Assembly: GCF_025231485.1 (NCBI RefSeq)
Contig: NZ_CP104003.1
Location: forward strand, 2,232,001 to 2,296,000
Origin: Salinirubellus salinus
GTDB taxonomy: Archaea; Halobacteriota; Halobacteria; Halobacteriales; Haloarculaceae
DNA length: 64,000 nucleotides
Reading direction: 5' to 3'
Shown: positions 1 through 64,000 of the stretch, piece after piece
Position numbering within the stretch: the first letter of the stretch is position 1
Layout of the letters: every line of letters starts with the position of its first letter
Position numbers and translations under genes: made by a program
Notes under the pieces: generated by a model
What the model was told of the DNA's origin: nothing
The model's input: the letters and a program-made list of their open reading frames with translations, nothing else
The model's database searches: none

Positions 1-1391
1 CCGTTGCCGGACTTCTTCACGCCGCCGAACGGGAGGTGGACCTCCGCGCCGATACACGGGAGGTTGCCGTAGGCGAGGCCGACCTCGGCGTTGTCACGGT
101 AGTAGTTGATCTCGCGGTAGTTCTCGGAGATGATGGCGCCGGCGAGGCCGTAGTCCGTGTCGTTCTGGATCTCGACCGCGTCCTCGATGTCACCCTCGTA
201 CTCGAGCAGGGCGACGTGCGGGCCGAACACCTCCTCGTGGGTGCACCGGAGCGGCTCCTCGTGGTCGGCCTCGTAGACGAACGGGCCGATCCAGTGGCCG
301 TCCTCGTGGCCCTCGGGGATCTCGTCGGCGTCGAGCTCGGTGCGGTCGACGAGCACGTTCACGTCCTCCTCGCGGGCGAGCTCGTTGTACCGGGAGACCT
401 TCTGTCGGTGCTCGTCCTCGATGAGCGGCCCCATGAACGTGTTCTCGTCGAGCGGGTCGCCCACGGCGACGGACTCGGCGAGTTCGACGAACCGCTCCTT
501 GAACTCGTCGTAGACGTCCGTGTGGACGACGAGACGCTCGGAGGAGACACAGCGCTGGCCGGTGGTCTTGAACGAGGACATCACCGCCGAGTGGACGGCG
601 ATGTCGAGGTCCGCCTCGCTCGTGACGACGATGTTGTTCTTGCCGCCCATCTCGCAGGCCGCGAGTTTGCCGGGCTCGCCGCCGACCTTGCTGGCGATCT
701 GCTGGCCGACCTCGGCGCTCCCGGTGAACAGGACGGTGTCGACGCGCTCGTCCTCGACGATGGCGTTGCCGGCGTCGCCGAAGCCCTGCACCATGTTGAA
801 CACGCCGTCCGGGATGCCCGCGTCCTCGAACATCTCGGCGATGATCTGGCCACACCACGGGGTCTGCTCGGCGGGCTTCCAGACGACGGTGTTGCCCTCG
901 ACGAGCGCGACGGCCATGTGCCAGAACGGGATGGCGACCGGGAAGTTCCACGGCGTGATACAGCCGACGACACCGCGGGGCTTCCGGCGCATGTAGGCGT
1001 CCTTGCTGGGGATCTCGCTCGGGACGACGTCGCCCTTCGGGTGGCGGGCGTCGCCGGCGGCCCACTCGACCATGTGGTAGGCCTCGATGACGTCCGCGCG
1101 CCCCTCGCTGATCTCCTTGCCACACTCGCGGGTGACGACCTCCGCGAGCTCCTCGGTCCGGTCGCGCAGCTCGTGGTAGATGTCCCAGAGGTACTCCGCA
1201 CGGTCGATGTGCGAGAGGTCACGCCACTCGTCCTCGGCCGCCTCGGCGGCCGCGAGCGCACGGTCGATGTCCGCCTCGGTGCCGCGGTGGAACTCCGCGA
1301 GCGTCTCGCCCGTCGCCGGGTTCTCCGAGACGAACGTCTCGGTGCCGCTCCCGTCGGTCCACTCGCCGTCGATGTAGTGTCGTTCCGGCAT
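1..1391 (-). CDS. Aldehyde dehydrogenase family protein, probable 1-pyrroline-5-carboxylate dehydrogenase (3' end outside window)
   Basis: NAD(P)-dependent ALDH-superfamily enzyme; 463 codons are visible and the last roughly 40 residues expected for the family lie beyond the left edge. Reading from ATG 1391, the Rossmann-region motif TPWNFP, the general-base Glu in CEMGGKN and the nucleophile Cys281 in GQRCVSS are intact. It is divergent from an HTH-10 regulator, with proline dehydrogenase just beyond, which suggests oxidation of glutamate semialdehyde (P5C) to glutamate as the second step of proline catabolism. The family assignment is firm; the substrate is inferred from context, and another aldehyde is possible. 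A TATA-like box at 1414-1421 (read leftward) lies 23-30 bases before the start, as expected for a leaderless transcript. Confidence 0.9.
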   Translation of the reverse strand, partial: MPERHYIDGEWTDGSGTETFVSENPATGETLAEFHRGTEADIDRALAAAEAAEDEWRDLSHIDRAEYLWDIYHELRDRTEELAEVVTRECGKEISEGRADVIEAYHMVEWAAGDARHPKGDVVPSEIPSKDAYMRRKPRGVVGCITPWNFPVAIPFWHMAVALVEGNTVVWKPAEQTPWCGQIIAEMFEDAGIPDGVFNMVQGFGDAGNAIVEDERVDTVLFTGSAEVGQQIASKVGGEPGKLAACEMGGKNNIVVTSEADLDIAVHSAVMSSFKTTGQRCVSSERLVVHTDVYDEFKERFVELAESVAVGDPLDENTFMGPLIEDEHRQKVSRYNELAREEDVNVLVDRTELDADEIPEGHEDGHWIGPFVYEADHEEPLRCTHEEVFGPHVALLEYEGDIEDAVEIQNDTDYGLAGAIISENYREINYYRDNAEVGLAYGNLPCIGAEVHLPFGGVKKSGN

Positions 1392-1413
1392 ATCAGAGAC
1401 ACCGACGACGGAC

Positions 1414-1421
1414 AAGTAATA
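1414..1421 (-). promoter_or_regulatory. TATA-like box of the aldehyde dehydrogenase gene
   Basis: Leftward-reading TATTACTT, 23-30 bases upstream of the start at 1391. The palindrome at 1429-1447 sits just upstream of it. Confidence 0.5.
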
Positions 1422-1428
1422 CGGATGA

Positions 1429-1447
1429 CCGACCATGGGAGGGTCGA
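1429..1447. promoter_or_regulatory. Putative operator S1, CCGACC-N7-GGTCGA
   Basis: The 19-base site ccgaccatgggagggtcga lies between the divergent TATA boxes of the aldehyde dehydrogenase and HTH-10 genes. It matches site S2 at 3156-3174 at 17 of 19 positions and shares its left half with S3 at 3090-3108. Its position just upstream of the TATA/BRE fits an activator site. Binding by the adjacent HTH-10 protein is inferred. Confidence 0.6.
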
Positions 1448-1450
1448 ACG

Positions 1451-1458
1451 TGTTAAGC
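1451..1458 (+). promoter_or_regulatory. TATA-like box of the HTH-10 regulator gene
   Basis: TGTTAAGC is centred about 27 bases before ATG 1481, the spacing of a leaderless haloarchaeal promoter. Confidence 0.5.
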
Positions 1459-1480
1459 GGCACGGCCCACAGGGAGGTGT

Positions 1481-2215
1481 ATGGCCAAGAGCGCGCTAGA
1501 GGGGAACGAACACGCGGGTACACGGTTGACACTCGACCTCTGGCATCCGAACTGCTGGGCGATCGGGGCGACCGAACAGGTCGACGGGGGGATACTGGCA
1601 CACGCCATCTACGATTCACCCACCGCACCGGCTCCGGAGGCGGTCAACGGCCTGTTCACCGCGTTCGGGGAGACGGCCGACGAGGTGGAGACCCTGCTCG
1701 AACACGTCGAGGAGTCCCCCCACGCCGGGGAGGTCAGGCAGTTACAGACCCGCTTCGGCCAGCGAGGGGGGAACGCCCCGGGGAACGTGGTCCGCGAGTT
1801 CTTCCTCGAGTACTCGCCGGGGGACATGATCTGTCCGACCCTGCTGGAGTACGGCTTCGTCCACAGCGCCCCCGTCCGCATCGAGGGGGGCCGCGAGACG
1901 TGGCAGGTGGTGTTCGCCGGTGACCGCGAGGAGATCGAGCCGCAACTCGACGAGGTCCGCGAGCACGGTCCAGCCGAGGTGAGCGTCGAGAGCATCACGA
2001 CCGCCGGCCCGTCGAGCGAGACGGACGAACGCCAGCGACGCCTCGAGACGCTCACCCCCACGCAGCGGGAGGTGTTCAACCTCGCGCGCGAGGAGGGGTA
2101 CTACGAGTGGCCTCGCGGCGTCTCGACCCGCGAGCTGGCCGAGGCGCTCGACGTCTCGAAGACGACGCTCCTCGAGCACCTGCGCAAGGCCGAGGCGAAA
2201 CTGCTCGACCCCTGA
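1481..2215 (+). CDS. HTH-10 (bat-type) transcriptional regulator
   Basis: A 244-residue regulator of the haloarchaeal bacterio-opsin-activator-like type. The N-terminal ~180 residues form an uncharacterised putative sensor or ligand domain. The last ~55 residues are the HTH-10 domain, starting at LTPTQREVF and including the helices STRELAEALDVS and TTLLEHLRKAE. It lies between a probable P5C dehydrogenase (divergent) and proline dehydrogenase (convergent, 12-base gap), so it probably controls proline use. The palindromes at 1429, 3090 and 3156 are candidate targets, which would extend its control to the branched-chain amino acid transporter. HTH-10 proteins are often activators; the ligand is unknown. 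Confidence 0.85.
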   Translation: MAKSALEGNEHAGTRLTLDLWHPNCWAIGATEQVDGGILAHAIYDSPTAPAPEAVNGLFTAFGETADEVETLLEHVEESPHAGEVRQLQTRFGQRGGNAPGNVVREFFLEYSPGDMICPTLLEYGFVHSAPVRIEGGRETWQVVFAGDREEIEPQLDEVREHGPAEVSVESITTAGPSSETDERQRRLETLTPTQREVFNLAREEGYYEWPRGVSTRELAEALDVSKTTLLEHLRKAEAKLLDP

Positions 2216-2227
2216 GCGGGCCGGTCC

Positions 2228-3052
2228 CTACGACAGGACCGCCCGGAGCGCGAACAGCGCGTTCTCCTTGCGCTCGCGCACGCGACGGTAGAAGTACTGC
2301 ATCCACTTCGACCCGTACGGGATGTACTGGTACACCTCGTACTCCTCGGCGAGGTCGTACTGCGCGTCCTCGCGCACGCCCATGAGCATCTGCACCTCGA
2401 AGTCGGTGCCGTGCTCCTCGTGGAGGTCGCGCGCGTACTCGATCATCGCGGGATCGTGACTGCCGACGGCGACGCCGCCCTCGAACTCCCGGAAGGCGTA
2501 CGCCATGCACTCGCGGTAGGCCTCGTCCACGTCGGCCTTCTTCTTGTGTGCGAGGTCGTTCGGTTCGTCGTAGGCGCCCTTCACCAGCCGGACCTTCCCC
2601 GGCAACTCGGCGAGGCGTTCGAGGTCGTCGGGCGTGCGCTTGAGGTTCGCCTGCACGCAGACGCCGACGTTCCCGTCCGTCTCGACGGCGTGGCGCTCGT
2701 ACGCGTCCAGCGTCACGTCCGTCGTCTCGTGGTCCTCCATGTCGATCCAGACGAACTCCTCGGTGGAGTCGACGATGCGCGCGAGGTTCTCCTCGAACGC
2801 CGCGTCGCTCACGCCGAGCCCGATCTGGGACGGTTTGACCGAGACGCAGGCGTCCAGCGTGCTCGCCTCCAGCGACTCGAGGAGGTCGACGTACGCGTCG
2901 GCGTCGGCGTCGGCCTTCTCGCGGTCGTGGTAGTGTTCGCCGAGGAGGTTCAGGATGCCCTTCACGCCGTGGCGGTTGCACTCCTCGACGTGGTCGAACG
3001 CCGTCTCGGGGTCCTCCCCCGCCACGAAGTTCGACGCGATAGGCGGTATCAT
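2228..3052 (-). CDS. Proline dehydrogenase
   Basis: FAD-dependent oxidation of proline to 1-pyrroline-5-carboxylate. The 274-residue protein starting MIPPIASNFVAGE has the length of monofunctional archaeal/bacterial ProDH and forms one (beta/alpha)8 barrel. The near-C-terminal YIPYGSKWMQYFYRRVRER carries the Arg pair that in known ProDHs holds the proline carboxylate. The reading frame stays open far upstream, but ATG 3052 matches the conserved N-terminus, and a leftward CTTAGG box (3077-3082) lies 25-30 bases before it. Together with the dehydrogenase at 1-1391 it completes proline to glutamate conversion. Confidence 0.92.
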   Translation of the reverse strand: MIPPIASNFVAGEDPETAFDHVEECNRHGVKGILNLLGEHYHDREKADADADAYVDLLESLEASTLDACVSVKPSQIGLGVSDAAFEENLARIVDSTEEFVWIDMEDHETTDVTLDAYERHAVETDGNVGVCVQANLKRTPDDLERLAELPGKVRLVKGAYDEPNDLAHKKKADVDEAYRECMAYAFREFEGGVAVGSHDPAMIEYARDLHEEHGTDFEVQMLMGVREDAQYDLAEEYEVYQYIPYGSKWMQYFYRRVRERKENALFALRAVLS

Positions 3053-3076
3053 ACACACTGGTGAGAACTGGAACAC

Positions 3077-3082
3077 CCTAAG
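3077..3082 (-). promoter_or_regulatory. TATA-like box of proline dehydrogenase
   Basis: Leftward CTTAGG, 25-30 bases before start 3052. The half-palindrome at 3090-3108 is just upstream. Confidence 0.4.
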
Positions 3083-3089
3083 TGGACAC

Positions 3090-3108
3090 CCGACCATACG
3101 TTTCTCGA
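3090..3108. promoter_or_regulatory. Putative operator S3 (degenerate copy)
   Basis: The site ccgaccatacgtttctcga keeps the exact left half CCGACCAT of S1 and S2. Its right half is weak: TCTCGA in place of GGTCGG, with three of six matches. It lies directly upstream of the proline dehydrogenase TATA-like box. Confidence 0.4.
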
Positions 3109-3153
3109 CTCTCGTACACGAAATAATACACGACGGCGGCGGCGCTCCTCCCC

Positions 3154-3176
3154 CTCCGACCATGGTAGGGTCGGAG
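3154..3176. promoter_or_regulatory. Putative operator S2, perfect palindrome CTCCGACC-N7-GGTCGGAG
   Basis: Two perfect 8-base arms (3154-3161 and 3169-3176) flank a 7-base spacer, immediately upstream of the TATA-like TTTAGG (3177-3182) of the transporter operon. The 19-base core (3156-3174) is almost identical to S1 at 1429-1447. Confidence 0.65.
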
Positions 3177-3214
3177 TTTAGGCCGGTCCTCGGAGTACGG
3201 ACGGACGATTCCGC

Positions 3215-4528
3215 ATGACATCGAATGACAACCGGCGAATCAATCGCCGCGACGTGCTGAAGGGGACGGGTGCGGCGGGACTGGTTCTCACCGCAGGCTG
3301 TGTCAGTACGGCAGACGAGACACCGACACCGACCGAGAGCGGGGGGAACGGTGGCGGTGGCGGCGACGGTGACACCGACACCGCGACGCCCACCGAGGGC
3401 GGCGACATGGGCGGTGCGTACAGCATCGGGATGGTCAACTCCCTGACCGGGTCGCTGTCGGCGTTCGGGGCGCGCAACGAGCGCGGGATGGAACTCGCGC
3501 TGGAGTCGGTCAACGAGGTCGGTATCGGCGGGCGCGAACTCGACATCATCGTCGAGGACTCCGAGAGTCAGGCGCAGGCCGGCGTCTCGGCCGCCCAGAA
3601 ACTGGTCAACCAGGACCAGGTGCCGTTCGTCATCGGCGCGGTCGGCTCGGGGGTGTCGCTGGCCATCTACGAGTCGGTCATCCAGGGGACCGACGTGGTC
3701 CAGCTGAGCCAGAACTCCACCAGCCCGGACCTGACGAACTTCCCGGGACTGCTCCGGATGTCGCCGACGGGTCGCACGCAGTCGACGGCGCTCGCGGACA
3801 TCATCTCCGAGGACGGCTACGACTCCGTGGCGGTCGCGTGGGTCAACAACGACTACGGCCAGGGGCTCGCGGACGCGTTCGTCGAGGCGTGGGACGGTGA
3901 CGTGGCGTACAACAGCCCGCACGACCAGGGCCAGTCATCGTACGCCTCTACGGTGTCGGAGATGGCCAACTCCGGAGCCGACGCGTGGCTGTTCATCACC
4001 TACCAGCCCGAGTTCACGGCGATGGCACAGGAGGCCTACTCGAACGGCTACGAGGCCCAGTACTACGGCGCGGACTCCGTACAGGGCTCGGACGTGCTGT
4101 CCGACACCCCGGAGGGGAGTCTCGAGGGCATGAAGATCGTCACCCCCTCGGCCGCCGTCGAGGAGCAGAACTACCAGGACTTCGCCGAGCGGTTCGAGGA
4201 GGCCTACGACCAGACCCCCAGCTCGTGGGCGGCGTTCGCCTACGACTGCGTCATCACCGCGGCGCTCTCCATCGCGACGGCCGACGAGTTCACCGGCGCC
4301 GCCCTGCAGGAGACCGTCCGGGACGTGACCCGGCCCGAGGGCGAGCAGGTCACCACGTTCGCGGAGGCGATGGACGTGCTCGGCGAGGACGGCTCGGCGA
4401 GCGACATCGACTACCAGGGCGTGAGCGGACCCATCGACTTCGACGAGAACGGTGACCCCGTGGGGTTCCTGCAGATCTTCACGGTGGAGGAACACGAGTA
4501 CGTCTCGACCGGATTCACCTCCGCCTGA
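3215..4528 (+). CDS. Branched-chain amino acid ABC transporter, substrate-binding lipoprotein
   Basis: A 437-residue periplasmic-binding-type protein (LivK/ANL_receptor family, type 1 fold). It has a Tat signal with Arg11-Arg12 and a lipobox ending at Cys29 (VLTAGC). A low-complexity Thr/Gly/Asp linker to about residue 67 holds the domain off the membrane, and the ligand-binding core follows from YSIGMVNSLTG. First gene of the operon with two permeases and two ATPases. The family also includes receptors for amides, urea or aromatic acids, so the substrate is inferred. The promoter carries palindrome S2, shared with the proline genes. Confidence 0.93.
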   Translation: MTSNDNRRINRRDVLKGTGAAGLVLTAGCVSTADETPTPTESGGNGGGGGDGDTDTATPTEGGDMGGAYSIGMVNSLTGSLSAFGARNERGMELALESVNEVGIGGRELDIIVEDSESQAQAGVSAAQKLVNQDQVPFVIGAVGSGVSLAIYESVIQGTDVVQLSQNSTSPDLTNFPGLLRMSPTGRTQSTALADIISEDGYDSVAVAWVNNDYGQGLADAFVEAWDGDVAYNSPHDQGQSSYASTVSEMANSGADAWLFITYQPEFTAMAQEAYSNGYEAQYYGADSVQGSDVLSDTPEGSLEGMKIVTPSAAVEEQNYQDFAERFEEAYDQTPSSWAAFAYDCVITAALSIATADEFTGAALQETVRDVTRPEGEQVTTFAEAMDVLGEDGSASDIDYQGVSGPIDFDENGDPVGFLQIFTVEEHEYVSTGFTSA

Positions 4529-4532
4529 GACG

Positions 4533-5447
4533 ATGTCGGTCCTCGAGTACGTCGCGAACGGGCTGGTGTTCAGCAGCATCATCGTCCTCGCGAGTATCGG
4601 CCTGTCGCTGGTCTACAGCATCGCCGACTTCGCGAACTTCGCCCACGGCGATACGATGACGGTCGGCGCGTACGGCACGCTGGTCACCTTCGGGTTCGTC
4701 GGTGGACTCGGGGGCACCGTCTTGGGACTGCCGTACGGCTTCTTCGTAGCACTCGTCGCCGGCATCGTCGTCGCCGCCGTCGTCGCCGTCGTCACGCAAC
4801 GACTCGTCTACGAGCCGCTCGACATCGGGTCCATCGGCCTGCTCATCACCTCGATCGGGGTGGCGTTCGTCTACCGAGCGCTCGTCCGACTGGGGTTCGG
4901 TGCGGACCCACGTGAGTACGCGGTCGAGCTGCAGCGGCCCATCGAGGCGCTGTTGCCCTACGGCATCCGGATGACGGTCCACGACGTGGCCATCGTCGGC
5001 TCGGCGGCCCTGCTCGTGACGGGCCTGCACCTCCTGTTGCAGTACACGGACCTCGGTCGGAAGATGCGTGCGATGGCCGACAATCCGGACCTCGCCCGCG
5101 TGAGCGGCATCCGGACCGGCCGCATCCGCATCTGGACGTGGCTCATCGGCGCGGGGCTGGCGGGGGCCGGCGGCGGCTTCCTCGGCCTCTACAACAACGT
5201 CGGCCCCCGCATGGGGTTCGACATCCTGCTCGTCGTGTTCGCCGCCGTCATCCTCGGCGGCATCGGCTCCGTCTACGGGGCGATGCTCGGCGGGTTGCTC
5301 ATCGGGATGATCGACCAGATGACGCCGATACTCGGTGACGTGGGGATCCCCATCGGCACCGAGTACTCCTACGCCATCGCGTTCGTCATCATGGTCGCGG
5401 TACTGCTCGTCCGGCCGAACGGTATCGCCGGGGAGGCAGGCTCGTGA
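4533..5447 (+). CDS. livH: Branched-chain amino acid ABC transporter permease, LivH type
   Basis: A 304-residue polytopic permease. The N-terminus MSVLEYVANGLVFSSIIVLASIGLSL and the motif FANFAHGDTMTVGAY are typical of LivH, and the conserved EAA-like loop and final helices (GGIGSVYGAMLGG) are present. Start ATG 4533, 4 bases after the binding-protein stop; a longer in-frame start inside the upstream gene is unlikely. Its stop overlaps the GTG start of the second permease by 4 bases, indicating translational coupling. Confidence 0.93.
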   Translation: MSVLEYVANGLVFSSIIVLASIGLSLVYSIADFANFAHGDTMTVGAYGTLVTFGFVGGLGGTVLGLPYGFFVALVAGIVVAAVVAVVTQRLVYEPLDIGSIGLLITSIGVAFVYRALVRLGFGADPREYAVELQRPIEALLPYGIRMTVHDVAIVGSAALLVTGLHLLLQYTDLGRKMRAMADNPDLARVSGIRTGRIRIWTWLIGAGLAGAGGGFLGLYNNVGPRMGFDILLVVFAAVILGGIGSVYGAMLGGLLIGMIDQMTPILGDVGIPIGTEYSYAIAFVIMVAVLLVRPNGIAGEAGS

Positions 5448-6763
5448 GCGTCGGCGACCGACTCCCGCAGCTGGGACTGCTCGACGGCTACACGCGGGCC
5501 GAGCGTGGCGTCGTCGGGTTCGTCGTCCTGCTCATGCTGCTGTTGACCTACGGCCTCGTCACCGGCGGCCTCGGGCCGACGTACTTCCTCTACCTCATCG
5601 GTCTGGTCGGGATGTACGTCCTGCTCTCGTTCGGACTGAACGCCCAGTGGGGCTACACGGGGCTCATCAACTTCTCCGTCGCGGCATTCTTCGGTATCGG
5701 CGCGTACGGTACCGCCCTGTTGAGCGCGGACAGTTCGCCCATCGCGGGCGACATGCTCCCCGTCGTGGGACTGTTCGTCGGCCTCCTCGTCGCCGCCATC
5801 GTCGCCGTCGTCATCGGCATCCCGACGCTGCGACTGCGGACCGACTACCTCGCCATCGCCTCGCTGGGGCTAGCCGAGGTCATCCGCATCCTCGTCCAGA
5901 ACCAGCGCGACTACACGAACGGGAGCGCCGGCCTGCGTGGCATCCCCGGCTTCTTCGAGGGGTGGCCGGTGCTGGAGACGTTCCCGCAGGCGATGCCCAC
6001 GCTGATCGTCGAGCGGCTGGTCGTCACCATCCCGTTCGTCGCGGAGTTCGGCCTGTTCGGGTTCCGCCTCGGCCCCGGCTTCTGGCAGGGCCTGCTGAAC
6101 GTCTCGCTCGTGCTCGTCTTCGTCGGTGTGACCTACGCCATGCTGCGCCGGGTCCACCGCTCGCCGTGGGGGCGCGTGCTCCGGACCATCCGGGCCGACG
6201 AGGACCTCGCCGAGGCGCTCGGGAAGAACACCTACGCGTTCAAGATGCAGTCGTTCGTCCTCGGCAGCGTCATCATGGCGCTTGCGGGGGTGTTCTACGC
6301 GCACCTGAACCTCTACGTCTCGCCCGGCGACTTCGAGCCCATCAACACGTTCTACGTCTGGATCGCCGTCATCCTCGGCGGGAGCGGCTCGAACCGGGGG
6401 GCGATGTTCGGCGGGTTCGTCGTCATCGCCATCCGCGAGGGGACCCGGTTCCTCGGGGACCTGCTGCCGGCGGCGTTCCCGACGCTCGGTGTCCCGTTCA
6501 CCGACCTCGTGGTCTCGTTCCCGGCGCTCGTCGAGAACACGTACGCCACCGTGGTGAGCAACTTCGCGTCGACCCGCCTGCTGGCGGTCGGCCTGATCAT
6601 CATCCTCGTGATGCGGTTCCGGCCCGAGGGCGTGCTGCCACCGCAGCGCGAACTCATCTGGCCGGCGGCGACCGAGGGGAGCGACCCCGGCTCGGAGCCG
6701 GGGGCACGGGCCGTGAGTACAGACGGCAGTGGAGCGAACCGTGGAGGTGAGACGAATGAGTGA
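5444..6763 (+). CDS. livM: Branched-chain amino acid ABC transporter permease, LivM type
   Basis: A 439-residue permease with about ten hydrophobic segments. LivM hallmarks are LSFGLNAQWGYTGLINFSVAAFFGIGAY, the loop TDYLAIASLGLAEVIRI, and RSPWGRVLRTIRADEDLAEALGKNTYAFKMQSF. GTG start 5444 overlaps livH by 4 bases; the C-terminal ~40 residues are a polar tail. Its end overlaps the ATPase start at 6756 by 8 bases. Confidence 0.93.
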   Translation: MSVGDRLPQLGLLDGYTRAERGVVGFVVLLMLLLTYGLVTGGLGPTYFLYLIGLVGMYVLLSFGLNAQWGYTGLINFSVAAFFGIGAYGTALLSADSSPIAGDMLPVVGLFVGLLVAAIVAVVIGIPTLRLRTDYLAIASLGLAEVIRILVQNQRDYTNGSAGLRGIPGFFEGWPVLETFPQAMPTLIVERLVVTIPFVAEFGLFGFRLGPGFWQGLLNVSLVLVFVGVTYAMLRRVHRSPWGRVLRTIRADEDLAEALGKNTYAFKMQSFVLGSVIMALAGVFYAHLNLYVSPGDFEPINTFYVWIAVILGGSGSNRGAMFGGFVVIAIREGTRFLGDLLPAAFPTLGVPFTDLVVSFPALVENTYATVVSNFASTRLLAVGLIIILVMRFRPEGVLPPQRELIWPAATEGSDPGSEPGARAVSTDGSGANRGGETNE

Positions 6764-7658
6764 GACCACCCAGGCGGAGACCGAGACGGAGAGCGAGGCC
6801 TCGACCGCGGCCCAGCAGGCCGCCGAGGAGGACCCGGACGGCGGGTTCCAGTTCGGCGGCCCCGACATGCACGACGGCGCGAACCTCGGCAAGGAGGACG
6901 TCGTCCTGAGCGTCGAGGGGCTGCGAAAGACGTTCGGCGGCCTCGTCGCCACCGACGACGCCACCTTCGAGGTCGAACGCGGGACGATCACGGGCATGAT
7001 CGGGCCGAACGGTGCCGGCAAGTCCACGCTGTTCAACCTCGTCAGCGGGTTCTACGACCCCGAGGCGGGGAGCGTGACCGTCAACGGCGTCGACGTGACC
7101 GGCGCCGAACCGCACGAGGTGGCCGAGAAGGGCCTCGTCCGGACGTTCCAGACCCCCCGGAAACTGGAGGGGATGACGGTCCGCGAGGCGATGCTCGTCG
7201 GCCCGCGCTCGCAGGTCGGCGAGTCGTTCGTCTCGCTGTTCACCCGCGGTGACGAGGTGACCACGCAGGAACGCAAGAACCTGGAGGACGCCCACCGCAT
7301 CCTGGAGGAGTTCGAGATCGGTGACCTCGCCCACCAGGCCGCGACCGACCTCTCGGGCGGGCAGATGAAGCTCGTGGAGCTGGCCCGCGCGATGCTGGCC
7401 GAACCAGAGATACTGCTGCTCGACGAGCCCGTCGCCGGCGTCAACCCGACGCTGGCGAACAAGCTCTCCGACCAGATAGAGCGACTGAACGAGCAGGGGA
7501 CCACGTTCCTCGTCATCGAACACGACATGGAGTTCATCATGAACCTCGCGGACCCCATCGTGGTGCTCGACCGCGGACACGTCCTCACGGAGGGGACGCC
7601 CGACGAGGTGCGCTCCGACGACCGTGTCATCGACGCGTACCTCGGAGGTGGCGCCTGA
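6756..7658 (+). CDS. livG: Branched-chain amino acid ABC transporter ATP-binding protein, LivG type
   Basis: A 300-residue ABC ATPase with Walker A GPNGAGKST, Q-loop region, signature LSGGQMK, Walker B ILLLDEPVAG and the switch His in EHDMEFIM. An acidic, probably disordered extension of about 45 residues rich in Glu and Thr precedes the ABC domain and is unusual for LivG. ATG 6756 is preferred because the upstream GTG only lengthens this tail. It ends 1 base into the next ATPase gene. Confidence 0.92.
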   Translation: MSETTQAETETESEASTAAQQAAEEDPDGGFQFGGPDMHDGANLGKEDVVLSVEGLRKTFGGLVATDDATFEVERGTITGMIGPNGAGKSTLFNLVSGFYDPEAGSVTVNGVDVTGAEPHEVAEKGLVRTFQTPRKLEGMTVREAMLVGPRSQVGESFVSLFTRGDEVTTQERKNLEDAHRILEEFEIGDLAHQAATDLSGGQMKLVELARAMLAEPEILLLDEPVAGVNPTLANKLSDQIERLNEQGTTFLVIEHDMEFIMNLADPIVVLDRGHVLTEGTPDEVRSDDRVIDAYLGGGA

Positions 7659-8407
7659 TGGCGAGTTCGGAGACCAGCGCGAGCGACGGCGACGGCCGCG
7701 GCGAGCGCGTCCTGACCGTCGAGCACGTCGACAGCGGCTACGGCGAGGTGCAGGTGCTCGACGACCTGACGCTCGACCTCGCCGAGGGCGAGGTGGCCTG
7801 TCTCATCGGGCCGAACGGCGCCGGCAAGTCGACCGTCCTCAAGACGGTGTTCGGGATGCTGACGCCGTGGACCGGCCACGTCCGGTTCCACGGGCAGGAC
7901 ATCGGCGGGATGGCCCCCGAGGACATCGTCCGCGAGGGCATCGGCTACGTCCCGCAGACCGAGAACGTGTTCGGGTCGCTCACCATCGAGGAGAACCTCC
8001 GGATGGGCGGGGTCGCCCGGAAGGACGACCTCGGACCCGTCCTCGACCAGCTCTACGACCGGTTCCCCCTGCTCACGGAGAAGCGGAACGCGAAGGCGAG
8101 CACCCTCTCGGGCGGTCAGCGGCAGGTACTCGCGTTCGCCCGGGCGCTGGTGATGGAACCCGAGATCCTGCTCATCGACGAGCCGTCGGCCGGGCTCGCA
8201 CCGAACACCGCGGACGAGGTGTTCGAGGACGTCCTCGAGGTCAACGACCTCGGGACGGCCATCCTGATGGTCGAGCAGAACGCGAAGAAGGGGCTGTCCA
8301 TCTCGGACCGCGGCTACGTCCTCGACCAGGGGACGGTCCGGTTCGAGGACGACGCCGACGCGTTGCTCGACAACCCCGAGGTGTCGCGGCTCTACCTCGG
8401 CGGCTGA
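7658..8407 (+). CDS. livF: Branched-chain amino acid ABC transporter ATP-binding protein, LivF type
   Basis: A 249-residue ABC ATPase with Walker A GPNGAGKST, signature LSGGQRQ and Walker B ILLIDEPSAG. YVPQTENVFGSLTIEENLRMGG is the LivF-type Q-loop segment. ATG 7658 overlaps the livG stop by one base (TGATG). It is the last gene of the operon and pairs with LivG as the ATPase heterodimer. Confidence 0.92.
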   Translation: MASSETSASDGDGRGERVLTVEHVDSGYGEVQVLDDLTLDLAEGEVACLIGPNGAGKSTVLKTVFGMLTPWTGHVRFHGQDIGGMAPEDIVREGIGYVPQTENVFGSLTIEENLRMGGVARKDDLGPVLDQLYDRFPLLTEKRNAKASTLSGGQRQVLAFARALVMEPEILLIDEPSAGLAPNTADEVFEDVLEVNDLGTAILMVEQNAKKGLSISDRGYVLDQGTVRFEDDADALLDNPEVSRLYLGG

Positions 8408-8603
8408 CACGACGGCGGCGGCCCGACCCACACCGACGCGTGGAGTGGCGCGCGTGAGCGCGTCCCACGAACGGCTCCCCCTCGCACACGAGGGAGGTTT
8501 AAGTAGCCGCGAGGAACCGGGGCGCCCGCCACCTCCGGGGGCGCCTCGGACGTATAAATCGACGGCCGGCGATGGGGGGGCCGCTCTTCACCCGACCCAT
8601 GAG

Positions 8604-8610
8604 TTAAGTA
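8604..8610 (+). promoter_or_regulatory. TATA-like box of the alcohol dehydrogenase gene
   Basis: TTAAGTA lies 26-32 bases before ATG 8636. The 228-base intergenic stretch also has another TTTAAGTA at 8498-8505 and TATAAAT near 8553, which could be alternative upstream promoters. Confidence 0.5.
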
Positions 8611-8635
8611 GACCCATCGCCACCGGAAGCCCAGC

Positions 8636-9703
8636 ATGCGCGCAGTTGTGTTCAAGGGAGCGAAGGAACCGATGCAGGTGGAGGAGGTCGACCGGCCCGA
8701 CTGCCCCGCCGACGGAGTCGTGGTGGAGACGGAGGCCTGCGGGGTCTGCCGGTCGGACTGGCACGCCTGGATGGGCGACTGGGACTGGTTCGGCGTCCCG
8801 GCGACCGAGGGGCGTATCTTCGGGCACGAACCCGTCGGCACCGTCGTCGAGGTGGGCGAGAAGGTGCAGAACTTCAGCGAGGGCGACCGCGTCACCAACC
8901 CGTTCACGCTGGCCGACGGCACCTGCCGGCAGTGCCAGAGCGGCCACCACAACCGCTGTGAGCGCAAGATGCCGATGGGCTTCCTCGACTTCTCGCCCGG
9001 CGCGTACGCCGAGGAGTACCCGGTCCGTGCCGCCGACACGAACGTCATCAAGCTCCCCGACCACATCGACCCGGTGGAGGTGGCCGGGCTGGGCTGTCGG
9101 TTCGCCACCGCGTTCCACGGCATCTCCCAGCGCGTCGACGTCGGCCCCGGCGACTGGGTCGCCGTCCACGGCTGTGGGGGGGTCGGCCTCTCAGCCATCC
9201 ACACCGCCGACGCCCTCGGCGCGAACGTCATCGCCGTCGATCTGAAACAGGAGGCGCTGGACAAGGCGCTCGAACTCGGCGCCGACGAGACGGTCAAGGT
9301 CGACGAGGTGCAGGACGTCCCGCAGACGGTCAAGGGGTTCACCCCGCGCTCGTCCGGCGCGGACGTCTCGGTGGACGCGCTGGGCATCGCCGCCACGCTC
9401 CAGAACTCCATCAACTCGCTGGGACCGGGCGGTCAGCACCTCCAGATCGGCCTCACCACCAGCGAGGAGCAGGGCGAGGTCGCCATCCCCGTCGACACGA
9501 TGGTCTACGACGAGCGGGAGTTCGTCGGCTCCTACGGGATGCCGCCCCACGAGTACGACGCCATCTTCCGGATGATGGAGACGGGCAAGATCGACCCCGG
9601 GAAGATCGTCAGCGAGACCATCACGCTGGAGCAGGTGCCGGACACCATCGCGTCGATGGGCGACTACGACACCGTCGGTATCCCGGTCTGCAACGAGTTC
9701 TAG
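8636..9703 (+). CDS. Zinc-dependent alcohol dehydrogenase (MDR family)
   Basis: A 355-residue NAD(P)-dependent medium-chain dehydrogenase. Catalytic zinc ligands are Cys38 (GVCRSDWH), His64 and Glu65 (GHEPVG). The structural-zinc lobe shows Cys97, Cys100 and Cys108, while the usual first Cys of that cluster appears to be Asp. The nucleotide-binding motif is GCGGVGLSAIH. Monocistronic, with its own promoter. Length and motifs are normal for the family; the alcohol or aldehyde substrate cannot be told from sequence. Confidence 0.9.
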   Translation: MRAVVFKGAKEPMQVEEVDRPDCPADGVVVETEACGVCRSDWHAWMGDWDWFGVPATEGRIFGHEPVGTVVEVGEKVQNFSEGDRVTNPFTLADGTCRQCQSGHHNRCERKMPMGFLDFSPGAYAEEYPVRAADTNVIKLPDHIDPVEVAGLGCRFATAFHGISQRVDVGPGDWVAVHGCGGVGLSAIHTADALGANVIAVDLKQEALDKALELGADETVKVDEVQDVPQTVKGFTPRSSGADVSVDALGIAATLQNSINSLGPGGQHLQIGLTTSEEQGEVAIPVDTMVYDEREFVGSYGMPPHEYDAIFRMMETGKIDPGKIVSETITLEQVPDTIASMGDYDTVGIPVCNEF

Positions 9704-9846
9704 ACGGGTCCCGGTCTCTCCGGCTGCGTTCGTCGGCCTCGGTGGGTCGTGGTCGATACCGGCGAGCGGCGGGCAGGCGAATACAGGCCCGACACCACGG
9801 TACGCAGTTCCACACCACTTATGGCCGGAGCGGCGAACGCGGACCT

Positions 9847-10050
9847 ATGGACCTCGAAGAGACGAAGGAGATGCTCGGACAGCGCGGTCAGCTGGGTGCG
9901 GCCCTGCTGGTACTCGGTCTGTTCGTCATCGGCAAGCACGACAGGAAGGCCGCCGTCGGGACGACGCTCGTCGTCGTCGGGATGGGGCTGGTCGCGGGGG
10001 GTATCGTCGACAGCGCGCTCGAGAAGATGGGGATGAAGGGCGCCTTCTGA
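9847..10050 (+). CDS. Small two-helix membrane protein, uncharacterised
   Basis: A 67-residue protein, MDLEETKEMLGQRGQLG then two hydrophobic segments (about residues 18-31 and 38-53) joined by the charged loop GKHDRKA. ATG 9847 fits a leaderless start, with an ACTTATGG box about 27 bases upstream. No family is recognised with confidence. It is convergent with the DUF460 gene. Confidence 0.7.
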   Translation: MDLEETKEMLGQRGQLGAALLVLGLFVIGKHDRKAAVGTTLVVVGMGLVAGGIVDSALEKMGMKGAF

Positions 10051-10072
10051 GTCGGGAGCGGCGGCGGCCGGC

Positions 10073-12064
10073 TCAGTCGCCCTCGCCGCGTTCGGTACGC
10101 TTCGTCTCGGCCCGGTGTTCGCTGATGAGCCGGTCCACCATCTCGTCGGTCTGGTCCTTGCGCCGGTCCTCGGCCCGGTCCGCCCAGTCCTCGACGACAG
10201 CCTCCACCTCCGACTCGTGGGCGACGGCCAGTTCGTCGACCTCCTGTATCGTCACGTCGTCGGCCGGGCCGACCGGGATCTCGTGGTCGAACAGCACGTC
10301 GTCGGCCTGCTCCGAGAGGTTGCCCGCTCGCAACACCACCTTCGGCTCCACCGCGGCGAGCATCTCGGCCGTCTCGCGGCCGGCACCGCTGGCGTCCCGG
10401 AGGTAGACCACGTCGTCGCGCGCGAGACCGAAGCGCTCCTGTGCGTCCTCGATGGCCGCCTTGGTGAACTGTTCGAGCGGCTTGACGGGGACGAGACCGG
10501 CCTTCTGCTCGGCCACGTCGGCGAAGTTCGAGTGGTCGAGCCGCCAGAGCGACTTCAGCCGCTCCAGTTTCCCCTCGAGCTCCTCGTTGCGCTCGCGTTG
10601 TTCGTCCAGTTTCCGCTCCAGTTGGTCGTTCTTGCGCTCGAGGCGGGTGACCTCGCGGCGCTCTCTGGCCTCGCGACGCTCCTCGCGGCGGGCCTCGCTC
10701 AACTCCGACTGGAGCTCCGAGACGCGCTCTTCCTTCGTGGCGATGGTGTCACGCAGGTCCTCGACGTGGTCCTCCAGCCGGCCGATGCGTGATCTGAGCC
10801 GCTTGATCTCGCGTTCCTCGGCCGTCGGCTCGCGCGGGTCGTGTTCGTGCTCGTCCTGCTCCGGCTGTTCGTCCTCGGTCAGGTCGCGGAGGACGGCCTC
10901 GACGCTCTCCTCGCCGGAGACGACCCGGCCGATGACCTCGCCGCGTTCGAGGTCCGGGGGCACCTTCCGCGAGATGCGAGCGAACTGGTCCTCGTGGTCG
11001 TCGAACGCGTAGAGCGCCGCGGCCATCGCGTCCCGCTCGTGGTCGTTGTCGTACCCGACCTCGCGGGTGCGGTGCTGTTTCCCGTCGACCGGGAGGTCCG
11101 TCGTCGGGGTCCAGCCGGCGGCGTCGAACGAGCGGCGGAACTTCTCCACCGTCTCGGGCATCGGAGTGACGTCCGCGGCGACGAGGATGGGCCGGCCGCG
11201 CTCGATGATCCACTCGATGACGGCGGCGGTGTCGGCGGTCCGGGTCGAGAGCACGTCGAGGACGTTGCCGTCGAGGTCCAGCACGGCCACGGCCGTCGTG
11301 GTGCCCGGGTCGATGCCGACGATGACGTGGTCGCGGCGCTTGGCGAGCGGCTCGAACTCGATGCCGTCGCGGCGCTCGCGCTCGATCTCGACACGCACGT
11401 CGCCACTCCGGTTCGCCGAGACCGGGATGTCCGCCGGCGTCCCCTCGACGTGGAACAGCGCGCGGGCGTAGCCGCCGTACTTCTCGGTCACCTCCTGCTC
11501 GTACTCGAGGCCGGCGTCGTCAAGTTCGGACTCGATCTCGCGGGCGCGCCTGCGGACGTTGCCGTGGATGCGCCGCGTGTAGCGGTCCTCGGACCACCCG
11601 CCCTTGCCCGTGGAGCGGCCGCGCGAGACCTTCACCGTCGTCGTGTTCGTGAACGCCGAGACCTCGTAGCCGACGTTCATCGCCGCGAGGCGGGCGGCGG
11701 CCTCGGCCTCCTTCATCGGCTTCTTGCCGTACGGGACGCCGTGGCGCGAGGCCACTCGGGAGAGTGGTTCCGGGCGTTCGGCGCCGGTCACCTGCACCAG
11801 TCTCGTCTCGCTCGGCAGGTGGCGCAGGAAGTGCACGAGCGCGTCCTTGTCGGCCGCCAGTTCGTACATGTTGTCCGTGGCGAGGATGGCGGGCTCCTCG
11901 CGGTCGACCAGCCGCTTCAGTTTGCGGAGGGAGACGACGTCCCGGTCGACGTGCTCGCCGTCGAAGGCGACGAGGGCGTAGGAGGGCGAATCACCCCGGA
12001 CGTCACCGCTCTGGACGTCGACGCCGAAGACGACGGCGTCGAGCGCACTCGTGCGGGTGCTCAC
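10073..12064 (-). CDS. DUF460 / COG2433 RuvC-like RNase H-fold protein with coiled coil
   Basis: A 663-residue archaeal-specific protein. The RuvC/YqgF-like core is marked by VIVGIDPGTTTAVAVLD, VAADVTPMP and DNDHERDAMAAALYAF, which supply the acidic residues of an RNase H fold. About residues 415-515 form a long charged coiled coil (repeated Arg/Glu, as in RREERREARERREVTRLERK). A C-terminal domain with DDVVYLRDASGAGRETAEML follows. A nuclease role is predicted for the family; I know of no demonstrated activity. The protein starts at the ATG complement of 12062-12064. Confidence 0.88.
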   Translation of the reverse strand: MSTRTSALDAVVFGVDVQSGDVRGDSPSYALVAFDGEHVDRDVVSLRKLKRLVDREEPAILATDNMYELAADKDALVHFLRHLPSETRLVQVTGAERPEPLSRVASRHGVPYGKKPMKEAEAAARLAAMNVGYEVSAFTNTTTVKVSRGRSTGKGGWSEDRYTRRIHGNVRRRAREIESELDDAGLEYEQEVTEKYGGYARALFHVEGTPADIPVSANRSGDVRVEIERERRDGIEFEPLAKRRDHVIVGIDPGTTTAVAVLDLDGNVLDVLSTRTADTAAVIEWIIERGRPILVAADVTPMPETVEKFRRSFDAAGWTPTTDLPVDGKQHRTREVGYDNDHERDAMAAALYAFDDHEDQFARISRKVPPDLERGEVIGRVVSGEESVEAVLRDLTEDEQPEQDEHEHDPREPTAEEREIKRLRSRIGRLEDHVEDLRDTIATKEERVSELQSELSEARREERREARERREVTRLERKNDQLERKLDEQRERNEELEGKLERLKSLWRLDHSNFADVAEQKAGLVPVKPLEQFTKAAIEDAQERFGLARDDVVYLRDASGAGRETAEMLAAVEPKVVLRAGNLSEQADDVLFDHEIPVGPADDVTIQEVDELAVAHESEVEAVVEDWADRAEDRRKDQTDEMVDRLISEHRAETKRTERGEGD

Positions 12065-12136
12065 AACTGTGGTAGGGGACGGGCGAGAATAAATCCCGTG
12101 GCGAGGGCGGACGTGGCGACAGGTTGAAGTGTGAGT

Positions 12137-12152
12137 GTAAAGTACGCTTTAC
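12137..12152. promoter_or_regulatory. Operator-like palindrome 1, GTAAAG-TACG-CTTTAC
   Basis: A perfect inverted repeat with 6-base arms and a 4-base spacer, 22 bases before ATG 12174. Together with the copy starting 18 bases downstream it fills the core promoter of the DUF2178-XRE operon. Probable autoregulation by the XRE protein. Confidence 0.65.
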
Positions 12153-12154
12153 AC

Positions 12155-12170
12155 GTAAAACGAGCTTTAC
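12155..12170. promoter_or_regulatory. Operator-like palindrome 2, GTAAAA-CGAG-CTTTAC
   Basis: A second copy with one arm mismatch, ending 4 bases before the start codon. The 18-base period from palindrome 1 would place two dimers on roughly adjacent helical turns. Confidence 0.6.
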
Positions 12171-12173
12171 ACC

Positions 12174-12563
12174 ATGACCGAGACAGCCACCCCCACCGTC
12201 ACCCCCCGTCGCACGTACGTCGGCCTCTGGGCCGTCGGGACTGCACTCTACGTCGCCCTCCTCCTCGCGGGGCAGGTGCTCGCGGGCGTCGCCGCCTTCG
12301 CCCTCTTCGGCGTGGGCGCGCTGGCCTACCACCGGACCCGGCAGCGCCCGATGCTGGACGAGCGCGACGCCTCCGTCCTCGAGACGGCCAGCGCCAACAC
12401 CGTCCGCCTGCTCGGCGTCGGGTCGGCCGTCGTGTTCCCCAGCACTGCCGCTCTCGACGCGCTCGGGTACGTGACGTGGCCCGCGTGGCTCACCCCCGTC
12501 GGACTGTTCCTCGGGGCGTTCTGGGCCGTCTGGGTCGCGAACGTCGCGCTCACCGGTCGATGA
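12174..12563 (+). CDS. DUF2178 family membrane protein
   Basis: A 129-residue protein with four hydrophobic helices. The charged loop between helices 2 and 3, QRPMLDERDASVLETASANTV, matches the DUF2178 signature of a conserved DERD-like motif after helix 2. The family is typically encoded with a small XRE-type regulator, as here, where the next gene overlaps by 4 bases (ATGA). The function of the pair is unknown. Two palindromes lie directly upstream of the start. Confidence 0.8.
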   Translation: MTETATPTVTPRRTYVGLWAVGTALYVALLLAGQVLAGVAAFALFGVGALAYHRTRQRPMLDERDASVLETASANTVRLLGVGSAVVFPSTAALDALGYVTWPAWLTPVGLFLGAFWAVWVANVALTGR

Positions 12564-12757
12564 ACAACAGCGTCCGCGAGCACCGCGAGGCCGAGGGGCT
12601 CTCCCAGGGTGCGCTCGCCGAGGCGGTGGGCGTCACCCGACAGACGATCAACGCGGTGGAGCGCGAACGCTACGACCCGTCGCTGGAACTGGCGCTGAAA
12701 CTGGCCGGCCACTTCGACCGGCCCGTCGAGGACCTGTTCTGGCTCGACGGGGACTAG
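12560..12757 (+). CDS. Small XRE-family (Cro/CI-like) HTH regulator
   Basis: A 65-residue single-domain HTH protein of the YozG-like type. LSQGALAEAVGVTRQTINAVERERYDPSLELALKLA is the five-helix HTH-3 fold; the tail PVEDLFWLDGD is typical. Coupled to the DUF2178 gene through an ATGA overlap and overlapping the convergent HIT gene by 4 bases. It probably represses its own operon through the palindromes at 12137-12170. Confidence 0.9.
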   Translation: MNNSVREHREAEGLSQGALAEAVGVTRQTINAVERERYDPSLELALKLAGHFDRPVEDLFWLDGD

Positions 12758-13191
12758 AGTCCACCGCGGACCCGCTCGGCCACCGCGTCGAGGTCCTCTC
12801 GGTCGACGAGCATCGGGCTCCACTCGAACGCCACGCTGTCGCCCTCGTACCGGGGGACCACGTGGAGGTGGACGTGGTACACCTCCTGTCCCGCGGCGGC
12901 CCCGTCGGCGAGGAAGAGGTTCACACCGTCGGGGTCGAGCGACTCGCGGAGCGCGGCCGCGACGCGCTGTCCCACCCGGAACAGGTGGCCCCCCGTCTCC
13001 TCGGGGAGATCCGAGAGCCCGACGCTGTGTGCGCGGGGAACCACGAGCGCGTGGCCCTCCGTGACGGGGTTCACGTCGAGGAACGCCAGCGAGCGGTCGT
13101 CGTCGTGGACGACGCTCGCGGGTGCGTCGCCGGCGGCGATGGCGCAGAACGGGCAGTCGTCGGGGGCGGCGGTGGGGTCGTCGGTGGTCAC
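12754..13191 (-). CDS. HIT family nucleotide hydrolase
   Basis: A 145-residue histidine-triad protein. CPFCAIAAGDAPASVVHDDD is the N-terminal HIT region with a CxxC zinc pair, and EVYHVHLHVVPRY contains the triad HVHLH with the nucleophilic middle His. Probable phosphoramidase or dinucleoside-polyphosphate hydrolase. Length fits the HINT/HIT branch; the in vivo substrate is unknown. Confidence 0.92.
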   Translation of the reverse strand: MTTDDPTAAPDDCPFCAIAAGDAPASVVHDDDRSLAFLDVNPVTEGHALVVPRAHSVGLSDLPEETGGHLFRVGQRVAAALRESLDPDGVNLFLADGAAAGQEVYHVHLHVVPRYEGDSVAFEWSPMLVDREDLDAVAERVRGGL

Positions 13192-13230
13192 GCACCCACC
13201 GAGGTGCGGCCGGGACTTGGCTCCTCGTGT

Positions 13231-13914
13231 CTACGCCTCGGCGAGGAGGTGGTCGGTCCGCTCGTCGGCCCAGTCCTCGAGGATCGCGGTGTCGGTCCGG
13301 CCGTCGACGCTGACGAGGTAGGCCCGGCCGGCCGGTCCACCGTAGTGGCCGTGGAGGTCGTAGACGAAGCCGAAGACGGTCGCCTCCGTGGGGACCTCCT
13401 CGCTCTCGGCGAGGAAGGCGACCTGCTCGCAGACGTTGTGCTCGACGAGGTCGTCGACGACGGCGCTCCGGGGCTGGTCCCGGTCGACGGCGCCCGAGAG
13501 GCCGCGCTCGACGACCGGGACGAGCGGTTCGACCCGGCGGCGGATGCCGGGTGCCTCGGGGTACTCGCCGGTCGTGGCGGCGTCGTAGGCGGCCGTGACC
13601 GCGCCACAGCCGGTGTGGCCGACGACGACGACCATCCGGGTGTCCGTGTGCCGGATGGGGTACAGCAGGTTCCCGTCGACGACATCCGCGTCGGTGTCGT
13701 CCCACGCGAGGTTGCCGATGTTCGAGGGGGTGAACAGCCACCCCGGCTCGTGGACGTCCCACATCCCCTCCTGCGAGACCCGCGAGTCCGCACAGCAGAG
13801 CGAGACGACGTGGGGGTGCTGGCTCTCCTGGACCTCCGCGAAGTAGTCCGCCGGGAGCGACTCGACGTGCCGGTCGTTCCGGGCGAGCAGGTCGGCGAGC
13901 GTCTGGCGCGGCAT
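13231..13914 (-). CDS. Beta-class carbonic anhydrase
   Basis: A 227-residue enzyme for reversible CO2 hydration. Zinc ligands are recognisable as Cys41 in SLCCADSR (with the Asp-Arg dyad), His100 and Cys103 in VVGHTGCGA. The protein has the usual single-domain length. Start ATG 13914, with a leftward AT-rich box about 26-36 bases upstream. Catalytic residues are complete, so it should be active. Confidence 0.93.
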   Translation of the reverse strand: MPRQTLADLLARNDRHVESLPADYFAEVQESQHPHVVSLCCADSRVSQEGMWDVHEPGWLFTPSNIGNLAWDDTDADVVDGNLLYPIRHTDTRMVVVVGHTGCGAVTAAYDAATTGEYPEAPGIRRRVEPLVPVVERGLSGAVDRDQPRSAVVDDLVEHNVCEQVAFLAESEEVPTEATVFGFVYDLHGHYGGPAGRAYLVSVDGRTDTAILEDWADERTDHLLAEA

Positions 13915-14019
13915 AGCTCCGGTCGGACGTGCGGGGACGAAAAGCTATCTCTCCCGACCAGGAGCCACGACGCCACACCCACCCCAAGTGGGATAGCCGT
14001 CCGTACCCTCTACGGGGGC

Positions 14020-14625
14020 ATGAGCAGGATACCGAGTCCCTGGAACACGGCCCGGATGGTCGGTCTCCTCGGGGACGAGGAGTTCGTCGACGCGCTGACG
14101 AACGTCGAGGGGACCATCGAGGAGGTGAACGAGACGCTCGACCGGGTCGAGACGGTGGAGGACGAGGCCGCACAGGCGGTCCACGAGGCGAACGAGACGC
14201 TCACGGCGGTCGACCAGCGCCTCGCCAAGGTCGACGAGACCATCTCCCTGCTGGAGGCCAAGATCGAGGCCGGGTTCAGCCTCGCGTTCCTCCTCGTCGC
14301 TGCGAACCTCTACGTGCAGGGCGACCTCGTCCTCGCCGCTACCCTCGCCCTCCTCGGGGTGCTCGGTGCGGGCGCGCTCGTCTCGACCGCACGGACGCTC
14401 CCGCAGGTCCAGAAGCTCCGCCAGCTGGGTGGGGCCGCCTACGACCGCTTCAACGGCGTCGACGAGGACGACCGCGAGTTCCCGACCATCTTCGACGGTG
14501 CCGAGGCCCGGCGTCGGTCGAGGCGAGCGCGCACCGCGAGTGCCGACGACGAGGACGGAGCGGCGACGGAGGGTGACAGCGACGAGGCGCGGGGCACGGC
14601 GGCGTCGACTCAGTCGTCCGGGTAG
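14020..14625 (+). CDS. Membrane protein with N-terminal coiled coil, uncharacterised
   Basis: A 201-residue protein. Residues ~20-85 form a heptad-like amphipathic coiled coil (VEGTIEEVNETLDRVETVED, then LTAVDQRLAKVDETISLLEAKIE). Two hydrophobic helices follow at about 89-127, then a charged C-terminal tail rich in Arg, Asp and Glu. No named family recognised. The last 16 bases overlap the convergent RNase Z gene. Confidence 0.75.
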   Translation: MSRIPSPWNTARMVGLLGDEEFVDALTNVEGTIEEVNETLDRVETVEDEAAQAVHEANETLTAVDQRLAKVDETISLLEAKIEAGFSLAFLLVAANLYVQGDLVLAATLALLGVLGAGALVSTARTLPQVQKLRQLGGAAYDRFNGVDEDDREFPTIFDGAEARRRSRRARTASADDEDGAATEGDSDEARGTAASTQSSG

Positions 14626-15536
14626 GGGAGGTCGACCTCGTCGCCGTCGTCGGGTACGAACGCCTCCCCGTCGAACGTCTCGCGGGCCTCCTCGGCGATC
14701 GGGGTGACGTAGCCGGCGTAGCGCGAGGAGACGTGGGTGAGCGCGAGGCGCTTCGCACCGGCCGCAGCGGCCACCTCGGCGGCCTCACGGGCGGTCGAGT
14801 GGCCGGTCGAGTTCGCACGGTCGGCCTCCTCGGCGAGGAACGTGGCGTCGTGGACCAGCAGGTCCGCCGCCTCGGCGGCCTCGACGGTGGCGTCGGTGGG
14901 CCGGGTGTCACCGGTGTAGACGAACCGCCGGCCGGGACGCGGGTCGCCGACCACCTGGTCGGAGTGGACGACGGTGCCGTCGTCGAGCTCGACGCTCTCG
15001 CCCTCGTGGAGCTTCGAGAACAGCGGTCCCGGTGGCACCCCGAGCTCCTCCGCGCGTTCCCGGTCGAACCGGCCCTTCCGGTCGTCCTCGACGAGCGCGT
15101 AGCCGACCGACTTCGTGCGGTGTTCGGTCCGGAACGCGCGGACCTCGAACTCGCCGGCGCGGTAGGCCACGTCGCCCGCGCCCACCTCGCGGATGCGGAG
15201 GGGGAACGAGGGGCGGGTGGCGGTGCCGTCGAGCAGGTTCCGCATCGCCCGGCGGCGTCCGTTCGGGACGTGGATGGCGACCGGGTCCGTGCGGTCGTTG
15301 AACTCCATCGTCTGGAGCAGTCCCGGGAGCCCGAGGACGTGGTCACCGTGCAGGTGCGAGACGAAGACGTGCGAGACGTCGAACCCCGTGCCGAAGCGCA
15401 TCATCTGGCGCTGGGTCCCCTCGCCGCAGTCGAACAGCAGGCGCTCGCCCTCCCGTCGGACGAACACCGCGCTGGTGTTGCGCTGGACGGAGGGGACCGC
15501 CCCACCGGTACCGAGGAACGTCACGCACAGCGACAT
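14610..15536 (-). CDS. rnz: Ribonuclease Z (tRNA 3' processing)
   Basis: Metallo-beta-lactamase-fold endonuclease that removes tRNA 3' trailers. The 308-residue protein starts MSLCVTFLGTGGAVPS. It has the zinc motif SHLHGDH, the PxKxxRLxxG-like region replaced by GKRL-poor archaeal sequence, the second zinc region YTGDTRPT, and STAREAAEVA followed by LTHVSSRY. ATG 15536 is chosen over an upstream alternative because it begins directly at the conserved first strand. Length is typical of the short form. Confidence 0.95.
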   Translation of the reverse strand: MSLCVTFLGTGGAVPSVQRNTSAVFVRREGERLLFDCGEGTQRQMMRFGTGFDVSHVFVSHLHGDHVLGLPGLLQTMEFNDRTDPVAIHVPNGRRRAMRNLLDGTATRPSFPLRIREVGAGDVAYRAGEFEVRAFRTEHRTKSVGYALVEDDRKGRFDRERAEELGVPPGPLFSKLHEGESVELDDGTVVHSDQVVGDPRPGRRFVYTGDTRPTDATVEAAEAADLLVHDATFLAEEADRANSTGHSTAREAAEVAAAAGAKRLALTHVSSRYAGYVTPIAEEARETFDGEAFVPDDGDEVDLPYPDD

Positions 15537-15803
15537 GGCTCGGACTCCGGGGCGGGCGTACAAACCGACTTCGGAACGTCGACGCGCGCACTACACCATA
15601 TTATCTCACCCCTGACATTCGCCACGACGTGAGTTTAGACGGTTCCAAACGCTGGGTAGTACCCTCAATCCCCCGACGGGAGAGACGCGTTATACCATTG
15701 TTAACGCCGATTTCGTGGCTTTTCACGCGTTCGGCCGGCGACGAAAGGGAACGAACTGTCGGCCGGGTTTATCACTCCGCCGGAGGTGAGAGCCATCGAA
15801 GCG

Positions 15804-17111
15804 ATGACACATACGAGACGACTCCTGACAGTGACGACAGCACTACTGCTCGTACTGAGCGTCCCCACCGCGGCGTGGGCGCTCGGTGGTTCGGCGAGTG
15901 GCGCCCAGCAAGAGGCCACACCGGCCGTCGAGGTGACGGACCTCGAGGCGCCCGCGTCCGCCAGCGCCGGGGACGTCATCAACGTCACCGCGACGGTGAC
16001 GCTCGCCGAGTCCGGCAACGCGACGGCCACGGCGACGGCGGCCGACGGCGACAACGCCACGGCAGCACCGAACGAGACGGAGATGGCCACCGAGACGGCG
16101 GCACCGAACGCCACCGAGACGGAGATGGCCACCGAGACGGCGGCACCGAACGCCACCGAAGCGCCCAACGCCACGGAGACGGAGGCCGAGGGGCAGTCGG
16201 TACCCGTCGAGTTCCGTCTGGGCGGTGACGTGCTGTTGCGCGACACGGTCGTCCTCGAACCTGGTGAGAGTCAGACCGTCACCTTCCAGGTCGACACCAC
16301 CGGTCTCTCGACCGGCGTCTACATCCACAGCGTCCTCGCGGGTGACTCCGGCGAGGACGCGACGATCCTCATCGTCGAGGGCGACGGTCAGCCGGCGCCG
16401 ACACCCAGCCCGAACAGCACCTCCTTCCAGGTCGCGAACCTGAGTGCACCGAGCGAGGTGACGGCCGGCGAACCGGTCGAGGTGTTGGCCACGGTCTCCA
16501 ACCCCGACGAGGAGAACGTGACGGAGACGCCCGCGGCCAACGAGACGGAGACAGCCAACGAGACAGAGGTAGCCAACGAGACGGAGAGTCCGACCGAGAC
16601 GGCGACCGCGACCGAGGCTGCGCCGAACGAGACGGAGGTGCCGAACGCGACCGAGGCGCCCTCGGCGACGGCCGAGACCCAGACCGTCGAGTTCCGCGTC
16701 GAGGGTGACGTGGTCGCCACGCAGAACGTGACGCTCGAACCCGGCGAGTCCACGGAGGTGAACTTCACGCTGGACACGACGGCGATCGAACCGGGCATCT
16801 ACACCCACGGTGTCCTCACGGAGGACTTCGGTGAGATGGCCGTGCTGCGCGTCGTCGAGGATACGGGCGACGCGACGGAGACACCGGCGCCGAACGCCAC
16901 CGAGACGCCCGAACCGAACGGCACGGAGTCGCCCGGCACGTCCACGCCGACCGACGGAACTCCGACCGACGGAACTCCGACCGACGGAACCCCGACCGAC
17001 GGAACTCCGACCGACGGAACCCCGACCGACGGAACCCCGACCGACGGAACTCCGACCGACGGAACCCCGATGGGGACCGACACGGCAGCGGAGGAGACCG
17101 AGACGGCCTGA
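15804..17111 (+). CDS. Secreted Thr/Asn-rich protein with two CARDB-like domains and TDGTP repeats
   Basis: A 435-residue predicted exported protein. It has a Sec-type signal (RRLLTVTTALLLVLSVPTAAWA) and two copies of a CARDB-like module, about residues 43-200 and 215-370; each ends with a strand pair like VVLEPGESQTVTFQVDTTGLS. In each copy the first loop is expanded into low-complexity NATET/NETE sequence. I count 19 N-x-S/T sequons, so heavy N-glycosylation is likely. The C-terminus has eight TDGTP repeats and no membrane anchor or PGF motif. A GTG 18 bases upstream is an alternative start. Function unknown; cell-surface adhesion or protection is plausible. Confidence 0.8.
   Translation: MTHTRRLLTVTTALLLVLSVPTAAWALGGSASGAQQEATPAVEVTDLEAPASASAGDVINVTATVTLAESGNATATATAADGDNATAAPNETEMATETAAPNATETEMATETAAPNATEAPNATETEAEGQSVPVEFRLGGDVLLRDTVVLEPGESQTVTFQVDTTGLSTGVYIHSVLAGDSGEDATILIVEGDGQPAPTPSPNSTSFQVANLSAPSEVTAGEPVEVLATVSNPDEENVTETPAANETETANETEVANETESPTETATATEAAPNETEVPNATEAPSATAETQTVEFRVEGDVVATQNVTLEPGESTEVNFTLDTTAIEPGIYTHGVLTEDFGEMAVLRVVEDTGDATETPAPNATETPEPNGTESPGTSTPTDGTPTDGTPTDGTPTDGTPTDGTPTDGTPTDGTPTDGTPMGTDTAAEETETA
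16947..17066 (+). repeat. Tandem 15-base repeat, 8 units
   Basis: Eight units of ccgaccgacggaact or its final-T/C variant encode TDGTP repeats in the preceding protein. The in-frame 15-base period makes copy-number change by slippage possible without frameshift. Confidence 0.95.
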
Positions 17112-17240
17112 CGGAGTCGCCCGGCCTCCGGGGCTCCGTTCAGACCGTTCAATCGACAGACAGCGTAGGGGTTCGAACCCACGCGAACCGCCCGAACGGA
17201 CGACACCCCCTTTTGTACCCGTCTCGAACGTCCGGGTGCA

Positions 17241-18503
17241 ATGAGAGAGCAACTGCTCGCGGTGGCGCTGGCCGCGACGCTCGTGCTGGCCGGGTGTTCG
17301 GGCGCGGTCAGTCCGACCGCCAGCCCCAGCGCGGCCGACGACGCGACGCCGACAGCGGGAACGCAAGCGATGACGAGTAACAGCGGGACGGTCAACTTCT
17401 ACGTGAGCGACGAGACGAACGCCATCAGCGACTTCGAGTCGCTGAACGTCACCGTCGAGGCGATCTCGTTCAAGCGCGCGGACGCGGGTGACGACGAGTC
17501 CGAGGTCGAGAACGAGGACGAGAGGGAGACGGAGGACCCCGAGGCCGACGACGAGAACGCCACGGCCACCCCGGAACCGACCGCGACCCCCGAGTCCGAG
17601 GAGGTGAACGAGACCGCGGAGCCGACCGAGACGCCCGACTCCGAGGCCGACTCGGAGGAGATAGAGGACGAGGAAGAGAGCGACGAGGAAGAGAGCGACG
17701 AGGAAGAGAGCGACGACTGGGTCGTCCGCGACGTGAACTCGACGACCGTCGACCTGACCGAGCTTCAGGGCGAGAACGCGACCCAGCTCAAGCGTGCGAA
17801 CGTCCCGAACGGCACCTACACGCAGGTCCGCCTGCACATCAGCGAGGTGAACGGGACCCTGAAGGACGGGTCGCAGGTGAACGTCAAGCTCCCGTCGAGC
17901 AGACTGAAGTTGAACAGCGAGTTCACCGTCGGGAACGGTGAGGAGGTCGACTTCGTGTACGACGCCACCGTGTTCGAGGCCGGTAACTCTGGGAAGTACA
18001 TCCTGAAGCCCGTCGCCAGTGAGTCCGGGACCGACGTCCCCATCAAGTCCGTCGACCGTGACGACGAGGGCGAGGGTGACATCGGCGCCCGGTTCGTCGG
18101 CCAGGTCGAGCGCGGCCAGGCCGCGACGGTGAAGGTCACCTCGCAGGGCGGTCCCGTCTCCGGTGCGACCGTCGAGGTCGGCGACACCGAGTACCAGACT
18201 GGCAGCGACGGCACGGTGATGTTCGACGTGCCGAGCGACGCCGAGGAACTCGAGGTCGAGGTGGAGTACGACGACGGCGAGGCCGAACTGAAGCGCACGT
18301 TCGCCACGGACGGTGACGACGAGGTCGAGAGCGACGACGCGGAGGAGCGCGAGGAGGGCGAGACGGCCGAACCGACAGAGACCGAGGAACCCACCGAGAC
18401 CCCCGAGACCGACGACGACGCTGACGACTCCCGGCAGGACCGTGGGAACGGTGGCAACCCGAACGACGACGACACCGCGACGCCCACCTCGACCGAGGCG
18501 TAA
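17241..18503 (+). CDS. DUF4382 domain lipoprotein
   Basis: A 420-residue lipoprotein: Sec-type signal and lipobox VLAGC (Cys19). DUF4382 begins near residue 48 at GTVNFYVSDETNAISDFESL and resumes after a large acidic insert (about 88-160, including three DEEES repeats) at VVRDVNSTTVDLTELQGENAT. A carboxypeptidase-regulatory-like beta domain (GPVSGATVEVGDTEYQTGSDG) and an acidic Thr/Glu tail follow. It lies 130 bases after the sequon-rich secreted protein with its own CTTTTGTAC box about 27 bases upstream. Surface function unknown. Confidence 0.88.
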   Translation: MREQLLAVALAATLVLAGCSGAVSPTASPSAADDATPTAGTQAMTSNSGTVNFYVSDETNAISDFESLNVTVEAISFKRADAGDDESEVENEDERETEDPEADDENATATPEPTATPESEEVNETAEPTETPDSEADSEEIEDEEESDEEESDEEESDDWVVRDVNSTTVDLTELQGENATQLKRANVPNGTYTQVRLHISEVNGTLKDGSQVNVKLPSSRLKLNSEFTVGNGEEVDFVYDATVFEAGNSGKYILKPVASESGTDVPIKSVDRDDEGEGDIGARFVGQVERGQAATVKVTSQGGPVSGATVEVGDTEYQTGSDGTVMFDVPSDAEELEVEVEYDDGEAELKRTFATDGDDEVESDDAEEREEGETAEPTETEEPTETPETDDDADDSRQDRGNGGNPNDDDTATPTSTEA

Positions 18504-18568
18504 CTGAGCGACTCACCGCCGGCAGCCGAGTAGACACCCTTCTGAGACGACGGGACGACCAGTGCGGC

Positions 18569-18919
18569 GTGCAGCCCTCCACTCGCCGGTACCTCGTGAG
18601 CGCGCTGGTCCTCCTCGGTGCCCTCGTGTTGTTCGGCCCCGCCGCCGGCGTGGCCGTGCTGACAGCGACGACCCGCTTCGCGGACGTGCTCGGCGTGTCC
18701 ACGAACGCCGGGACGCCGGCGGGACTCGTCGCGTCCGTGCTGGCCGTCGCCGCCGGACTCGCCGTGGCCACCGAGGCCGCGGCGGTTCGATTGGGCGGCC
18801 CGGCCGCGCTCCACCGCGGGAGCGACGCGGCACGAGGCGTCCGCTACGCGACGCTCGGCGCAGTGGCGCTCGCGTTCCGCCGTGGCCGGCGTGGGAAGCC
18901 GTTCGACCCGCTGGCGTAG
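18569..18919 (+). CDS. Small membrane protein, uncharacterised
   Basis: A 116-residue protein with GTG start at 18569. Hydrophobic helices at about residues 9-31 and 48-67 and a weaker third near 93-104, ending in the basic tail RRGRRGKPFDPLA. Codon composition fits the surroundings and the frame is the only long uninterrupted one in this stretch. No family recognised. Confidence 0.6.
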   Translation: MQPSTRRYLVSALVLLGALVLFGPAAGVAVLTATTRFADVLGVSTNAGTPAGLVASVLAVAAGLAVATEAAAVRLGGPAALHRGSDAARGVRYATLGAVALAFRRGRRGKPFDPLA

Positions 18920-19020
18920 GCGTTGCTGTAGAACCCAGCCACACCCACCCGCGGCGAGCAGGGCGGGACCGACGGTCCCGCTGGCAGACGGCGGCTTCAC
19001 TGCCGTCGACGAAGCGACCC

Positions 19021-19090
19021 GCGCTTGTTGAATCGAAAGTGTTGCCGGAGTGGTTCGCGCCTTCGGCGCGACCCCGACGAGAAAAGTTTG
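19021..19090 (-). repeat. Dispersed intergenic hairpin element, copy 1 (3' of ilvE)
   Basis: This holds the conserved core TTGAATCGAAAG, then a stem GGTTCGCGCC (19052-19061) with its partner at 19065-19074 (one mismatch), then GACGAGAAAAGTTT. Copies also follow atpD (31571-31643) and atpB (38667-38738), each directly after the stop codon of a leftward gene, so it probably acts as a terminator or 3'-end element. Confidence 0.7.
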
Positions 19091-19091
19091 G

Positions 19092-20021
19092 TCAGACGTA
19101 CGTGAACCACTCGTCGTGGTCGTCGGTCCGCCGCTCGATGACCTCGAAGAACCGCGACTGGAGTTCCTCCGTGACGGGGCCGCGCGAGCCGTCGCCGATG
19201 ACGGTGTCGTCCACCGTCTTGATGGGCGTGACCTCCGCGGCCGTGCCGGTGAAGAACAGTTCGTCGGCGGTGTAGAGCTGGCCGCGGGAGATACTGGCCT
19301 CGTCGTGGACCGTGTAGCCGAGCTCCTCGGCGAGTTCGATGACCGTCTGGCGGGTGATGCCGTCGAGGATGGACTCACTCAGCCCGGGCGTGAATATCTC
19401 CCCGTCGTTGACCATGAAGATGTTCTCGCCGGGGCCCTCGGCGACGTCACCCTCCTTGTTGAGGACGATGGCCTCGACGTAGCCGTTCGAGCGGGCCTCC
19501 TCGCCCGCCAGCATCGAGTTGATGTACGGGCCGGTGGCCTTGATGTTCGTCGGAATCTGGCTGGAGTGGTGTTTGCGCCACGAGGAGACCATCACGTCGA
19601 CCCCCTGTTCGAGGGCGTCCTCGCCGAGGTAGGTGCCCCACGGCCAGCAGGCGATAGTCGTCTCCGTCGGGCAGTCGCGCGGCGAGACGCCGAGCGAGTT
19701 GTAGCCGTAGTAGACGAGTGGCCGGATGTAGCAGGACTCCAGGTCCTGCCGGCGGATGAGTTCCAGCGTCGCCTCGGTGAGTTCCTCGCGGTCGTGGCTG
19801 ATGTCGTGGCCGAGCGGCGCGGCCGACTGGTAGAGTCGGTCGAGGTGTTCCTCCCAGCGGAAGATGGCCGGGCCCTGCTCGGTGTCGTAACAGCGGACGC
19901 CTTCGAAGACGGCGGTCCCGTAGTGGAGGCTGTGTGTGAGCACGTGCGTCTGTGCCTCCTCCCACGGGACGAACTCGCCGTCCATCCAGATCGTGTCGAC
20001 GTCCATCTCCTCGAATCCCAT
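19092..20021 (-). CDS. ilvE: Branched-chain amino acid aminotransferase
   Basis: PLP-dependent transamination, the last step of Val, Leu and Ile synthesis and the first of their breakdown. A 309-residue class IV aminotransferase starting MGFEEMDVDTIWMDGEFVPW. Motifs are HYGTAVFEGVRCY, the PLP-lysine region NIKATGPYINSMLA, EAIVLNKEGDVAEGPGENIF and the phosphate-binding FFTGTAAEVTPI. MDVDTIW, 15 bases downstream, is an alternative start. The transporter at 3215-8407 could supply its substrates. Confidence 0.95.
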   Translation of the reverse strand: MGFEEMDVDTIWMDGEFVPWEEAQTHVLTHSLHYGTAVFEGVRCYDTEQGPAIFRWEEHLDRLYQSAAPLGHDISHDREELTEATLELIRRQDLESCYIRPLVYYGYNSLGVSPRDCPTETTIACWPWGTYLGEDALEQGVDVMVSSWRKHHSSQIPTNIKATGPYINSMLAGEEARSNGYVEAIVLNKEGDVAEGPGENIFMVNDGEIFTPGLSESILDGITRQTVIELAEELGYTVHDEASISRGQLYTADELFFTGTAAEVTPIKTVDDTVIGDGSRGPVTEELQSRFFEVIERRTDDHDEWFTYV

Positions 20022-20164
20022 AGGTGCGCGGTCGGCGCCCCTCGTAATGAGTGTTGACGATTCTTGCCACGGATGCACGTGGCCCGGAGCGCATCAGTCA
20101 CACTACAGGAATCGGTTCCGGGAAACGCTCTTCCGGGGGCACGGAGAACCCGGACGACGGGACG

Positions 20165-21400
20165 ATGCGAACGCCCGGTGTCGTCACTCGGTACTACCTG
20201 TACGAGGCGACCGACACCGCCGGGTTCGTCTGGCCGGTGTTCACGCTGTTCCTGCTCTCCCGTGGCCTCTCGTTCACCGAGATAGCCACGCTGAGCGCCA
20301 CGATGGCCGTCCTCGTCGTGGTCGGCGAGGTGCCGACGGGCTACCTCGGTGACCGCATCGGCCGGCGTAACAGCCTCGTCCTCGGCCGGGTGGCCGCTGT
20401 CGCCTCCCTGCTCGGGTTCCTCGTCGTCACGACGTTCCCGGGGTTCCTCGTACTGTACGCACTCTGGGCGCTGACGTTCACCTTCGCCTCCGGCACGGCG
20501 GAAGCGTGGCTCTACGACACGCTCGAGGAACGCCTCGACACGGACCAGTTCACCCGCGTCAGAGGTCGCGGGCGGGCCGTCGGGTCGTGGGCGATGGCCG
20601 CCACGATGGTCGCGTCCGGGTTCCTCTACGTCGGCGACCGGGAGTGGCCGTTCGTGGCTGCGGCGGCCGTCGGCGTGGTGAGCGTCGGCGTCCTGCTGAC
20701 GATGCCGGAACCCAGCCGTGGAGAGGGCGACGAGGATGAGCGCCTCTCGGTCGTCGAGGCACTGCCGGTCGTCCGGGGGGCACTCGGCCGCCCCGGCGTC
20801 CGCTCGCTGGTGCTCTACGTCGGCCTGTTCTACGGGGCGGTGAGTGCGGCCGACGACCTGATACAGCCCATCGCCGTCGACGCGTTCGACGGCTACCTCG
20901 CGGTCCTGCCGGCCGCCGCCGCCGGACTGCCGGGGGAGGCGCTGCTCGGATTCCTCTACGCCGGGTTCACGGCCGTCGCGGGCGTCGCCAGCGACAACGC
21001 CGGCCGACTGGAGTCAGCACTCGGGACGACGGGGGCGGTGGTCGTCGTCCCGGCCGTGGTGGCGGTCTGCTACCTGTTCCCGCTGGTGGCGACGGCCACC
21101 GCCGTCCCGGTGTTCTTCGTCCTGAAGGCGGGACGTGCCGCGGTGGCTCCCGTCACCGGGCAGTTCCTGAACGACCGGGTCGAGAGCGTGGGCCGGGCGA
21201 CGGCGCTCTCGGCCGCGGCGATGGTGTTCGCGCTGGTCCGGGTCCCGCTGAAACTCCTCGCCGGTGGGGTCGCCGACGCCGCCGGACCGGTCGCCGGGGT
21301 CGCGGCGCTGGGCGTCGCGTTCCTCCTCACCGGGGGCGTGCTGGTGGCCGTCGAGCGACCGGGGGCCGTCCCGACCGACGTGGCCAGCCACGGTGACTGA
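20165..21400 (+). CDS. MFS transporter
   Basis: A 411-residue major facilitator with about 12 hydrophobic segments. The loop 2-3 motif GYLGDRIGRRNSLVLGR is the MFS signature. ATG 20165 gives an N-terminus (TRYYLYEATDTAGFVWPVFT) that enters helix 1 directly; the longer in-frame start is not supported. It is divergent from ilvE and 40 bases upstream of the next gene. Substrate unknown, drug or metabolite export is the usual guess. Confidence 0.88.
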   Translation: MRTPGVVTRYYLYEATDTAGFVWPVFTLFLLSRGLSFTEIATLSATMAVLVVVGEVPTGYLGDRIGRRNSLVLGRVAAVASLLGFLVVTTFPGFLVLYALWALTFTFASGTAEAWLYDTLEERLDTDQFTRVRGRGRAVGSWAMAATMVASGFLYVGDREWPFVAAAAVGVVSVGVLLTMPEPSRGEGDEDERLSVVEALPVVRGALGRPGVRSLVLYVGLFYGAVSAADDLIQPIAVDAFDGYLAVLPAAAAGLPGEALLGFLYAGFTAVAGVASDNAGRLESALGTTGAVVVVPAVVAVCYLFPLVATATAVPVFFVLKAGRAAVAPVTGQFLNDRVESVGRATALSAAAMVFALVRVPLKLLAGGVADAAGPVAGVAALGVAFLLTGGVLVAVERPGAVPTDVASHGD

Positions 21401-21440
21401 CCCCCAAAGGCTCACGTTCCCTCGCGAACGCGGACCGACG

Positions 21441-22235
21441 ATGGCTGCCGACCTCGCCCTCTACGCCGCCGTCGTGACCATCGACCTGGTCCACGGCGCC
21501 GAACCCGGGCACGGCTGGCCCGTCGCCGCCGCCTACGCGCTGGACCGCGAGAACCGCTTCGCCTCGGGACTGCTCACCAGCGTCGTCATCGGCGTCGGCC
21601 ACCTCGTGAGTTCCATCGCCGTCGTCGCCGCGTTCCTCCTCGTCGCCGAGTGGGTCGGTGTCGCCGACCTCGGGTGGGTCCGCTACGTCGCGGGCGTGCT
21701 CCTGATAGCACTCGGTATCAGGGAGTACCTCGGTGGGGGCCACTCGCACGACCACGCACACCACGAGAGGAGTCACGACCACGCACACCACGAGAGGAGT
21801 CACGACCACGCTCACGGGGAGACGGCGGTCCCCGACGTCGACCCGACCGAGTCGGTGCTCACTGCGGCCGCCGCATCCGAGCCGGCGCTCGGGGAGACGG
21901 ACGGGGGGCACGGAGACGGTCACGCACACGCCCTCTCGGCCGACGACCCCCGTGGCCTGTGGGGGCTCGCGTCCTCGGCGTTCGTCCTCGGGTTCGCCCA
22001 CGAGGAGGAGTTCGAGATACTCGGGTTCTGCACGGGGGCGACCGACCGATGTCTCCCGCTGATGCTCGCCTACGCGGGGGCGGTCGTGCTCGCGCTGGTG
22101 GGCCTGACGCTCCTGCTGGTCGCGGGGTTCGAGCGCTACGAGGACCGAGTGGGCCGCTGGGCCGAGCACTTCCCGACCGTCTCGGCGGCGGTGCTGGTGC
22201 TGATGGGGCTGGGGTTCCTCGCGGGCGTACTGTAG
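21441..22235 (+). CDS. Polytopic protein with His-rich loop, nickel/cobalt (NicO/UreH-like) transporter
   Basis: A 264-residue membrane protein with about six helices. Conserved polar motifs DLVHGAEPGHGWPVAAAYA in helix 1 and LGFAHEEEFEILGFC in helix 4 resemble metal-contacting helices of the NicO/NiCoT-type families. A cytosolic loop of about 70 residues carries repeated HSHDHAHHER units and further His-Asp pairs, a common metal-chaperoning loop. Metal transport, with Ni or Co most likely, is inferred. The spacing after the MFS gene (40 bases) allows cotranscription. Confidence 0.72.
   Translation: MAADLALYAAVVTIDLVHGAEPGHGWPVAAAYALDRENRFASGLLTSVVIGVGHLVSSIAVVAAFLLVAEWVGVADLGWVRYVAGVLLIALGIREYLGGGHSHDHAHHERSHDHAHHERSHDHAHGETAVPDVDPTESVLTAAAASEPALGETDGGHGDGHAHALSADDPRGLWGLASSAFVLGFAHEEEFEILGFCTGATDRCLPLMLAYAGAVVLALVGLTLLLVAGFERYEDRVGRWAEHFPTVSAAVLVLMGLGFLAGVL
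21747..21811 (+). repeat. 27-base tandem repeat encoding the His-rich loop
   Basis: Two identical 27-base units (21747-21773, 21774-21800) and the start of a third encode SHDHAHHER. In-frame duplication of a metal-binding loop. Confidence 0.9.
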
Positions 22236-22253
22236 GTGGCCGCCGCAGCCGAC

Positions 22254-22952
22254 TCAGTTCAGTCGGTCGACGAGGGCCGCCCCCTCGACGTAGACGAGGC
22301 CGTGGCGACGGGCGTAGGCCCGTGCGTCGGGCGGGGAGAGCGCCCCGCCCGTCTCGTCGTCGAGCATCTCGCAGACGACGACGGCGGGTTCGCGGTCGGC
22401 GGCGGCCGCGAGGGCGACGCCGAGTTCCGTGTGGCCCTTCCGGTCGTCGAGCAGGTCCGGGGCCGCCCGCAGGAGGTGGACGTGGCCCGGCGCGCGGAAG
22501 GCGTCGACGAACTGGTCGTAGTCCGGGGCGGCCGCGAGCGCGCCGAGTTCGGAGATGGTGAGCGCGCGGTCGGCGTCGGTGATGCCGGTGAACGTCTCGC
22601 GGTGGTTCACCGTCAGCGAGAACGAGGAGCGCTCGTCGTATGCGAGGTCGTGGTCGGCGGCGAGGCCGTGGTCGATGGTCTCCTGGACGAACGGCAGTCC
22701 GAGTTCCTCGCTCACCGCGTCGGAGAGGGCGACGCAGACGAGGCCGCCGGCGTCGTTGCGCATCCGGGCGACCGCGGCGGCGTCGACGTCGCTGGCCGGG
22801 TAGACGAGGTCCGTCTCGCCCTCGCGGTCGGCGGCGTCGTGGACGAGGACCGGGTCGCCGCGGCGGAAGGCGGCGAGGGTCCGGTCAACGGGGTCGGTCT
22901 CCGTCTCCGTCTCGGGGTCCGTGGTCGCGTCGGCCTCGGCGTGGCCCGCCAT
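22254..22952 (-). CDS. ribB: 3,4-dihydroxy-2-butanone-4-phosphate synthase
   Basis: Converts ribulose 5-phosphate to the four-carbon precursor of riboflavin. In this 232-residue RibB the acidic loop DREGETDLVYPA, SFSLTVNHRETFTGITDADRALTI and FRAPGHVHLLRA match the Mg- and substrate-binding motifs. The N-terminal ~20 residues are a Thr/Glu-rich extension. The ATG at 22952 overlaps the TGA of the riboflavin kinase gene by one base, indicating coupled translation. Confidence 0.95.
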   Translation of the reverse strand: MAGHAEADATTDPETETETDPVDRTLAAFRRGDPVLVHDAADREGETDLVYPASDVDAAAVARMRNDAGGLVCVALSDAVSEELGLPFVQETIDHGLAADHDLAYDERSSFSLTVNHRETFTGITDADRALTISELGALAAAPDYDQFVDAFRAPGHVHLLRAAPDLLDDRKGHTELGVALAAAADREPAVVVCEMLDDETGGALSPPDARAYARRHGLVYVEGAALVDRLN

Positions 22953-23677
22953 CAGCGCGCACCTCCGTGCCCGCCTCGCTCACCGACGTGGACCGAGACG
23001 TGGTCCTCGTCCTCGAGCCCGAGTTCCTCGCGGAGTTTGACCGGGGCGATGAGCTCGAGCTGGTCGGCGCCGTGGTGGGTCCGCTCTGGTGCGACGACGT
23101 GGACCTCGTCGAACCGGTCGCCCGCGGGGGTCTCCAGCGAGGCCGGCCAGCAGAACGCCGGCCCGTAGGTCCGGTCGTCGTCCTCCCAGCCGTCGATCGG
23201 GACGGGGTCGAGGGTGTCCATCCGGGCTCGCGACCGGACACTGTCGTCGTCCAGTTCCACGTTCAGCGTGCCCGCGAACGGGGCGTAGCCCAGCCGCTCC
23301 TCGAACTGCTCCATGTAGCCCGGGAGCGAGATGTAGTGCCGGCCCTCCCCCATGCCGCTCGTGACGACACCGGAGAGCGCGACCCCGACCTCGCCCTCGA
23401 AGATGCGGCGGTAGTCGGCGTACTCGCGCTGGAGGGCGCGCTCGCCGGACTCCGTGACGGCGACCCGCTGGCCGTCGCTGACGATCTCGCGCTCGACGAG
23501 ACCGGCGTCCTCGAGCCGCTGGAGGCGACGCGAGGCCGTCTGGTTCGAGACGCCGAGTTCGCCGGCCAGCACCGCACACGTCACCGTCGCGCGGGTCTCC
23601 AGCGCCCCCGCCATCGCCAGCCGCTTCAAGGTGGCCAGTTCGTCGTGGCCGACCGACAACTCAGCCTGTCCTGCCAT
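22952..23677 (-). CDS. ribK: CTP-dependent riboflavin kinase with N-terminal winged HTH
   Basis: Archaeal FMN-forming kinase that uses CTP. In this 241-residue protein residues ~10-85 form a winged helix ([20 protein letters not shown]). The kinase (DUF120) domain then starts at [19 protein letters not shown], with [10 protein letters not shown] and the C-terminal [25 protein letters not shown] 23677 is preferred over an upstream ATG that would add a short basic leader. The HTH-kinase fusion (RbkR type) is known in archaea as a regulator of riboflavin genes, so it may control ribB. Confidence 0.94.
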
Positions 23678-23829
23678 GACTCGGCGTTGGGACTTCCGAG
23701 GCATAAGCGTACCGAAGGTGAGATGCGTAACAGAATTGAGACGCAGCCGCGCCGCACGCGTGTTCTCGTGCGAGGTTGGGGCAGCACCGACAAGAACCCG
23801 TCGTTCGATGCAACCGTCGCCCGCCGAAA

Positions 23830-24795
23830 TCAGGCGTACGGGTTCGCCTTCCAGAACTCGCTCCCGCCCTTGAGCTTCGGCACCCACGTGTCCGCCTCGC
23901 GTGCGAGCAACGCCACCCGCGACTGCTCTACCTCCCGGTAGACGTCGTGGTCGGGCAGGAACTCGCCCACCTGCTTCGTGAACGCCCGGACCCGCTCGTG
24001 GCTCGGCATCGCCGAACGGTCCAGTCGCCCGCGTGAGTGCCCGACGTGCATGTAGGCCTTCATCTCGACGAAGTCCACGCCCGCGCGGTCGCACATCGCG
24101 GCGTACCACGCCGGCGTGTGCATGTTCACGCCGTCGACCAGCGTGGTCCGGATCACGGTCCGCGTCTCCTCCTTCGCCGCGAGGACGTCCAGAGTCTCTA
24201 TCAGCGTGTCCCACGCGTCCTCCTCGACGGCGTTCACGGTGCGCTGGAACGTCCGGCGGTCCGCGGCGTCGACGCTCACGTAGAGCTGGGTGGGGTCACA
24301 GCGTTCCAGCATCTCGGGCCGGGTCCCGTTCGAGACGAGGAACGTCGTGATGCCCCGGTCGTGGAACGCCTCGACGAGTTCGGGGAGGTAGGGGTAGAGC
24401 GTGGGCTCGCCGTCGAGCGAGATGGCGACGTGGCGTGGCTCCATCGCCTCCTCGAACACCTGACGCGGGACCTCGTCGTTCCCGCCGAACCCCGAGAGGA
24501 GGCGTTTCTGGAGGTGGATGCTCGCGTCGACGACGGCCTCCGGGTCGTCCCACTCGACGCCGTCGAGTTCGTAGCTGTGGCCGGCGTGGTCGCGCCAGCA
24601 GAAGACGCACCGCTCGTTGCACTTGACGACGGGTGTCATCTGGATGCACCGGTGGCTCTGGATGCCGTAGAAGGTGTTCTTGTAACACCTCCCCTCGCCC
24701 TTCAGGGCGTGTTCGGTCCAGCCGCAGGTCTGGGCCGCCGTGTGGTTGACGCTGTGGTAGTCCGGGTCGTCCACCTGTCTCGGCCCGCTGCTCAT
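23830..24795 (-). CDS. taw1: tRNA 4-demethylwyosine synthase (TYW1 homologue, radical SAM)
   Basis: Radical-SAM enzyme that builds the imidazopurine ring of wyosine at G37 of tRNA-Phe from m1G and pyruvate. A 321-residue protein; the 4Fe-4S SAM motif is [11 protein letters not shown], followed by the GGNDEVP and [12 protein letters not shown] segments. Upstream Cys residues in [19 protein letters not shown] may ligate the second cluster. Length matches archaeal Taw1, which lacks the flavodoxin domain. Confidence 0.95.
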
Positions 24796-24819
24796 GGACT
24801 GGCGGTGGGGACGGGGCGA

Positions 24820-25689
24820 CTAAACTGGTGTGGTCGGGCCGCGCGGCGGCACGGAGAACCACCGTTGGTAGGCGTACAGCCAGAGCAGCGACGGCAGGGC
24901 GATCGCCGCCAGCAGCACCATGGACTGCCACTCCGCGCTCCCGTACACCGAGAGGAAGACCGGCGGGAGGTTGAACGCCCCGTGGACGAGCGCGACGAGC
25001 ACCACGTTCCGCGTGAGTTCGTACAGGACACCCAGCACGAGCGCGAACCCGACGAGCGGCAGGAGTGCCTCGGGGAGTTCGGCGGGCGAGCGGCCCGCCA
25101 CGACGAGTCGCTGGGGCACGTGCCAGAGCGCGAAGAGGACCGCCATCACGGTGATGGCGGCCGCCCGGCGCGGCAGGTCGCGCTCGCCACCGAACAGCGC
25201 GACGAGCTTGTTCTGCAGGTACGCCCGGCCCGCGAGTTCCTCGGCGAGTCCGACGAACACCCACTGGGAGACGGCGAGTCCGACGTAGAGCGCCGGCGGC
25301 ACGCCCGCGAGCGCGAACGTCCACGAGTCGGCCACCGTCACGCCGACGACGAGGAGCAGGAGGTTGACGGAGACCACGACGCCGGCGAACCACAGCACGG
25401 CCCGCCGGGCGAGCGGCCGGGTGAGTCCGACCGCGGCGAGACCGACTCCCTCGAGGCGGAGGACGGCCAGAGCGAGCCCCAGCAACAGTGAGGCGCCGAG
25501 GATCGTCACGCCGACGCCGAGCCACGGCGTCGTCTCCAGCCCCAGCGGCCCGGTCAGGAACGGTGCCACACCGGCCAGCGTGACCACTGGAAGGAGGGCC
25601 GTGGCCACGAGGAACCCCGCGAGCGGGAGCAGTCGCCGGTCGAACCCGGCACGTCCCTCGACCCGGGGCGCTGTCGTCTCGGGAGTCAT
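24820..25689 (-). CDS. CPBP family intramembrane glutamic endopeptidase
   Basis: A 289-residue polytopic protein of the CPBP/Abi (Rce1-like) family with about eight helices. Catalytic motifs are intact: EELAGRAYLQN (motif 1, EExxxR), ALWHVPQRL (motif 2) and VALVHGAFN (motif 3). ATG 25689 starts MTPETTAP; a start 33 bases upstream is possible. It lies 24 bases upstream of taw1 on the same strand, so cotranscription is possible. Substrate unknown. Confidence 0.88.
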   Translation of the reverse strand: MTPETTAPRVEGRAGFDRRLLPLAGFLVATALLPVVTLAGVAPFLTGPLGLETTPWLGVGVTILGASLLLGLALAVLRLEGVGLAAVGLTRPLARRAVLWFAGVVVSVNLLLLVVGVTVADSWTFALAGVPPALYVGLAVSQWVFVGLAEELAGRAYLQNKLVALFGGERDLPRRAAAITVMAVLFALWHVPQRLVVAGRSPAELPEALLPLVGFALVLGVLYELTRNVVLVALVHGAFNLPPVFLSVYGSAEWQSMVLLAAIALPSLLWLYAYQRWFSVPPRGPTTPV

Positions 25690-25902
25690 GCTGGAGTGTC
25701 GGTCCTGACGCTCGATGGACACGTCGCTGGTTCCCGCCGGCCGAGAACAGTCCCGGCTGGAGGACGGAGTGGGACAACTCGAGAGACAGAACGTCCACTG
25801 ATTGCTCGTAATTCGTGAGTTAGTCGAGTATATCCGAGAACTGGCGACAAATTGCCGGAACGAGTGCGTCTTTTACCACACGAACGAAGACATCTCTCAG
25901 AC

Positions 25903-26397
25903 ATGGCTGCAGATGGGTTCTTCGTCGACGACGAACCGTACACGACCCCGACGCTGGGGACGGACGAACCGCTGGACGTGGAGGCGACCGCGTACTTCCG
26001 CGCCTCGGCACCGGCTGTCGCCCGTGCCCGACAGGAGACGGCGAGGGCTCGCCTGGACGCGCTGGTCGACGCGAACGTCCTCCACGGGCTGACCGTCGAC
26101 CGCTGGCCGAACAAGGCGAGCGTCCCGGCCGACGGCCCCACCCCCGTCCCCGTCGAACGCTACGAGGAGTTCCGCGCGGCGCTGGGCGAGGACGGCCACC
26201 TCGACCCGTTCTTCGAGGACCGCCCCGGCATCGGCCGGTCCTCGCGCGTCGTGGTCCTCCCGGTCATCACGCTGGCGCTCCGGCGCGACGGGGAGCTGAC
26301 CGGCCTCTATCCGTGCTGGAAGGACGGCCACCACTACAGCATCGAGGAGGGGCTGGCGGCGCTGGAGGAGGGAACGGACGCCGAGAACCTCCGGTGA
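25903..26397 (+). CDS. HTH-like haloarchaeal protein, uncharacterised
   Basis: A 164-residue soluble acidic protein. The pattern VEATAYFRASAPAVARARQETARARLDALVDANVLHGLTVDRWPNKASV resembles haloarchaeal small proteins annotated as HTH-domain proteins, which begin with a paired strand and an RLD-type helix. A C-terminal part near YPCWKDGHHYSIEEGLAALE follows. ATG 25903 is preceded by a TTTTACC box about 30 bases upstream. Function unknown; a regulator is one possibility. Confidence 0.6.
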   Translation: MAADGFFVDDEPYTTPTLGTDEPLDVEATAYFRASAPAVARARQETARARLDALVDANVLHGLTVDRWPNKASVPADGPTPVPVERYEEFRAALGEDGHLDPFFEDRPGIGRSSRVVVLPVITLALRRDGELTGLYPCWKDGHHYSIEEGLAALEEGTDAENLR

Positions 26398-26448
26398 CGG
26401 GAAGCGAGAGAGCGCAGCGGAGGAAGATGAGGGAGTCGACGACCGTCC

Positions 26449-27690
26449 TTAGACGCCCGTCGAGTACCGCAGGATGCCGGCGACGCCGCCGAACGCGGTC
26501 ATCAGCTGTTCGCCCTTCTCGAAGTCCGTGCTGATGAACTTCGTCTCGGAGCCGCGCTGTTCGGCGAGTCCCATCAGGTGGTCGATGACGTCCTCACGGT
26601 CGACCACCTCGGCAGACTGGCCGTTCTCGCAGGTGTGCTCGGGGGTCTGGTGGCGTCGGTCGACCACCTCGAACTCCTGTTTCTCGCCGCAGTCGTAGAC
26701 CACCACGTCCTTGCGCAGGTCCTCGGAGATGAGCAGGCGGTCGACCGCGCCCATCATCAGGTTGCGGCGGGTCTGGTCGAACCCGTAGGTGGCCTTCCCA
26801 CCGTCGTGGAGCTCCTCGAAGAACTCCTCCATCTGGCGCTTGTCCTTCATCACCTCGTGGTCCGCGAGCACGTCGCCCGCGGCGTCGACGAGGTCCTTCA
26901 GCCCCGACTCGTCGGTGTAGGAGACGTCGAACTTCCCGAGCACCTTGTCCTGGAGTTCGTGGTGGAGGTACTCGCCGTCGAGGAACTCGTCCTTCGTGGG
27001 CGAGGGGCCACCGACGAGGACACCGTCCATCTCGTGCCGCTTGTCCACGAACAGTTCGTTGGCCATCTCCGCGACCTCCTGGTAGAAGTTGTCGATGGCC
27101 TCCAGCCGCAGGCGGGCGAACCGCTGGGCTGACTGGCCACCTTTCCGCTGCTTGCCGGGCACCAGCGAGGAGGCCGACTTCACCGCCTCCACGCGCTTGC
27201 CGCGGAGCCAGCCGACGTTCGCCTCGCGCCGGTCGAGGACGACGAGCCCGTACAGCCCCTTGTCCTCCAGCATGTACTCCAGCGGCTCGGTGAGGAACTC
27301 CGAGTCGCAGTGGTAGCGGAACGACTCGACCGGCTCGGGCGGCGACTCCAGCACCCGCGTGACCATGTCCGTCTGCCCGCCGCCGGTGTCGAACGCGCCG
27401 CTGAAGATGACCATCCCGTTCTCCGGCGGGTAGGTGTCGTAGTACCGGAGCCGGTCCTTGATGCTGGTCAGCGCGTCCTGCACGGCCGTCCGGGTCTGCT
27501 TCGACTTGATGTTCGACGCCTCGCTGTGTTCCTGCGTGACGTGGGCGACGACGTCGGAGACCTGCCGGTCCTCGGGCATGTAGATGGACACGAGCTGGGT
27601 CCCGGAGCCCTTGTACTCCTGGAGTTCCTCGATGACCTTCTTGAACTCGTACTTCTGTTTGTCCGACTGCTCCTCCTCCTGCTTGCTCAT
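26449..27690 (-). CDS. prf1: Peptide chain release factor aRF1
   Basis: Recognises all three stop codons and releases the nascent chain. A 413-residue protein with the full domain set: N domain with NIKS at residues 60-63, M domain with GGQ at 184-186, and C domain ending RYSTGV. The C-domain minidomain contains ENGQSAEVVDREDVIDHLM. It is divergent from the MinD-like gene; a leftward AT-rich box lies near 27712-27720. Confidence 0.97.
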   Translation of the reverse strand: MSKQEEEQSDKQKYEFKKVIEELQEYKGSGTQLVSIYMPEDRQVSDVVAHVTQEHSEASNIKSKQTRTAVQDALTSIKDRLRYYDTYPPENGMVIFSGAFDTGGGQTDMVTRVLESPPEPVESFRYHCDSEFLTEPLEYMLEDKGLYGLVVLDRREANVGWLRGKRVEAVKSASSLVPGKQRKGGQSAQRFARLRLEAIDNFYQEVAEMANELFVDKRHEMDGVLVGGPSPTKDEFLDGEYLHHELQDKVLGKFDVSYTDESGLKDLVDAAGDVLADHEVMKDKRQMEEFFEELHDGGKATYGFDQTRRNLMMGAVDRLLISEDLRKDVVVYDCGEKQEFEVVDRRHQTPEHTCENGQSAEVVDREDVIDHLMGLAEQRGSETKFISTDFEKGEQLMTAFGGVAGILRYSTGV

Positions 27691-27822
27691 TACCCGCTCT
27701 AGGCCGATGTGCGGTAAGTAACTGTTGACGCGGGACCGTTCACCCGTTAATACGGCGGACCAGTAATAACCGGAAGAACGACCACACCAAACTATTAGTC
27801 GGGGAATACGAAAGCGTTAGTC

Positions 27823-28758
27823 ATGGACGTATTCGCAGTCGCCGGGGGGGACGGTGCCGGCAAGACCGCGACGGCGTTGAACCTCGCCGTCGCGCTGCGG
27901 GAGGCGGGGTCGTACGCGGCGGTCCTCGACGCGGACCTCCGTGGGAACATCACCTCGATGCTCGACGTGGACTACGACGCGACGCTCCACGACGTGCTCA
28001 CGGGTGACAGCCGCGCGAGGGACGCCGTCGCCGACGTGGAACTCTCGGCCGACACCCTGCCCGAGAGCGACCTCGCGGCCTACCGCAAGGCGCTGGCGGC
28101 CGACCGGACCCAGTTCCGCGCCGGCGGCGACCGCGACGAGGTGACGACCGAGGAGGACGAACCCGACATCGACACGCTCCCGGTCGTCGCCGGCTTCGAG
28201 AACCGCGCCGAACACACCGGCACCGACCCGGAGGCGCTCGAGAGCGTCCTCGAGAACTTCGTGATGGCCTACGACGTCCTCGTCGTGGACACGGGCAACG
28301 GCCCGGCCTCCCAGTCACCCACCATCGACGTGGCCGAGGGCACGCTCACGGTCACGACGCCCGACCCGGCGAAGATGGAGGCCGCACGCGAGGACGTCCG
28401 GGCCTGTACCAACGCCGGGACGAGACTGATGGGCACCGTCGTCAACCGCGCCGGTGACAAGACCAGCATCTCCGAGGTGACCGACACCGTCGGCACCGAG
28501 GCCTTCGGCGTCATCCCCGAGGACGCCCGGACCGCCGCACTCGAACCCGTCTTCTTCTCGGTGCCGGGGAGTCCCGCCGCGAACGCCTACGGCCGACTCG
28601 CCGGCAAGACCCGGTCGTGGGACGGCACCTCGGCGCTCGTCGGGCAGGCCAGCGCGGACGGGGGCGACGACCCCGGCGCCGGCCGCGGCGGCGGCACGGA
28701 CGACGAGGACGACGACGACTCCGGCGGGTTCCTCTCCGGCCTGCTGGGCGACGACTGA
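27823..28758 (+). CDS. MinD/ParA-like P-loop ATPase
   Basis: A 311-residue ATPase of the SIMIBI class. The P-loop is GGDGAGKT (residues 8-15) and follows the ordinary GxxxxGKT pattern; the signature Lys that starts the deviant Walker A of most MinD/ParA proteins is Ala7-Gly8 here. Other motifs are DADLRGNITSML, VLVVDTGNGP and VTTPDPAKM. The last ~45 residues are Gly/Asp-rich and end with the short amphipathic GFLSGLLGDD, which could contact a partner or membrane. Role in positioning or partition is inferred only from family. Confidence 0.85.
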   Translation: MDVFAVAGGDGAGKTATALNLAVALREAGSYAAVLDADLRGNITSMLDVDYDATLHDVLTGDSRARDAVADVELSADTLPESDLAAYRKALAADRTQFRAGGDRDEVTTEEDEPDIDTLPVVAGFENRAEHTGTDPEALESVLENFVMAYDVLVVDTGNGPASQSPTIDVAEGTLTVTTPDPAKMEAAREDVRACTNAGTRLMGTVVNRAGDKTSISEVTDTVGTEAFGVIPEDARTAALEPVFFSVPGSPAANAYGRLAGKTRSWDGTSALVGQASADGGDDPGAGRGGGTDDEDDDDSGGFLSGLLGDD

Positions 28759-28777
28759 GCCGCGGCGCGCACGCCCT

Positions 28778-28818
28778 CGGCCGCCCGCCCCCCGGCGGCC
28801 GCGGGCAGCACCGTTTTT
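28778..28818 (+). terminator. Hairpin-T terminator after the MinD-like gene
   Basis: A perfect 8-base GC stem CGGCCGCC (28778-28785) pairs with 28794-28801, followed by a TTTTT run at 28814-28818. Confidence 0.6.
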
Positions 28819-28843
28819 CACTCCCCCCGTCGAAGCCCCGCCC

Positions 28844-29233
28844 ATGCAATGTCCCGACTGTAACGGTCAGGTCGCCACGTTCGACGTCCCGGAGAACCTC
28901 CGCGAACACCTCCCGAAGCCCGTCCCCACCGCGGGGCTCTGTACCCGCTGTCTCGCGCTCCACCCCACAGACGAGGGCGGCGACCCCGAGTTCATCGACC
29001 TCGAGGCGTTCCCCGAGGACCCGGACGCCGCCATCTCGCTCGCCATCGCCATCGGCCTGCTCGACTCGCTGGCGCTCAACCGCGCCTCCATCGAGACGCT
29101 GTTCCGCCGGGTCGCCGAGGCCGGCGAGGACCCGTTCCTCGCGCTCGACCGCCTCTCGACCTCCGGTGCCGTCCAGCCCCGGGTCGACCTCGTGGCGCGC
29201 AAACAGCAGATCGAGCAGTTGATGAGCAGCTGA
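28844..29233 (+). CDS. DUF6276-like small zinc-finger-type protein
   Basis: A 129-residue haloarchaeal protein. An N-terminal CPDC and a later CTRC (about residues 31-34) form a likely zinc ribbon; the helical remainder includes [20 protein letters not shown] and a [17 protein letters not shown] segment. From memory it matches the DUF6276 family. Function unknown. It lies 85 bases after the MinD-like gene, beyond the hairpin at 28778. Confidence 0.75.
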
Positions 29234-29402
29234 ACGGTCGGGCACGCGCGGCTCTCGCGCTCGCGCCGACCGGGGCGTCCGGCGGCGACGCCTCACAGCT
29301 CACGGGTCGCTTCACTCCCCGTTCGCTCGTACCGCGGCCCCCCTCCGGTCGGCCGTGTGGGTCGTGTGTCGGTCGCGAGCGCTCCCTCCCGCTCGCCGGT
29401 AC

Positions 29403-29431
29403 CGAGGAACCTCACTACGTTCGGTTCCTCG
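29403..29431. terminator. Inverted repeat CGAGGAACC-N11-GGTTCCTCG upstream of argS
   Basis: Perfect 9-base arms (29403-29411 and 29423-29431) between the DUF6276 stop and the argS promoter (TTTACC box near 29446). Could be a 3'-end hairpin of the upstream gene or an operator; no T-run follows. Confidence 0.4.
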
Positions 29432-29474
29432 TCAACCCGACACCGATTTACCCCACCGCCCGGAATCGCCGAGC

Positions 29475-31241
29475 ATGTTCGTCACCTTCCGCGAGGAGGT
29501 CCGCGACGCCCTGCACGGGGCGCTCACCTCGCTCGACTACCCCACGGACGACCTCGGCATCGAGGAGCCACCCGAGGACGTCCCGGCCGTCCTCGCCTCC
29601 AGCGTCGCGTTCAGACTCGCCAGCGAGGCCGGCGCCCCGCCCCCACAGGTCGCCGCCGAACTCGCCGACGCCATCGACGCTGGGACGCTCGAGTACGTCG
29701 GCCGCGTCGAGACGCAGGGCCCGTACGTGAACTTCCTCCCCGGCGACGCCTACCTGGCGGCCACGCTCGACGCCGCACAGGACACCGAGTACGGCCACCT
29801 CCCGGACCGCGACGAGAGCGTCGTCGTCGAGCACACCTCCGCGAACCCGACCGGCCCGGTCCACGTCGGCCGCGCACGCAACCCCATCACCGGCGACGCC
29901 ATCGCCAACGCACTCGAGTTCGCCGGTTACGACGTCGAGCGGCACTACTACGTCAACGACGCCGGCCGACAGGTCGCCGTCTTCACGTGGGCCTACGAGA
30001 CGTTCGACGAGGCCGACCTCGACGCGGACCCCGCCCGCGACCGCATCGAGTACGACCTCGTGCGCTACTACCGCAAGGGCAACGCCTACCTCGAGGACGC
30101 GGACCCCGAGGAGGTGGAGGCGGCAGAGGCCGAGATCGAGGCCATCATGCGCGGGCTGGAGGCCGGCGACGAGGAGACCTTCGAACGCGTCGCCGAGGTT
30201 GTCGACCGCGTGCTCTCGGGGATGACCGAGTGTCTCTCCCGCCTCCCCGCCACCTTCGACGAGTTCGTCAAGGAGTCACGGTTCATGCGTGACGGCTCGA
30301 CCGACGACGTGGCCGAGCGCCTCAAGGACAGCGAGTACGCCGTCCTCGAGGAGGAGGCGTGGCAGCTCGAACTGGACGAGTGGGGCATCGAGAAGAAGCT
30401 CGTGTTCCTCCGTTCCGACGGCACCTCGCTGTACACGACCCGTGACCTCGCCCACCACGAGTGGAAGTTCGAGAACTTCGACCGGGCGGTGACGGTGCTC
30501 GGTGAGGACCACAAACTGCAGGCTCAGCAGCTCGACGCCGCCCTCGAGATACTCGGCAACGACACCAGCCAGCTCACCTCGACGTTCTACTCGTGGGTGA
30601 ATCTCCCCGGCGGCGAGGGGATGTCCACGCGCGCGGGCACGGGAATCGACCTCGACGACCTGCTCGACGAGGCCATCGACCGCGCCCGCGACGAGGTGGA
30701 GAGGCGCCTCGAGACGCGCCAGCGCGACGACGACCTCGACGAGGCGGACATCCAGCGCATCGCCGAGCAGGTCGGGCTCGGTGCGGTCCGCTACGACATC
30801 GTCTCGAAACAGCCCACGAAGGCCATCACGTTCCAGTGGGAGGAGGCACTCGACTTCGAGGCCCAGTCCGCCCCGTACGTCCAGTACGTCCACGCGCGGT
30901 GCTGTGGCATCCTCGACGAGGCCGAACGCGCGGGTCACGAGGTGCCGGCCGAACCCGACGCGAGCGCGCTCGGAACACCCGAGGAGGAGGCCCTCGTGCT
31001 GACCATCGCGCGATTGACGGGTGCGATAGACAAGGCCGCCGCCCAGCTGGAACCCCACCGCGTCGCCACCTACACGCGCGACATCGCCGAGACGTTCAAC
31101 GCGTTCTACCGCGAGTGTCCCGTCCTCACGGCCGAGGACGAGGAGGTGCGTGCCGCGCGGCTGGCGCTGGTCCGCGCCTCGCGTCACACCGTCGCCAACG
31201 CGCTGGCGGTGCTCGGCGTGGCGGCGCCGGAGTCGATGTAG
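29475..31241 (+). CDS. argS: Arginyl-tRNA synthetase
   Basis: Class I synthetase charging tRNA-Arg. A 588-residue protein: N-terminal additional domain to about residue 110, then [15 protein letters not shown] with the HIGH-type signature HVGR, the catalytic core, and [13 protein letters not shown] in the KMSK region (as in most ArgRS, which lack a canonical KMSK). The C-terminal DALR anticodon domain ends [16 protein letters not shown] 29475 fits a box about 27 bases upstream. Confidence 0.97.
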
Positions 31242-31264
31242 AACGGGCGGACGAGGCGGTCAGT

Positions 31265-31420
31265 TCAGAAGAGGAACGGTGCCTGGACGAACCCGCCCGC
31301 GATGAGGTCACCGCCGACGAACAGCACCGCCGCGGCGCCCAGACCGAGGACGAGCAACAGGAACATCACGATCCACGCGGTGGGGAGTGTCGGGTCCGGT
31401 TCGGCTTCGGCTTGGCTCAT
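31265..31420 (-). CDS. Small single-helix membrane protein, uncharacterised
   Basis: A 51-residue protein, MSQAEAEPDPTLPT followed by one strongly hydrophobic helix (AWIVMFLLLVLGLGAAAVLFV) and GGDLIAGGFVQAPFLF. ATG 31420 is chosen because the acidic N-terminus is typical of haloarchaeal small membrane proteins; longer in-frame starts give a basic, unlikely leader. It is convergent with argS (23-base gap). Confidence 0.65.
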   Translation of the reverse strand: MSQAEAEPDPTLPTAWIVMFLLLVLGLGAAAVLFVGGDLIAGGFVQAPFLF

Positions 31421-31570
31421 ACCCACGGGTCGCACACGCTGGATGAAAGGCGTTCTTCTTTGCGGCGGACGGTGGGAACGAGTAGAGCCAGTCAGGATAG
31501 CCACGGAGCGGTGCTGTCGCGGTGCGGTCACGCCAGCGCACCCACCCGGCCGGAGCGAAGCGAGGGCCGC

Positions 31571-31643
31571 CTTTTGAATCGAAAGGTTTCGAGGAGCGGT
31601 TCGGGCGCGGAGCGAGCGAACCCGACGAGAGAAGTTTCGTGGC
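31571..31643 (-). repeat. Dispersed intergenic hairpin element, copy 2 (3' of atpD)
   Basis: CTTTTGAATCGAAAG core, stem GGTTCG (31598-31603) with CGAACC (31617-31622), then GACGAGAGAAGTTTCGTGGC. It is preceded by GGAGCGAAGCGAGGGCCG. Ends one base before the atpD stop. The similarity to copy 3 continues into the last codons of both ATPase genes. Confidence 0.7.
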
Positions 31644-31644
31644 T

Positions 31645-32340
31645 TCAGTCGTCGGCGGTGACCGCTTCCTTCTCCGCCTCCGCCTCGGCGGCGGCCTTCG
31701 CCGCCTGCTTCTCCTCCTCCTCTTTCTTGGACTTGATCTTCTTGAGCCGGAAGATCTCCTCGCGCTCCTGCTCCTCGAGTTTCTGCTCGATGTACTCCTG
31801 GTTCTCGTAGAGCTGCGGGAGGAGCGTGAACTCGAGCGCGTTGACACGGCGCTTGGTCGTCTCGATCTCGTCGAGCATCTTCTTCATCGCCGTCTCGACC
31901 TCCGCGGCGAGGACGATCTGCTCGATGAGTTCCTCGTAGGCCGCCGCGGCCTCGTCGATGCGGGCACTGGTGCCGAGGACGCCGTACCCACGCTCGTCGA
32001 GCGACTTGCGGACCTTCGAGGACTCGATCTGCGGGACGACCACACCCATGATGTTCTTCGACTGGGTGGTGATCTCCGGGTGGTCCTTCAGCGCCGCCGC
32101 CGCACCCCGGACCGCGACGTCGCCGTCCATCGCGCGGGCCATGTTGATGGCGTGCTGCGCGCGGTTGTACGCGTCGTTCATGTCCGAGCGGACGTCCTGC
32201 GCCTGGTCGAGGATGTCCATGAACTCCATGATGAGACCGTCACGCTTCTTCTCCAGCGTGTCGTGGCCCCGCTCCGAGAGCTCGATGCGGTCCTCGATAG
32301 CCATGAGGTTCTTGCGGGTGGGCTTGACGTCCTTGGCCAT
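31645..32340 (-). CDS. atpD: A-type ATP synthase subunit D (central stalk)
   Basis: A 231-residue rotor-shaft subunit. N-terminal helix [32 protein letters not shown] and the long C-terminal coiled coil [18 protein letters not shown] match V/A-type subunit D. The Lys/Glu/Ala-rich tail ends EAVTADD. It lies 62 bases after the DUF7504 gene rather than next to atpB, from which it is about 6.4 kb away. Confidence 0.96.
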
Positions 32341-32402
32341 GTTGGCTGGGTGTTGCGGGCGACTGGGTGTAAAGCTTTTCAGTCGGGCGGGCGGCGCGAC
32401 GC

Positions 32403-32984
32403 CTACTCCTCGGGCGTCGGCCGCCGACGGACGGTGACGTCGCCGTCCGCGTCGAGCCGGACCACGGCGTCGACGAACGAGAGCAGGGTGTTGACCGTCC
32501 GGTCGTCCACGGCGGCGGGGTCGAGGTGGAAGTGGGCGGTCGCACCAGCCGCCGAGAGACGGGTGGTGAGCGCGTGGACGAACCGGTAGGCCCGGTCCGA
32601 GTCCACGTACTGGAGGAGCGTGGTGAGCGAGTCCAGACAGAACGCGACGGGCTCCTCGTCGACGGCCTCGGTGACCGTGATCTCGAGGCCGGTCAGGTCG
32701 TCCGGCGAGTCCACCGTCTCCACGCCGAGCGCCGTCGAGGAGACGCCGACGGCGACGGCGAACGCCCCTCGCGGGAACGCGTCCTCGTGTCGCTCGACCC
32801 AGTCGGCGGGCGAGCCACGGTAGAGCACACCCACGGCCCGACTGGCGTCGTCGCGCTCGAGGAGCGCCCGACACAGCGCCTCGCGCTCCGTCGCCATCCC
32901 CGGCGCGAGCACGAGGACGTTCCCGACGCCAGCGAGGTGCTCGGCGGCCGAGGTCGGCGTGTGGTGGGACATTCGGTCTGCCAT
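32403..32984 (-). CDS. DUF7504-like (RecA/KaiC-fold-related) haloarchaeal protein
   Basis: A 193-residue protein resembling KaiC-like haloarchaeal proteins that lost the P-loop. It has [20 protein letters not shown] where a Walker A would sit, [15 protein letters not shown], and [25 protein letters not shown], which resembles the Walker B/helix region (DSLT). A strand with [25 protein letters not shown] follows. From memory this is DUF7504. Start 32984 (MADRMSHH), or 32972. It follows the WS/DGAT gene by 22 bases. Likely signalling or regulatory. Confidence 0.7.
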
Positions 32985-33006
32985 CGGGATTCTCGAACGA
33001 AGAACG

Positions 33007-34443
33007 CTACGGTGTCTCTGCTTCGGCCGTCTGGAGTGCCGCCTCCATGGCGTCCAGTTCGGCCTGGAACTGCTCGGCGATGTCGAACGGTTCGGCGACC
33101 AGCCCACGGTCCGTGGTGACGCCGACCCGGACGTCGCCGTCGTAACTGAGGATGCTCACCCCGATGCCGATGCCGTTGGACTGGGGCACCCAGAACATCA
33201 CGTCGCTGACCTCCGTCCCCGCCAGCGAGAACGCCTCCTTCGGGCCGGGTACGTTCGTCACCACGGCGCTGGCCTTGTTCTCGAACAGTTTGAGGACGAG
33301 CTTCTCGAGCGTCGGCGGACCGCGCCCGCAGATCTTCAGCAACAGGAGGAACAGGAACGCCTCGGTCCCCTGCTTGAGCGCGCCGGTGTTGTCCTGGATG
33401 GCCTGGATGCGCTCGTGGGGGTCCTCGATGCTGACCGGCAGGTCGAGGAAGCCCAGCCCGAAGTAGTTCCCGAGGTCCTCGGTCCGCTGGTCGAGCGGCT
33501 TCAGGTTCACCGGCATCGTACACCGCAGGTCGCGGTCGGTCGGTTCGCCGTTCGCCTCCAGATACCGCCGGAACGCGCCCGCCGTCGCCGCCAGCATCAC
33601 GTCGTTGATGGTGGCGCCGTGCGCCCGGCCGATGGCCTTCGCCCGCTCCACGTCGATGGGGTCGGACCACGCCACCTCCTTGCGGACCCCGAGGTCGCCG
33701 ACCAGCGAGGTCCGTGGCTCCTTCGGGAGCGTCACCGCCCGCACGCCCGTCACGGCCATGTTCGCCCCCTGTCTGGCCGCCTCGGCGGCCTTCCGGAGTC
33801 GGCTCCGCCCGTCTCCGTCGGTGTTCGGCTCCGACGCCACGGCCGGCTCCGGGTCCGGCGACGGGTCGGCGCCGTTCCCCTCGACCGCCCCGCTCCGGCG
33901 GTGGTGCGGTGGCGTCGGCATCGTCCCGATGGGGAGGTCGATCTCCTCCGGCTCGTCGGCCAGTCCCAGCATCACGTACAGCAGCGCGAACCCGTCCGCG
34001 ATGGAGTGGTGGATACGCACCACGAGCGCGTTCCCGTCGCCGGCCCCCTCGACGAGGTAGAACTGCCAGAGCGGTTTCGTCTTGTCGATGGGCGTGCTCA
34101 TCACGTCGCCGACGTACGTCTGGAACTCCTCGCGGCCCTGCGGTTCCGGGAGCGAGACGTGGTGCAGGTGCGAGTCCAGGTCGAAGTCCGGGTCCAGTTC
34201 CCAGCGGGGCCGGCGGCCGAAGTCGCGGCCGACGATGCGCTGGCGGAACCGGCGGAACGGGAGCAGGCGCTCCTCGACGACCTCGCGCAGGTCCGCGTAG
34301 TCGATGGGGTCGTCGAACACCAGCACGCCCGTTATCTCCATCAGGTTCGTGCGGTCACCCATCCGGCGCCAGGCGTTGTCCGGTCCCGAGAGCGGTTCCC
34401 CCCCGGAGTCGTCGCCGCGGCCACCGTAGTCGTCCTGAGACAT
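33007..34443 (-). CDS. WS/DGAT family O-acyltransferase
   Basis: Wax ester synthase/diacylglycerol acyltransferase family, 478 residues. The catalytic motif HHxxxDG is present as HHSIADG at residues 145-151. An Asn-containing motif (NDVMLA, residues about 275-280) and the C-terminal VVTNVPGPKEAFSLAGTEV complete the family pattern. A Pro/Asp-rich linker near residues 180-215 separates the halves. The family esterifies acyl-CoA with fatty alcohols or diacylglycerol; the substrate in a haloarchaeon, whose membrane lipids are isoprenoid ethers, is unclear. Confidence 0.9.
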   Translation of the reverse strand: MSQDDYGGRGDDSGGEPLSGPDNAWRRMGDRTNLMEITGVLVFDDPIDYADLREVVEERLLPFRRFRQRIVGRDFGRRPRWELDPDFDLDSHLHHVSLPEPQGREEFQTYVGDVMSTPIDKTKPLWQFYLVEGAGDGNALVVRIHHSIADGFALLYVMLGLADEPEEIDLPIGTMPTPPHHRRSGAVEGNGADPSPDPEPAVASEPNTDGDGRSRLRKAAEAARQGANMAVTGVRAVTLPKEPRTSLVGDLGVRKEVAWSDPIDVERAKAIGRAHGATINDVMLAATAGAFRRYLEANGEPTDRDLRCTMPVNLKPLDQRTEDLGNYFGLGFLDLPVSIEDPHERIQAIQDNTGALKQGTEAFLFLLLLKICGRGPPTLEKLVLKLFENKASAVVTNVPGPKEAFSLAGTEVSDVMFWVPQSNGIGIGVSILSYDGDVRVGVTTDRGLVAEPFDIAEQFQAELDAMEAALQTAEAETP

Positions 34444-34697
34444 CGTTCGGTTGTGTGGATGTTATACGACCGAAACATAAGCGTGCCGCCGTCGATAGCC
34501 GCCGAACGTCGGGACGGGAAGCGGGTGGTGCTCTCGGCAGGGAGAGCGTTCGTCTTCCAAGAAAGAGGCACCACTGGAACCCTCAGCAGGTGACACGACC
34601 GGCTTGCTGGATGTAGAGGATACAGTCAGCAGGCAGTCAATCGGCATCTCGTCTCGACAGGCGGAGTCCGACCTGCCGGTGAGCGAGTCGAGTCGGT

Positions 34698-35624
34698 TCA
34701 CCCCCCGAAGACCCGTCGGAGGAAGTTGACGATGATATGTGTGTCTTGGGTGAAACGATAGCCGATGTAGATGAGCAGCGCGACGAGCAGCGCAACGAAC
34801 GGAACGTACCACTCGAACCACAAGCAGACCGTGAAGAAGACCGAGGCAGTAACGATCGCACCCTTTCGTAGAGCTTGATGGCGAAGCCAGTAGCGGTAGT
34901 CACCGAAGCTCCCATCGGTGAGCAACAGCGGCACCTGGTCGGTCCCACGAAGGACCCAATCGCCCTGTTCGATGTGAAGTTCACCGCTGACGCTCACCGT
35001 CGTCCCGTCGACCAGCGGGCGTGCTTCCAGTAGGTGGCGGTCTAAATCGATGCTATCGTTGTGCCGTCGCACATGACTGGCGAACCGCCGAAGCGAACGG
35101 TGTTCCGTGCGGTTTCGGAGGTGGGTGTACCACGAGTCCCACGGTGAGATCGAGAGCCGGTCCGATTTCATCATGCCGCCGACCTCCAGCTGATCGAGCG
35201 GTGTCGCCCCGGTTGCCGAACGGAACCACGTCGGGTCGATGCGAACCGTCTGGCCGTCGGTCGTGACCCCGATGCGGCCCCACTCGAGCCCCGAGGCGAA
35301 AGTGTGCCACCGCTGGCGCTCCCAGCCCCACTCCTCGATGGTGAGGTTGCTGTTGGTGTTGTCCGGGAACCGCGCTCGCCAGAGGTAGGCGCCAACGGCC
35401 TGGTCGGTATCGTCGATGGTCGCACCACCCATCGGGGGCGGTTCTTCGACGACTAACTCTCCTGTAAGCGCTACCGATTCGCCCTCACCCGGCGACCGGG
35501 GGACTTCACCGCCCTCCGTCGGCAACGATTGGAGGACCAGCAAGGCGGTGAGGGCCCGGTAGCCGTAGGCAAGTGCGACCGCCAGGAGGACAGCAATCAA
35601 GAGGAGGATTATCAGCGGGGGCAT
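34698..35624 (-). CDS. GIDE-like membrane protein, orphan copy
   Basis: A 308-residue protein with an N-terminal helix (PLIILLLIAVLLAVALAYGY), a soluble beta-rich domain and two C-terminal helices near residues 245-290. The soluble part shares the order of motifs with the GIDE-like protein at 53572-54336: a VALTGELVVEEPPP-type strand, a YLWRARF strand, an EEWGWE/W turn and QTVRIDPTW near VRVDPT. Unlike that copy it has no LemA neighbour. GC is lower than in flanking genes, suggesting transfer. ATG 35624 precedes the helix; the open frame extends upstream. Confidence 0.65.
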   Translation of the reverse strand: MPPLIILLLIAVLLAVALAYGYRALTALLVLQSLPTEGGEVPRSPGEGESVALTGELVVEEPPPMGGATIDDTDQAVGAYLWRARFPDNTNSNLTIEEWGWERQRWHTFASGLEWGRIGVTTDGQTVRIDPTWFRSATGATPLDQLEVGGMMKSDRLSISPWDSWYTHLRNRTEHRSLRRFASHVRRHNDSIDLDRHLLEARPLVDGTTVSVSGELHIEQGDWVLRGTDQVPLLLTDGSFGDYRYWLRHQALRKGAIVTASVFFTVCLWFEWYVPFVALLVALLIYIGYRFTQDTHIIVNFLRRVFGG

Positions 35625-35691
35625 ACGTGAGTGAGGGACGTTCCACACTTGGTCTGGACGGAGATAAATGGGCAAAATCAGTCGGAGTTGT

Positions 35692-35737
35692 GACCGACTC
35701 GCGCTATGTATGCAGCACAGCCTCAACGAACTACCCG
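35692..35737 (+). repeat. Dispersed repeat R1
   Basis: Begins GACCGACTCGCGCTATGTAT and ends CAACGAACTACCCGA. It is a direct repeat of R2 (36730-36780) and R3 (38521-38560). R1 and R2 bracket the orphan gene at 35871-36692. Confidence 0.75.
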
Positions 35738-35870
35738 ATCGCTTCCAGTAGCGGTGTGCGAGATATAGAGGGTGTATATAGCCGAACGCTCCCGCCGTTC
35801 GGAGGTACGCGGCCGGCGCTCACTCGGTAACGGCAGTAGTCATTAGTACCATCGTCGAGAGAGTTTCTAT

Positions 35871-36692
35871 ATGCCGTCCCGTGACGAGGATGCCTCGCCC
35901 CCAAACGCGTCACGTATCAAGACCAAGGTGGAGTCCGGCACAGCACTGGGCGTCGGCGACATCAAGTTCCTCCTCCGGTACGTTGAGCGGTACGATCACC
36001 GCGAATTGGAACCGTATCGAGACGACATCGACGACGCGATCTCCGGCGAACTGGGGCACGAGGTCTACGTCTCAATCCTCGAAGAGTTCGAGCAAGCGGG
36101 GGTGCTCGACGAATTACGGCCCGATCTCGTCGACCCGGCGCTCGACCCCGAAGGATTCACACGGCGGGAGATGAACACTGGGGCGTACTACGACCCCAGA
36201 ACCGTCCATGACGAACGGGGCGAAGTTGTCGGCTCCATTCGCCCCCCTACTAAGCAGCCGACTCGGCTGCTGAGTATCCGGGCGTCGATCCGTGACTACC
36301 TGTTCTGTATCGGTCGAGGGTTCAATTTCGACCCGGAGCGGATCTACGATTACGAGGCGGATTATGCGAACTTCCTCCGGTGCGTGCTCGAATACGTCGA
36401 CGGTGGAGACTCGTTCGACCTCGAGGTCTGGTGCGACGACGACGGTGACCTGTCGACGGTCACCGTCGTGCTTCGGTCGGAGGCTCGGTCGTATCGGGAG
36501 TCATTCGGACAGGGGGGCGACTGGCTCAGGCTCGCCTCGTTCGACCCGATCGAGGCAGCACTAGCAGCGGAAACCACACAGCGACTTCGGTATAGTGCCG
36601 GCGGGAACGACGGGGCAGTACTGATCCTCGACGCCGAGACGGCGCCACTGGTGGACACGTACCTCGAAATGTTACCACCAGCGGCTCAATGA
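35871..36692 (+). CDS. Hypothetical acidic protein of the accessory segment
   Basis: A 273-residue soluble acidic protein with no family I recognise. Residues ~18-85 look helical (VGDIKFLLRYVERYDHRELEPY, then VSILEEFEQAGVLDEL); a C-terminal alpha/beta region has FDLEVWCDDDGDLSTVTVVLRS and AVLILDAETAPLVDTYLEML. It is bracketed by direct repeats R1 and R2 and is lower in GC than the core genes. Start ATG 35871. Confidence 0.7.
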   Translation: MPSRDEDASPPNASRIKTKVESGTALGVGDIKFLLRYVERYDHRELEPYRDDIDDAISGELGHEVYVSILEEFEQAGVLDELRPDLVDPALDPEGFTRREMNTGAYYDPRTVHDERGEVVGSIRPPTKQPTRLLSIRASIRDYLFCIGRGFNFDPERIYDYEADYANFLRCVLEYVDGGDSFDLEVWCDDDGDLSTVTVVLRSEARSYRESFGQGGDWLRLASFDPIEAALAAETTQRLRYSAGGNDGAVLILDAETAPLVDTYLEMLPPAAQ

Positions 36693-36729
36693 ACGACCAC
36701 CTGTATTCAATCGGTGAAGGCGAAGGGTA

Positions 36730-36780
36730 GACCGACTCGCGCCCTGTATCCAGCACGGGTTCGATGAACTACCAGTGTCC
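36730..36780 (+). repeat. Dispersed repeat R2
   Basis: Begins GACCGACTCGCGCCCTGTAT and runs through CGATGAACTACCAGTGTCC. A partial second unit (GCGTATTCAGCACTGGGTG) follows near 36810-36828. Confidence 0.75.
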
Positions 36781-36850
36781 AGTCAGAACCGACGTGCAAC
36801 ACTCAGAGCGCGTATTCAGCACTGGGTGTTAATAGTTTTCACCTAATAAA

Positions 36851-36868
36851 CTATAAATAAATTTATAG
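36851..36868. terminator. AT-rich palindrome between convergent genes
   Basis: CTATAAAT-AA-ATTTATAG has perfect 8-base arms and lies in the lowest-GC stretch of the window (about 36825-36890), between the convergent orphan genes ending at 36692 and 36925. Probably a bidirectional terminator or a remnant of an insertion. Confidence 0.45.
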
Positions 36869-36924
36869 AACGACCGCACGCACTCTCTTCGATGAGTCCG
36901 ACCGGTTCCGGTCGGAGAACGGCC

Positions 36925-38403
36925 TCAGTTCACAGCCTTCGACAGTTCCGCGCCCGCCTTGAACTTCACATCCTGCGACGCCCGACTCGCACTCACCAAG
37001 TGACGCACCAGCACATCAACCGTAACGTGCGTCACGAACCCGTATTCGTCGCCCGTCACCTCTAACGTGACCTCATCCTCATCCTCGGCCTCTCGTCCCG
37101 GTCGCTTCCGAAGAGGGTAGTCGACACCCCCCGACTCCGAAAGCACACCCGTCTCGACCAACTCCGCCACCGTCCCCGAATCCAGCCGCGCCCCTCGCCG
37201 GACGCGTGGCCATTCCCAGTCGGCTGCTCCACCGGCTACATCCTCAAACGAACCCCCAAGGTCAGAAAGCTCAACGCCCACCACCTCAGTCGGACCCGCC
37301 ATCGATAACACCGTCACCGAATCCTCGTACAGCGCGGCGTCGTCGATGACCCACCCACCCGTGTACACGAGCTGGTCGTTGCTCTCACACCGCTGGACGT
37401 ACAACACCGCCGGGAACGGCTTCGGACACCGCGGCGGCTGCACCATCACCTGATACACCGACACGCCCGAAGACGAACCAGACTCCGTCGTCCGCGTCCA
37501 GACACCGGGTCCACACGGATCATCATCAGAACAGCTCGTGTCCGACCCATCTCCATCAGGGCCAGCAATGATTGGGTCCGCGGAGAGCGTCATCAGCATC
37601 TCTGTCTTTATTCTTGCACCATCCGCCGACCTGTCGCCCGAAAGCAGGAACACCGACCCATCATCCGACCGAACGACCTCCAGACCCCCGCCCGTCGCCA
37701 TCGGCCCGGACACCTCCGCAATGAAGTGCGGCGTCGCCCCACACACCGCCCCCGGATACACGTCTGAATCGCTATCATCGCAATCACCACCCCCATCCGA
37801 GCCAGCAGTCTTCGACGACCCCCACGAGTACACCCGCCCCTCGCCATCGGACTCGCCCGTCAGATACGCGATGAGCTGCTCCGGCGTCACCTCCTCACGG
37901 ATACTCCCGTTCCCACCCGGAACCTCGGCATCAGGCAGACACACCGTAAACCGCTCAGCAACAATCGGCTCCCCACCCAGATACGCAACAAGCTCGTCAT
38001 CCTCGTCAGCGTCGCCAAGCCCATCGCCATCAGCATCTCCATCCGTCGACCGCGACTTTTGCTTGTTACTCCGCGACGAATTGTAATCCTGAGCCATCAC
38101 CGGCGATGACGTAACCCAGCCCTCCAACTCTACGTCTCCAAGTTGTCCACCCGACACCGTCGGAGTCAGCCGACTCACGTGCGGCTCACCGACGACGAAC
38201 TCGCCCACACTCGCCGCCTGTGTCCCCGCGAACACCGCCGCAGGCGACGCCCCCGTGTTCGTCACCGCTGACGCCACGCGGCTCAGACAGCCGCTGAGTC
38301 CGACAACGGTAACGGCACCAGCTGCGGCAAGTAGGCTCCGGCGGCGAACCGGTATCTCGCCCGTGTCGGCAGTACTGCTCTCCGGGGAAGACGAATCACT
38401 CAT
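36925..38403 (-). CDS. Tat-exported lipoprotein with metal-binding-type Asp motifs, orphan
   Basis: A 492-residue predicted lipoprotein: Tat-like VRRRSLLAAAGAVTVVGLSGC with lipobox Cys. A thrombospondin-type-3-like calcium motif DGDADGDGLGDADEDDE lies near residues 120-137. A later DCDDSDSDVYPGA near residue 210 resembles the repeat motif of MopE-like metal-binding proteins. Several Cys pairs (SCSDDDPC) occur. The remainder has no recognisable fold. Codon choice is unlike neighbours, with many CCA, ACA and TCA codons. ATG 38403 is supported by the signal peptide; the frame is open further upstream into repeat R3. Adjacent repeats point to recent acquisition. Confidence 0.75.
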   Translation of the reverse strand: MSDSSSPESSTADTGEIPVRRRSLLAAAGAVTVVGLSGCLSRVASAVTNTGASPAAVFAGTQAASVGEFVVGEPHVSRLTPTVSGGQLGDVELEGWVTSSPVMAQDYNSSRSNKQKSRSTDGDADGDGLGDADEDDELVAYLGGEPIVAERFTVCLPDAEVPGGNGSIREEVTPEQLIAYLTGESDGEGRVYSWGSSKTAGSDGGGDCDDSDSDVYPGAVCGATPHFIAEVSGPMATGGGLEVVRSDDGSVFLLSGDRSADGARIKTEMLMTLSADPIIAGPDGDGSDTSCSDDDPCGPGVWTRTTESGSSSGVSVYQVMVQPPRCPKPFPAVLYVQRCESNDQLVYTGGWVIDDAALYEDSVTVLSMAGPTEVVGVELSDLGGSFEDVAGGAADWEWPRVRRGARLDSGTVAELVETGVLSESGGVDYPLRKRPGREAEDEDEVTLEVTGDEYGFVTHVTVDVLVRHLVSASRASQDVKFKAGAELSKAVN

Positions 38404-38520
38404 CTGGTATTGAATACCATGCATAAGAATAAAATTTCCTATGATTGGGGCGTAGAGGTTACACCCATTTCTGTATGGATGCTGTCGAGGCGTTTCGAGG
38501 CATGGAACAGAGACGTAGAC

Positions 38521-38560
38521 GACCGACTCGCGCCCTCTATTCAGCACGACGGTCAGAACC
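38521..38560 (+). repeat. Dispersed repeat R3
   Basis: Begins GACCGACTCGCGCCCTCTAT and continues TCAGCACGACGGTCAGAACC. Same orientation as R1 and R2; a GGGTTCAACGAACC-like tail appears near 38575. Confidence 0.7.
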
Positions 38561-38666
38561 TATCACTAGTCGATGGGTTCAACGAACCCAGAGGAGACAG
38601 CGTTCGAAGCCGCTGTGCTGGGCGGGAATACAACCGCACCGCCCCGCGGCGAGCGAAGCGAGCTGC

Positions 38667-38738
38667 GCTTTTCGAATCGAAAGTTTTGCGCGAGCGGTTC
38701 GCGCCGACGGCGCGAACCCGAGCGGAAAATTTTCGTGG
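38667..38738 (-). repeat. Dispersed intergenic hairpin element, copy 3 (3' of atpB)
   Basis: CTTTTCGAATCGAAAG core and a perfect 10-base stem GGTTCGCGCC (38696-38705) / GGCGCGAACC (38709-38718) with a 3-base loop, then GGAAAATTTTCGTGGC up to the atpB stop. The strongest hairpin of the three copies; probable terminator of the ATP synthase operon. Confidence 0.75.
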
Positions 38739-40151
38739 CTAGTCGTCCGCGCTGACCGCTTCCTGCTCCTCTTCGACGTAGTACTCCTCGATGAGGTCCT
38801 CGTCGATACGGTTGAGCTCCGGCTTCGGGAACGCCGAGAGCAGGTCCCAGCCGATGCCGAGGGTGTCCTCGATGGAGCGGTTCGTGTTGTACCCCTGCTG
38901 GACGAACTCGTTCTCGAACGCCTCGGCGAAGTCGAGGTACTTGTTGTCACGCTCGGAGAGCGCCTCGCGACCGACGATGTTCACGAGGTCACGCAGGTCC
39001 TCACCCTCCGCGTACGCGGCGTAGAGCTGGTCGGACACGTCGGCGTGGTCCTCGCGGGTCAGCCCCTCACCGATACCGTCGTCCATCAGCCGGGAGAGGG
39101 ACGGCAGCACCTGGATGGGCGGCTGGATACCCTGCGAGTTCAGGTCACGGTCGACGTAGATCTGCCCCTCCGTGATGTAGCCGGTCAGGTCCGGGATCGG
39201 GTGCGTGTCGTCGTCACCCGGCATCGTGAGGATGGGGATCTGCGTCACCGAGCCCTCGCGCCCCTCGATGCGGCCGGCCCGCTCGTAGAGGGTCGCCAGG
39301 TCGGTGTACATGTACCCGGGGTAGCCACGCCGGCCCGGGACCTCCTCGCGAGCCGCCCCGATCTCACGGAGCGCCTCGCAGTAGTTGGTCATGTCCGTCA
39401 GGATGACGAGCACGTGGTACCCCTTGTCGAACGCGAGGTACTCTGCCGTCGTCAGGGCCAGTCGCGGCGTGATGGTCCGCTCGACCGCAGGGTCGTCCGC
39501 GAGGTTCATGAAGACGACCGAGCGCTCCAGCGCGCCGGTGCGCTCGAAGTCCTGCATGAACTCGTTTGCCTCCTCCTGCGTGATGCCCATCGCGCCGAAG
39601 ATGACCGCGAACTCGCTGCCCTCGCCCTCGGCGTCCTCTTCCGGGACGGTCGCCTGACGGGCGATCTGGAGCGCGAGGTCGTTGTGCGGCAGACCGGACC
39701 CCGAGAAGATGGGGAGCTTCTGGCCGCGCACGAGCGTGTTCATCCCGTCGATGGCGCTCACACCCGTCTGGATGAACTCCTCGGGGTACTCGCGGGCCGT
39801 CGGGTTGATCGCCGCCCCGACGATCTCTCGCTCCTCCTCGGGTTCGATGTCCGGCCCGCCGTCGATGGGCTGGCCGGACCCCGAGAGCACGCGACCGAGG
39901 AGATCCTCGGTCAGCGGCATCTGCAGGGTCTCACCCAGGAACCGCACCGAGGAGTTCCGGTCGATACCGTCGGTCCCCTCGAACACCTGGATTGCGACGT
40001 ACTCGGAAGTCGATTCCAGCACCTGGCCACGCCGGACGTCCCCCGAGGGCGTCTCGATCTCGACGATCTCGTCGTACCCGACGGGCTCGTCGACCTCGGC
40101 GAACACCAGCGGGCCGCTGATCTCCGTGATTGTCTTGTATTCTTTCTGCAT
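38739..40151 (-). CDS. atpB: A-type ATP synthase subunit B (non-catalytic)
   Basis: A 470-residue nucleotide-binding regulatory subunit. It starts [20 protein letters not shown]. The region of the catalytic P-loop reads [18 protein letters not shown], without GKT, as expected for subunit B. It also has [15 protein letters not shown] and [22 protein letters not shown]. The tail [11 protein letters not shown] is almost the same as that of atpD. It starts 2 bases after the atpA stop codon; last gene of the contiguous operon. Confidence 0.97.
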
Positions 40152-40153
40152 GG

Positions 40154-41923
40154 TCAGTACAGCTCCTGCAGTTCGCTGGTGATCTGGTCCTCGACCTCGT
40201 CGATGAACTCGTCGTAGTCCTCGGCGGTCCCCATCCGGTTCAGCCGGGGGGCACCGTCGATGGCCTGGATCTCCTCGACCGGGACACCCGCCTCGAGCGC
40301 CTCGAACGCCTCGTCGTTGAACGTCTTGATGGCGCCGAGCATCCGGTAGGTCTTCTGCGGCTCACAGAACGTGTCAACGTCGTGGAACGCGTTCTGCTGG
40401 AGGTACGCCTCGCGGAGGTAGCGCGCCACCTCGAGGGTGAGCTGCTGGTCCTCCGGCAGGGCGTCCTTACCGACGAGCTGGACGATCTCCTGCAGCTCGG
40501 CCTCCTCGTCGAGCGTGTCGACGGCCCACTGTCGCCGCTCGGGCCAGCCGTCGTCGACGTTCTCCGTGAACCACGGGTCGAGCTGCTCTCGGTAGAGCGA
40601 GTAGGACTCGTTCCAGTTGATGGACGGGAAGTGCCGCCGTTCGGCGAGGTCCGCGTCCAGCGCCCAGAACGTCTTGACGATACGCAGGGTGTTCTGCGTG
40701 ACCGGCTCCGAGAAGTCACCACCCGGCGGCGAGACGGCGCCGATGACCGAGATGGACCCCTCCGTGCCGTTGATGTTCTGGAAGTAGCCGGCGCGCTCGT
40801 AGAACTCCGAGAGGCGGGCGGCGAGGTACGCGGGGTACCCCTCCTCACCGGGCATCTCCTCCAGCCGCGAGGAGATCTCGCGCATGGCCTCGGCCCACCG
40901 CGAGGTGGAGTCGGCCATCAGCGCCACGTCGTAGCCCATGTCGCGGTAGTACTCGGCGATGGTGATGCCCGTGTAGACACAGGACTCACGCGCCGCCACC
41001 GGCATGTTCGACGTGTTCGCGATGAGGCACGTCCGGGACATCAGCGGGTTCCCGGTGACCGGGTCCTCCAGCTCCGGGAAGTCTTCGATGACCTCGGTCA
41101 TCTCGTTGCCACGCTCGCCACAGCCGACGTAGACGACGATGTCCGCGTCGGCCCACTTCGCGAGCTGGTGCTGGGTGACGGTCTTGCCCGAGCCGAACGG
41201 ACCCGGGATGGCGGCCGTCCCGCCCTTCGCGATGGGGAACAGGCCGTCGAGGATGCGCTGGCCGGACACGAGCGGCGTGTCCGGCGTCTGCTTCTCGACG
41301 GTCGGACGCGGCTCGCGCACCGGCCACTCCTGGTGCATCGAGAACTCCGCGCCGGTGTCCAGTGCGACGACGGTGTCGGTCACGCTGTGGCTGCCACCGT
41401 CGACCTCGACGACCTCGCCGGTGTGCTCCTGATCCGCACGGGTCTCCGGCGGGACGAGCACCTTGTGGTCGATCTGGACCGTCTCCTCGACGACACCCAG
41501 AACGTCACCGGGCGAGACCTCGTCGCCGACCTCGACGGACGGCTCGAACTCCCACTCTTTCTCCATGTCGATACCGGGGGCGTCGACCCCACGGTCGAGG
41601 AACGCACCCATGCGCTCCTCGAGGACGTCGAGTGGACGCTGGACGCCGTCGTAGATGGAGTCCAGCATGCCGGGACCCAGGTCGACGCTCAGCGGCTCGC
41701 CCGTGTTCTCGACGGGTTCGCCGGGAGCGACGTCCGAGGTCTCCTCGTACACCTGGATCGTCGTGATGTTCCCCTCTATCTCGATGACCTCGCCCATCAG
41801 CCCTTCGTCGCCCACGTAGACGACGTCGTTCATCCGGGCGTCGAGGTCCGTGGCGGTCACGACCGGACCGCTCACGCTCTCTATGACACCTTCCGCGGTG
41901 TCTGCTTCGGTTGCCTGACTCAT
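40154..41923 (-). CDS. atpA: A-type ATP synthase subunit A (catalytic)
   Basis: A 589-residue catalytic subunit with Walker [12 protein letters not shown], the A-type non-homologous region before it ([20 protein letters not shown]), and [30 protein letters not shown]. No intein is present. Start ATG 41923, 3 bases after the atpF stop codon. Confidence 0.98.
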
Positions 41924-41926
41924 GTT

Positions 41927-42250
41927 CTAGTCTTCCGCCATCAGGTCGATCCCGATCGCTCGCTTGATCTGGTCGCGGAGACCGCCGCCACCGGCGGCGC
42001 TCCCCAGCGTCACGAGCACGGGCTCGACACTCGTTTCGACGTCGCGTCGGACTGTGCGCGAGAGATGCTCGAGGTCGTCCTCGTGCATCACCACGATACC
42101 GACACCGTCGTCCTCCAGCATCTCGGTCACCGCCGCGTCGAGTTCCTCGGGCTTGTCCTCCTCGGGAACGTTCGCGAACTCGCGGATGCCCGCGAGACGG
42201 AAGCCCGTCGTGAACTCCGGACTGCCGATGACGCCTATCTCCTGACTCAT
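41927..42250 (-). CDS. atpF: A-type ATP synthase subunit F
   Basis: A 107-residue central-stalk subunit: MSQEIGVIGSPEFTTGFRLAGI is the Rossmann-like start, and VGIVVMHEDDLEHL the core strand. ATG 42250 overlaps the atpC stop by 4 bases. Confidence 0.95.
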   Translation of the reverse strand: MSQEIGVIGSPEFTTGFRLAGIREFANVPEEDKPEELDAAVTEMLEDDGVGIVVMHEDDLEHLSRTVRRDVETSVEPVLVTLGSAAGGGGLRDQIKRAIGIDLMAED

Positions 42251-43311
42251 ATCATCACCAGCTCCGTGTCGATCTCGTCCTCGCCCAGCCCGGCCTCGCG
42301 GCCGCGGGCGATGGCACGCAGGTTGTCCACCTCGCGCTCCTTGGCGAGCACGTACGCCAGCACCGGACACACCGACAGGGGGTACCGGTTCGAGAGGCGG
42401 TCGGAGTACTCGAGCAGCGCCGCGTCGAGCGCGTGCTCGAACGCGATGAGGCTATCTGCCTGCTCCAGTTCGTCGAGCGCCTCGTTCAGGTCGCTCCCGT
42501 ACGGCGACTCACGGATGCGTGCGACGAGTTCGTCCGTGTTCGTCGAGAGCTGCCGGAGTTCGTCGGCGTCGAACAGCCGACCGCCCTCGATGAAGTACTC
42601 GCCCGGGTCGATGTCCGCGCCCGACCGGGCGATGCGGAGCGCGTTCCGGAGGTTCCGGAAGTCGATCTCCGCGCGCAGGAACTCGATGTAGAGCTCCGTC
42701 GCCACGTCCGGTTCGCTCGGGAGCCCCGAGAGCAGCGTCTCGTAGAACGCCCGGTCGACCGCGTTCTCGAGCGGGACCAGCGTCCCCGTCGACTCGTAGT
42801 CGTCGAACGCCGCCGCCAGCGGCTTGCCGAACATCGTCCCCTGCAGGCGGTCGACGGCGTCCTCGATGGACTCCGAGTCGACCAGCGTCGAGAGGAACTC
42901 CTCGTCGAACTCGCCGGCTCCGATGAGGTCGTCCTCGATCTCCTGTCGGGAGGCGTCGGCGTACAGCCCACGCACGACGGTCTTGACGTTCCACGCGTCG
43001 AACTTCCGGAGGTAGCGCGCGATGTAGTCGTACAGCCGCCCCTCGGCCCAGTCCAGCAGGTCGTTGAAGTGCTTGGCCAGGTTGCGGTTCAGCGCGTACT
43101 CGATCAGGTCGACGCCGGAGTAACGGGAGCCGAGCGCGTTCATCTCGCGCTCGTACTCCTCTTCCTCCATGAAGCGGGCGATCTCGCCGGTCCCCATGCG
43201 GACGAGTTTCCGGTAGTCGTCCTCGTCGAACAGCGACGCGCGACGGGACCGCACGCGGGCCGTGACGTACTCGTAGTTCGAACTCGACTCCGATGGGGCG
43301 ATGATGCTCAT
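42247..43311 (-). CDS. atpC: A-type ATP synthase subunit C
   Basis: A 354-residue all-helical funnel subunit that joins the central stalk to the K ring. YVTARVRSRRASLFDEDDYRKLVRM and the C-terminal SVCPVLAYVLAKEREVDNLRAIARG are family hallmarks. Overlaps atpE and atpF by 4 bases each, showing tight coupling. Confidence 0.96.
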   Translation of the reverse strand: MSIIAPSESSSNYEYVTARVRSRRASLFDEDDYRKLVRMGTGEIARFMEEEEYEREMNALGSRYSGVDLIEYALNRNLAKHFNDLLDWAEGRLYDYIARYLRKFDAWNVKTVVRGLYADASRQEIEDDLIGAGEFDEEFLSTLVDSESIEDAVDRLQGTMFGKPLAAAFDDYESTGTLVPLENAVDRAFYETLLSGLPSEPDVATELYIEFLRAEIDFRNLRNALRIARSGADIDPGEYFIEGGRLFDADELRQLSTNTDELVARIRESPYGSDLNEALDELEQADSLIAFEHALDAALLEYSDRLSNRYPLSVCPVLAYVLAKEREVDNLRAIARGREAGLGEDEIDTELVMI

Positions 43312-43883
43312 TGGAACAGTTCGTCCGATATCTCCCGCAGGTTGTCCTCCCAGACCTCGGCGAGGACGGAGTCGAACGTGTTGTTGACACGGACCCGCGA
43401 GCCCTCGCTCTCGACGACGACGCCGCCGAGGCAGTCGTACTCGCCGGCGTACGAGAAGCCCTCGTAGTCGTCGAGCACGTCGGTCAGCAGTTCCTCGTCG
43501 TCGGCCCGGCCGTACACCTGCACGTCGTCGCCGTCGAACTCCTCGGCGGCCACGTCGAGCAGGGCACGGGTCAGTTCTTCGCGACGCTCACCCTCGAGAC
43601 CGGCGACCTCCTCCTCGACGTCCTCGCGGACGTCGGCGAGCAGTTCGCGGCGGGCTTCGAGCCGGGCCTGCTTGGCCTCGAGCTTCGCGGAGGAGAGCGT
43701 CTGCTCTCGCTCCTGCTCGATGCTGCGCTCGACCTCGCGCTCGGCCTCCTCGAGGATGTCCTCGGCGTCGCTCTCGGCCTCGGAGACGATCTCCTCGGCT
43801 CGCTGTTCGCCCTCGTCCCGGATTTCCTCCGCACGCGCGCGGGCTTCGTCCCGGATGTCCTCTACGACTGTATCCAGACTCAT
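43308..43883 (-). CDS. atpE: A-type ATP synthase subunit E (peripheral stalk)
   Basis: A 191-residue peripheral-stalk subunit. The N-terminal ~95 residues form an Arg/Glu coiled coil (EARARAEEIRDEGEQRAEEI); the C-terminal globular domain has GEYDCLGGVVVESEGSRVRV and NTFDSVLAEVWEDNLREI. Pairs with subunit H. Confidence 0.95.
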   Translation of the reverse strand: MSLDTVVEDIRDEARARAEEIRDEGEQRAEEIVSEAESDAEDILEEAEREVERSIEQEREQTLSSAKLEAKQARLEARRELLADVREDVEEEVAGLEGERREELTRALLDVAAEEFDGDDVQVYGRADDEELLTDVLDDYEGFSYAGEYDCLGGVVVESEGSRVRVNNTFDSVLAEVWEDNLREISDELFQ

Positions 43884-43903
43884 GTTGGAAAAGGGGGGCG
43901 TGT

Positions 43904-44188
43904 TCAGACGAAGCTCTCGTACGGGACCTCGGGCACGACGAAGACCACGACGAGCGCCAGGATGACGAGCGTCTCCGGCAGGACCGTCAGGATGAGGCCA
44001 CGACCGAACATCTCGTCGTCCTCTGCGACGGCACCGACCGCCGCGGCACCGATACCGCGCTCTGCGTACCCGGCACCGAACGCCGCGAGGCCGACCGCGA
44101 GCGCGGCCGCGGCCTTCGGCGGGATAGCCGGGAAGTTGGTCTGAATCGGTACGAGGATGGCAGCGACCAGCGATGTGAGTTCCATCAT
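43904..44188 (-). CDS. atpK: A-type ATP synthase subunit K (proteolipid ring)
   Basis: A 94-residue two-helix hairpin (c-type) subunit. Helix 1 is AALAVGLAAFGAGYAERGIGAAAVGA; helix 2 is LILTVLPETLVILALVVVFVV with the ion-carrying Glu of PET. A leader segment of about 25 residues (MMELTSLVAAILVPIQTNFP) precedes helix 1. Start at 44188, or the second ATG at 44185. A TTTATGGG-like leftward box near 44241-44252 could give this highly needed subunit its own promoter. Confidence 0.93.
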   Translation of the reverse strand: MMELTSLVAAILVPIQTNFPAIPPKAAAALAVGLAAFGAGYAERGIGAAAVGAVAEDDEMFGRGLILTVLPETLVILALVVVFVVPEVPYESFV

Positions 44189-44305
44189 TCTTGAGTTACC
44201 TCTGGTGTGGTTCCGAACGGCTAGACGTCCACACAAGAGACCCATAAAACTTCCCAAACGCGGTTGCCAGCGCCCGTGCGGCCGGCTTAGCACGAACCGC
44301 ACGCT

Positions 44306-44327
44306 CCCCGCTGGAGGAGCCGCGGGG
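44306..44327 (-). terminator. Hairpin between atpI and atpK
   Basis: CCCCGC (44306-44311) pairs with GCGGGG (44322-44327) across a 10-base loop in the 171-base gap after the atpI stop. Together with a possible atpK promoter it may uncouple the large I subunit from the multi-copy K subunit. Confidence 0.45.
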
Positions 44328-44359
44328 CGGGCGAGACCGAAGCCGGCGGCGGGCCGAGG

Positions 44360-46555
44360 TCAGTCCTCGGTCGTGTACGTCCGCTCGTAGCCGAACGGGT
44401 TGTACTTCGCGCCGCCGCCCTCGTAGAACTTCCCGAAGAACTCCACGTACTCGAGACGCACCGCCTGCAGGCCGGCGCTCGTGACACCGAGCGCGAGGAC
44501 GAGCGCGTGGCCGAATACGAGGATGACGATGCCGAGCAGCGCGAAGCTGATTCCACCGTGGGCCAGTCCCTCGAACAGGATTCCGGTCGGGACGTACCCG
44601 TGGAACTCGGTCCCCTGCTGGATCATCTCCTGGGTCGGCATGCCACCCGTTCCGAAGTGCCACCCACCCTTGCTGTCGACGTAGACGCCGAAGAACAGGA
44701 GGTTGACCACGAAGGCCATCCCCGCCTTGGCGAGCAACACAGCCGCGAGCCTGGTGTACGAGAGGACGTTGACGAGCACGTTCAGGAACTCGACGCCCTC
44801 GATGGGCTCACCGTAGACCAGCAACACCAGCCCGACGGCGAACACCGCCAGCCCGGCCAGCCCGACGGACGGCGGGAAGCCGGTGAACCCGAGTTCGAAC
44901 GGGTTCCCGTTGAACACGCTCTGCGAACCGTACATGAGCGACGGTGCCGAGCCGAAGGCGCCGGCGAAGATCCACGCCCACAGCCCGAACATCATCAACA
45001 GCCACGAGCCGTTCTCGTACATCGCATCGGCGAATCCGTGGCTGAGGTCCTGGTAGAAGCCGACGATCCAGCCGACGGTCAGGTGCAGGACACCGGCGAG
45101 CAGGCTGACGACCAGCCAACCGAGCGCGTAGTCGGCGTACTGGGGCTTGAGCCCCTTGTGCAGCGGCGGCGAGCCGTCGAACAGTATCTCACCGAGTTCG
45201 AGCAGTCCGAATATCTCGCCGTACAGGACGCCGAACAGCGCCGTGAACCCACCGGCCCACAGCGCGACGCCACCGAGCGAGCGGATCATGTCGCTGTCGA
45301 AGCGCGTGTAGAGGAACGCCCCCAGCGCCATGTAGAGGATCCCGTAGCCGAGGTCACCGATCATGAACCCGAAGAAGGCCGGGAACGTCAGGAAGACGAT
45401 GAACGTCGGGTCGAGTTCGGTGTACTTCGGCCGGTTGATGACCTCGACCAGCGCCTCGAACGGCTTGACCGGGCCGGCGTTGTTCTGGATGACCGGCGGC
45501 GCACCGCCCGCCATCGCGGTGTCGGTCCCACCGTCGGAGACCGCCTTCTTGTCGCCGCCATCCGTGGCGACGGGGTCCCCGACCGGTTCCTCCTCGCCGT
45601 GCGGGTGGCCGTCCTCGTCGTAGGCCGCCTCGCCGTGCTTCTCGATCTCGACGTGGTCACCGACCGCGTCGGTCAGCGACGTGACGAGGTCGTCGTACCG
45701 GATGGAGGGGATCCACCCCTCCGCGACGAAGGCGTTCTCCGTCGTCGCGAACGAGAGCGGCGCCTCGCGCTTCTGGACGTCGATGGCGAGTTGCTCCTCG
45801 GCCGCGAGCAGGAAGCCCGCGGACTCCGCGCGGACGTCCTCCAGTTCGGACTGGACGGTCTTCAGTTTCGACTCCAGCGTCGACCTGCGCTCGCGCAGGT
45901 CCGAGACGTAGCCCTCGGGCGAGCCGTCGACGTCCGGGATGTCGAGACCGGTGAACTGCGCGCCGACCAATACGTCGTTCACGTCGACGTCGTCTCGGAC
46001 GTACGCGAAGACGCCGAGCGCGCCCTTCTCGCCGGTGAACAGTTCGAACTGCTCGACGCCGGGGGTCTCGGTCAGCGCCTCGCGGACCGCCGACGGGTCG
46101 CCCTCGCCCACCGCGACGGAGAGCGAGTCGTAGCCGGAGAGGAGGTCGAGGTCGACACCGAGGTCGACGAACGGCTCGACCATGCCGAGTTCCTCCTCGA
46201 CCGAGCGGAGCTCCTCGCGCAGGTCGTCGCGCCGGTCGTCGAGTTCGTTGACACGGACCCGGACGTCCTCGAGTTCGCGCTCGAGTTCCTCGTCGTCGAG
46301 GACGCGCGGGTGAGCGCGCTCCTCGACGCTCGCCTCCTCCACCTCGAGGATGGACTTGAGCGAGCGCACGGTGACGAGTTTCTCGGAGGCCTGGTCGGCG
46401 CCCTCCGTCGGGTTGCCGGGGTCGAACCCCTCCCACGCGCCGTCGTACTCCGTCATGTGCAGCAGGCGGAGGTCGTGGACCGTCTCGACGACCTCGTCCA
46501 TCACGCCCTTGGATCCCGTTACCGAGACCCGGCTCATCCGTTCAGGTCTGAGCAT
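44360..46555 (-). CDS. atpI: A-type ATP synthase subunit I (a-type stator)
   Basis: A 731-residue stator. The cytosolic half (to ~370) has coiled coils (VNELDDRRDDLREELRSVEE); the membrane half has about seven helices, with LNVLVNVLSYTRLAAVLLAKAGMAF carrying the essential Arg of the proton path. A disordered Asp/Gly/His-rich insert lies near 340-385. Start MLRPERMSRV at 46555 overlaps atpH by 14 bases. Confidence 0.95.
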   Translation of the reverse strand: MLRPERMSRVSVTGSKGVMDEVVETVHDLRLLHMTEYDGAWEGFDPGNPTEGADQASEKLVTVRSLKSILEVEEASVEERAHPRVLDDEELERELEDVRVRVNELDDRRDDLREELRSVEEELGMVEPFVDLGVDLDLLSGYDSLSVAVGEGDPSAVREALTETPGVEQFELFTGEKGALGVFAYVRDDVDVNDVLVGAQFTGLDIPDVDGSPEGYVSDLRERRSTLESKLKTVQSELEDVRAESAGFLLAAEEQLAIDVQKREAPLSFATTENAFVAEGWIPSIRYDDLVTSLTDAVGDHVEIEKHGEAAYDEDGHPHGEEEPVGDPVATDGGDKKAVSDGGTDTAMAGGAPPVIQNNAGPVKPFEALVEVINRPKYTELDPTFIVFLTFPAFFGFMIGDLGYGILYMALGAFLYTRFDSDMIRSLGGVALWAGGFTALFGVLYGEIFGLLELGEILFDGSPPLHKGLKPQYADYALGWLVVSLLAGVLHLTVGWIVGFYQDLSHGFADAMYENGSWLLMMFGLWAWIFAGAFGSAPSLMYGSQSVFNGNPFELGFTGFPPSVGLAGLAVFAVGLVLLVYGEPIEGVEFLNVLVNVLSYTRLAAVLLAKAGMAFVVNLLFFGVYVDSKGGWHFGTGGMPTQEMIQQGTEFHGYVPTGILFEGLAHGGISFALLGIVILVFGHALVLALGVTSAGLQAVRLEYVEFFGKFYEGGGAKYNPFGYERTYTTED

Positions 46556-46874
46556 GCACCGCCTCCTCGAACAGGTCGACGACGTGTTCGACCACCTCCT
46601 CGCGGCGCCGCTCGGCCTGCGCTTCGAGCTGCTCGCGCTCGGCCTCGCCCTCCTCGACGATGGTCGCTCGTTCTTGTTCGATATCCTCACGGGCCTCGGC
46701 GAGTCGCTCTTCCTTCATCGAGGCGGCCTCCTCCCGAGCCTCCTCGCGGATGCGCTCGGCCTCCTCGCGGGCCTCCTGGATGTGCTCCTCGCGGTCGGCC
46801 TCGGCCTCGGCGACGATGTCGTCGGCCTCGGCCTCGGTCTGTTTGATGCGTTCGAGAACCTCTGGCCTCGCCAT
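46542..46874 (-). CDS. atpH: A-type ATP synthase subunit H (peripheral stalk)
   Basis: A 110-residue, almost wholly coiled-coil protein (QTEAEADDIVAEAEADREEH onward) that pairs with subunit E. First gene of the operon. Start 46874, with the leftward TATA-like CCTTATACG at about 46904-46912. Confidence 0.92.
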   Translation of the reverse strand: MARPEVLERIKQTEAEADDIVAEAEADREEHIQEAREEAERIREEAREEAASMKEERLAEAREDIEQERATIVEEGEAEREQLEAQAERRREEVVEHVVDLFEEAVHAQT

Positions 46875-47091
46875 ATGCTTATCGTGCGTGGGTTGCACCA
46901 CGGCGTATAAGGTAGTTGCGAAAGGCAGAGGCGTGGCGGGTCTCCGGTCGGGAATTCGACCGAATCGTCGCCCCTCCTGTCGGTCCGTCGTCTCGTTCGC
47001 GTCGCGTCGCTCGGCCGCCCGCCGGACGAGCACCCGGCCGGTTCGGCGGGAAACCGGGGAGTTATGACCGTCCCACACCAACACGAGGGCA

Positions 47092-47787
47092 ATGGGATTC
47101 CTCGAGAACAAGGCCCGAGCGCGGCTGTTCTACCGGTACTTCTCGGAGCTGTACGACACCATCAACCCGTTCATCTGGAACGAGGAGATGCGCGACCAGG
47201 CGCTCGAGTGGTTCGGCATCGAGGAGGGTGACGTCGTCCTCGACGTCGGCTGTGGGACTGGGTTCGCCACCGAGGGGCTGCTCCAGCACACCGACGAGGT
47301 CCACGGCCTCGACCAGTCCGACGGCCAGCTCTCGAAGGCGTTCGCCAAGTTCGGCAAGACCGAGCAGGTGAAGTTCTACCGCGGCGACGCGGAGCGCTTG
47401 CCGTTCAAAGACGACACGTTCGACGCGCTCTGGTCCTCGGGGTCCATCGAGTACTGGCCGAACCCGGTCGACGCGCTAGAGGAGTTCCGGCGGGTCGTCA
47501 AGCCCGGCGGGCCGGTGCTCGTCGTGGGACCGGACTACCCCGAGAGTACGGTGTTCCAGAAGCTCGCGGACGCCATCATGCTGTTCTACGACGCCGAGGA
47601 GGCCGACCGGATGTTCACCGCGGCCGGCTACGAGGAGTTCGAGCACCACATCCAGCAGCGCAAACCCGGCACACCGAAGGCCATCACCACCGTCGCCCGC
47701 GTGCCGGGTGGCGAGGACGAGGCCGCGGCCGAGGAGGCCGACGCGGAGGTCGACTCCGACGTCGGCGACGACGCCATCGAAGCCTGA
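47092..47787 (+). CDS. SAM methyltransferase resembling MPBQ/MSBQ (quinone) methyltransferases
   Basis: A 231-residue class I methyltransferase with motif I VVLDVGCGTGFATEG, then GLDQSDGQLSKAF, RGDAERLPFKDDTFDALWSSGSIEYWPNPVDAL and VVKPGGPVLVVGPDYPESTVFQKLADAIMLFY. The last segment strongly recalls the chloroplast MPBQ/MSBQ methyltransferase; the acidic C-terminal tail of about 30 residues does not. Methylation of menaquinone or a related prenylquinone is likely; the substrate is inferred. It is divergent from the ATP synthase operon. Confidence 0.82.
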   Translation: MGFLENKARARLFYRYFSELYDTINPFIWNEEMRDQALEWFGIEEGDVVLDVGCGTGFATEGLLQHTDEVHGLDQSDGQLSKAFAKFGKTEQVKFYRGDAERLPFKDDTFDALWSSGSIEYWPNPVDALEEFRRVVKPGGPVLVVGPDYPESTVFQKLADAIMLFYDAEEADRMFTAAGYEEFEHHIQQRKPGTPKAITTVARVPGGEDEAAAEEADAEVDSDVGDDAIEA

Positions 47788-47853
47788 GCAGTCGTTCCGT
47801 CACGCCGTCTCCACGCGACTCGACCGCCGAGCGACGGGTACACGACGCCCGCG

Positions 47854-49224
47854 CTACGACTGCGACGCGAAGGGGTCGCTCGGGAACGTGATGGGGACGC
47901 TGACCGTCGTGTCCCGGGCCGTGGCGTTCACCACGAACGGGTCGCGCGGCGTGACCGTCCAGAGGCGGCCGTCGGGGCCCGTGCGACCCACGCGCTCGCC
48001 GTCGAGGGTCACCGTCGCCGCCACCGGGTCGTTCGACTCGTTGTCGCGAACCTGGATCTCGAGCGGTCCGCCGGCGTAGGTGCGGTTCACCTGCAGGAGC
48101 AGGCCGTCCGAGGTGTTGACCCGTGGCCCGGACGTCGGCACCTCGTCCACGGAGAGGTACTGGACCTCGCGGAACACGTCGGCGGTCCCCCCGTCGATGT
48201 AGGTGATGAGGTCGCCGTTCCGGGCGGTCCCCTGCCGGTGGTCGACGGTGACCGAGTAGACGCCGGCGAGGTAGAGGAACGGCGCGCCGGTCCGCGAGCC
48301 GACGGAGAACGCGAGCTGGTTGTCGAACGCCCACGGGTAGAGGGCGCGAGCGCGGTCCTGTGCGGCCTCGAGCTGGTACTGGTCGTCCCGGAAGAACTGG
48401 TCGGGCGCGCCGGCCGCCCGCTGGTCGGGGAGGTACGCCTCGCGGACGAACTGACGGTCGAACTCCTCGCCGACGATGGTCGAGAGGACGACACCGCTCG
48501 CAGAGGTGGAGACGAACACCCGCTCGGTGTCCTCGTCGCCACGCATCGCGCGCTTGGCCTGCTCACGGACCGGCCCCTGGAGACCGACCAGCCGCGCCTT
48601 CAGTTCGGCCACCGCCGCCGCGTCCACGGACGAGTCGTCGACCGACTGGGTGTACTGGTAGAGTTGCTGGACGGCGGGCGCGAGCGCGTCCGCCCCCGCG
48701 TCGACGGCCGCGAGTTCGCGGAGGTAGGTCTGCGGGCCGATGGAGCCGCGGTTGTACCGCGCGAGCGCCTGCCGCTCGCGCCGCTCGAGCGTGGCGATGC
48801 GCTCGTCGAGACGCTCGTGGCTGCGGGCGATGGTCGCCCGTCGCTCGGCGGCGGTCTCGGCCGCCTCGAACGCCTCGACCAGCCTGAGTCTGGCGTAGCG
48901 ACCCCGGAGCGTCGCGTCGTCCATCGCCATCGTCGCGCCCACGTCGAGACGGACGACGGCGACGGTGGAGGTGGTCACGTCGCTCGACGGGAGCGAGAGG
49001 TAGGCCGTGGTCCCGTTCCGTTCGGTGACGGGAGGACTCGTCGCGGCCGCGCTCGCGGGCGGTCCGGCGTCGGCCGTCGGGGTTCCGGTGCGGGCGGGCG
49101 GCGCGTCCGAGGGGGCGCCGGCCGTCCCGGTCGAGGCGTCGGTCGTGGGGAGGGCAGCGACCGGGGAGAGGGCGAGCAGCAGGGCGAGGGCGATGGCCAC
49201 GCCGGTCGCACGGGGACCGTCCAT
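47854..49224 (-). CDS. Secreted haloarchaeal protein (DUF7096-like)
   Basis: A 456-residue exported protein. The signal peptide is VAIALALLLALSPVAALPTT, followed by a Thr/Ala/Pro-rich linker to about residue 75. A strand-helix domain (TTAYLSLPSSDVTTSTVAVVRLDVGATMAMDDATLRGRY) continues into a long helical hairpin (residues ~115-230), then a beta-rich C-terminal part with Asn-x-Thr sequons. No membrane anchor at the C-terminus. It is the haloarchaeal family I remember as DUF7096, usually found next to a membrane-anchored HTH gene as here. Function unknown. Confidence 0.75.
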   Translation of the reverse strand: MDGPRATGVAIALALLLALSPVAALPTTDASTGTAGAPSDAPPARTGTPTADAGPPASAAATSPPVTERNGTTAYLSLPSSDVTTSTVAVVRLDVGATMAMDDATLRGRYARLRLVEAFEAAETAAERRATIARSHERLDERIATLERRERQALARYNRGSIGPQTYLRELAAVDAGADALAPAVQQLYQYTQSVDDSSVDAAAVAELKARLVGLQGPVREQAKRAMRGDEDTERVFVSTSASGVVLSTIVGEEFDRQFVREAYLPDQRAAGAPDQFFRDDQYQLEAAQDRARALYPWAFDNQLAFSVGSRTGAPFLYLAGVYSVTVDHRQGTARNGDLITYIDGGTADVFREVQYLSVDEVPTSGPRVNTSDGLLLQVNRTYAGGPLEIQVRDNESNDPVAATVTLDGERVGRTGPDGRLWTVTPRDPFVVNATARDTTVSVPITFPSDPFASQS

Positions 49225-49387
49225 GTCCGCTCGGTGGGAGACGCCAGCACAAAAATCCACTCGTCCGGGGGGCGGCGCGAGCCGCACGAGAGAAGCCACG
49301 AGCGACGCTTAGACGTTTCACAGAGGTCTGAGACGTTTCACCGGGTCATGGAAAGCGTTTTGCCGCGAGGGCGTGGACCTCCGGGGT

Positions 49388-50596
49388 ATGCGGCCGGGGC
49401 TGCCCTCCACGCTGACGCTGGTCCTCGTGCTCGTCCTCGCCGGTGTGGCCGGCGGCGTCGGGACTGCAGCGACCGCCCCGGTGACCGACACGCGGGCGGA
49501 CGTCGTGCAGGTCGACCCGCCGAGGAACGGGACGCTCGTCGAACTCCAGTTGACGCCCGACGGCACCGCGCGCTGGACCGTCGAGCAGCGCTTCGCGCTC
49601 GACGACGAGAACGACACGCGCGCCTTCGAGCGCCTCGCCAACGAGTTCGAGGCCGGCGACGCCGGGACGGGCTACCTGGAGGCGTTCGCCCGGGGGCGGG
49701 TGGCCGCGAGCAACGCCACGGGTCGCGAGATGCGCCTCGTGAACATCAGCCGTGACAGCCGGGTCGAGGCGGCGAGGAACGTCAGCGTCGGCGTCCTCGA
49801 GCTCTCGTTCGAGTGGACGAACTTCGCGCGGGTCGGGGGCGGCAGGCTCCGCGTCGACGACGCGTTCCGCACGCCGGACAACGGGACGTGGTTCCCCGGC
49901 ATCACCGAGAGCGAGACGTTCGTCGTCCGCCCGCCGGCGGGCTACGGCGTCTCCTCGGCACCGGCGGCTCCCACGCGCGGGGTCATCCGTCTCTTCGGCC
50001 CACGCGAGTTCGAACCGGGCTACCTCGACATCACGTACGAGCGACTGGCGACCCCCACCGAGACGCCGACGGTCACGGCGCCTGGGGGCACGCTCACCGG
50101 GTCGGGGACCCCGAGCGACACGCCGACCGTGCCGCCGACGGTCGACCGGGAGACGCTGTTCCTCCTCGTCGGCCTGGTGGGGCTCGGTCTGCTGGCCGTG
50201 CTGGTCTACCTGCTCGCGCGACGCGGGACGGGCGACGACGGGGGCGCCCCGGCGGCCGCGAACGGGGGCGTAGACGACGGTGGGGCGATCGCCGCCGGTG
50301 TCGCTGGTGGCGAGAGCGGTGACGGCGAACCGGAGCCGGAGCCAGCGCCGGAGCCCGAGCCGGAACCCGTGGACACGGAGCTGTTGAGCGACGAGGAGCG
50401 GGTGGAACACCTGCTGGAGTGGAACGGGGGGCGGATGAAGCAGGCGAACATCGTAGACGAGACCGGGTGGTCGAACGCGAAGGTCTCACAGCTGCTGTCG
50501 GCGATGGACGAGGCCGGCCGCATCGACAAGCTCCGCATCGGTCGGGAGAACCTCATCTCGCTGCCGGACGAGGACGTGACAGAGTTCGAGGAGTGA
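49388..50596 (+). CDS. Membrane-anchored HTH regulator with extracytoplasmic domain (DUF7345/DUF7343-like)
   Basis: A 402-residue one-component sensor. It has a signal peptide (LTLVLVLVLAGVAGGVGTA), an outside beta-rich domain to about residue 230 with several sequons, a Thr/Pro stalk and a single helix LFLLVGLVGLGLLAVLVYLLA. A Glu/Pro linker then leads to a cytoplasmic winged helix (DEERVEHLLEWNGGRMKQANIVDETGWSNAKVSQLLSAMDEAG). The topology implies a signal outside changing transcription directly. It is divergent from the secreted protein at 47854-49224, a likely target or partner. Confidence 0.85.
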   Translation: MRPGLPSTLTLVLVLVLAGVAGGVGTAATAPVTDTRADVVQVDPPRNGTLVELQLTPDGTARWTVEQRFALDDENDTRAFERLANEFEAGDAGTGYLEAFARGRVAASNATGREMRLVNISRDSRVEAARNVSVGVLELSFEWTNFARVGGGRLRVDDAFRTPDNGTWFPGITESETFVVRPPAGYGVSSAPAAPTRGVIRLFGPREFEPGYLDITYERLATPTETPTVTAPGGTLTGSGTPSDTPTVPPTVDRETLFLLVGLVGLGLLAVLVYLLARRGTGDDGGAPAAANGGVDDGGAIAAGVAGGESGDGEPEPEPAPEPEPEPVDTELLSDEERVEHLLEWNGGRMKQANIVDETGWSNAKVSQLLSAMDEAGRIDKLRIGRENLISLPDEDVTEFEE

Positions 50597-50820
50597 GTCG
50601 CCGACCGACGGGAGACGGCTGGATGGCGAACGGTGAGCGGAGCGAGCCGTGAGCGGTCGAACGGAGCGACCCGCGAGAAGTGAGCCACCCGGAGACGGTG
50701 GCGACGCCGACGGACGGCGGCCTCGGGCCGTGTCACCTCTCGACGTACACGGCAATAACGGCCGTAAACGGCCGGGAGAGCGGTCGACGAACTCCCCGAT
50801 GCCTGCGCCATTCGGAAACG

Positions 50821-50827
50821 TTTAACC
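50821..50827 (+). promoter_or_regulatory. TATA-like box of etfBA
   Basis: TTTAACC lies 34-40 bases before ATG 50861, allowing a leader of about 10 bases. The 264-base region upstream also has GAGCGG/GAGCGAGC-type short intergenic repeats (50630-50680) with no gene. Confidence 0.4.
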
Positions 50828-50860
50828 ACGAACGACCGTCACCTAGAGACGACACGACCC

Positions 50861-51655
50861 ATGAAGATACTCGTCACCGTCAAGGAGGTGGCCGAGGTCG
50901 AAGACGAGTTCGACATCGACGGACTCGACATCGACTCCCGCTACCTCGACTACGATCTCAACGAGTGGGACGACTACGCCATCGAGGCGGCCGTCCAGAT
51001 CTCCGAATCGGCCGACGACGTGGAGGTCGTCACCGCCACCATCGGGCCGGAGCGGTCCGAGGAGACCATCCGGATGGCGCTCGCGAAGGGTGCCGACCGC
51101 GCGCTCCGCGTGTGGGACGACGACCTCGAAGCGGCCGAGTACCTCGACGTGAACACGAAGGCCGACCTGCTCGCCGCCGTGGTCGAGGAGGAGGACCCCG
51201 ACCTCGTGCTGACGGGTGTCCAGTCGGCCGACGACTCCTACGGTGGGACGGGCGTGGCCCTCGCCGAGCGCATCGGCTTCGAGTGGGCCGCCGTCGTCAA
51301 CAACCTCGATCTCGACGCCGACGCCGGCGTCGCCAGCGTCCGCCGCGAACTGGAGGGCGGTGTCGAGGAGCTGACCGACGTGGAACTGCCCGCGGTCCTG
51401 ACCATCCAGACCGGTATCAACGAGCCGCGCTACGCGAGCCTGCGTGGTATCCGGCAGGCACAGCGCAAGCCGCTCGACGTCCAGTCGCTCGGTGACCTCG
51501 GTCTCGACGCGAGCGCACTCGAGACGCCCATCGAGCGCACCTCGATGTACGAACCGGAGTCCGAGTCCGACGCCACCATCTGGGAGGGGTCGGCCGAGGA
51601 CACCGCCGGGGAACTGGCTGCGTTCCTCCGCGAGAAGGGGGTGGTCGAGGGATGA
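50861..51655 (+). CDS. etfB: Electron transfer flavoprotein, beta subunit (FixA type)
   Basis: A 264-residue ETF beta. It starts MKILVTVKEVAEVEDEF and has VVTATIGPERSEETIRMALAKGADRALRV, LVLTGVQSADDSYGGTGVALAERIG (AMP/nucleotide site) and the recognition-loop region QAQRKPLDV. Electron carrier for acyl-CoA or other flavin dehydrogenases. Overlaps etfA by 4 bases (ATGA). Confidence 0.95.
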   Translation: MKILVTVKEVAEVEDEFDIDGLDIDSRYLDYDLNEWDDYAIEAAVQISESADDVEVVTATIGPERSEETIRMALAKGADRALRVWDDDLEAAEYLDVNTKADLLAAVVEEEDPDLVLTGVQSADDSYGGTGVALAERIGFEWAAVVNNLDLDADAGVASVRRELEGGVEELTDVELPAVLTIQTGINEPRYASLRGIRQAQRKPLDVQSLGDLGLDASALETPIERTSMYEPESESDATIWEGSAEDTAGELAAFLREKGVVEG

Positions 51656-52623
51656 GCGACGTCCTCGCGATCACGGAGTCCCGGCGCGGCGCCCTGCGTG
51701 ACGTCTCATACGAGATGATCACGGCGGGCCGCGAGCTCGCCGACGAACTCGGTGGCGAGCTCCACCTCGCGGTCATCAACGGCGACGTCGACGCGTTCGC
51801 CGAGGACCTGAACCGCACCGGCGTCGACGCCATCCACACCGTCGACGCGGGCGAGGAGTTCAACCACGACGTCTACACGCAGGCCATCACGCAGCTCTAC
51901 GAGCACCTGTCGCCGACGGCCCTGCTGATGCCCAACTCGGTCAACGGCCTGGACTACGCGCCGGCCGTCGCCGGTGGGCTGGACCTGCCGCTCGTGACCG
52001 ACGTCGTCGGCTTCGACGCCGACGGCGGCCTCGAGGTCACCCGCGAGCAGTACGGTGGCAAGGTCGAGACGACCTACGCCATCGACCACGACGCGTACGC
52101 GCTGACCGTCCGCCCGGCCGAGTGGCCGCAGGCGGGAGGTGACGGCGACGCCGCCATCGAGGCGTTCGACGCCGACATCGACGAGGACGCCGTCCGTTCG
52201 ACGGTCAACGGCTTCGAGGAGGTCGGTGCCGGCGACGTCGACATCAGCGAGGCGGACGTGCTGGTCTCGGTCGGCCGCGGCATCGAGGAGGAGGAGAACA
52301 TCCCGCTCGTCCAGGCACTCGCCGACGCGCTGGGTGCCACGCTCTCCTCGTCGCGCCCCATCGTGGACAACGGCTGGCTGCCGAAGAACCGGCAGGTCGG
52401 TCAGTCCGGCAAGGTCGTCACCCCGGACGTCTACATCGCCATCGGCATCTCCGGGGCGGTGCAGCACGTCGCTGGCATGAAGGGTGCCGACACCATCATC
52501 GCCATCAACACGGACCCGAACGCGCCCATCTACGACCTCGCCGACTACGGTATCGTCGACGACCTGTTCGAGGTCGTCCCCGAACTCATCGAGGAGTTCG
52601 GCGGCGAGGCGCCCGAACTCTGA
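51652..52623 (+). CDS. etfA: Electron transfer flavoprotein, alpha subunit (FixB type)
   Basis: A 323-residue ETF alpha. The C-terminal FAD-binding signature is complete: GRGIEEEENIPLVQALADALGATLSSSRPIVDNGW and IAIGISGAVQHVAGMKGADTIIAINTDPNAPIYDLADYGIVDDL. Translationally coupled to etfB; no ETF-quinone oxidoreductase gene follows in this window. Confidence 0.96.
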   Translation: MSDVLAITESRRGALRDVSYEMITAGRELADELGGELHLAVINGDVDAFAEDLNRTGVDAIHTVDAGEEFNHDVYTQAITQLYEHLSPTALLMPNSVNGLDYAPAVAGGLDLPLVTDVVGFDADGGLEVTREQYGGKVETTYAIDHDAYALTVRPAEWPQAGGDGDAAIEAFDADIDEDAVRSTVNGFEEVGAGDVDISEADVLVSVGRGIEEEENIPLVQALADALGATLSSSRPIVDNGWLPKNRQVGQSGKVVTPDVYIAIGISGAVQHVAGMKGADTIIAINTDPNAPIYDLADYGIVDDLFEVVPELIEEFGGEAPEL

Positions 52624-52717
52624 GTCGGTCGCGTTCCACACCAGACCGCACCACCTCTCCATCTTTCACCCGACGAGCGACCGAACCTTTTCGACACCCC
52701 CCGTCCGAATCCCCGGC

Positions 52718-53575
52718 ATGGAGACGCGACCCGTCGAGGTGGTCCCACTCGGCGACGTGGACGAGCGACACGCCGAGACAGCGATGCGCGCGCTCGCCGA
52801 CGTCTACGGGTGTGACGCGCGGGTGGCACGGCGGGAGCCGCTGCCCGCCGGCGCACGCGACGAGGAGACCGGACAGTACCGCGCGGACGAACTGCTGGAG
52901 GCGCTCCCGGTGGGTGGGTTGCTCCGCCTCGGCGTCACGGACGTGGACCTCACCTATCGGCGGCGCAACTACGTGTTCGGCGTCGGCTACCTCGGCGAGT
53001 CCCGGGCAGTCTGTTCGACCTACCGGCTGGACACCCCGGACACCGAGGCCACAGCGGAGCGACTCCGCAAGCAGGCGGTCAAGCAGGTGGGCCACCTGCT
53101 GGGACTGGAGAACTGCGACAACCGTTGCGCGATGCAGTTCGCACCGACCGTCGACGAGGTGGACGTCCGGCCGGAGACGCTGTGCCGGGAGTGCCGTTCG
53201 ACGCTGGCGTCGGCGGAGCGGGAGCCGACGGCCGGGACGGCGGGGAGTTCCGGGAGCGCCGTCGCGCCCTCGAAGGCCGACATCGAGGCGATCGAGGCGA
53301 GCGGAGACAGTGACGCCGACCGGAAGGGCTGGGGCGAGCAGGTGGTCGACGAGGGGGTGACGACGGTCCGCTTCACCCTCACGCTGGCCGCGTTCGCCCT
53401 CTCGTTCGTCGTGGTCGGAGCGGGAACGTACTGGCTCGTCGAGGACGTGTTCGGCGCGCAACTGGGACAGGTGGCCGGGTACGGCGTGCTCCTGCTCGCG
53501 GTGCTGGGCGGCATCTACCTCACGGTGAAGCTCAGACGCGTGGGGCGGGCCGCGTACGGCCGGGTCCGGGACTAG
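52718..53575 (+). CDS. Archaemetzincin homologue with degenerate active site and C-terminal membrane anchor
   Basis: A 285-residue protein. The N-terminal 165 residues match archaemetzincin (AmzA): RRRNYVFGVGYL, STYRL and the C-terminal CDNRCAMQFAPTVDEVDVRPETLC with Cys133, 137, 156 and 159. The canonical HExxHxxGxxHC reads KQVGHLLGLENC here: Lys122 and Gln123 replace the first His and catalytic Glu, and Asn132 replaces the third His. An inactive peptidase is therefore predicted. A Ser/Ala linker and two helices (residues ~218-275) tether it to the membrane. Convergent with the GIDE gene, 4-base overlap. Confidence 0.82.
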   Translation: METRPVEVVPLGDVDERHAETAMRALADVYGCDARVARREPLPAGARDEETGQYRADELLEALPVGGLLRLGVTDVDLTYRRRNYVFGVGYLGESRAVCSTYRLDTPDTEATAERLRKQAVKQVGHLLGLENCDNRCAMQFAPTVDEVDVRPETLCRECRSTLASAEREPTAGTAGSSGSAVAPSKADIEAIEASGDSDADRKGWGEQVVDEGVTTVRFTLTLAAFALSFVVVGAGTYWLVEDVFGAQLGQVAGYGVLLLAVLGGIYLTVKLRRVGRAAYGRVRD

Positions 53576-54336
53576 AGCGCGCTGGCCCCGAGGAACAGCT
53601 GTGCGATGCCGGAGAACCAGAGGAAGGCGGCGAGCGACACGGTGGCGGCGACGCTCCCCACGATGGCCGACGTCAGGAGCGCCCACCGGCGCGCGGACAG
53701 GAGGTCGTCACGCGAGCGGTCCGAGCAGAAGAACGGCCCCGCACCCGTCGTGAGGAGTATCGGTTTCGGCCCGTCGTCGTACACCTCGTCCCGCACGGCG
53801 CGGCCGTACGCGACCACCTCGTCCCCGGGGCGGAGGTGGTCCTGCCGGTAGCGCCGTTCGTGGCCCGGCGAGCGCTCGGCCGTGGCGTTGGCACGGTCGA
53901 AGGCGAGCACCTCGGGTGGGCGTCCCTCGTGGCTCTCTATCTCGTGGGTGACCGAGCGGTCGTCGGTCAGGTCGAGGTCGACGGTCGGGTCGACCCGGAC
54001 TCGCCCGGCGTCGGTGGCCACGGCGAACGGTTCGGCCTCGCGCTCGTCGAACAGCGTGGTCGAACTCGACTCGCTCCAGTCCTCGACCGTGAGGTCGTAG
54101 AGCACGCACTCGTCGGCACCGATGGGGGTCCGGAGTGTGCCGGCCAGCGGTTCGACGCGTCCCTCGACGGTGACCCGGCCGTAGGCCAGCGAGTCCAGTT
54201 TCGGCACGGGCACGTCCGTCAGGGCGTTGTACTCGGCGTAGCGGTCGAAGCCGTCCCGGACCCGGAGCAGTCCCCAGAACACGCCGTAGACGGACCCGCC
54301 GAGCAGCGCGAGATAGGCGACGACGGCCAGCACCAT
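53572..54336 (-). CDS. GIDE-like membrane protein, LemA partner
   Basis: A 254-residue protein of the GIDE/MULAN-related prokaryotic family. It has an N-terminal helix (MVLAVVAYLALLGGSVYGVFW), a beta-rich middle domain (VTVEGRVEPLAGTLRTPIG, YDLTVEDWSES, AGRVRVDPTVDL, HLRPGDEVVAYGRAV) and a C-terminal helix pair near 218-250. In eukaryotes related domains belong to E3 ligases; no RING is present here. It starts 3 bases after the LemA stop on the same strand, the recurrent LemA-GIDE arrangement. Confidence 0.8.
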   Translation of the reverse strand: MVLAVVAYLALLGGSVYGVFWGLLRVRDGFDRYAEYNALTDVPVPKLDSLAYGRVTVEGRVEPLAGTLRTPIGADECVLYDLTVEDWSESSSTTLFDEREAEPFAVATDAGRVRVDPTVDLDLTDDRSVTHEIESHEGRPPEVLAFDRANATAERSPGHERRYRQDHLRPGDEVVAYGRAVRDEVYDDGPKPILLTTGAGPFFCSDRSRDDLLSARRWALLTSAIVGSVAATVSLAAFLWFSGIAQLFLGASAL

Positions 54337-54339
54337 CGG

Positions 54340-54921
54340 TCAGCGGGCGAACTGCTCGCGGATATCGACGCGCTCGCGGGCCTCCTCGTCGGCGCTGAAC
54401 GGTTCGCGTGGCTCGTAGTCACGGCGCGAGGCGAACAGCGACTCGGGGAAGCGGTCGAGGCGGGCGTTGTAGCGGGCGACGGCCTCGTTGTAGTACTCCC
54501 GGCGGTCCTCCAGTCGCCGTTCGAGTTCGGTGATGGTCTCCCCGAGTTCCGCGAAGTGCTCGTCCGCGCGGAGTTCGGGGTAGTCGTCCGCGAGGTTGTA
54601 GATCTCGTCGACCGCCCGTTTTACCTCCACCTCGGCCAGCGCTCGCTGGCTCGGCGTGTCGGCCTCGACGAGTCGCTCGCGGGCGACCAGCACCTCCGCG
54701 AGCACCTCCTGTTCGACGTCGACGTGTTCGCGGGCTACCGCCACGAGCGAGGCCACCTCGTCGTGGCGCCGCTGGAGCAGGGTCTCGACGTTGCCCCAGG
54801 TCCGGTCGACGTTCTGCCGGGCCTCGACGAGGTTGTTGTGCGCGGACCCGAGGTAGCGGACGAGACTGTAGACGACCAGCAAGCCGGCGAACCCGGCGAC
54901 GACGCTGGGGAACGAGACCAT
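54340..54921 (-). CDS. lemA: LemA family protein
   Basis: A 193-residue protein with an N-terminal signal-anchor helix (VVAGFAGLLVVYSLVRYL) and then the LemA four-helix bundle: NNLVEARQNVDRTWGNVETLLQRRHDEV, NLADDYPELRADEHFAEL, and EYYNEAVARYNARLDRFPESLFA. Length and motifs are normal. Role unknown in archaea; in bacteria LemA proteins associate with membrane proteases and envelope functions. Likely cotranscribed with the GIDE gene. Confidence 0.92.
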   Translation of the reverse strand: MVSFPSVVAGFAGLLVVYSLVRYLGSAHNNLVEARQNVDRTWGNVETLLQRRHDEVASLVAVAREHVDVEQEVLAEVLVARERLVEADTPSQRALAEVEVKRAVDEIYNLADDYPELRADEHFAELGETITELERRLEDRREYYNEAVARYNARLDRFPESLFASRRDYEPREPFSADEEARERVDIREQFAR

Positions 54922-55008
54922 GTTTTCGAGAGACCCCGGAGCGGACGTATTTCTACCTGTCGCCCGCATCCGTCACCTACTTCCGCCGACCACTCCTCCG
55001 TTCGGCTG

Positions 55009-55869
55009 ATGGAGTACCTCGAGCGCCGGCGGACCGCCATCGAGGAGCGACTGGAGGCCGTCCTCGACGGCGTCGAACCCGAGGCGCTCACCGAGCAGGT
55101 CCGACACGTCTCGCTGTCGGGGGGCAAGCGCGTCCGCCCGATGGTGACGGTGCTCTCCTGCGAGTCGCTGGGTGGGGACCCCGGCCTCGACGGCGGGCGC
55201 GGGACCGCCGTCGACTACGCCGTCGGCATCGAACTCGTCCACAACGCCTCGCTCGTGGTGGACGACATCATCGACGCCGCGGACCTCCGGCGCGGGGTCA
55301 CGGCGGCCCACGTCGAGTACGGTCACAGCGCCGCAATCCTCGCCTCGGACGGCCTGCTCGGCGAGGCGTTCGCCCTGTTCTCGGCCGACGAGGCGGCGAT
55401 GCAGGCGGTCAGCGACGCGATGGTCGAACTCGGGATGGGCGAGGCCACCGAACTGGTCGCCCAGCCGTCGAACGAGGCGGAGTACATGCAACTCGCCCGG
55501 CGGAAGACGGGGGCGCTGTTCCGGGCGGCCGCGGAGCTGGGCGCGGTGGCCGCGGGCGCCGACCCCTACACGCAGGAGGCGTTCGGCGAGTACGCCGAGC
55601 GCGTGGGCGTGGCGTTCCAGATCCGCGACGACGTGCTGGACGAGATCGCCGACCCCGAGGAACTCGGGAAACCGACGGGCCACGACGAGGAGATGGAGCG
55701 ACCCTCCATCGTGCAGGTGACCGACCTGAGCCCGGAGGAGGCGAACCAGCGGGCGCGCGACGAGTCCGACCGGGCGTTGCGGGCGCTGGAGTCCGCGGAC
55801 CTGCAGGAGTCGCGAGGAGCCGACTACCTGCGCGACCTCGCGGAGTTCGTCGTGGTCAGGGAGAAGTAG
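55009..55869 (+). CDS. Polyprenyl diphosphate synthase (trans)
   Basis: A 286-residue trans-prenyltransferase. It has GGKRVRPMV (IPP site), the first Asp-rich motif VDDIIDAADLRRG (Asp85, 86, 89) and the second FQIRDDVLDEIAD. Residue -5 to the first motif is the small Ala80, as in long-chain enzymes such as IspB rather than the bulky residue of archaeal GGPP synthase. Length (286) is short for a GGPP synthase. A menaquinone side-chain synthase is plausible; GGPP cannot be excluded. Divergent from lemA. Confidence 0.88.
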   Translation: MEYLERRRTAIEERLEAVLDGVEPEALTEQVRHVSLSGGKRVRPMVTVLSCESLGGDPGLDGGRGTAVDYAVGIELVHNASLVVDDIIDAADLRRGVTAAHVEYGHSAAILASDGLLGEAFALFSADEAAMQAVSDAMVELGMGEATELVAQPSNEAEYMQLARRKTGALFRAAAELGAVAAGADPYTQEAFGEYAERVGVAFQIRDDVLDEIADPEELGKPTGHDEEMERPSIVQVTDLSPEEANQRARDESDRALRALESADLQESRGADYLRDLAEFVVVREK

Positions 55870-55893
55870 GACGGGTCGGTCGCCGGGCGCGGC

Positions 55894-57375
55894 TCAGTCC
55901 GCCCGGAGGCCGTCGAACGACGTCGCGCGCTCGGCCGGCACGGGCGTCGTCACCAGCGAGACGCCGACGGTCAGCACGAGACCCAGCAGCATCCCGACGA
56001 CGCTCGCCGACCAGCCGCCGAGGTACGTCGAGGGGATCTGTACGAGAAAGACGCTCGCGAGGTAGAACGCCTGCGTGCCGACGATGCCGGCGAGCATCCC
56101 GGCGCGGGTGGTCCGGGTCCAGTAGAGCGCGACGATGACCGGGAGCGCGAGCTGGGCGAAGCCGCCGAACGCCGTGTCGCCGATCTGGACGATGGTCCCC
56201 TCCGCGAACAGCGAGGCGACGAACGACCCGAGCGCGAAGACGGCGACGCCGATGCGGCCCACGAGCGCCTCGCGGTCACCGCTCCCGAGTGCCCCGCGGA
56301 GCCGCTGGACCGGCCGGTAGACGTCACGGGTGAGGTACGAGGCCCCCGACAGGAGCATCGAGTCCGACGAGGACATCATCGCGGCGAGCGCGCCGGCGAT
56401 GACGAGCGCGGCGAACCACGCGGGCGTGTACTCGTTGAGCAGCGCGGGGACGACGTTGCCACCCTCGGGGACCGTCACCCCGAGGCCGGCCGCCCACGCG
56501 CCCAGCATGAACGCCGGGACGAACAGCAGGAGGACCAGCACCGGCCAGAGCGCGAACGTGCGCTGGAGCACCTGCTTCGAGCGCGCGGCGAAGAACCGCT
56601 GGTTGATCTGCGGGAACATCGTCACGCCGAAGGCGATGGAGATGGCCGTCGAGAGCATCCACTCGGGGGTGTAGAGGCCACCGCCGAGCGCGGCGAACTC
56701 GGGCTGGTTCGTGGCCATCGCGGCCGTGGCCTCACCGAGGCCACCGACCGCGGCGAGCACCCACGCGACGGCGCCCCAGACGAGCACCAGCATGAACGCC
56801 CCCTGGATGGTGTCGGTCCACGCGACGCCGCGCATCCCGCTGACGACGACGTAGAGCACCATGAACAGGGTGATGCCGCCGGCGCCGACCCAGAACGGGA
56901 TGGCCCCGTCCGTGAGACCCACGATGGCCTGCCCGGCCCCCTTCTGCTGGAGCATCACGTACGGGAACAGCCAGAACAGCGAGAACCCGGCGACGAGGAC
57001 GCGGAGCCCCGTCGAGTCGAAGCGGTCCCCGAGCATCTCGCCGAGGGTGACGTAGCCGTGTTCCTTCCCGACGAGCCACTGTCGGTAGCCGACGACGTAC
57101 CAGAGGACGGCGAACAGCACGCCGTCCATCAGCCCCATCACGAGGATCCACTCGGGACCCGCGCCGTAGGCGAGGTTGGGCCCGCCGAAGAAGGTGAACG
57201 CCGAGAGCAGCGTCGCGAACGTCGTGAACAGGAGGACGACAGTCCCCAGCGTACGGCCGGCGAGGTAGAAGTCCTCGGCCGAGCGGTCGGTGCGGCGGTA
57301 GGCGACGAGGCCCACCGCGACGGCGACCAGCAGGTAGGCACCGATGACGCCCACCTGGACGTACAGTTCGTTCAC
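55894..57375 (-). CDS. Sodium:solute symporter (SSS family)
   Basis: A 493-residue protein with about 13 helices. The SSS core is clear: EDFYLAGRTLG, FTFFGGPNLAYGAGPEWIL, GMRGVAWTDTIQGAFML, and SSSDSMLLSGASYLTRDVYRP with the Na2-site Ser residues. GTG 57375 (MNELYVQVG) overlaps the DUF3311 gene by 4 bases. Substrate unknown; carboxylates, amino acids or osmolytes are usual. Confidence 0.92.
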   Translation of the reverse strand: MNELYVQVGVIGAYLLVAVAVGLVAYRRTDRSAEDFYLAGRTLGTVVLLFTTFATLLSAFTFFGGPNLAYGAGPEWILVMGLMDGVLFAVLWYVVGYRQWLVGKEHGYVTLGEMLGDRFDSTGLRVLVAGFSLFWLFPYVMLQQKGAGQAIVGLTDGAIPFWVGAGGITLFMVLYVVVSGMRGVAWTDTIQGAFMLVLVWGAVAWVLAAVGGLGEATAAMATNQPEFAALGGGLYTPEWMLSTAISIAFGVTMFPQINQRFFAARSKQVLQRTFALWPVLVLLLFVPAFMLGAWAAGLGVTVPEGGNVVPALLNEYTPAWFAALVIAGALAAMMSSSDSMLLSGASYLTRDVYRPVQRLRGALGSGDREALVGRIGVAVFALGSFVASLFAEGTIVQIGDTAFGGFAQLALPVIVALYWTRTTRAGMLAGIVGTQAFYLASVFLVQIPSTYLGGWSASVVGMLLGLVLTVGVSLVTTPVPAERATSFDGLRAD

Positions 57376-57596
57376 GGCGCCACCTCCACGGGGTCCGTCT
57401 CGACGCCCACGCCCCACGCGGTGCGGGCGAACACGGCGAACACGCCGGCGGTCAGCACCATCCACCCGACGTGCCACCAGAGCCACAGCGGCAGCCCGGC
57501 GACGACGCGCGCGTCGCCCCACAGGAACCACGGGACGGCGAGCGCCACCAGCACGAGCGCCACGATACCCCAAAGTACGGTCTTCGTACCACGCAT
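57372..57596 (-). CDS. DUF3311 small membrane subunit of the SSS symporter
   Basis: A 74-residue two-helix protein with WGIVALVLVALAVPWFLWGD, then WHVGWMVLTAGVFAVFARTAWGV, the DUF3311 pattern. The family is regularly encoded immediately before an SSS transporter, as here with a 4-base overlap. A leftward TATTAGG box lies about 27 bases upstream. Confidence 0.88.
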   Translation of the reverse strand: MRGTKTVLWGIVALVLVALAVPWFLWGDARVVAGLPLWLWWHVGWMVLTAGVFAVFARTAWGVGVETDPVEVAP

Positions 57597-57659
57597 GTGT
57601 ACGCCACAGTATCCACACGCGAGCCTAATACTTGTCGCTCGTCACCGATACCGCGTTTC

Positions 57660-57676
57660 GAAGAATATTTTTCTTC
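57660..57676. promoter_or_regulatory. AT-rich inverted repeat between divergent promoters
   Basis: GAAGAA-TATTT-TTCTTC is a perfect 6-base inverted repeat in the 289-base region shared by the DUF3311-SSS and dnaG promoters. It could be an operator for the symporter operon; no protein is known to bind it. Confidence 0.4.
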
Positions 57677-57798
57677 AGTACGCACGGGGGCCGCGAACTC
57701 CGCGCACGGGCGGCCGGTTCCGACACCCGACGGTCCCTCGGAACCCGACGACGGCGCCACGGAGGCGAGCGCGACCGCCAGTGCACGTCCGTCCGTGG

Positions 57799-57849
57799 GT
57801 TTAAATCCGGACGGCGACTCCTGTATACTGGCCATGAGTTCACTCATGG
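57799..57849 (+). promoter_or_regulatory. dnaG promoter and first leader hairpin
   Basis: GTTTAAATC (57799-57807) is the best TATA-like box; transcription would start near 57830-57835. A hairpin CCATGAGT-TC-ACTCATGG (57832-57849), perfect over 8 bases, falls at the 5' end of the transcript. Confidence 0.45.
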
Positions 57850-57862
57850 AATCACCATCCAC

Positions 57863-57876
57863 GCCCCGAACGGGGC
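57863..57876 (+). promoter_or_regulatory. Second leader hairpin before dnaG
   Basis: GCCCCG-AA-CGGGGC, perfect 6-base arms, ends 9 bases before ATG 57886 and would cover the ribosome-entry region. Confidence 0.45.
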
Positions 57877-57885
57877 AGTTCACCC

Positions 57886-59220
57886 ATGCAGGACACGGCA
57901 AAATACCTCATCCACGCGGACATCGAGACCAGCGGCGTCGTCGAGCGCAACGACGTGGTCGGCGCGATATTCGGCCAGACGGAGGGCCTCCTCGGGGAGG
58001 AACTGGAGATACGGGACCTCCAGGACTCCTCGAAGGTGGGCCGCATCGACGTCGAAGTGACGAGCGAGAACGGTCGCTCGACCGGCGAACTCACCATCGC
58101 CACCTCGCTAGACAAGGTGGAGACGGCCATCCTCGCCGCAGCGCTGGAGACCATCGACCGGGTCGGCCCCTGTCGGTCCACCATCAGCGTCCGCTCCATC
58201 GAGGACGTCCGGGCCGCCAAGCGACGTGAGGTCGTCGAGCGGGCGAAACGCCTGCTCGCCGAGTCGTTCGACGGCGCGGTGATGAGCAGCGACGAGCTCG
58301 TCGAGGAGGTGCGTAACGCGGTCCGGGTCGCCGACATCACGGAGTACGAAGGGTACCCGGCCGGCCCGCGGGTCGCGGACAGCGACGCCATCATCGTCGT
58401 CGAGGGCCGCGCGGACGTCCTCCAGCTCCTGAAGTACGGCGTGAAGAACGCCGTCGCCGTCGAGGGGACGGACGTGCCGGAGGCCGTCGCCGGCCTGACG
58501 AAGGAGCGGACCGTCACGGCGTTCCTCGACGGCGACCGCGGGGGCGACCTCATCCTGAAGGAGCTCGCGCAGGTCGGCGACGTGGACTTCGTCGCGCTGG
58601 CGCCGCCCGCCCGCTCGGTGGAGGACCTCGAACGGCACGAGGTGATGGCCGCGCTCCGCGAGAAGGTGCCCTACGAGGTGGCCGTCGAGGCGGGCGAGGA
58701 GGCCGTCACCGCGACCGACGGGAGCGTCAGACCCGCGCCCGAGGCCGACGCCGAGGAACCCACGGTGACCCCGGAGACCCCGGCGGCGCCCGACGAGCCA
58801 GTCGCCGACGAGTCGGCCGAGGCGGCGGACGACGAGGAGGCACAGGCCGAGGCGGCCGACGAGGGCGAGGACGCGGGCGAGAGCGAACGGGCCGACCCCG
58901 ACCCGGAGACGCTCGGCGGGCACGTCCGTGCGGTCCGCGAGAGCGGGACCGTCCGCCTGCTCGACGGGGAGTTCGAGGAACTCGGGAGCGGGAACGCCGA
59001 GAGCGCGTTCGACCTGCTCCGGGAGGCCGACCCGGTCCCCGAGGTGGTCGTCCTCGACGGGACGCTCGAACAGCGGTTGCTCGACGTCTGCGCCCAGCGC
59101 GGCGTCGAACAGGTCGTCGCCCGCGCCACCGGCGAGTTCGTCAAACAGCCCGCGAGCGTCCGTATCCGCACGTTCGAGGGCCTGCTCCACCCGCCGGAAC
59201 CCGACGGGGCGCAGGCCTAG
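57886..59220 (+). CDS. dnaG: Archaeal DnaG primase-like protein
   Basis: A 444-residue TOPRIM protein; in archaea it associates with the exosome and has primase-like activity in vitro. It starts MQDTAKYLIHADIETSGVVE. The TOPRIM residues are in DAIIVVEGRADVLQLLKYG (Glu) and TAFLDGDRGGDLI (Asp-x-Asp). A long Glu/Ala-rich insert (~residues 275-345) precedes the C-terminal domain (GTVRLLDGEFEEL to the end). Start is fixed by the conserved N-terminus. Confidence 0.95.
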   Translation: MQDTAKYLIHADIETSGVVERNDVVGAIFGQTEGLLGEELEIRDLQDSSKVGRIDVEVTSENGRSTGELTIATSLDKVETAILAAALETIDRVGPCRSTISVRSIEDVRAAKRREVVERAKRLLAESFDGAVMSSDELVEEVRNAVRVADITEYEGYPAGPRVADSDAIIVVEGRADVLQLLKYGVKNAVAVEGTDVPEAVAGLTKERTVTAFLDGDRGGDLILKELAQVGDVDFVALAPPARSVEDLERHEVMAALREKVPYEVAVEAGEEAVTATDGSVRPAPEADAEEPTVTPETPAAPDEPVADESAEAADDEEAQAEAADEGEDAGESERADPDPETLGGHVRAVRESGTVRLLDGEFEELGSGNAESAFDLLREADPVPEVVVLDGTLEQRLLDVCAQRGVEQVVARATGEFVKQPASVRIRTFEGLLHPPEPDGAQA

Positions 59221-59660
59221 GAGTCGAGCGAGCGCCCCAGTCTGACCCCGTCCTGGGTCCTGTCCGCCGTCTCGTAGTGTGCGGGCAGTCGCTCGACCAG
59301 GTCGAAGCCCGCGTCGCGGTAGAACGCCCGCGCCCGGTCGTCCGCCGCGCGCGTCGTCAGTTCGAGTCGGTCGTGGTCCGCCACCCGCCGAGCGGCCGCC
59401 TCGAGGAGCGCCCGGCCGTGCCCCCGGCGCCGGTGGCCGGGCGCGACGGCGAGTTCGGCGAGGTAGGCGACCCGACCCGCCTCGTCGGGAAGGACGAGAG
59501 CGTAGCCGACGGGCGACCTCGCTGGCGTCTCGACGGCGACGAGCGCGACGGCGGGGCCGCGGACCCCGAACGCGAGGAGCCGTGCCGAGGAGTCGGGGAG
59601 CGCCACCGCTCGGATGGTCTCCAACCGGGGGAGGTCCGCGTCCGTCGCGTCGCGTATCAT
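59217..59660 (-). CDS. GNAT family N-acetyltransferase
   Basis: A 147-residue acetyltransferase. AELAVAPGHRRRGHGRALLEAAARR is the acetyl-CoA motif A, and DRARAFYRDAGFDLVERLPAHY motif B. Substrate unknown. It overlaps the dnaG end by 4 bases (convergent) and follows the DUF92 gene by 8 bases, so it is probably its operon partner. Confidence 0.9.
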   Translation of the reverse strand: MIRDATDADLPRLETIRAVALPDSSARLLAFGVRGPAVALVAVETPARSPVGYALVLPDEAGRVAYLAELAVAPGHRRRGHGRALLEAAARRVADHDRLELTTRAADDRARAFYRDAGFDLVERLPAHYETADRTQDGVRLGRSLDS

Positions 59661-59668
59661 CGGCGCGG

Positions 59669-61009
59669 TCAGAGCGCGACGGCGCCGACGGCGAGCGCGA
59701 GGAGCGCGGCCGCCACCGCGCCGCCGAGCGTGGCGAGGAAGTTCACCGACTGGTTGTCGAGCGACTCACCCTCCAGCGTGGCGCCGAGGAGGCTGTCGAC
59801 GGTCATCCCGACGAACCCCGCGGCCACCACCGTCGCGGTGGCGGCCGGGCCGAGGTCGAAGAAGACCGCCGCGATGCCGGCGATGACACCCGCTGCGGCG
59901 ATACCGACCACCTCGCCCTGCCACGTCACCGCGCCGTCGGTGCCGGCGGGGACGCGCTCGAACGTCGTGATGAGCCGTGGGTCGTCGTAGAGGCCGCCGA
60001 TCTCCGAGGAGAACGTGTCGGCCATCGCCGTGGCGACGCTCCCGGCGAACGCGAAGCGGAACAGTTCCGGCGGGAGACCCACGGTCCCGCTCGCGGCGAA
60101 CGCGAGGACGGCGACGAGTGCCACCGCGGAGTTCGCGAGGACGTTCCCCGACCCGCGGGCGCCCTCGTTGGCCTCGGCGATGCCCCGCTGCGCCTTCTCG
60201 TCGTAGCGGAACTTCGAGGCCAGCCCGCCGAGGCCGAAGAAGGTGACGAGCAGGGCGAACCAGCCGTATCCCCCGAGGACGATGGCGAGCAGCGCGAGGA
60301 GGACGCCGGTGAGCATCCCCTCGAGCGAGGCCGTCTCCAGCGCGTAGGCGACGTAGCCCAGCAGGACGGTCACGACCACCCCGACGGCGACGCGGGTGGG
60401 GCCGACGACGACGCCGAGTTCGAGCAGACCCCAGAGGAACAGGGCGCTGGAGACCATCACGAGCGGGTCGTCGCGTTCGAACAGCATCGACCGGAGGAGG
60501 GCGGCGAACAGCGCGGCGGCGGCGGCGAGGAACACCACGAGCGCCGGGGCGAGCGGCGACCCGAGGAGGAGCCCGACCGCGAGGACGCCGCCGACGCCGC
60601 CGACGGTGCCGCCGGCGGCGAACGCACCCACCGCGAGGAACGGGTCGGCGCCCGCGGCACGCGCGACGGCCTGCAGGAGGTTCCCCGAGACGAGGACGGC
60701 GATCCCCCCGACGTACGCCTCGGCGGGGAGGCCGAACTGCGTCGCGAGGAGGGCGAGGCCCGCGGCGGCCAGCGCGAAGCCAGCGAGACCGTAGAGCCGC
60801 CCCTCCTCGTAGTCGCCGGGGCGGGCCAGCAGGTCGAACAGCGCACCCTCGTCGACGACGTAGAGCGCGGCGGCCGCCACCAGGACGAACGGGAGGGTGG
60901 CCGCGGCGGTGACCACGGCCTCGTCGAAGCGGCCGGCGAGCGCCGGCACGAGGAGCGAGAGTGCACCCACCGCGGCGAACGCACCCGCTCGCCGCACGTT
61001 CCCCGTCAC
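59669..61009 (-). CDS. DUF92 (TIGR00297) membrane protein, possible prenyl-phosphate kinase
   Basis: A 446-residue polytopic protein with about 12 helices. The C-terminal 240 residues are the DUF92 domain: GLGGLASKFRYDEKAQRGIAEANEGARGSGNVLANS, AGSVATAMADTFSSEIGGL, and TLEGESLDNQSVNFLATLGG. The N-terminal ~190 residues are extra helices. Plant VTE6, in the same family, phosphorylates phytyl phosphate; a prenyl- or polyprenyl-phosphate kinase role is inferred and fits the neighbouring cis-prenyltransferase genes. GTG start 61009; divergent from the gene at 61161. Confidence 0.85.
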   Translation of the reverse strand: MTGNVRRAGAFAAVGALSLLVPALAGRFDEAVVTAAATLPFVLVAAAALYVVDEGALFDLLARPGDYEEGRLYGLAGFALAAAGLALLATQFGLPAEAYVGGIAVLVSGNLLQAVARAAGADPFLAVGAFAAGGTVGGVGGVLAVGLLLGSPLAPALVVFLAAAAALFAALLRSMLFERDDPLVMVSSALFLWGLLELGVVVGPTRVAVGVVVTVLLGYVAYALETASLEGMLTGVLLALLAIVLGGYGWFALLVTFFGLGGLASKFRYDEKAQRGIAEANEGARGSGNVLANSAVALVAVLAFAASGTVGLPPELFRFAFAGSVATAMADTFSSEIGGLYDDPRLITTFERVPAGTDGAVTWQGEVVGIAAAGVIAGIAAVFFDLGPAATATVVAAGFVGMTVDSLLGATLEGESLDNQSVNFLATLGGAVAAALLALAVGAVAL

Positions 61010-61160
61010 GGCACGTCGGTTCCCCCGAGACGCACTTAACCATCCCGGTGGCCGACCGGTCGACCACCCGCCAGCGTCGGGGTCGCTCGCGGCCGTGTGC
61101 CCGACCACGGCTCTGACGCCGACCACGGGACTTAGGCCGGGGGGCGTCGGAGTGGACCGC

Positions 61161-61775
61161 GTGGGACTGTACGACCGCTATCTCGCGATGCGCGTCCGCC
61201 GGAGCGGCGCCAGCCTCCCCGAACGGGTGGCGCTGGTCATCACCGAGCGCGACCTGCTCGAACCGGGCGCCTACGGGACGCTCACCGACTTCCTCGGCTG
61301 GGCGTTCGAGCACGGCGCCGAGCGGGTGATGGTCTCCGTCTCCGTCCTCGACCCCGAGGCGGTCCCGACGCTCCGGCGTGCGCTCTCGGACCTCGACGTG
61401 CCGTGGCCCATCGCCGTCCGCGGCCCGGACGACGAGGACCCGGCCACCGCCGACACCCCCGTCCAGGTGAACATCGGCCTCGGCGGGAAGGCGGAGTTCG
61501 CCACCGCCGTCCGCCGCGTCGCAGAGGCGGTGGAGGCGGGCGACCTCTCGCCCGAGGACGTCGACGCCGAGGACATCGAGGCGAGCCTCGTGTTCCCCGA
61601 GGACCCGGACCTCGTGGTGAAGACGGGGGCCGAACGGCTCTCCGACTTCATGATCTGGCAGTCCGTCTACTCCGAACTCTACTTCACGGACGTGAACTGG
61701 CGGGACTTCCGGGAGCGTGACTACCTCCGGGCGATCCGTGACTACCAGGAGCGACAGCGGCGATTCGGGAGGTAG
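61161..61775 (+). CDS. Degenerate cis-prenyltransferase (UppS-family) homologue
   Basis: A 204-residue protein. Its C-terminal part aligns with the UppS at 62291-63205 (DLVVKTGAERLSDFMIWQSVYSELYFTDVNWRDFRERDYLRAIRDYQ against IIRTGGDERTSNFLPW..YWPEFRRVDFLRAIRTYE). At the N-terminus the catalytic QDGNRR motif is replaced by VITERD; the catalytic Asp position is Thr28. It ends RRFGR, containing the RxG motif absent from the other copy. Probable non-catalytic partner subunit, like NgBR/Nus1. GTG 61161 start; GTG 61152 is an alternative. Confidence 0.8.
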   Translation: MGLYDRYLAMRVRRSGASLPERVALVITERDLLEPGAYGTLTDFLGWAFEHGAERVMVSVSVLDPEAVPTLRRALSDLDVPWPIAVRGPDDEDPATADTPVQVNIGLGGKAEFATAVRRVAEAVEAGDLSPEDVDAEDIEASLVFPEDPDLVVKTGAERLSDFMIWQSVYSELYFTDVNWRDFRERDYLRAIRDYQERQRRFGR

Positions 61776-61777
61776 CG

Positions 61778-62233
61778 ATGCGACGACGCGCCCTCCTCGG
61801 TGCGTGTTCGCTCGCGGTGCTCCCCGGCTGTGGGGTCTTCCGCGGGCTGGACGCCGCGGCCGCCGCCGAGCCCGGTTCCGTCGCCATCCAGAACGACGAC
61901 GACCGGGACCACCGCGTGACCGTGACCGTCGAGCAGGTGAGCGACGACGCCGAGGACGTGCCGCCGCCGAGCGCGGACCGGACGCCAGCGGCCGGGACCA
62001 CGCGCTCCCGCGAGGCGACGTTCGAGGTGGCCGGCGGCGGGACGGTCCAGGAGACCGAGTTCGTCACGGAGCCGGGGGCGTACTTCGTCACGGTGGAACT
62101 GGAGACGGGCGCGCGAGCCACGACGTGGCTCGGACTGTCCGAGCGCGCGGCGGGTGGCGTCGCCGGGGAGAGACTGGAGGTCTACGTCGGCGGAGACGGT
62201 GACGTGACGGCGTTCTCCCCGAGTGCGGAGTGA
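61778..62233 (+). CDS. Small lipoprotein, uncharacterised
   Basis: A 151-residue protein with a Tat- or Sec-type signal (MRRRALLGACSLAVLPGC, lipobox Cys18) and a single beta-sandwich-like domain (GSVAIQNDDDRDHRVTVTVEQV to LEVYVGGDGDV). ATG 61778 is 2 bases after the preceding stop, so the two genes are cotranscribed. Function unknown; the same kind of short beta lipoprotein is common in haloarchaea. Confidence 0.75.
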   Translation: MRRRALLGACSLAVLPGCGVFRGLDAAAAAEPGSVAIQNDDDRDHRVTVTVEQVSDDAEDVPPPSADRTPAAGTTRSREATFEVAGGGTVQETEFVTEPGAYFVTVELETGARATTWLGLSERAAGGVAGERLEVYVGGDGDVTAFSPSAE

Positions 62234-62290
62234 CGGGCAGGTCGAGGACGGGGCGGTGGTCGTGCGGTCGGCACGGAACGTCGACCGGGT

Positions 62291-63205
62291 CTAGTCCGCG
62301 ACCTGTCCATCCTCGCCGTCCAGTTCCTCCACCTCGCCCGGCAGGGCGTCGCGGAACCGGGCGAGCACCTGCCGGGCCTCGACCAGTTCCACGTCCCCCA
62401 GCGACCGGACGAGCGCGAGCGCGCGTTCGGCCCGCGACTGACGCCACGAGGCCTGCCGGGACTCGTAGGTCCGGATGGCCCGCAGGAAGTCGACCCGTCG
62501 GAACTCGGGCCAGTACGGCGAGCAGAAGAAGACGGCGGCCTCGTTGCCGTTGGCGTGCCACGGGAGGAAGTTCGAGGTGCGCTCGTCGCCGCCGGTGCGG
62601 ATGATGAGGTCGACGTCGCGGGCGGGACCGCGGTAGAGGCGCTCCTCGATGGCGGCGACGTCCACCTCGTCGGCCGAGAGGTCGCCGCGCTCGACGGCGC
62701 GGGCCACGTCGCGGGCGGCCGAGAGCAGTTCCGCGCGCCCGCCGTAGGCGAGCGCGACGTTCAGCGTGAAGCGGTCGTAGCCCGCCGTGCGACGCTCGGC
62801 GTAGTCGACGGCCTCGCGCACGCGAGCTGGCAGGCGGTCCACCTCGCCGATGGCGCGGATGCGGACCTCGCGGTCGTGCACCTCCTCGCGGTCGGCGAAC
62901 TCGCGGAGTTTCGACTCGATGAGGTCGAACAGGTGTTCCTGTTGCTCGGGCGGGCGGTCGAAGTTCTCGGTCGAGAAGGCGTAGAGCGTGAGTTCCTCGA
63001 CGCCGAGGTCCGCACACCAGTCGAGCATCCGCTCGGTTGTCCGGGCGCCCGCGCTGTAGCCGTCGGTGGCCTCGCCCCCCTCCTCGCGGGCGTACCGGCG
63101 GTTGCCGTCCTGGATGACGGCGACGTGTGCCGGTGCGCCGGAGAGTTCACGCTCCAGCAGTCGCTCGTAGACCCGCAGCACTCGGCGGCGCACGGCCTCC
63201 AACAT
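62291..63205 (-). CDS. uppS: Cis-prenyltransferase (polyprenyl diphosphate synthase, UppS family)
   Basis: A 304-residue enzyme making the cis-polyprenyl (dolichol-type) carrier for N-glycosylation. The catalytic motif is VAVIQDGNRRYA with Asp33. Also present are LTLYAFSTENFDRP, LNVALAYGGRAEL and DVDLIIRTGGDERTSNFLPW. The end of the catalytic domain reads YESRQASWRQSR and lacks the RxG motif that completes the active site in homodimeric enzymes; an extra ~55-residue helical tail follows. It lies 57 bases beyond the lipoprotein gene, convergent. Confidence 0.95.
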   Translation of the reverse strand: MLEAVRRRVLRVYERLLERELSGAPAHVAVIQDGNRRYAREEGGEATDGYSAGARTTERMLDWCADLGVEELTLYAFSTENFDRPPEQQEHLFDLIESKLREFADREEVHDREVRIRAIGEVDRLPARVREAVDYAERRTAGYDRFTLNVALAYGGRAELLSAARDVARAVERGDLSADEVDVAAIEERLYRGPARDVDLIIRTGGDERTSNFLPWHANGNEAAVFFCSPYWPEFRRVDFLRAIRTYESRQASWRQSRAERALALVRSLGDVELVEARQVLARFRDALPGEVEELDGEDGQVAD

Positions 63206-63290
63206 CGTTCCGGGGTGGGTCGCCCCGAACTATGTACCTTGTGGCGTCACCGGGTCGCTGCCGGCCGGTTACCCCGGTCACCGACGAGTT

Positions 63291-63298
63291 TTTATAAG
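63291..63298 (+). promoter_or_regulatory. TATA box of the cold-shock gene
   Basis: TTTATAAG, 24-31 bases before ATG 63322; the best TATA consensus seen in the window and expected for a strongly expressed gene. Confidence 0.7.
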
Positions 63299-63321
63299 TC
63301 AATCGCCTCGTTCAGGGTGCA

Positions 63322-63516
63322 ATGGCGACCGGCACGGTTGACTTCTTCAACGACACGGGCGGCTACGGCTTCATCACGACGGACGAGTCCGACGAGGACG
63401 TCTTCTTCCACATGGAGGACATCGGCGGGCCCGACCTCGAGGAGGGCCAGGAGGTCGAGTTCGAGATCACGCAGACCGACAAGGGTCCGCGCGCGAAGAA
63501 CCTGACCCGTCTGTAG
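63322..63516 (+). CDS. cspA: Cold-shock domain protein
   Basis: A 64-residue single OB-fold nucleic-acid-binding protein. RNP1-type GGYGFITT and RNP2-type DVFFHMEDI are intact. Length and acidic composition match haloarchaeal CspA proteins; RNA chaperone role known from the family. Confidence 0.96.
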   Translation: MATGTVDFFNDTGGYGFITTDESDEDVFFHMEDIGGPDLEEGQEVEFEITQTDKGPRAKNLTRL

Positions 63517-63627
63517 ACGGCAGTCGAACGGTTCGAGAGACGTTCTCGGGGCCGGCCGGGGAGCGACAGCGTCGGCCGGCGCGAGCGGATTCGGAACCGG
63601 TATGCCCGTCCGGGGGCGACTCCGGGT

Positions 63628-64000
63628 ATGACGGAGACGGCCGATGCCGACCTGTACCGGCGGGTGGAGGCGCTGCTGGAGCCCGGCGACATCCAGTTGA
63701 ACGGGCTGGTGCTCCACACCGACCTGACGACCGAGGAGGAGTCGGTGCTCCACGAGCGGACGGTGGCCGTGGGCGACCTCATCGCCGAACACGCCACCGA
63801 GGAGGACACCTACATCTACTCGGGCAACGACGACCCCGACTTCGGGCTGAACCAGCATCAGGGGCTGACGCTGACCGGCGACGAGTTCGTCTGGGAGTGC
63901 CAGCAGCTCCTGCGCGACGGCACCTACGACGTCGTGTTCTACTACGAGGCGAGCGCGGACCAGGCGGCCATCCTCGAGGCCGTCGAGGCCGAGACGGGGG
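63628..64000 (+). CDS. DUF5778-like haloarchaeal protein (3' end outside window)
   Basis: 124 codons are visible from ATG 63628, running off the right edge. The sequence MTETADADLYRRVEALLEPGD, LNGLVLHTDLTTEEESVLHERT and EFVWECQQLLRDGTYDVVFYYEASADQ fits a small haloarchaeal family remembered as DUF5778. Soluble and acidic. Function unknown. Confidence 0.75.
   Translation, partial: MTETADADLYRRVEALLEPGDIQLNGLVLHTDLTTEEESVLHERTVAVGDLIAEHATEEDTYIYSGNDDPDFGLNQHQGLTLTGDEFVWECQQLLRDGTYDVVFYYEASADQAAILEAVEAETG

Follow-up and report, generated by a model that had tools for sequence, protein, structure and literature searches.

The left end of the window, by which we mean the whole 64,000-nucleotide stretch of Salinirubellus salinus DNA that was analysed, carries from left to right an aldehyde dehydrogenase gene (ALDH; 3 to 1391, minus strand), an HTH-10 regulator gene (1481 to 2215, plus strand), a proline dehydrogenase gene (ProDH; 2228 to 3052, minus strand) and a five-gene liv-type ABC operon on the plus strand. 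The ALDH matches PF00171 and is called P5C-dehydrogenase-like from its context and synteny; no NCBIfam equivalog scored above its cut-off, and the gene extends past the left edge of the window, its full length being seen in L209. The regulator is a Bat-type protein of 244 amino acids (PF04967, E 3.2e-20) and the proposed binder of the operators described below, while the ProDH (PF01619, E 1.9e-28) is the only match in the genome, with no second copy found. The operon opens with a substrate-binding protein (SBP; 3215 to 4528; PF13458) bearing a TAT signal (TAT_signal), followed by two permeases (4533-5447 and 5444-6763) and two ATPases (6756-7658 and 7658-8407), and this combination of a Peripla_BP_6 SBP with paired permeases and ATPases places it in the liv-type ABC family.

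A preliminary description of this DNA had pointed out two closely similar sites, CCGACCATGGGAGGGTCGA at 1429-1447 and CCGACCATGGTAGGGTCGG at 3156-3174, and a further copy before ProDH, CCGACCATACGTTTCTCGA at 3090-3108. We found all three at these places: the first two differ at positions 11 and 19 only (17 of 19 identical), the left half of the third is exact, and each site is followed, on the side of its gene, by an AT-rich, TATA-like box. An exact match to CCGACCATNNNAGGGTCG occurs at the first two sites and nowhere else in the 4.38-Mb genome, against an expected count of roughly 0.04 as estimated from base composition assuming about 68% G+C. But the palindrome read from them, CCGACC-N7-GGTCGG, was misregistered, as the orthologous promoters keep CCGACCATGGTCGG, whose dyad lies about 3 bp further left. 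This 14-bp palindrome is present in orthologous ALDH-HTH10 intergenic regions and in SBP promoters; it has G or T at position 3 and A, T or C at position 4, with corresponding variation at the mirror positions, and as the search pattern left all four unconstrained, their bias supports the palindrome independently. The GGTCGG that had been taken for a right arm overlaps the G-rich spacer separating the operator from the TATA box. A genome search with the former pattern, as had been suggested, was unspecific, giving 272 hits per strand when one mismatch was allowed, and the pattern was dropped on this count and because its right arm is absent from orthologous sites such as CCGACCATGGTCGGCAGAG.

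In the corrected register, Operator 1, CCGACCATGGGAGG (1429 to 1442), separates the divergent ALDH and HTH-10 genes, whose start codons are 37 and 38 nt away, respectively; it is conserved in orthologues, has a matrix score of 19.4 of 24.4, and its promoter-proximal half facing ALDH is a perfect TGGTCGG. Operator 2, CCGACCATGGTAGG (3156 to 3169; matrix score 22.7), lies 45 nt upstream of the transporter operon's start and is followed by GTCGGAG and then the TATA-like TTTAGG. The ProDH promoter carries the half-site TGGTCGG (3090 to 3096, minus strand), 37 nt before the ProDH start and likewise followed by a TATA-like box. This copy had been called degenerate; in 48 ProDH promoters TGGTCGG or a near form occupies a fixed place, 36-42 nt ahead of the ProDH start, and the copy is therefore a conserved half-site element. 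The exact core CCGACCATGGNNGG was found in the genome only at 1429-1442 and 3156-3169, and with one mismatch it is no commoner here than its reversed control, so that the evidence lies in place and conservation and not in number.

The comparison covered 44 ProDH loci, together with additional regions surrounding HTH-10 genes, ProDH genes and occurrences of the motif; many of the compared loci are from Halorubrum and hence not independent, and the palindrome is also found in about 20 other genus groups. Within the loci, 94 of 100 matches to CC-N2-CCATGG-N2-GG lay no more than 200 bp upstream of ALDH, HTH-10, ProDH or SBP, which amounts to 3.0 motifs per kb in promoter zones vs 0.0066 elsewhere in the loci, an approximately 450-fold difference, and 30 of the 31 HTH-10-linked SBP promoters had a site. 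The proposed check for the motif in related haloarchaea was thus positive for the corrected palindrome, which sits in the promoters of ALDH/HTH-10, ProDH and the liv-type operon in about 20 genera. Conservation of the element in the orthologous promoters of all target genes also bears out the earlier idea of a common regulon tied to HTH-10.

Gene neighbourhoods bear on the substrate of the transporter. At L250-L259 a PutP-like sodium symporter accompanies ProDH and HTH-10 in place of the liv-type operon. Where HTH-10 lies near ProDH, we counted 36 loci with the liv-type transporter, 12 (about 10 genomes) with the PutP-like symporter and none with both, figures that are not frequencies, as the PutP-like loci were chosen for their HTH-10/ProDH neighbourhood, while the exclusion stands; a further 10 loci had neither transporter in view. 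Because the PutP-like symporter replaces the liv-type transporter at these loci and never joins it, proline is the most economical substrate and, as judged from gene neighbourhoods, the liv-type transporter probably imports proline, its SBP probably binding it. Of the two options in the preliminary description, import of proline or joint control of proline and branched-chain amino acid use, the replacement favours the first. The second, in which the transporter would import branched-chain amino acids under control shared with proline use, is in our view unlikely: it draws on the PDB sequence relatives of the SBP, which are Leu/Ile/Val-binding proteins and do not settle the substrate, and it is opposed by the mutual exclusion with PutP-like symporters, by the lack of any branched-chain catabolic gene among the mapped loci and by a genome search for PutP in which nothing scored above the family cut-off (best sodium-symporter match 110.8 vs 515.5 bits). 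No member of the transporter scored above an NCBIfam Liv cut-off. A weak sodium/solute symporter match (110.8 bits to the PutP model), the only one in the genome, lies at 55912-57351 of the window on the minus strand, and no palindrome was reported near it.

Spacing to the TATA box and the start codon is fixed. When ALDH, SBP and ProDH promoters were anchored on the site, AT content peaked 7-11 nt past the site end; the site lies upstream of the TATA box with 5-9 nt between its end and the box, and the start codon follows the site at a median of 43 nt for ALDH, 45 nt for SBP and 37 nt for ProDH. The HTH-10 promoter has a weak TATA box of its own. An operator directly upstream of BRE/TATA, with short leaders or none, is what would be expected of a haloarchaeal activator site. 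We propose, with high confidence, that a compact proline-use regulon is governed locally by a one-component HTH-10 (Bat-type) regulator, a dimer of which would bind CCGACCATGGTCGG, or the half-site at ProDH, immediately upstream of BRE/TATA at four promoters, those of the P5C-dehydrogenase-like ALDH, of HTH-10 itself, of ProDH and of the liv-type transporter. The regulon thus conceived has its catabolic gene, ProDH, which carries the regulatory half-site. Points against the proposal are the weak TATA box of the HTH-10 promoter, the presence of just half a site at ProDH, and, as described below, the genomes that have a close HTH-10 and lack the strict motif and the arginine-linked relative without a site. 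With the site ending 5-9 nt before the TATA box and the start codons 37-45 nt beyond the site, the arrangement fits an activator that would help TBP/TFB; the inducer is probably proline or the P5C formed from it, which the N-terminal domain of HTH-10 would sense. Many catabolic regulons are under repressor control, and a protein bound so close to BRE/TATA could also block TFB; the same regulon and operator might then be served by HTH-10 as a repressor released by proline or P5C. We consider this improbable, because none of the four promoters has the site within its TATA box, the site instead ending shortly before it, and because the literature presents Bat, DmsR and NarO, the named relatives in the HTH_10 family, as activators (PMC1447603, PMC11218638).

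That HTH-10 is the protein which reads the palindrome is indicated by the distribution of the two. Among 195 genomes of the order, a close HTH-10 was present in 45, and CCKACCATGGWCGG was found in 31 of these vs 10 of the other 150 (Fisher 8e-17); 43 of 52 motif places lay within 5 kb of an HTH-10 homologue. These figures take no account of genome relatedness. On a tree of 70 HTH-10 proteins the motif is clustered (9 changes vs a shuffled mean of 12.9) and is not limited to one clade, and the site occurs even beside HTH-10 proteins just 44-50% identical to that of the window (L193, L210, L250-L254). The strict motif is absent from about 14 of these 45 genomes. Some of them have a looser variant, for instance GCGACCATGATCGG ahead of ALDH (L173, L176), and no recognisable site was seen in L177, L187 and L190, where a close HTH-10 is present. 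Two genomes have HTH-10 with ALDH at one place and ProDH with SBP at another, and sites were found at both (L035/L242, L069/L243). In a third genome, roughly 72 kb separate HTH-10 from a ProDH that carries a full site 52 bp upstream of its start (L203). Where ProDH has no HTH-10 beside it, the conserved promoter place had no site. This holds for a 75%-identical second ProDH copy in a genome whose first copy has the site (L227) and for a 75%-identical ProDH from a genome without a close HTH-10 (L226). The HTH-10 regulon suggested earlier is strongly supported by these results, as the motif tracks HTH-10 across genomes, is kept on unlinked targets and is missing from equally similar ProDH genes without HTH-10; on such comparative grounds, the shared promoter palindrome is very probably the HTH-10 binding site.

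Palindromes away from HTH-10 in two genomes (G184, G154) lay inside coding sequence (L205, L206) and were taken as chance, and a short half-site match in L245 was counted likewise because of its wrong distance from the start. Another genome (G173) has an HTH-10 gene broken in two (L229:4375-4617 and L230:2530-3015): ProDH has the C-terminal portion as its neighbour, and over 0.9 Mb of the contig lie between this and the N-terminal portion. The sites of SBP and ProDH are kept there, and this genome offers a natural test of regulator loss. Two loci, L246 (7151-15105) and L247, combine close HTH-10 relatives with the palindrome before a different liv-type operon, the SBP of which is 21-24% identical, and in L246 a gene for a DAO-family FAD oxidoreductase lies 1.2 kb further on.

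Amino acid genes are often under Lrp-type control, and an Lrp-type regulator encoded elsewhere, or some other protein, might bind the palindrome, with HTH-10 a mere neighbour. To this we give little credence, since the motif tracks HTH-10 genes across genomes, stands beside HTH-10 even with different targets (L246, L247) and stays beside it where HTH-10 is unlinked from ProDH (L242, L243). Chance likeness of GC-rich promoter sequence, for which one could cite that CCGACC-N7-GGTCGG with one mismatch is common and that the one-mismatch core does not exceed its reversed control, is practically negligible, being contradicted by the recurrence of the element at fixed promoter positions across about 20 genera, by the ~450-fold promoter enrichment, by the other ProDH promoters without the element and by the co-occurrence with HTH-10.

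As regards the HTH-10 protein itself, PF04967 matched residues 191-242 with 72.1 bits (gathering score 23.1), and the Pfam search returned just HTH_10 and a sub-threshold Sigma70_r4_2, with no GAF or PAS domain; the N-terminal part matched no Pfam family. An AlphaFold2 model (mean pLDDT 88, pTM 0.67) shows two ferredoxin-like units followed by the HTH region, and Foldseek returned one weak PDB match, 5m86 (Ta1207; E 2e-4, TM 0.44), so that the ligand is not readable from the fold. Five residues, H22, P23, C25 and W26 of an HPxCW motif together with H41, are invariant in 53 HTH-10 sequences, and we would guess that the N-terminal domain binds a ligand. In one genus (L249:1427-9184), the gene for a 59%-identical HTH-10 comes last in a row with gdhB, arginase, ornithine-type aminotransferase and polar amino acid ABC genes, a set that probably serves arginine use; the palindrome is absent from this locus, which ruled out the motif as a general HTH_10 box. 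Arginine and proline breakdown converge at P5C/glutamate semialdehyde, which suggests that the inducer of this arginine-linked relative may be related to that of the proline HTH-10. Taken as a whole, the reading of HTH-10 as a metabolite-sensing HTH_10 one-component regulator, whose N-terminal ferredoxin-like units would bind proline or P5C, which would read the 14-bp operator and control a liv-type proline importer, and whose arginine-linked relative would sense a related compound, is tentative, and we put it at slightly below an even chance.

To our knowledge, haloarchaeal genomes carry many HTH_10 regulators and few of these have a known regulon, operator or signal. A search of a collection of open-access papers found no proline regulon of this kind described. 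For one HTH_10 subfamily there is now a precise candidate operator, together with a regulon of four promoters that is kept across about 20 genera. The ABC transporter, which would be named branched-chain if judged by sequence alone, gains a probable substrate; if this is true, a liv-type proline importer has gone unrecognised across haloarchaea. Regulon, operator and transporter substrate are all directly testable in culturable haloarchaea such as Halorubrum and Halorussus.

Among known systems, Bat of Halobacterium is a sensor-activator of the HTH_10 type whose UAS sites lie near bop, brp and crtB1, and the present locus resembles it in the C-terminal Bat-type HTH and in a short site repeated at a few linked promoters beside the regulator gene (PMC1447603). 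GAF and PAS domains are part of Bat, whose role concerns light and oxygen, whereas the HTH-10 of the window has a different N-terminal domain and, as proposed, proline gene targets. The operator also appears to differ from the Bat UAS. DmsR and NarO are short HTH_10 activators of anaerobic respiration and, like HTH-10, have no PAS or GAF and are local to their target genes (PMC11218638, PMC1447603). Their targets belong to DMSO or nitrate respiration, and amino acid use is not described there. In bacterial put regulons ProDH, P5C dehydrogenase and the PutP transporter are locally controlled as one regulon, and the likeness to the present locus lies in ProDH, a P5C-dehydrogenase-like enzyme and a probable proline transporter under one putative local regulator; the regulator families are unrelated, and the window has an archaeal promoter and a liv-type ABC instead of PutP. 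With its operator corrected and the case for proline as the transporter substrate improved, the proline-use regulon of HTH-10 is supported as a well-defined addition to the known HTH_10 local regulators.

Follow-up and report, generated by a model that had tools for sequence, protein, structure and literature searches.

A predicted pseudo-archaemetzincin with a C-terminal hairpin linked to a LemA–GIDE gene pair in haloarchaea

Archaemetzincins, CarG and the partners of LemA

The closest described relatives of the protein analyzed here are the archaemetzincins of the AmzA type (M54, PF07998), including AfAmzA (3zvs/4axq) and MkAmzA (2x7m), with which it shares the fold, the Cys4 site, the flanking motifs and the Met-turn. 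In the available text of PMC3427221, the corresponding four Cys residues of AfAmzA form a Cys4 zinc finger beneath the catalytic site. Unlike AmzA, the 285-residue protein of Salinirubellus salinus contains no HExxH motif, has lost two of the three catalytic His residues, has gained a hairpin and is linked to genes for LemA-family and GIDE-like proteins.

Dead archaemetzincins are already known as a kind through CarG of Myxococcus xanthus. The available passages of PMC8156234 describe CarG as lacking protease activity, forming a tight, obligate complex with CarD and being essential to CarD function; its motif, HQx2Hx2Ex2HC, carries Gln in place of Glu and keeps the His ligands. The Cys residues of CarG are required (PMC3427221, available text), and the protein probably corresponds to the NCBIfam model NF033824 (non-proteolytic archaemetzincin-like protein). 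As far as these excerpts go, CarG resembles the haloarchaeal protein as a proteolytically dead archaemetzincin-type protein, apparently kept for protein binding, in which Cys residues matter. It differs in being soluble, in having CarD as its partner and in keeping the His ligands, of which the 285-residue protein lacks His1 and His3. CarG is therefore a precedent rather than a family-level relative.

Partner genes also adjoin LemA in bacteria. The available passage of PMC8546594 gives pneumococcal lemA and htpX, a protease gene, successive locus tags and comparable fold changes, and the LemA genes of three annotated plasmid loci adjoin genes for TPM or DUF2207 proteins. The haloarchaeal loci resemble these in that a partner gene adjoins LemA, in the HtpX case a zinc protease (M48), but differ in that the partner is a dead metzincin together with a GIDE-like protein. 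This comparison, which covers part of one paper and three plasmid loci, suggests that LemA may be a module whose partners can be exchanged. Searches of open-access papers, read as listed titles and abstract openings, turned up neither a LemA–GIDE–archaemetzincin linkage nor a membrane-tethered archaemetzincin clade.

Residue losses and an added hairpin

The gene lies in a 64,000-nucleotide stretch of the S. salinus genome (contig NZ_CP104003.1, positions 2,232,001 to 2,296,000), referred to below as the window. Its reading frame runs unbroken from ATG to TAG (285 codons plus stop), and its GC content by codon position (0.751/0.495/0.905) resembles that of neighboring genes. The features of the locus are collected in Table 1.

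Table 1 Features of the pseudo-archaemetzincin locus, in positions of the window
Feature	Position	Strand	Basis
Predicted pseudo-archaemetzincin gene, putatively membrane-anchored, 285 aa	52718..53575	+	PF07998 46.9 bits (cut-off 24.4), clade, alignment
Archaemetzincin-like domain, residues 1-165	52718..53212	+	PDB 4axq/3zvs alignment, Foldseek
Predicted dead catalytic motif KQVGHLLGLENC replacing HExxHxxGxxHC, residues 122-133	53081..53116	+	
Putative zinc-finger Cys C133, C137, C156, C159	53114..53194; codon starts 53114, 53126, 53183, 53192	+	
Predicted C-terminal membrane hairpin; helices about 53366-53422 and 53471-53527	53366..53527	+	hydropathy and charge
GIDE-like membrane protein, 254 aa	53572..54336	-	PF12483 26.5 bits, cut-off 23.6
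LemA-family protein, 3 nt upstream of the GIDE-like gene	54340..54921	-	PF04011 123 bits, cut-off 26.2

Among solved structures, AfAmzA (4axq/3zvs) is nearest, with residues 14-162 aligned at E=1.5e-25. The protein falls short of two NCBIfam cut-offs, that of NF033823 (archaemetzincin; 120.8 vs 145 bits) and that of NF033824 (73.2 vs 250 bits). An AmzA of 173 aa with the full motif is encoded elsewhere in the same genome (L001/L041). At residues 122-133, the 285-residue protein reads KQVGHLLGLENC where this AmzA reads HEIGHTLGLEHC, the changes being His1 to Lys, Glu to Gln and His3 to Asn, with His2 (residue 126) and the Gly retained. The protein has thus lost its general-base Glu along with two of three zinc-ligand His residues, while C133, C137, C156 and C159, the Met-turn residue Met139 and the flanking motifs RRRNYVFG and STYRL are all present. 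The initial annotation had described exactly this degeneration of the metzincin signature alongside intact cysteines and flanking motifs, and comparison with the genome's own AmzA bears it out. Judged by these residues, the protein is predicted to be a catalytically dead archaemetzincin (M54) paralogue.

Comparison was extended to 26 dead domains, two of which come from one Halosimplex protein. HExxH occurs in none of them, and His2 is lost from 23, whereas the second to fourth zinc-ligand positions (C2, C3 and C4) are Cys in all 26; the cysteines, on which the initial annotation had proposed to look at selection, are thus conserved. In an alignment read by eye, the remaining position (C1) is Cys in 11 domains and His in 15, the substitute His standing a few to about 20 residues N-terminal of C2. 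The zinc-finger site of these proteins therefore seems, from their sequences, to be kept as CCCC or HCCC, with the catalytic site free to vary. The initial annotation had raised the prospect of a conserved clade of the form KQ-GH..N; loss of HExxH, the zinc-finger cysteines and the hairpin are indeed conserved, but the exact letters are not. KQxGH recurs in two relatives (G293 and G224) and KQxGR in two more (G368 and G332), so that four carry KQxG(H/R), and Asn stands at His3 in a single relative.

Two C-terminal helices had likewise been proposed, and a linker of some 50 residues is indeed followed by two hydrophobic segments (about 217-235 and about 252-270), which lie beyond the 173 aa at which the genome's own AmzA stops. 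The short hairpin loop contains no basic residue and the C-terminal tail contains six; by the positive-inside rule, this places the archaemetzincin domain and the tail on the cytoplasmic side, a topology we infer from the charge pattern. A four-sequence AlphaFold model, weak at a mean pLDDT of 60.6, contains helices at 202-245 and 247-284. Searched with Foldseek, this weak model gave confident PDB matches only to archaemetzincin-type structures, five of them at E<=0.001, with AfAmzA as the best (E=1.4e-9, prob 1.00). In a separate search, the hairpin as the only query gave weak matches (E 1e-5 to 1e-3) that do not lend themselves to interpretation. A Halosimplex pelagicum homologue matches the full length, hairpin included, at about 42% identity, indicating that the architecture did not arise by chance.

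Clade, distribution and linkage to LemA and GIDE-like genes

Searches with tblastn and profiles covered 146 genomes of the host family, 392 of the order (23 searched twice), 125 and 28 of two other families and 246 of the phylum; the haloarchaeal samples overlap and total at least 475 genomes. A dead archaemetzincin domain with a hairpin was found in 22 genomes from four families, namely 8 of 146, 11 of 125 and 2 of 28 in the three families sampled, plus one genome of a fourth (G152). Named carriers include Halosimplex pelagicum R2, Haloarcula sebkhae JCM 19018 and Haloarcula japonica DSM 6131. As the sole query against genome contigs, the 285-residue protein gave no match, and an alignment query recovered the three named loci. 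Three further copies lack the hairpin (in G072, in G169 and as a second copy in G372). This distribution is patchy; some archaemetzincin, nearly always AmzA, occurs in 387 of the 392 order genomes.

In a maximum-likelihood tree (175 columns, WAG+F+G4), 25 dead domains split with support 99/98 from 19 AmzA sequences and one odd copy, the short protein of G372. The resulting clade comprises 22 hairpin-bearing proteins and two hairpin-less copies, and the Salinirubellus protein branches first within it (84/78) on a short branch. The short G372 copy (L088:6123-7214) has kept His1 but lost Glu and falls with the AmzA sequences rather than the dead clade; it may represent an independent active-site loss. 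The Halosimplex pelagicum protein (L033:6101-7948, also L095) carries its two dead domains in tandem ahead of the hairpin. In G458, two AmzA copies with equal scores lie on separate contigs (C1:2969050-2969556 and C8:20052-20558), reflecting either duplication or an assembly artefact.

Linkage to LemA and GIDE-like genes, which was absent from the initial annotation, is the main clue to function. The human mitochondrial ligase MUL1/MAPL belongs to the GIDE family. In S. salinus, the pseudo-archaemetzincin and GIDE-like genes stand tail to tail, their stop codons overlapping by 4 nt in a shared CTAG, and the adjoining LemA gene is the only one found in the genome. When the reading frames of 25 dead-archaemetzincin loci were clustered, the families common to most loci, among the clusters listed, were the dead protease and the LemA–GIDE pair; the remaining families among those clusters, own antisense frames aside, were common to at most 7 loci. 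The pair adjoins 21 of the 22 hairpin-type dead proteases (the exception is G386) and none of the three hairpin-less ones. Dead protease and GIDE genes lie tail to tail in 19 of the 21 adjacent loci, -18 to +70 nt apart; in G293 and G224, all three genes occupy one strand in the order dead protease, LemA, GIDE. The prevailing convergent layout does not form one operon, and linkage may consequently reflect co-transfer instead of joint expression.

Several observations were made around these loci. The hairpin-less genes of G072 (L038) and G169 (L090) lie away from LemA–GIDE in the regions read, and G169 has a distant LemA–GIDE pair elsewhere in its genome. In four genomes of one genus (G324, G326, G411 and G459), AmzA is encoded about 12-23 kb from the cassette of dead protease, LemA and GIDE genes. 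One locus (L131 of G028, 4946-10799) contains a LemA gene amid about five tandem GIDE-like genes and no dead archaemetzincin. In the window itself, a membrane protein with DUF7345 and DUF7343 (49373-50596, +), which looks like a membrane-bound regulator, is encoded directly upstream of etf genes.

At the Pfam level, the GIDE assignment of the neighbor family is weakly supported, with 7 of 13 members matching PF12483 at E<=0.1. The dedicated models for GIDE and LemA derive from cassette loci themselves, 13 of them for GIDE, which is a caveat on the linkage. In the 392-genome order sample, the GIDE model matched 18 genomes at 312-387 bits, the next match scoring 125; six of the 18 lay outside the model seed, although two of these almost match a seed sequence, and they still scored 312-368 bits. 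Both the dead protease and this GIDE type occurred in 18 genomes, the dead protease only in one (G386), the GIDE type only in none and neither in 373 (Fisher p=3.8e-30, uncorrected for kinship among genomes). The LemA model matched 13 of 103 genomes, five above 300 bits, all of them cassette carriers, and eight at 61-165 bits. In five of these eight genomes (G169, G170, G181, G195 and G212), LemA stands beside a weaker GIDE-like match of a more distant lineage. Such low-scoring adjacent genes indicate that LemA–GIDE pairs exist without the dead protease, which marks one lineage. PADLOC defence models returned no family at E<=0.1 for the three cassette proteins and one relative.

Proposed role and competing explanations

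We consider it likely that the protein is a non-catalytic, zinc-stabilized, membrane-held binding or regulatory subunit of a LemA–GIDE complex. The Cys4 zinc-finger site would hold the dead domain in its fold, and the two-helix hairpin would tie it to the membrane with the domain in the cytoplasm. There it may act as the third component of a haloarchaeal LemA–GIDE membrane module, transmitted or lost as a whole, its protease-like cleft or surface binding a peptide or partner protein rather than cutting it. The carrier G386, which lacks the LemA–GIDE pair, counts against assignment as a subunit. The core of the initial annotation, that the fold was retained, catalysis lost and a membrane tether gained, holds, and the binding or regulatory role that it suggested is likewise graded likely.

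A further-reaching version is possible but doubtful. The three proteins may constitute an undescribed haloarchaeal membrane system in which the zinc-stabilized pseudoprotease would be the receptor, on the cytoplasmic side, that senses a peptide or a misfolded protein, LemA and GIDE would relay this signal at the membrane, and the dead metzincin would stand in HtpX's place beside LemA. The notion of a dead metzincin occupying the position of a live protease is speculation by analogy. Contrary to expectation, other haloarchaeal LemA–GIDE loci showed no adjacent live HExxH protease, of the M48 type or otherwise: 12 short, lower-scoring GIDE loci (L118-L129) contained only two HExxH letter matches, apparently out of frame, and six larger regions contained one HExxH protein, non-adjacent. 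The idea of HtpX replacement consequently derives solely from the available pneumococcal passage (PMC8546594).

Set against a LemA–GIDE subunit is the explanation that the three genes travel together on a mobile island for reasons other than a shared function, which we regard as unlikely. Its appeal lies in the patchy occurrence in three families, in the want of any further neighbor family beyond groups of a few loci among the clusters listed, and in protein distances that track AmzA weakly. However, in those clusters the loci have no further gene in common, whether from mobile elements or otherwise, adjacency is kept in G293 and G224 despite their different orientation, plasmids gave no match to the 285-residue protein or its GIDE neighbor, and viral contigs gave none to the GIDE model (A4). 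Protein distances count in favor of the LemA–GIDE subunit. Across 21 genomes, those of the dead protease correlate with those of LemA at rho 0.82 and of GIDE at 0.65, and GIDE with LemA at 0.72 (0.79, 0.63 and 0.71, respectively, with AmzA distance fixed), while each cassette protein correlates with AmzA at 0.21-0.37, the dead protease at 0.37. The three genes seem to descend together, in part uncoupled from AmzA as a vertical marker.

These correlations also bear on the suggestion that the protein is a membrane-bound decoy regulating active AmzA in trans, through substrate competition or mixed complexes, for which we see little chance. An AmzA paralogue with the full motif, the coexistence of which the initial annotation had proposed to check, does occur in all 24 genomes bearing any dead copy, and the dead clade has the same fold as AmzA and is rooted on it in the tree. 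Archaemetzincin is nevertheless near-universal in the sampled haloarchaea with or without a dead copy, so that this coexistence says nothing either way. The dead copy also follows LemA and GIDE much more closely than it follows AmzA, and its gene does not adjoin amzA.

That the gene is a decaying duplicate, kept merely through recent origin in the Salinirubellus genome, is very improbable. In its favor, catalytic residues vary among relatives and, the host genus being represented by one genome, dN/dS covers relatives rather than the Salinirubellus copy. Values for the dead protease are 0.30-0.52 in seven of eight pairs of relatives; the remaining pair, near-identical Haloarcula, gives 1.1, which would speak for decay but stands on a dS of just 0.018. 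The partners give 0.09-0.44 (GIDE) and 0.06-0.23 (LemA), such that the dead protease is constrained in relatives, yet evolving faster than GIDE or LemA in most pairs. Close relatives are under purifying selection. Together with the occurrence in 22 genomes of four families, the intact frame, the neighbor-like codon-position GC, the invariant C2-C4 and the conserved hairpin, this largely refutes decay for the dead clade; the single genome under relaxed selection that the initial annotation named as the mark of a decaying gene is not what was found. Least credible of all is a still-active enzyme with a metal site rearranged from the remaining His and other residues, an idea that could appeal to the retained His2 and Met-turn Met but faces the missing general-base Glu, two missing His ligands and the loss of His2 itself from most dead domains.

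As a subunit of a LemA–GIDE complex, the protein would join CarG as an archaemetzincin retained to bind rather than cut, although its pattern of residue loss differs. Proteins of the LemA and GIDE-domain families occur widely but are little understood, and a tightly linked third component of known fold would provide a handle on the function of the module, in a cassette that is testable in culturable Haloarcula.
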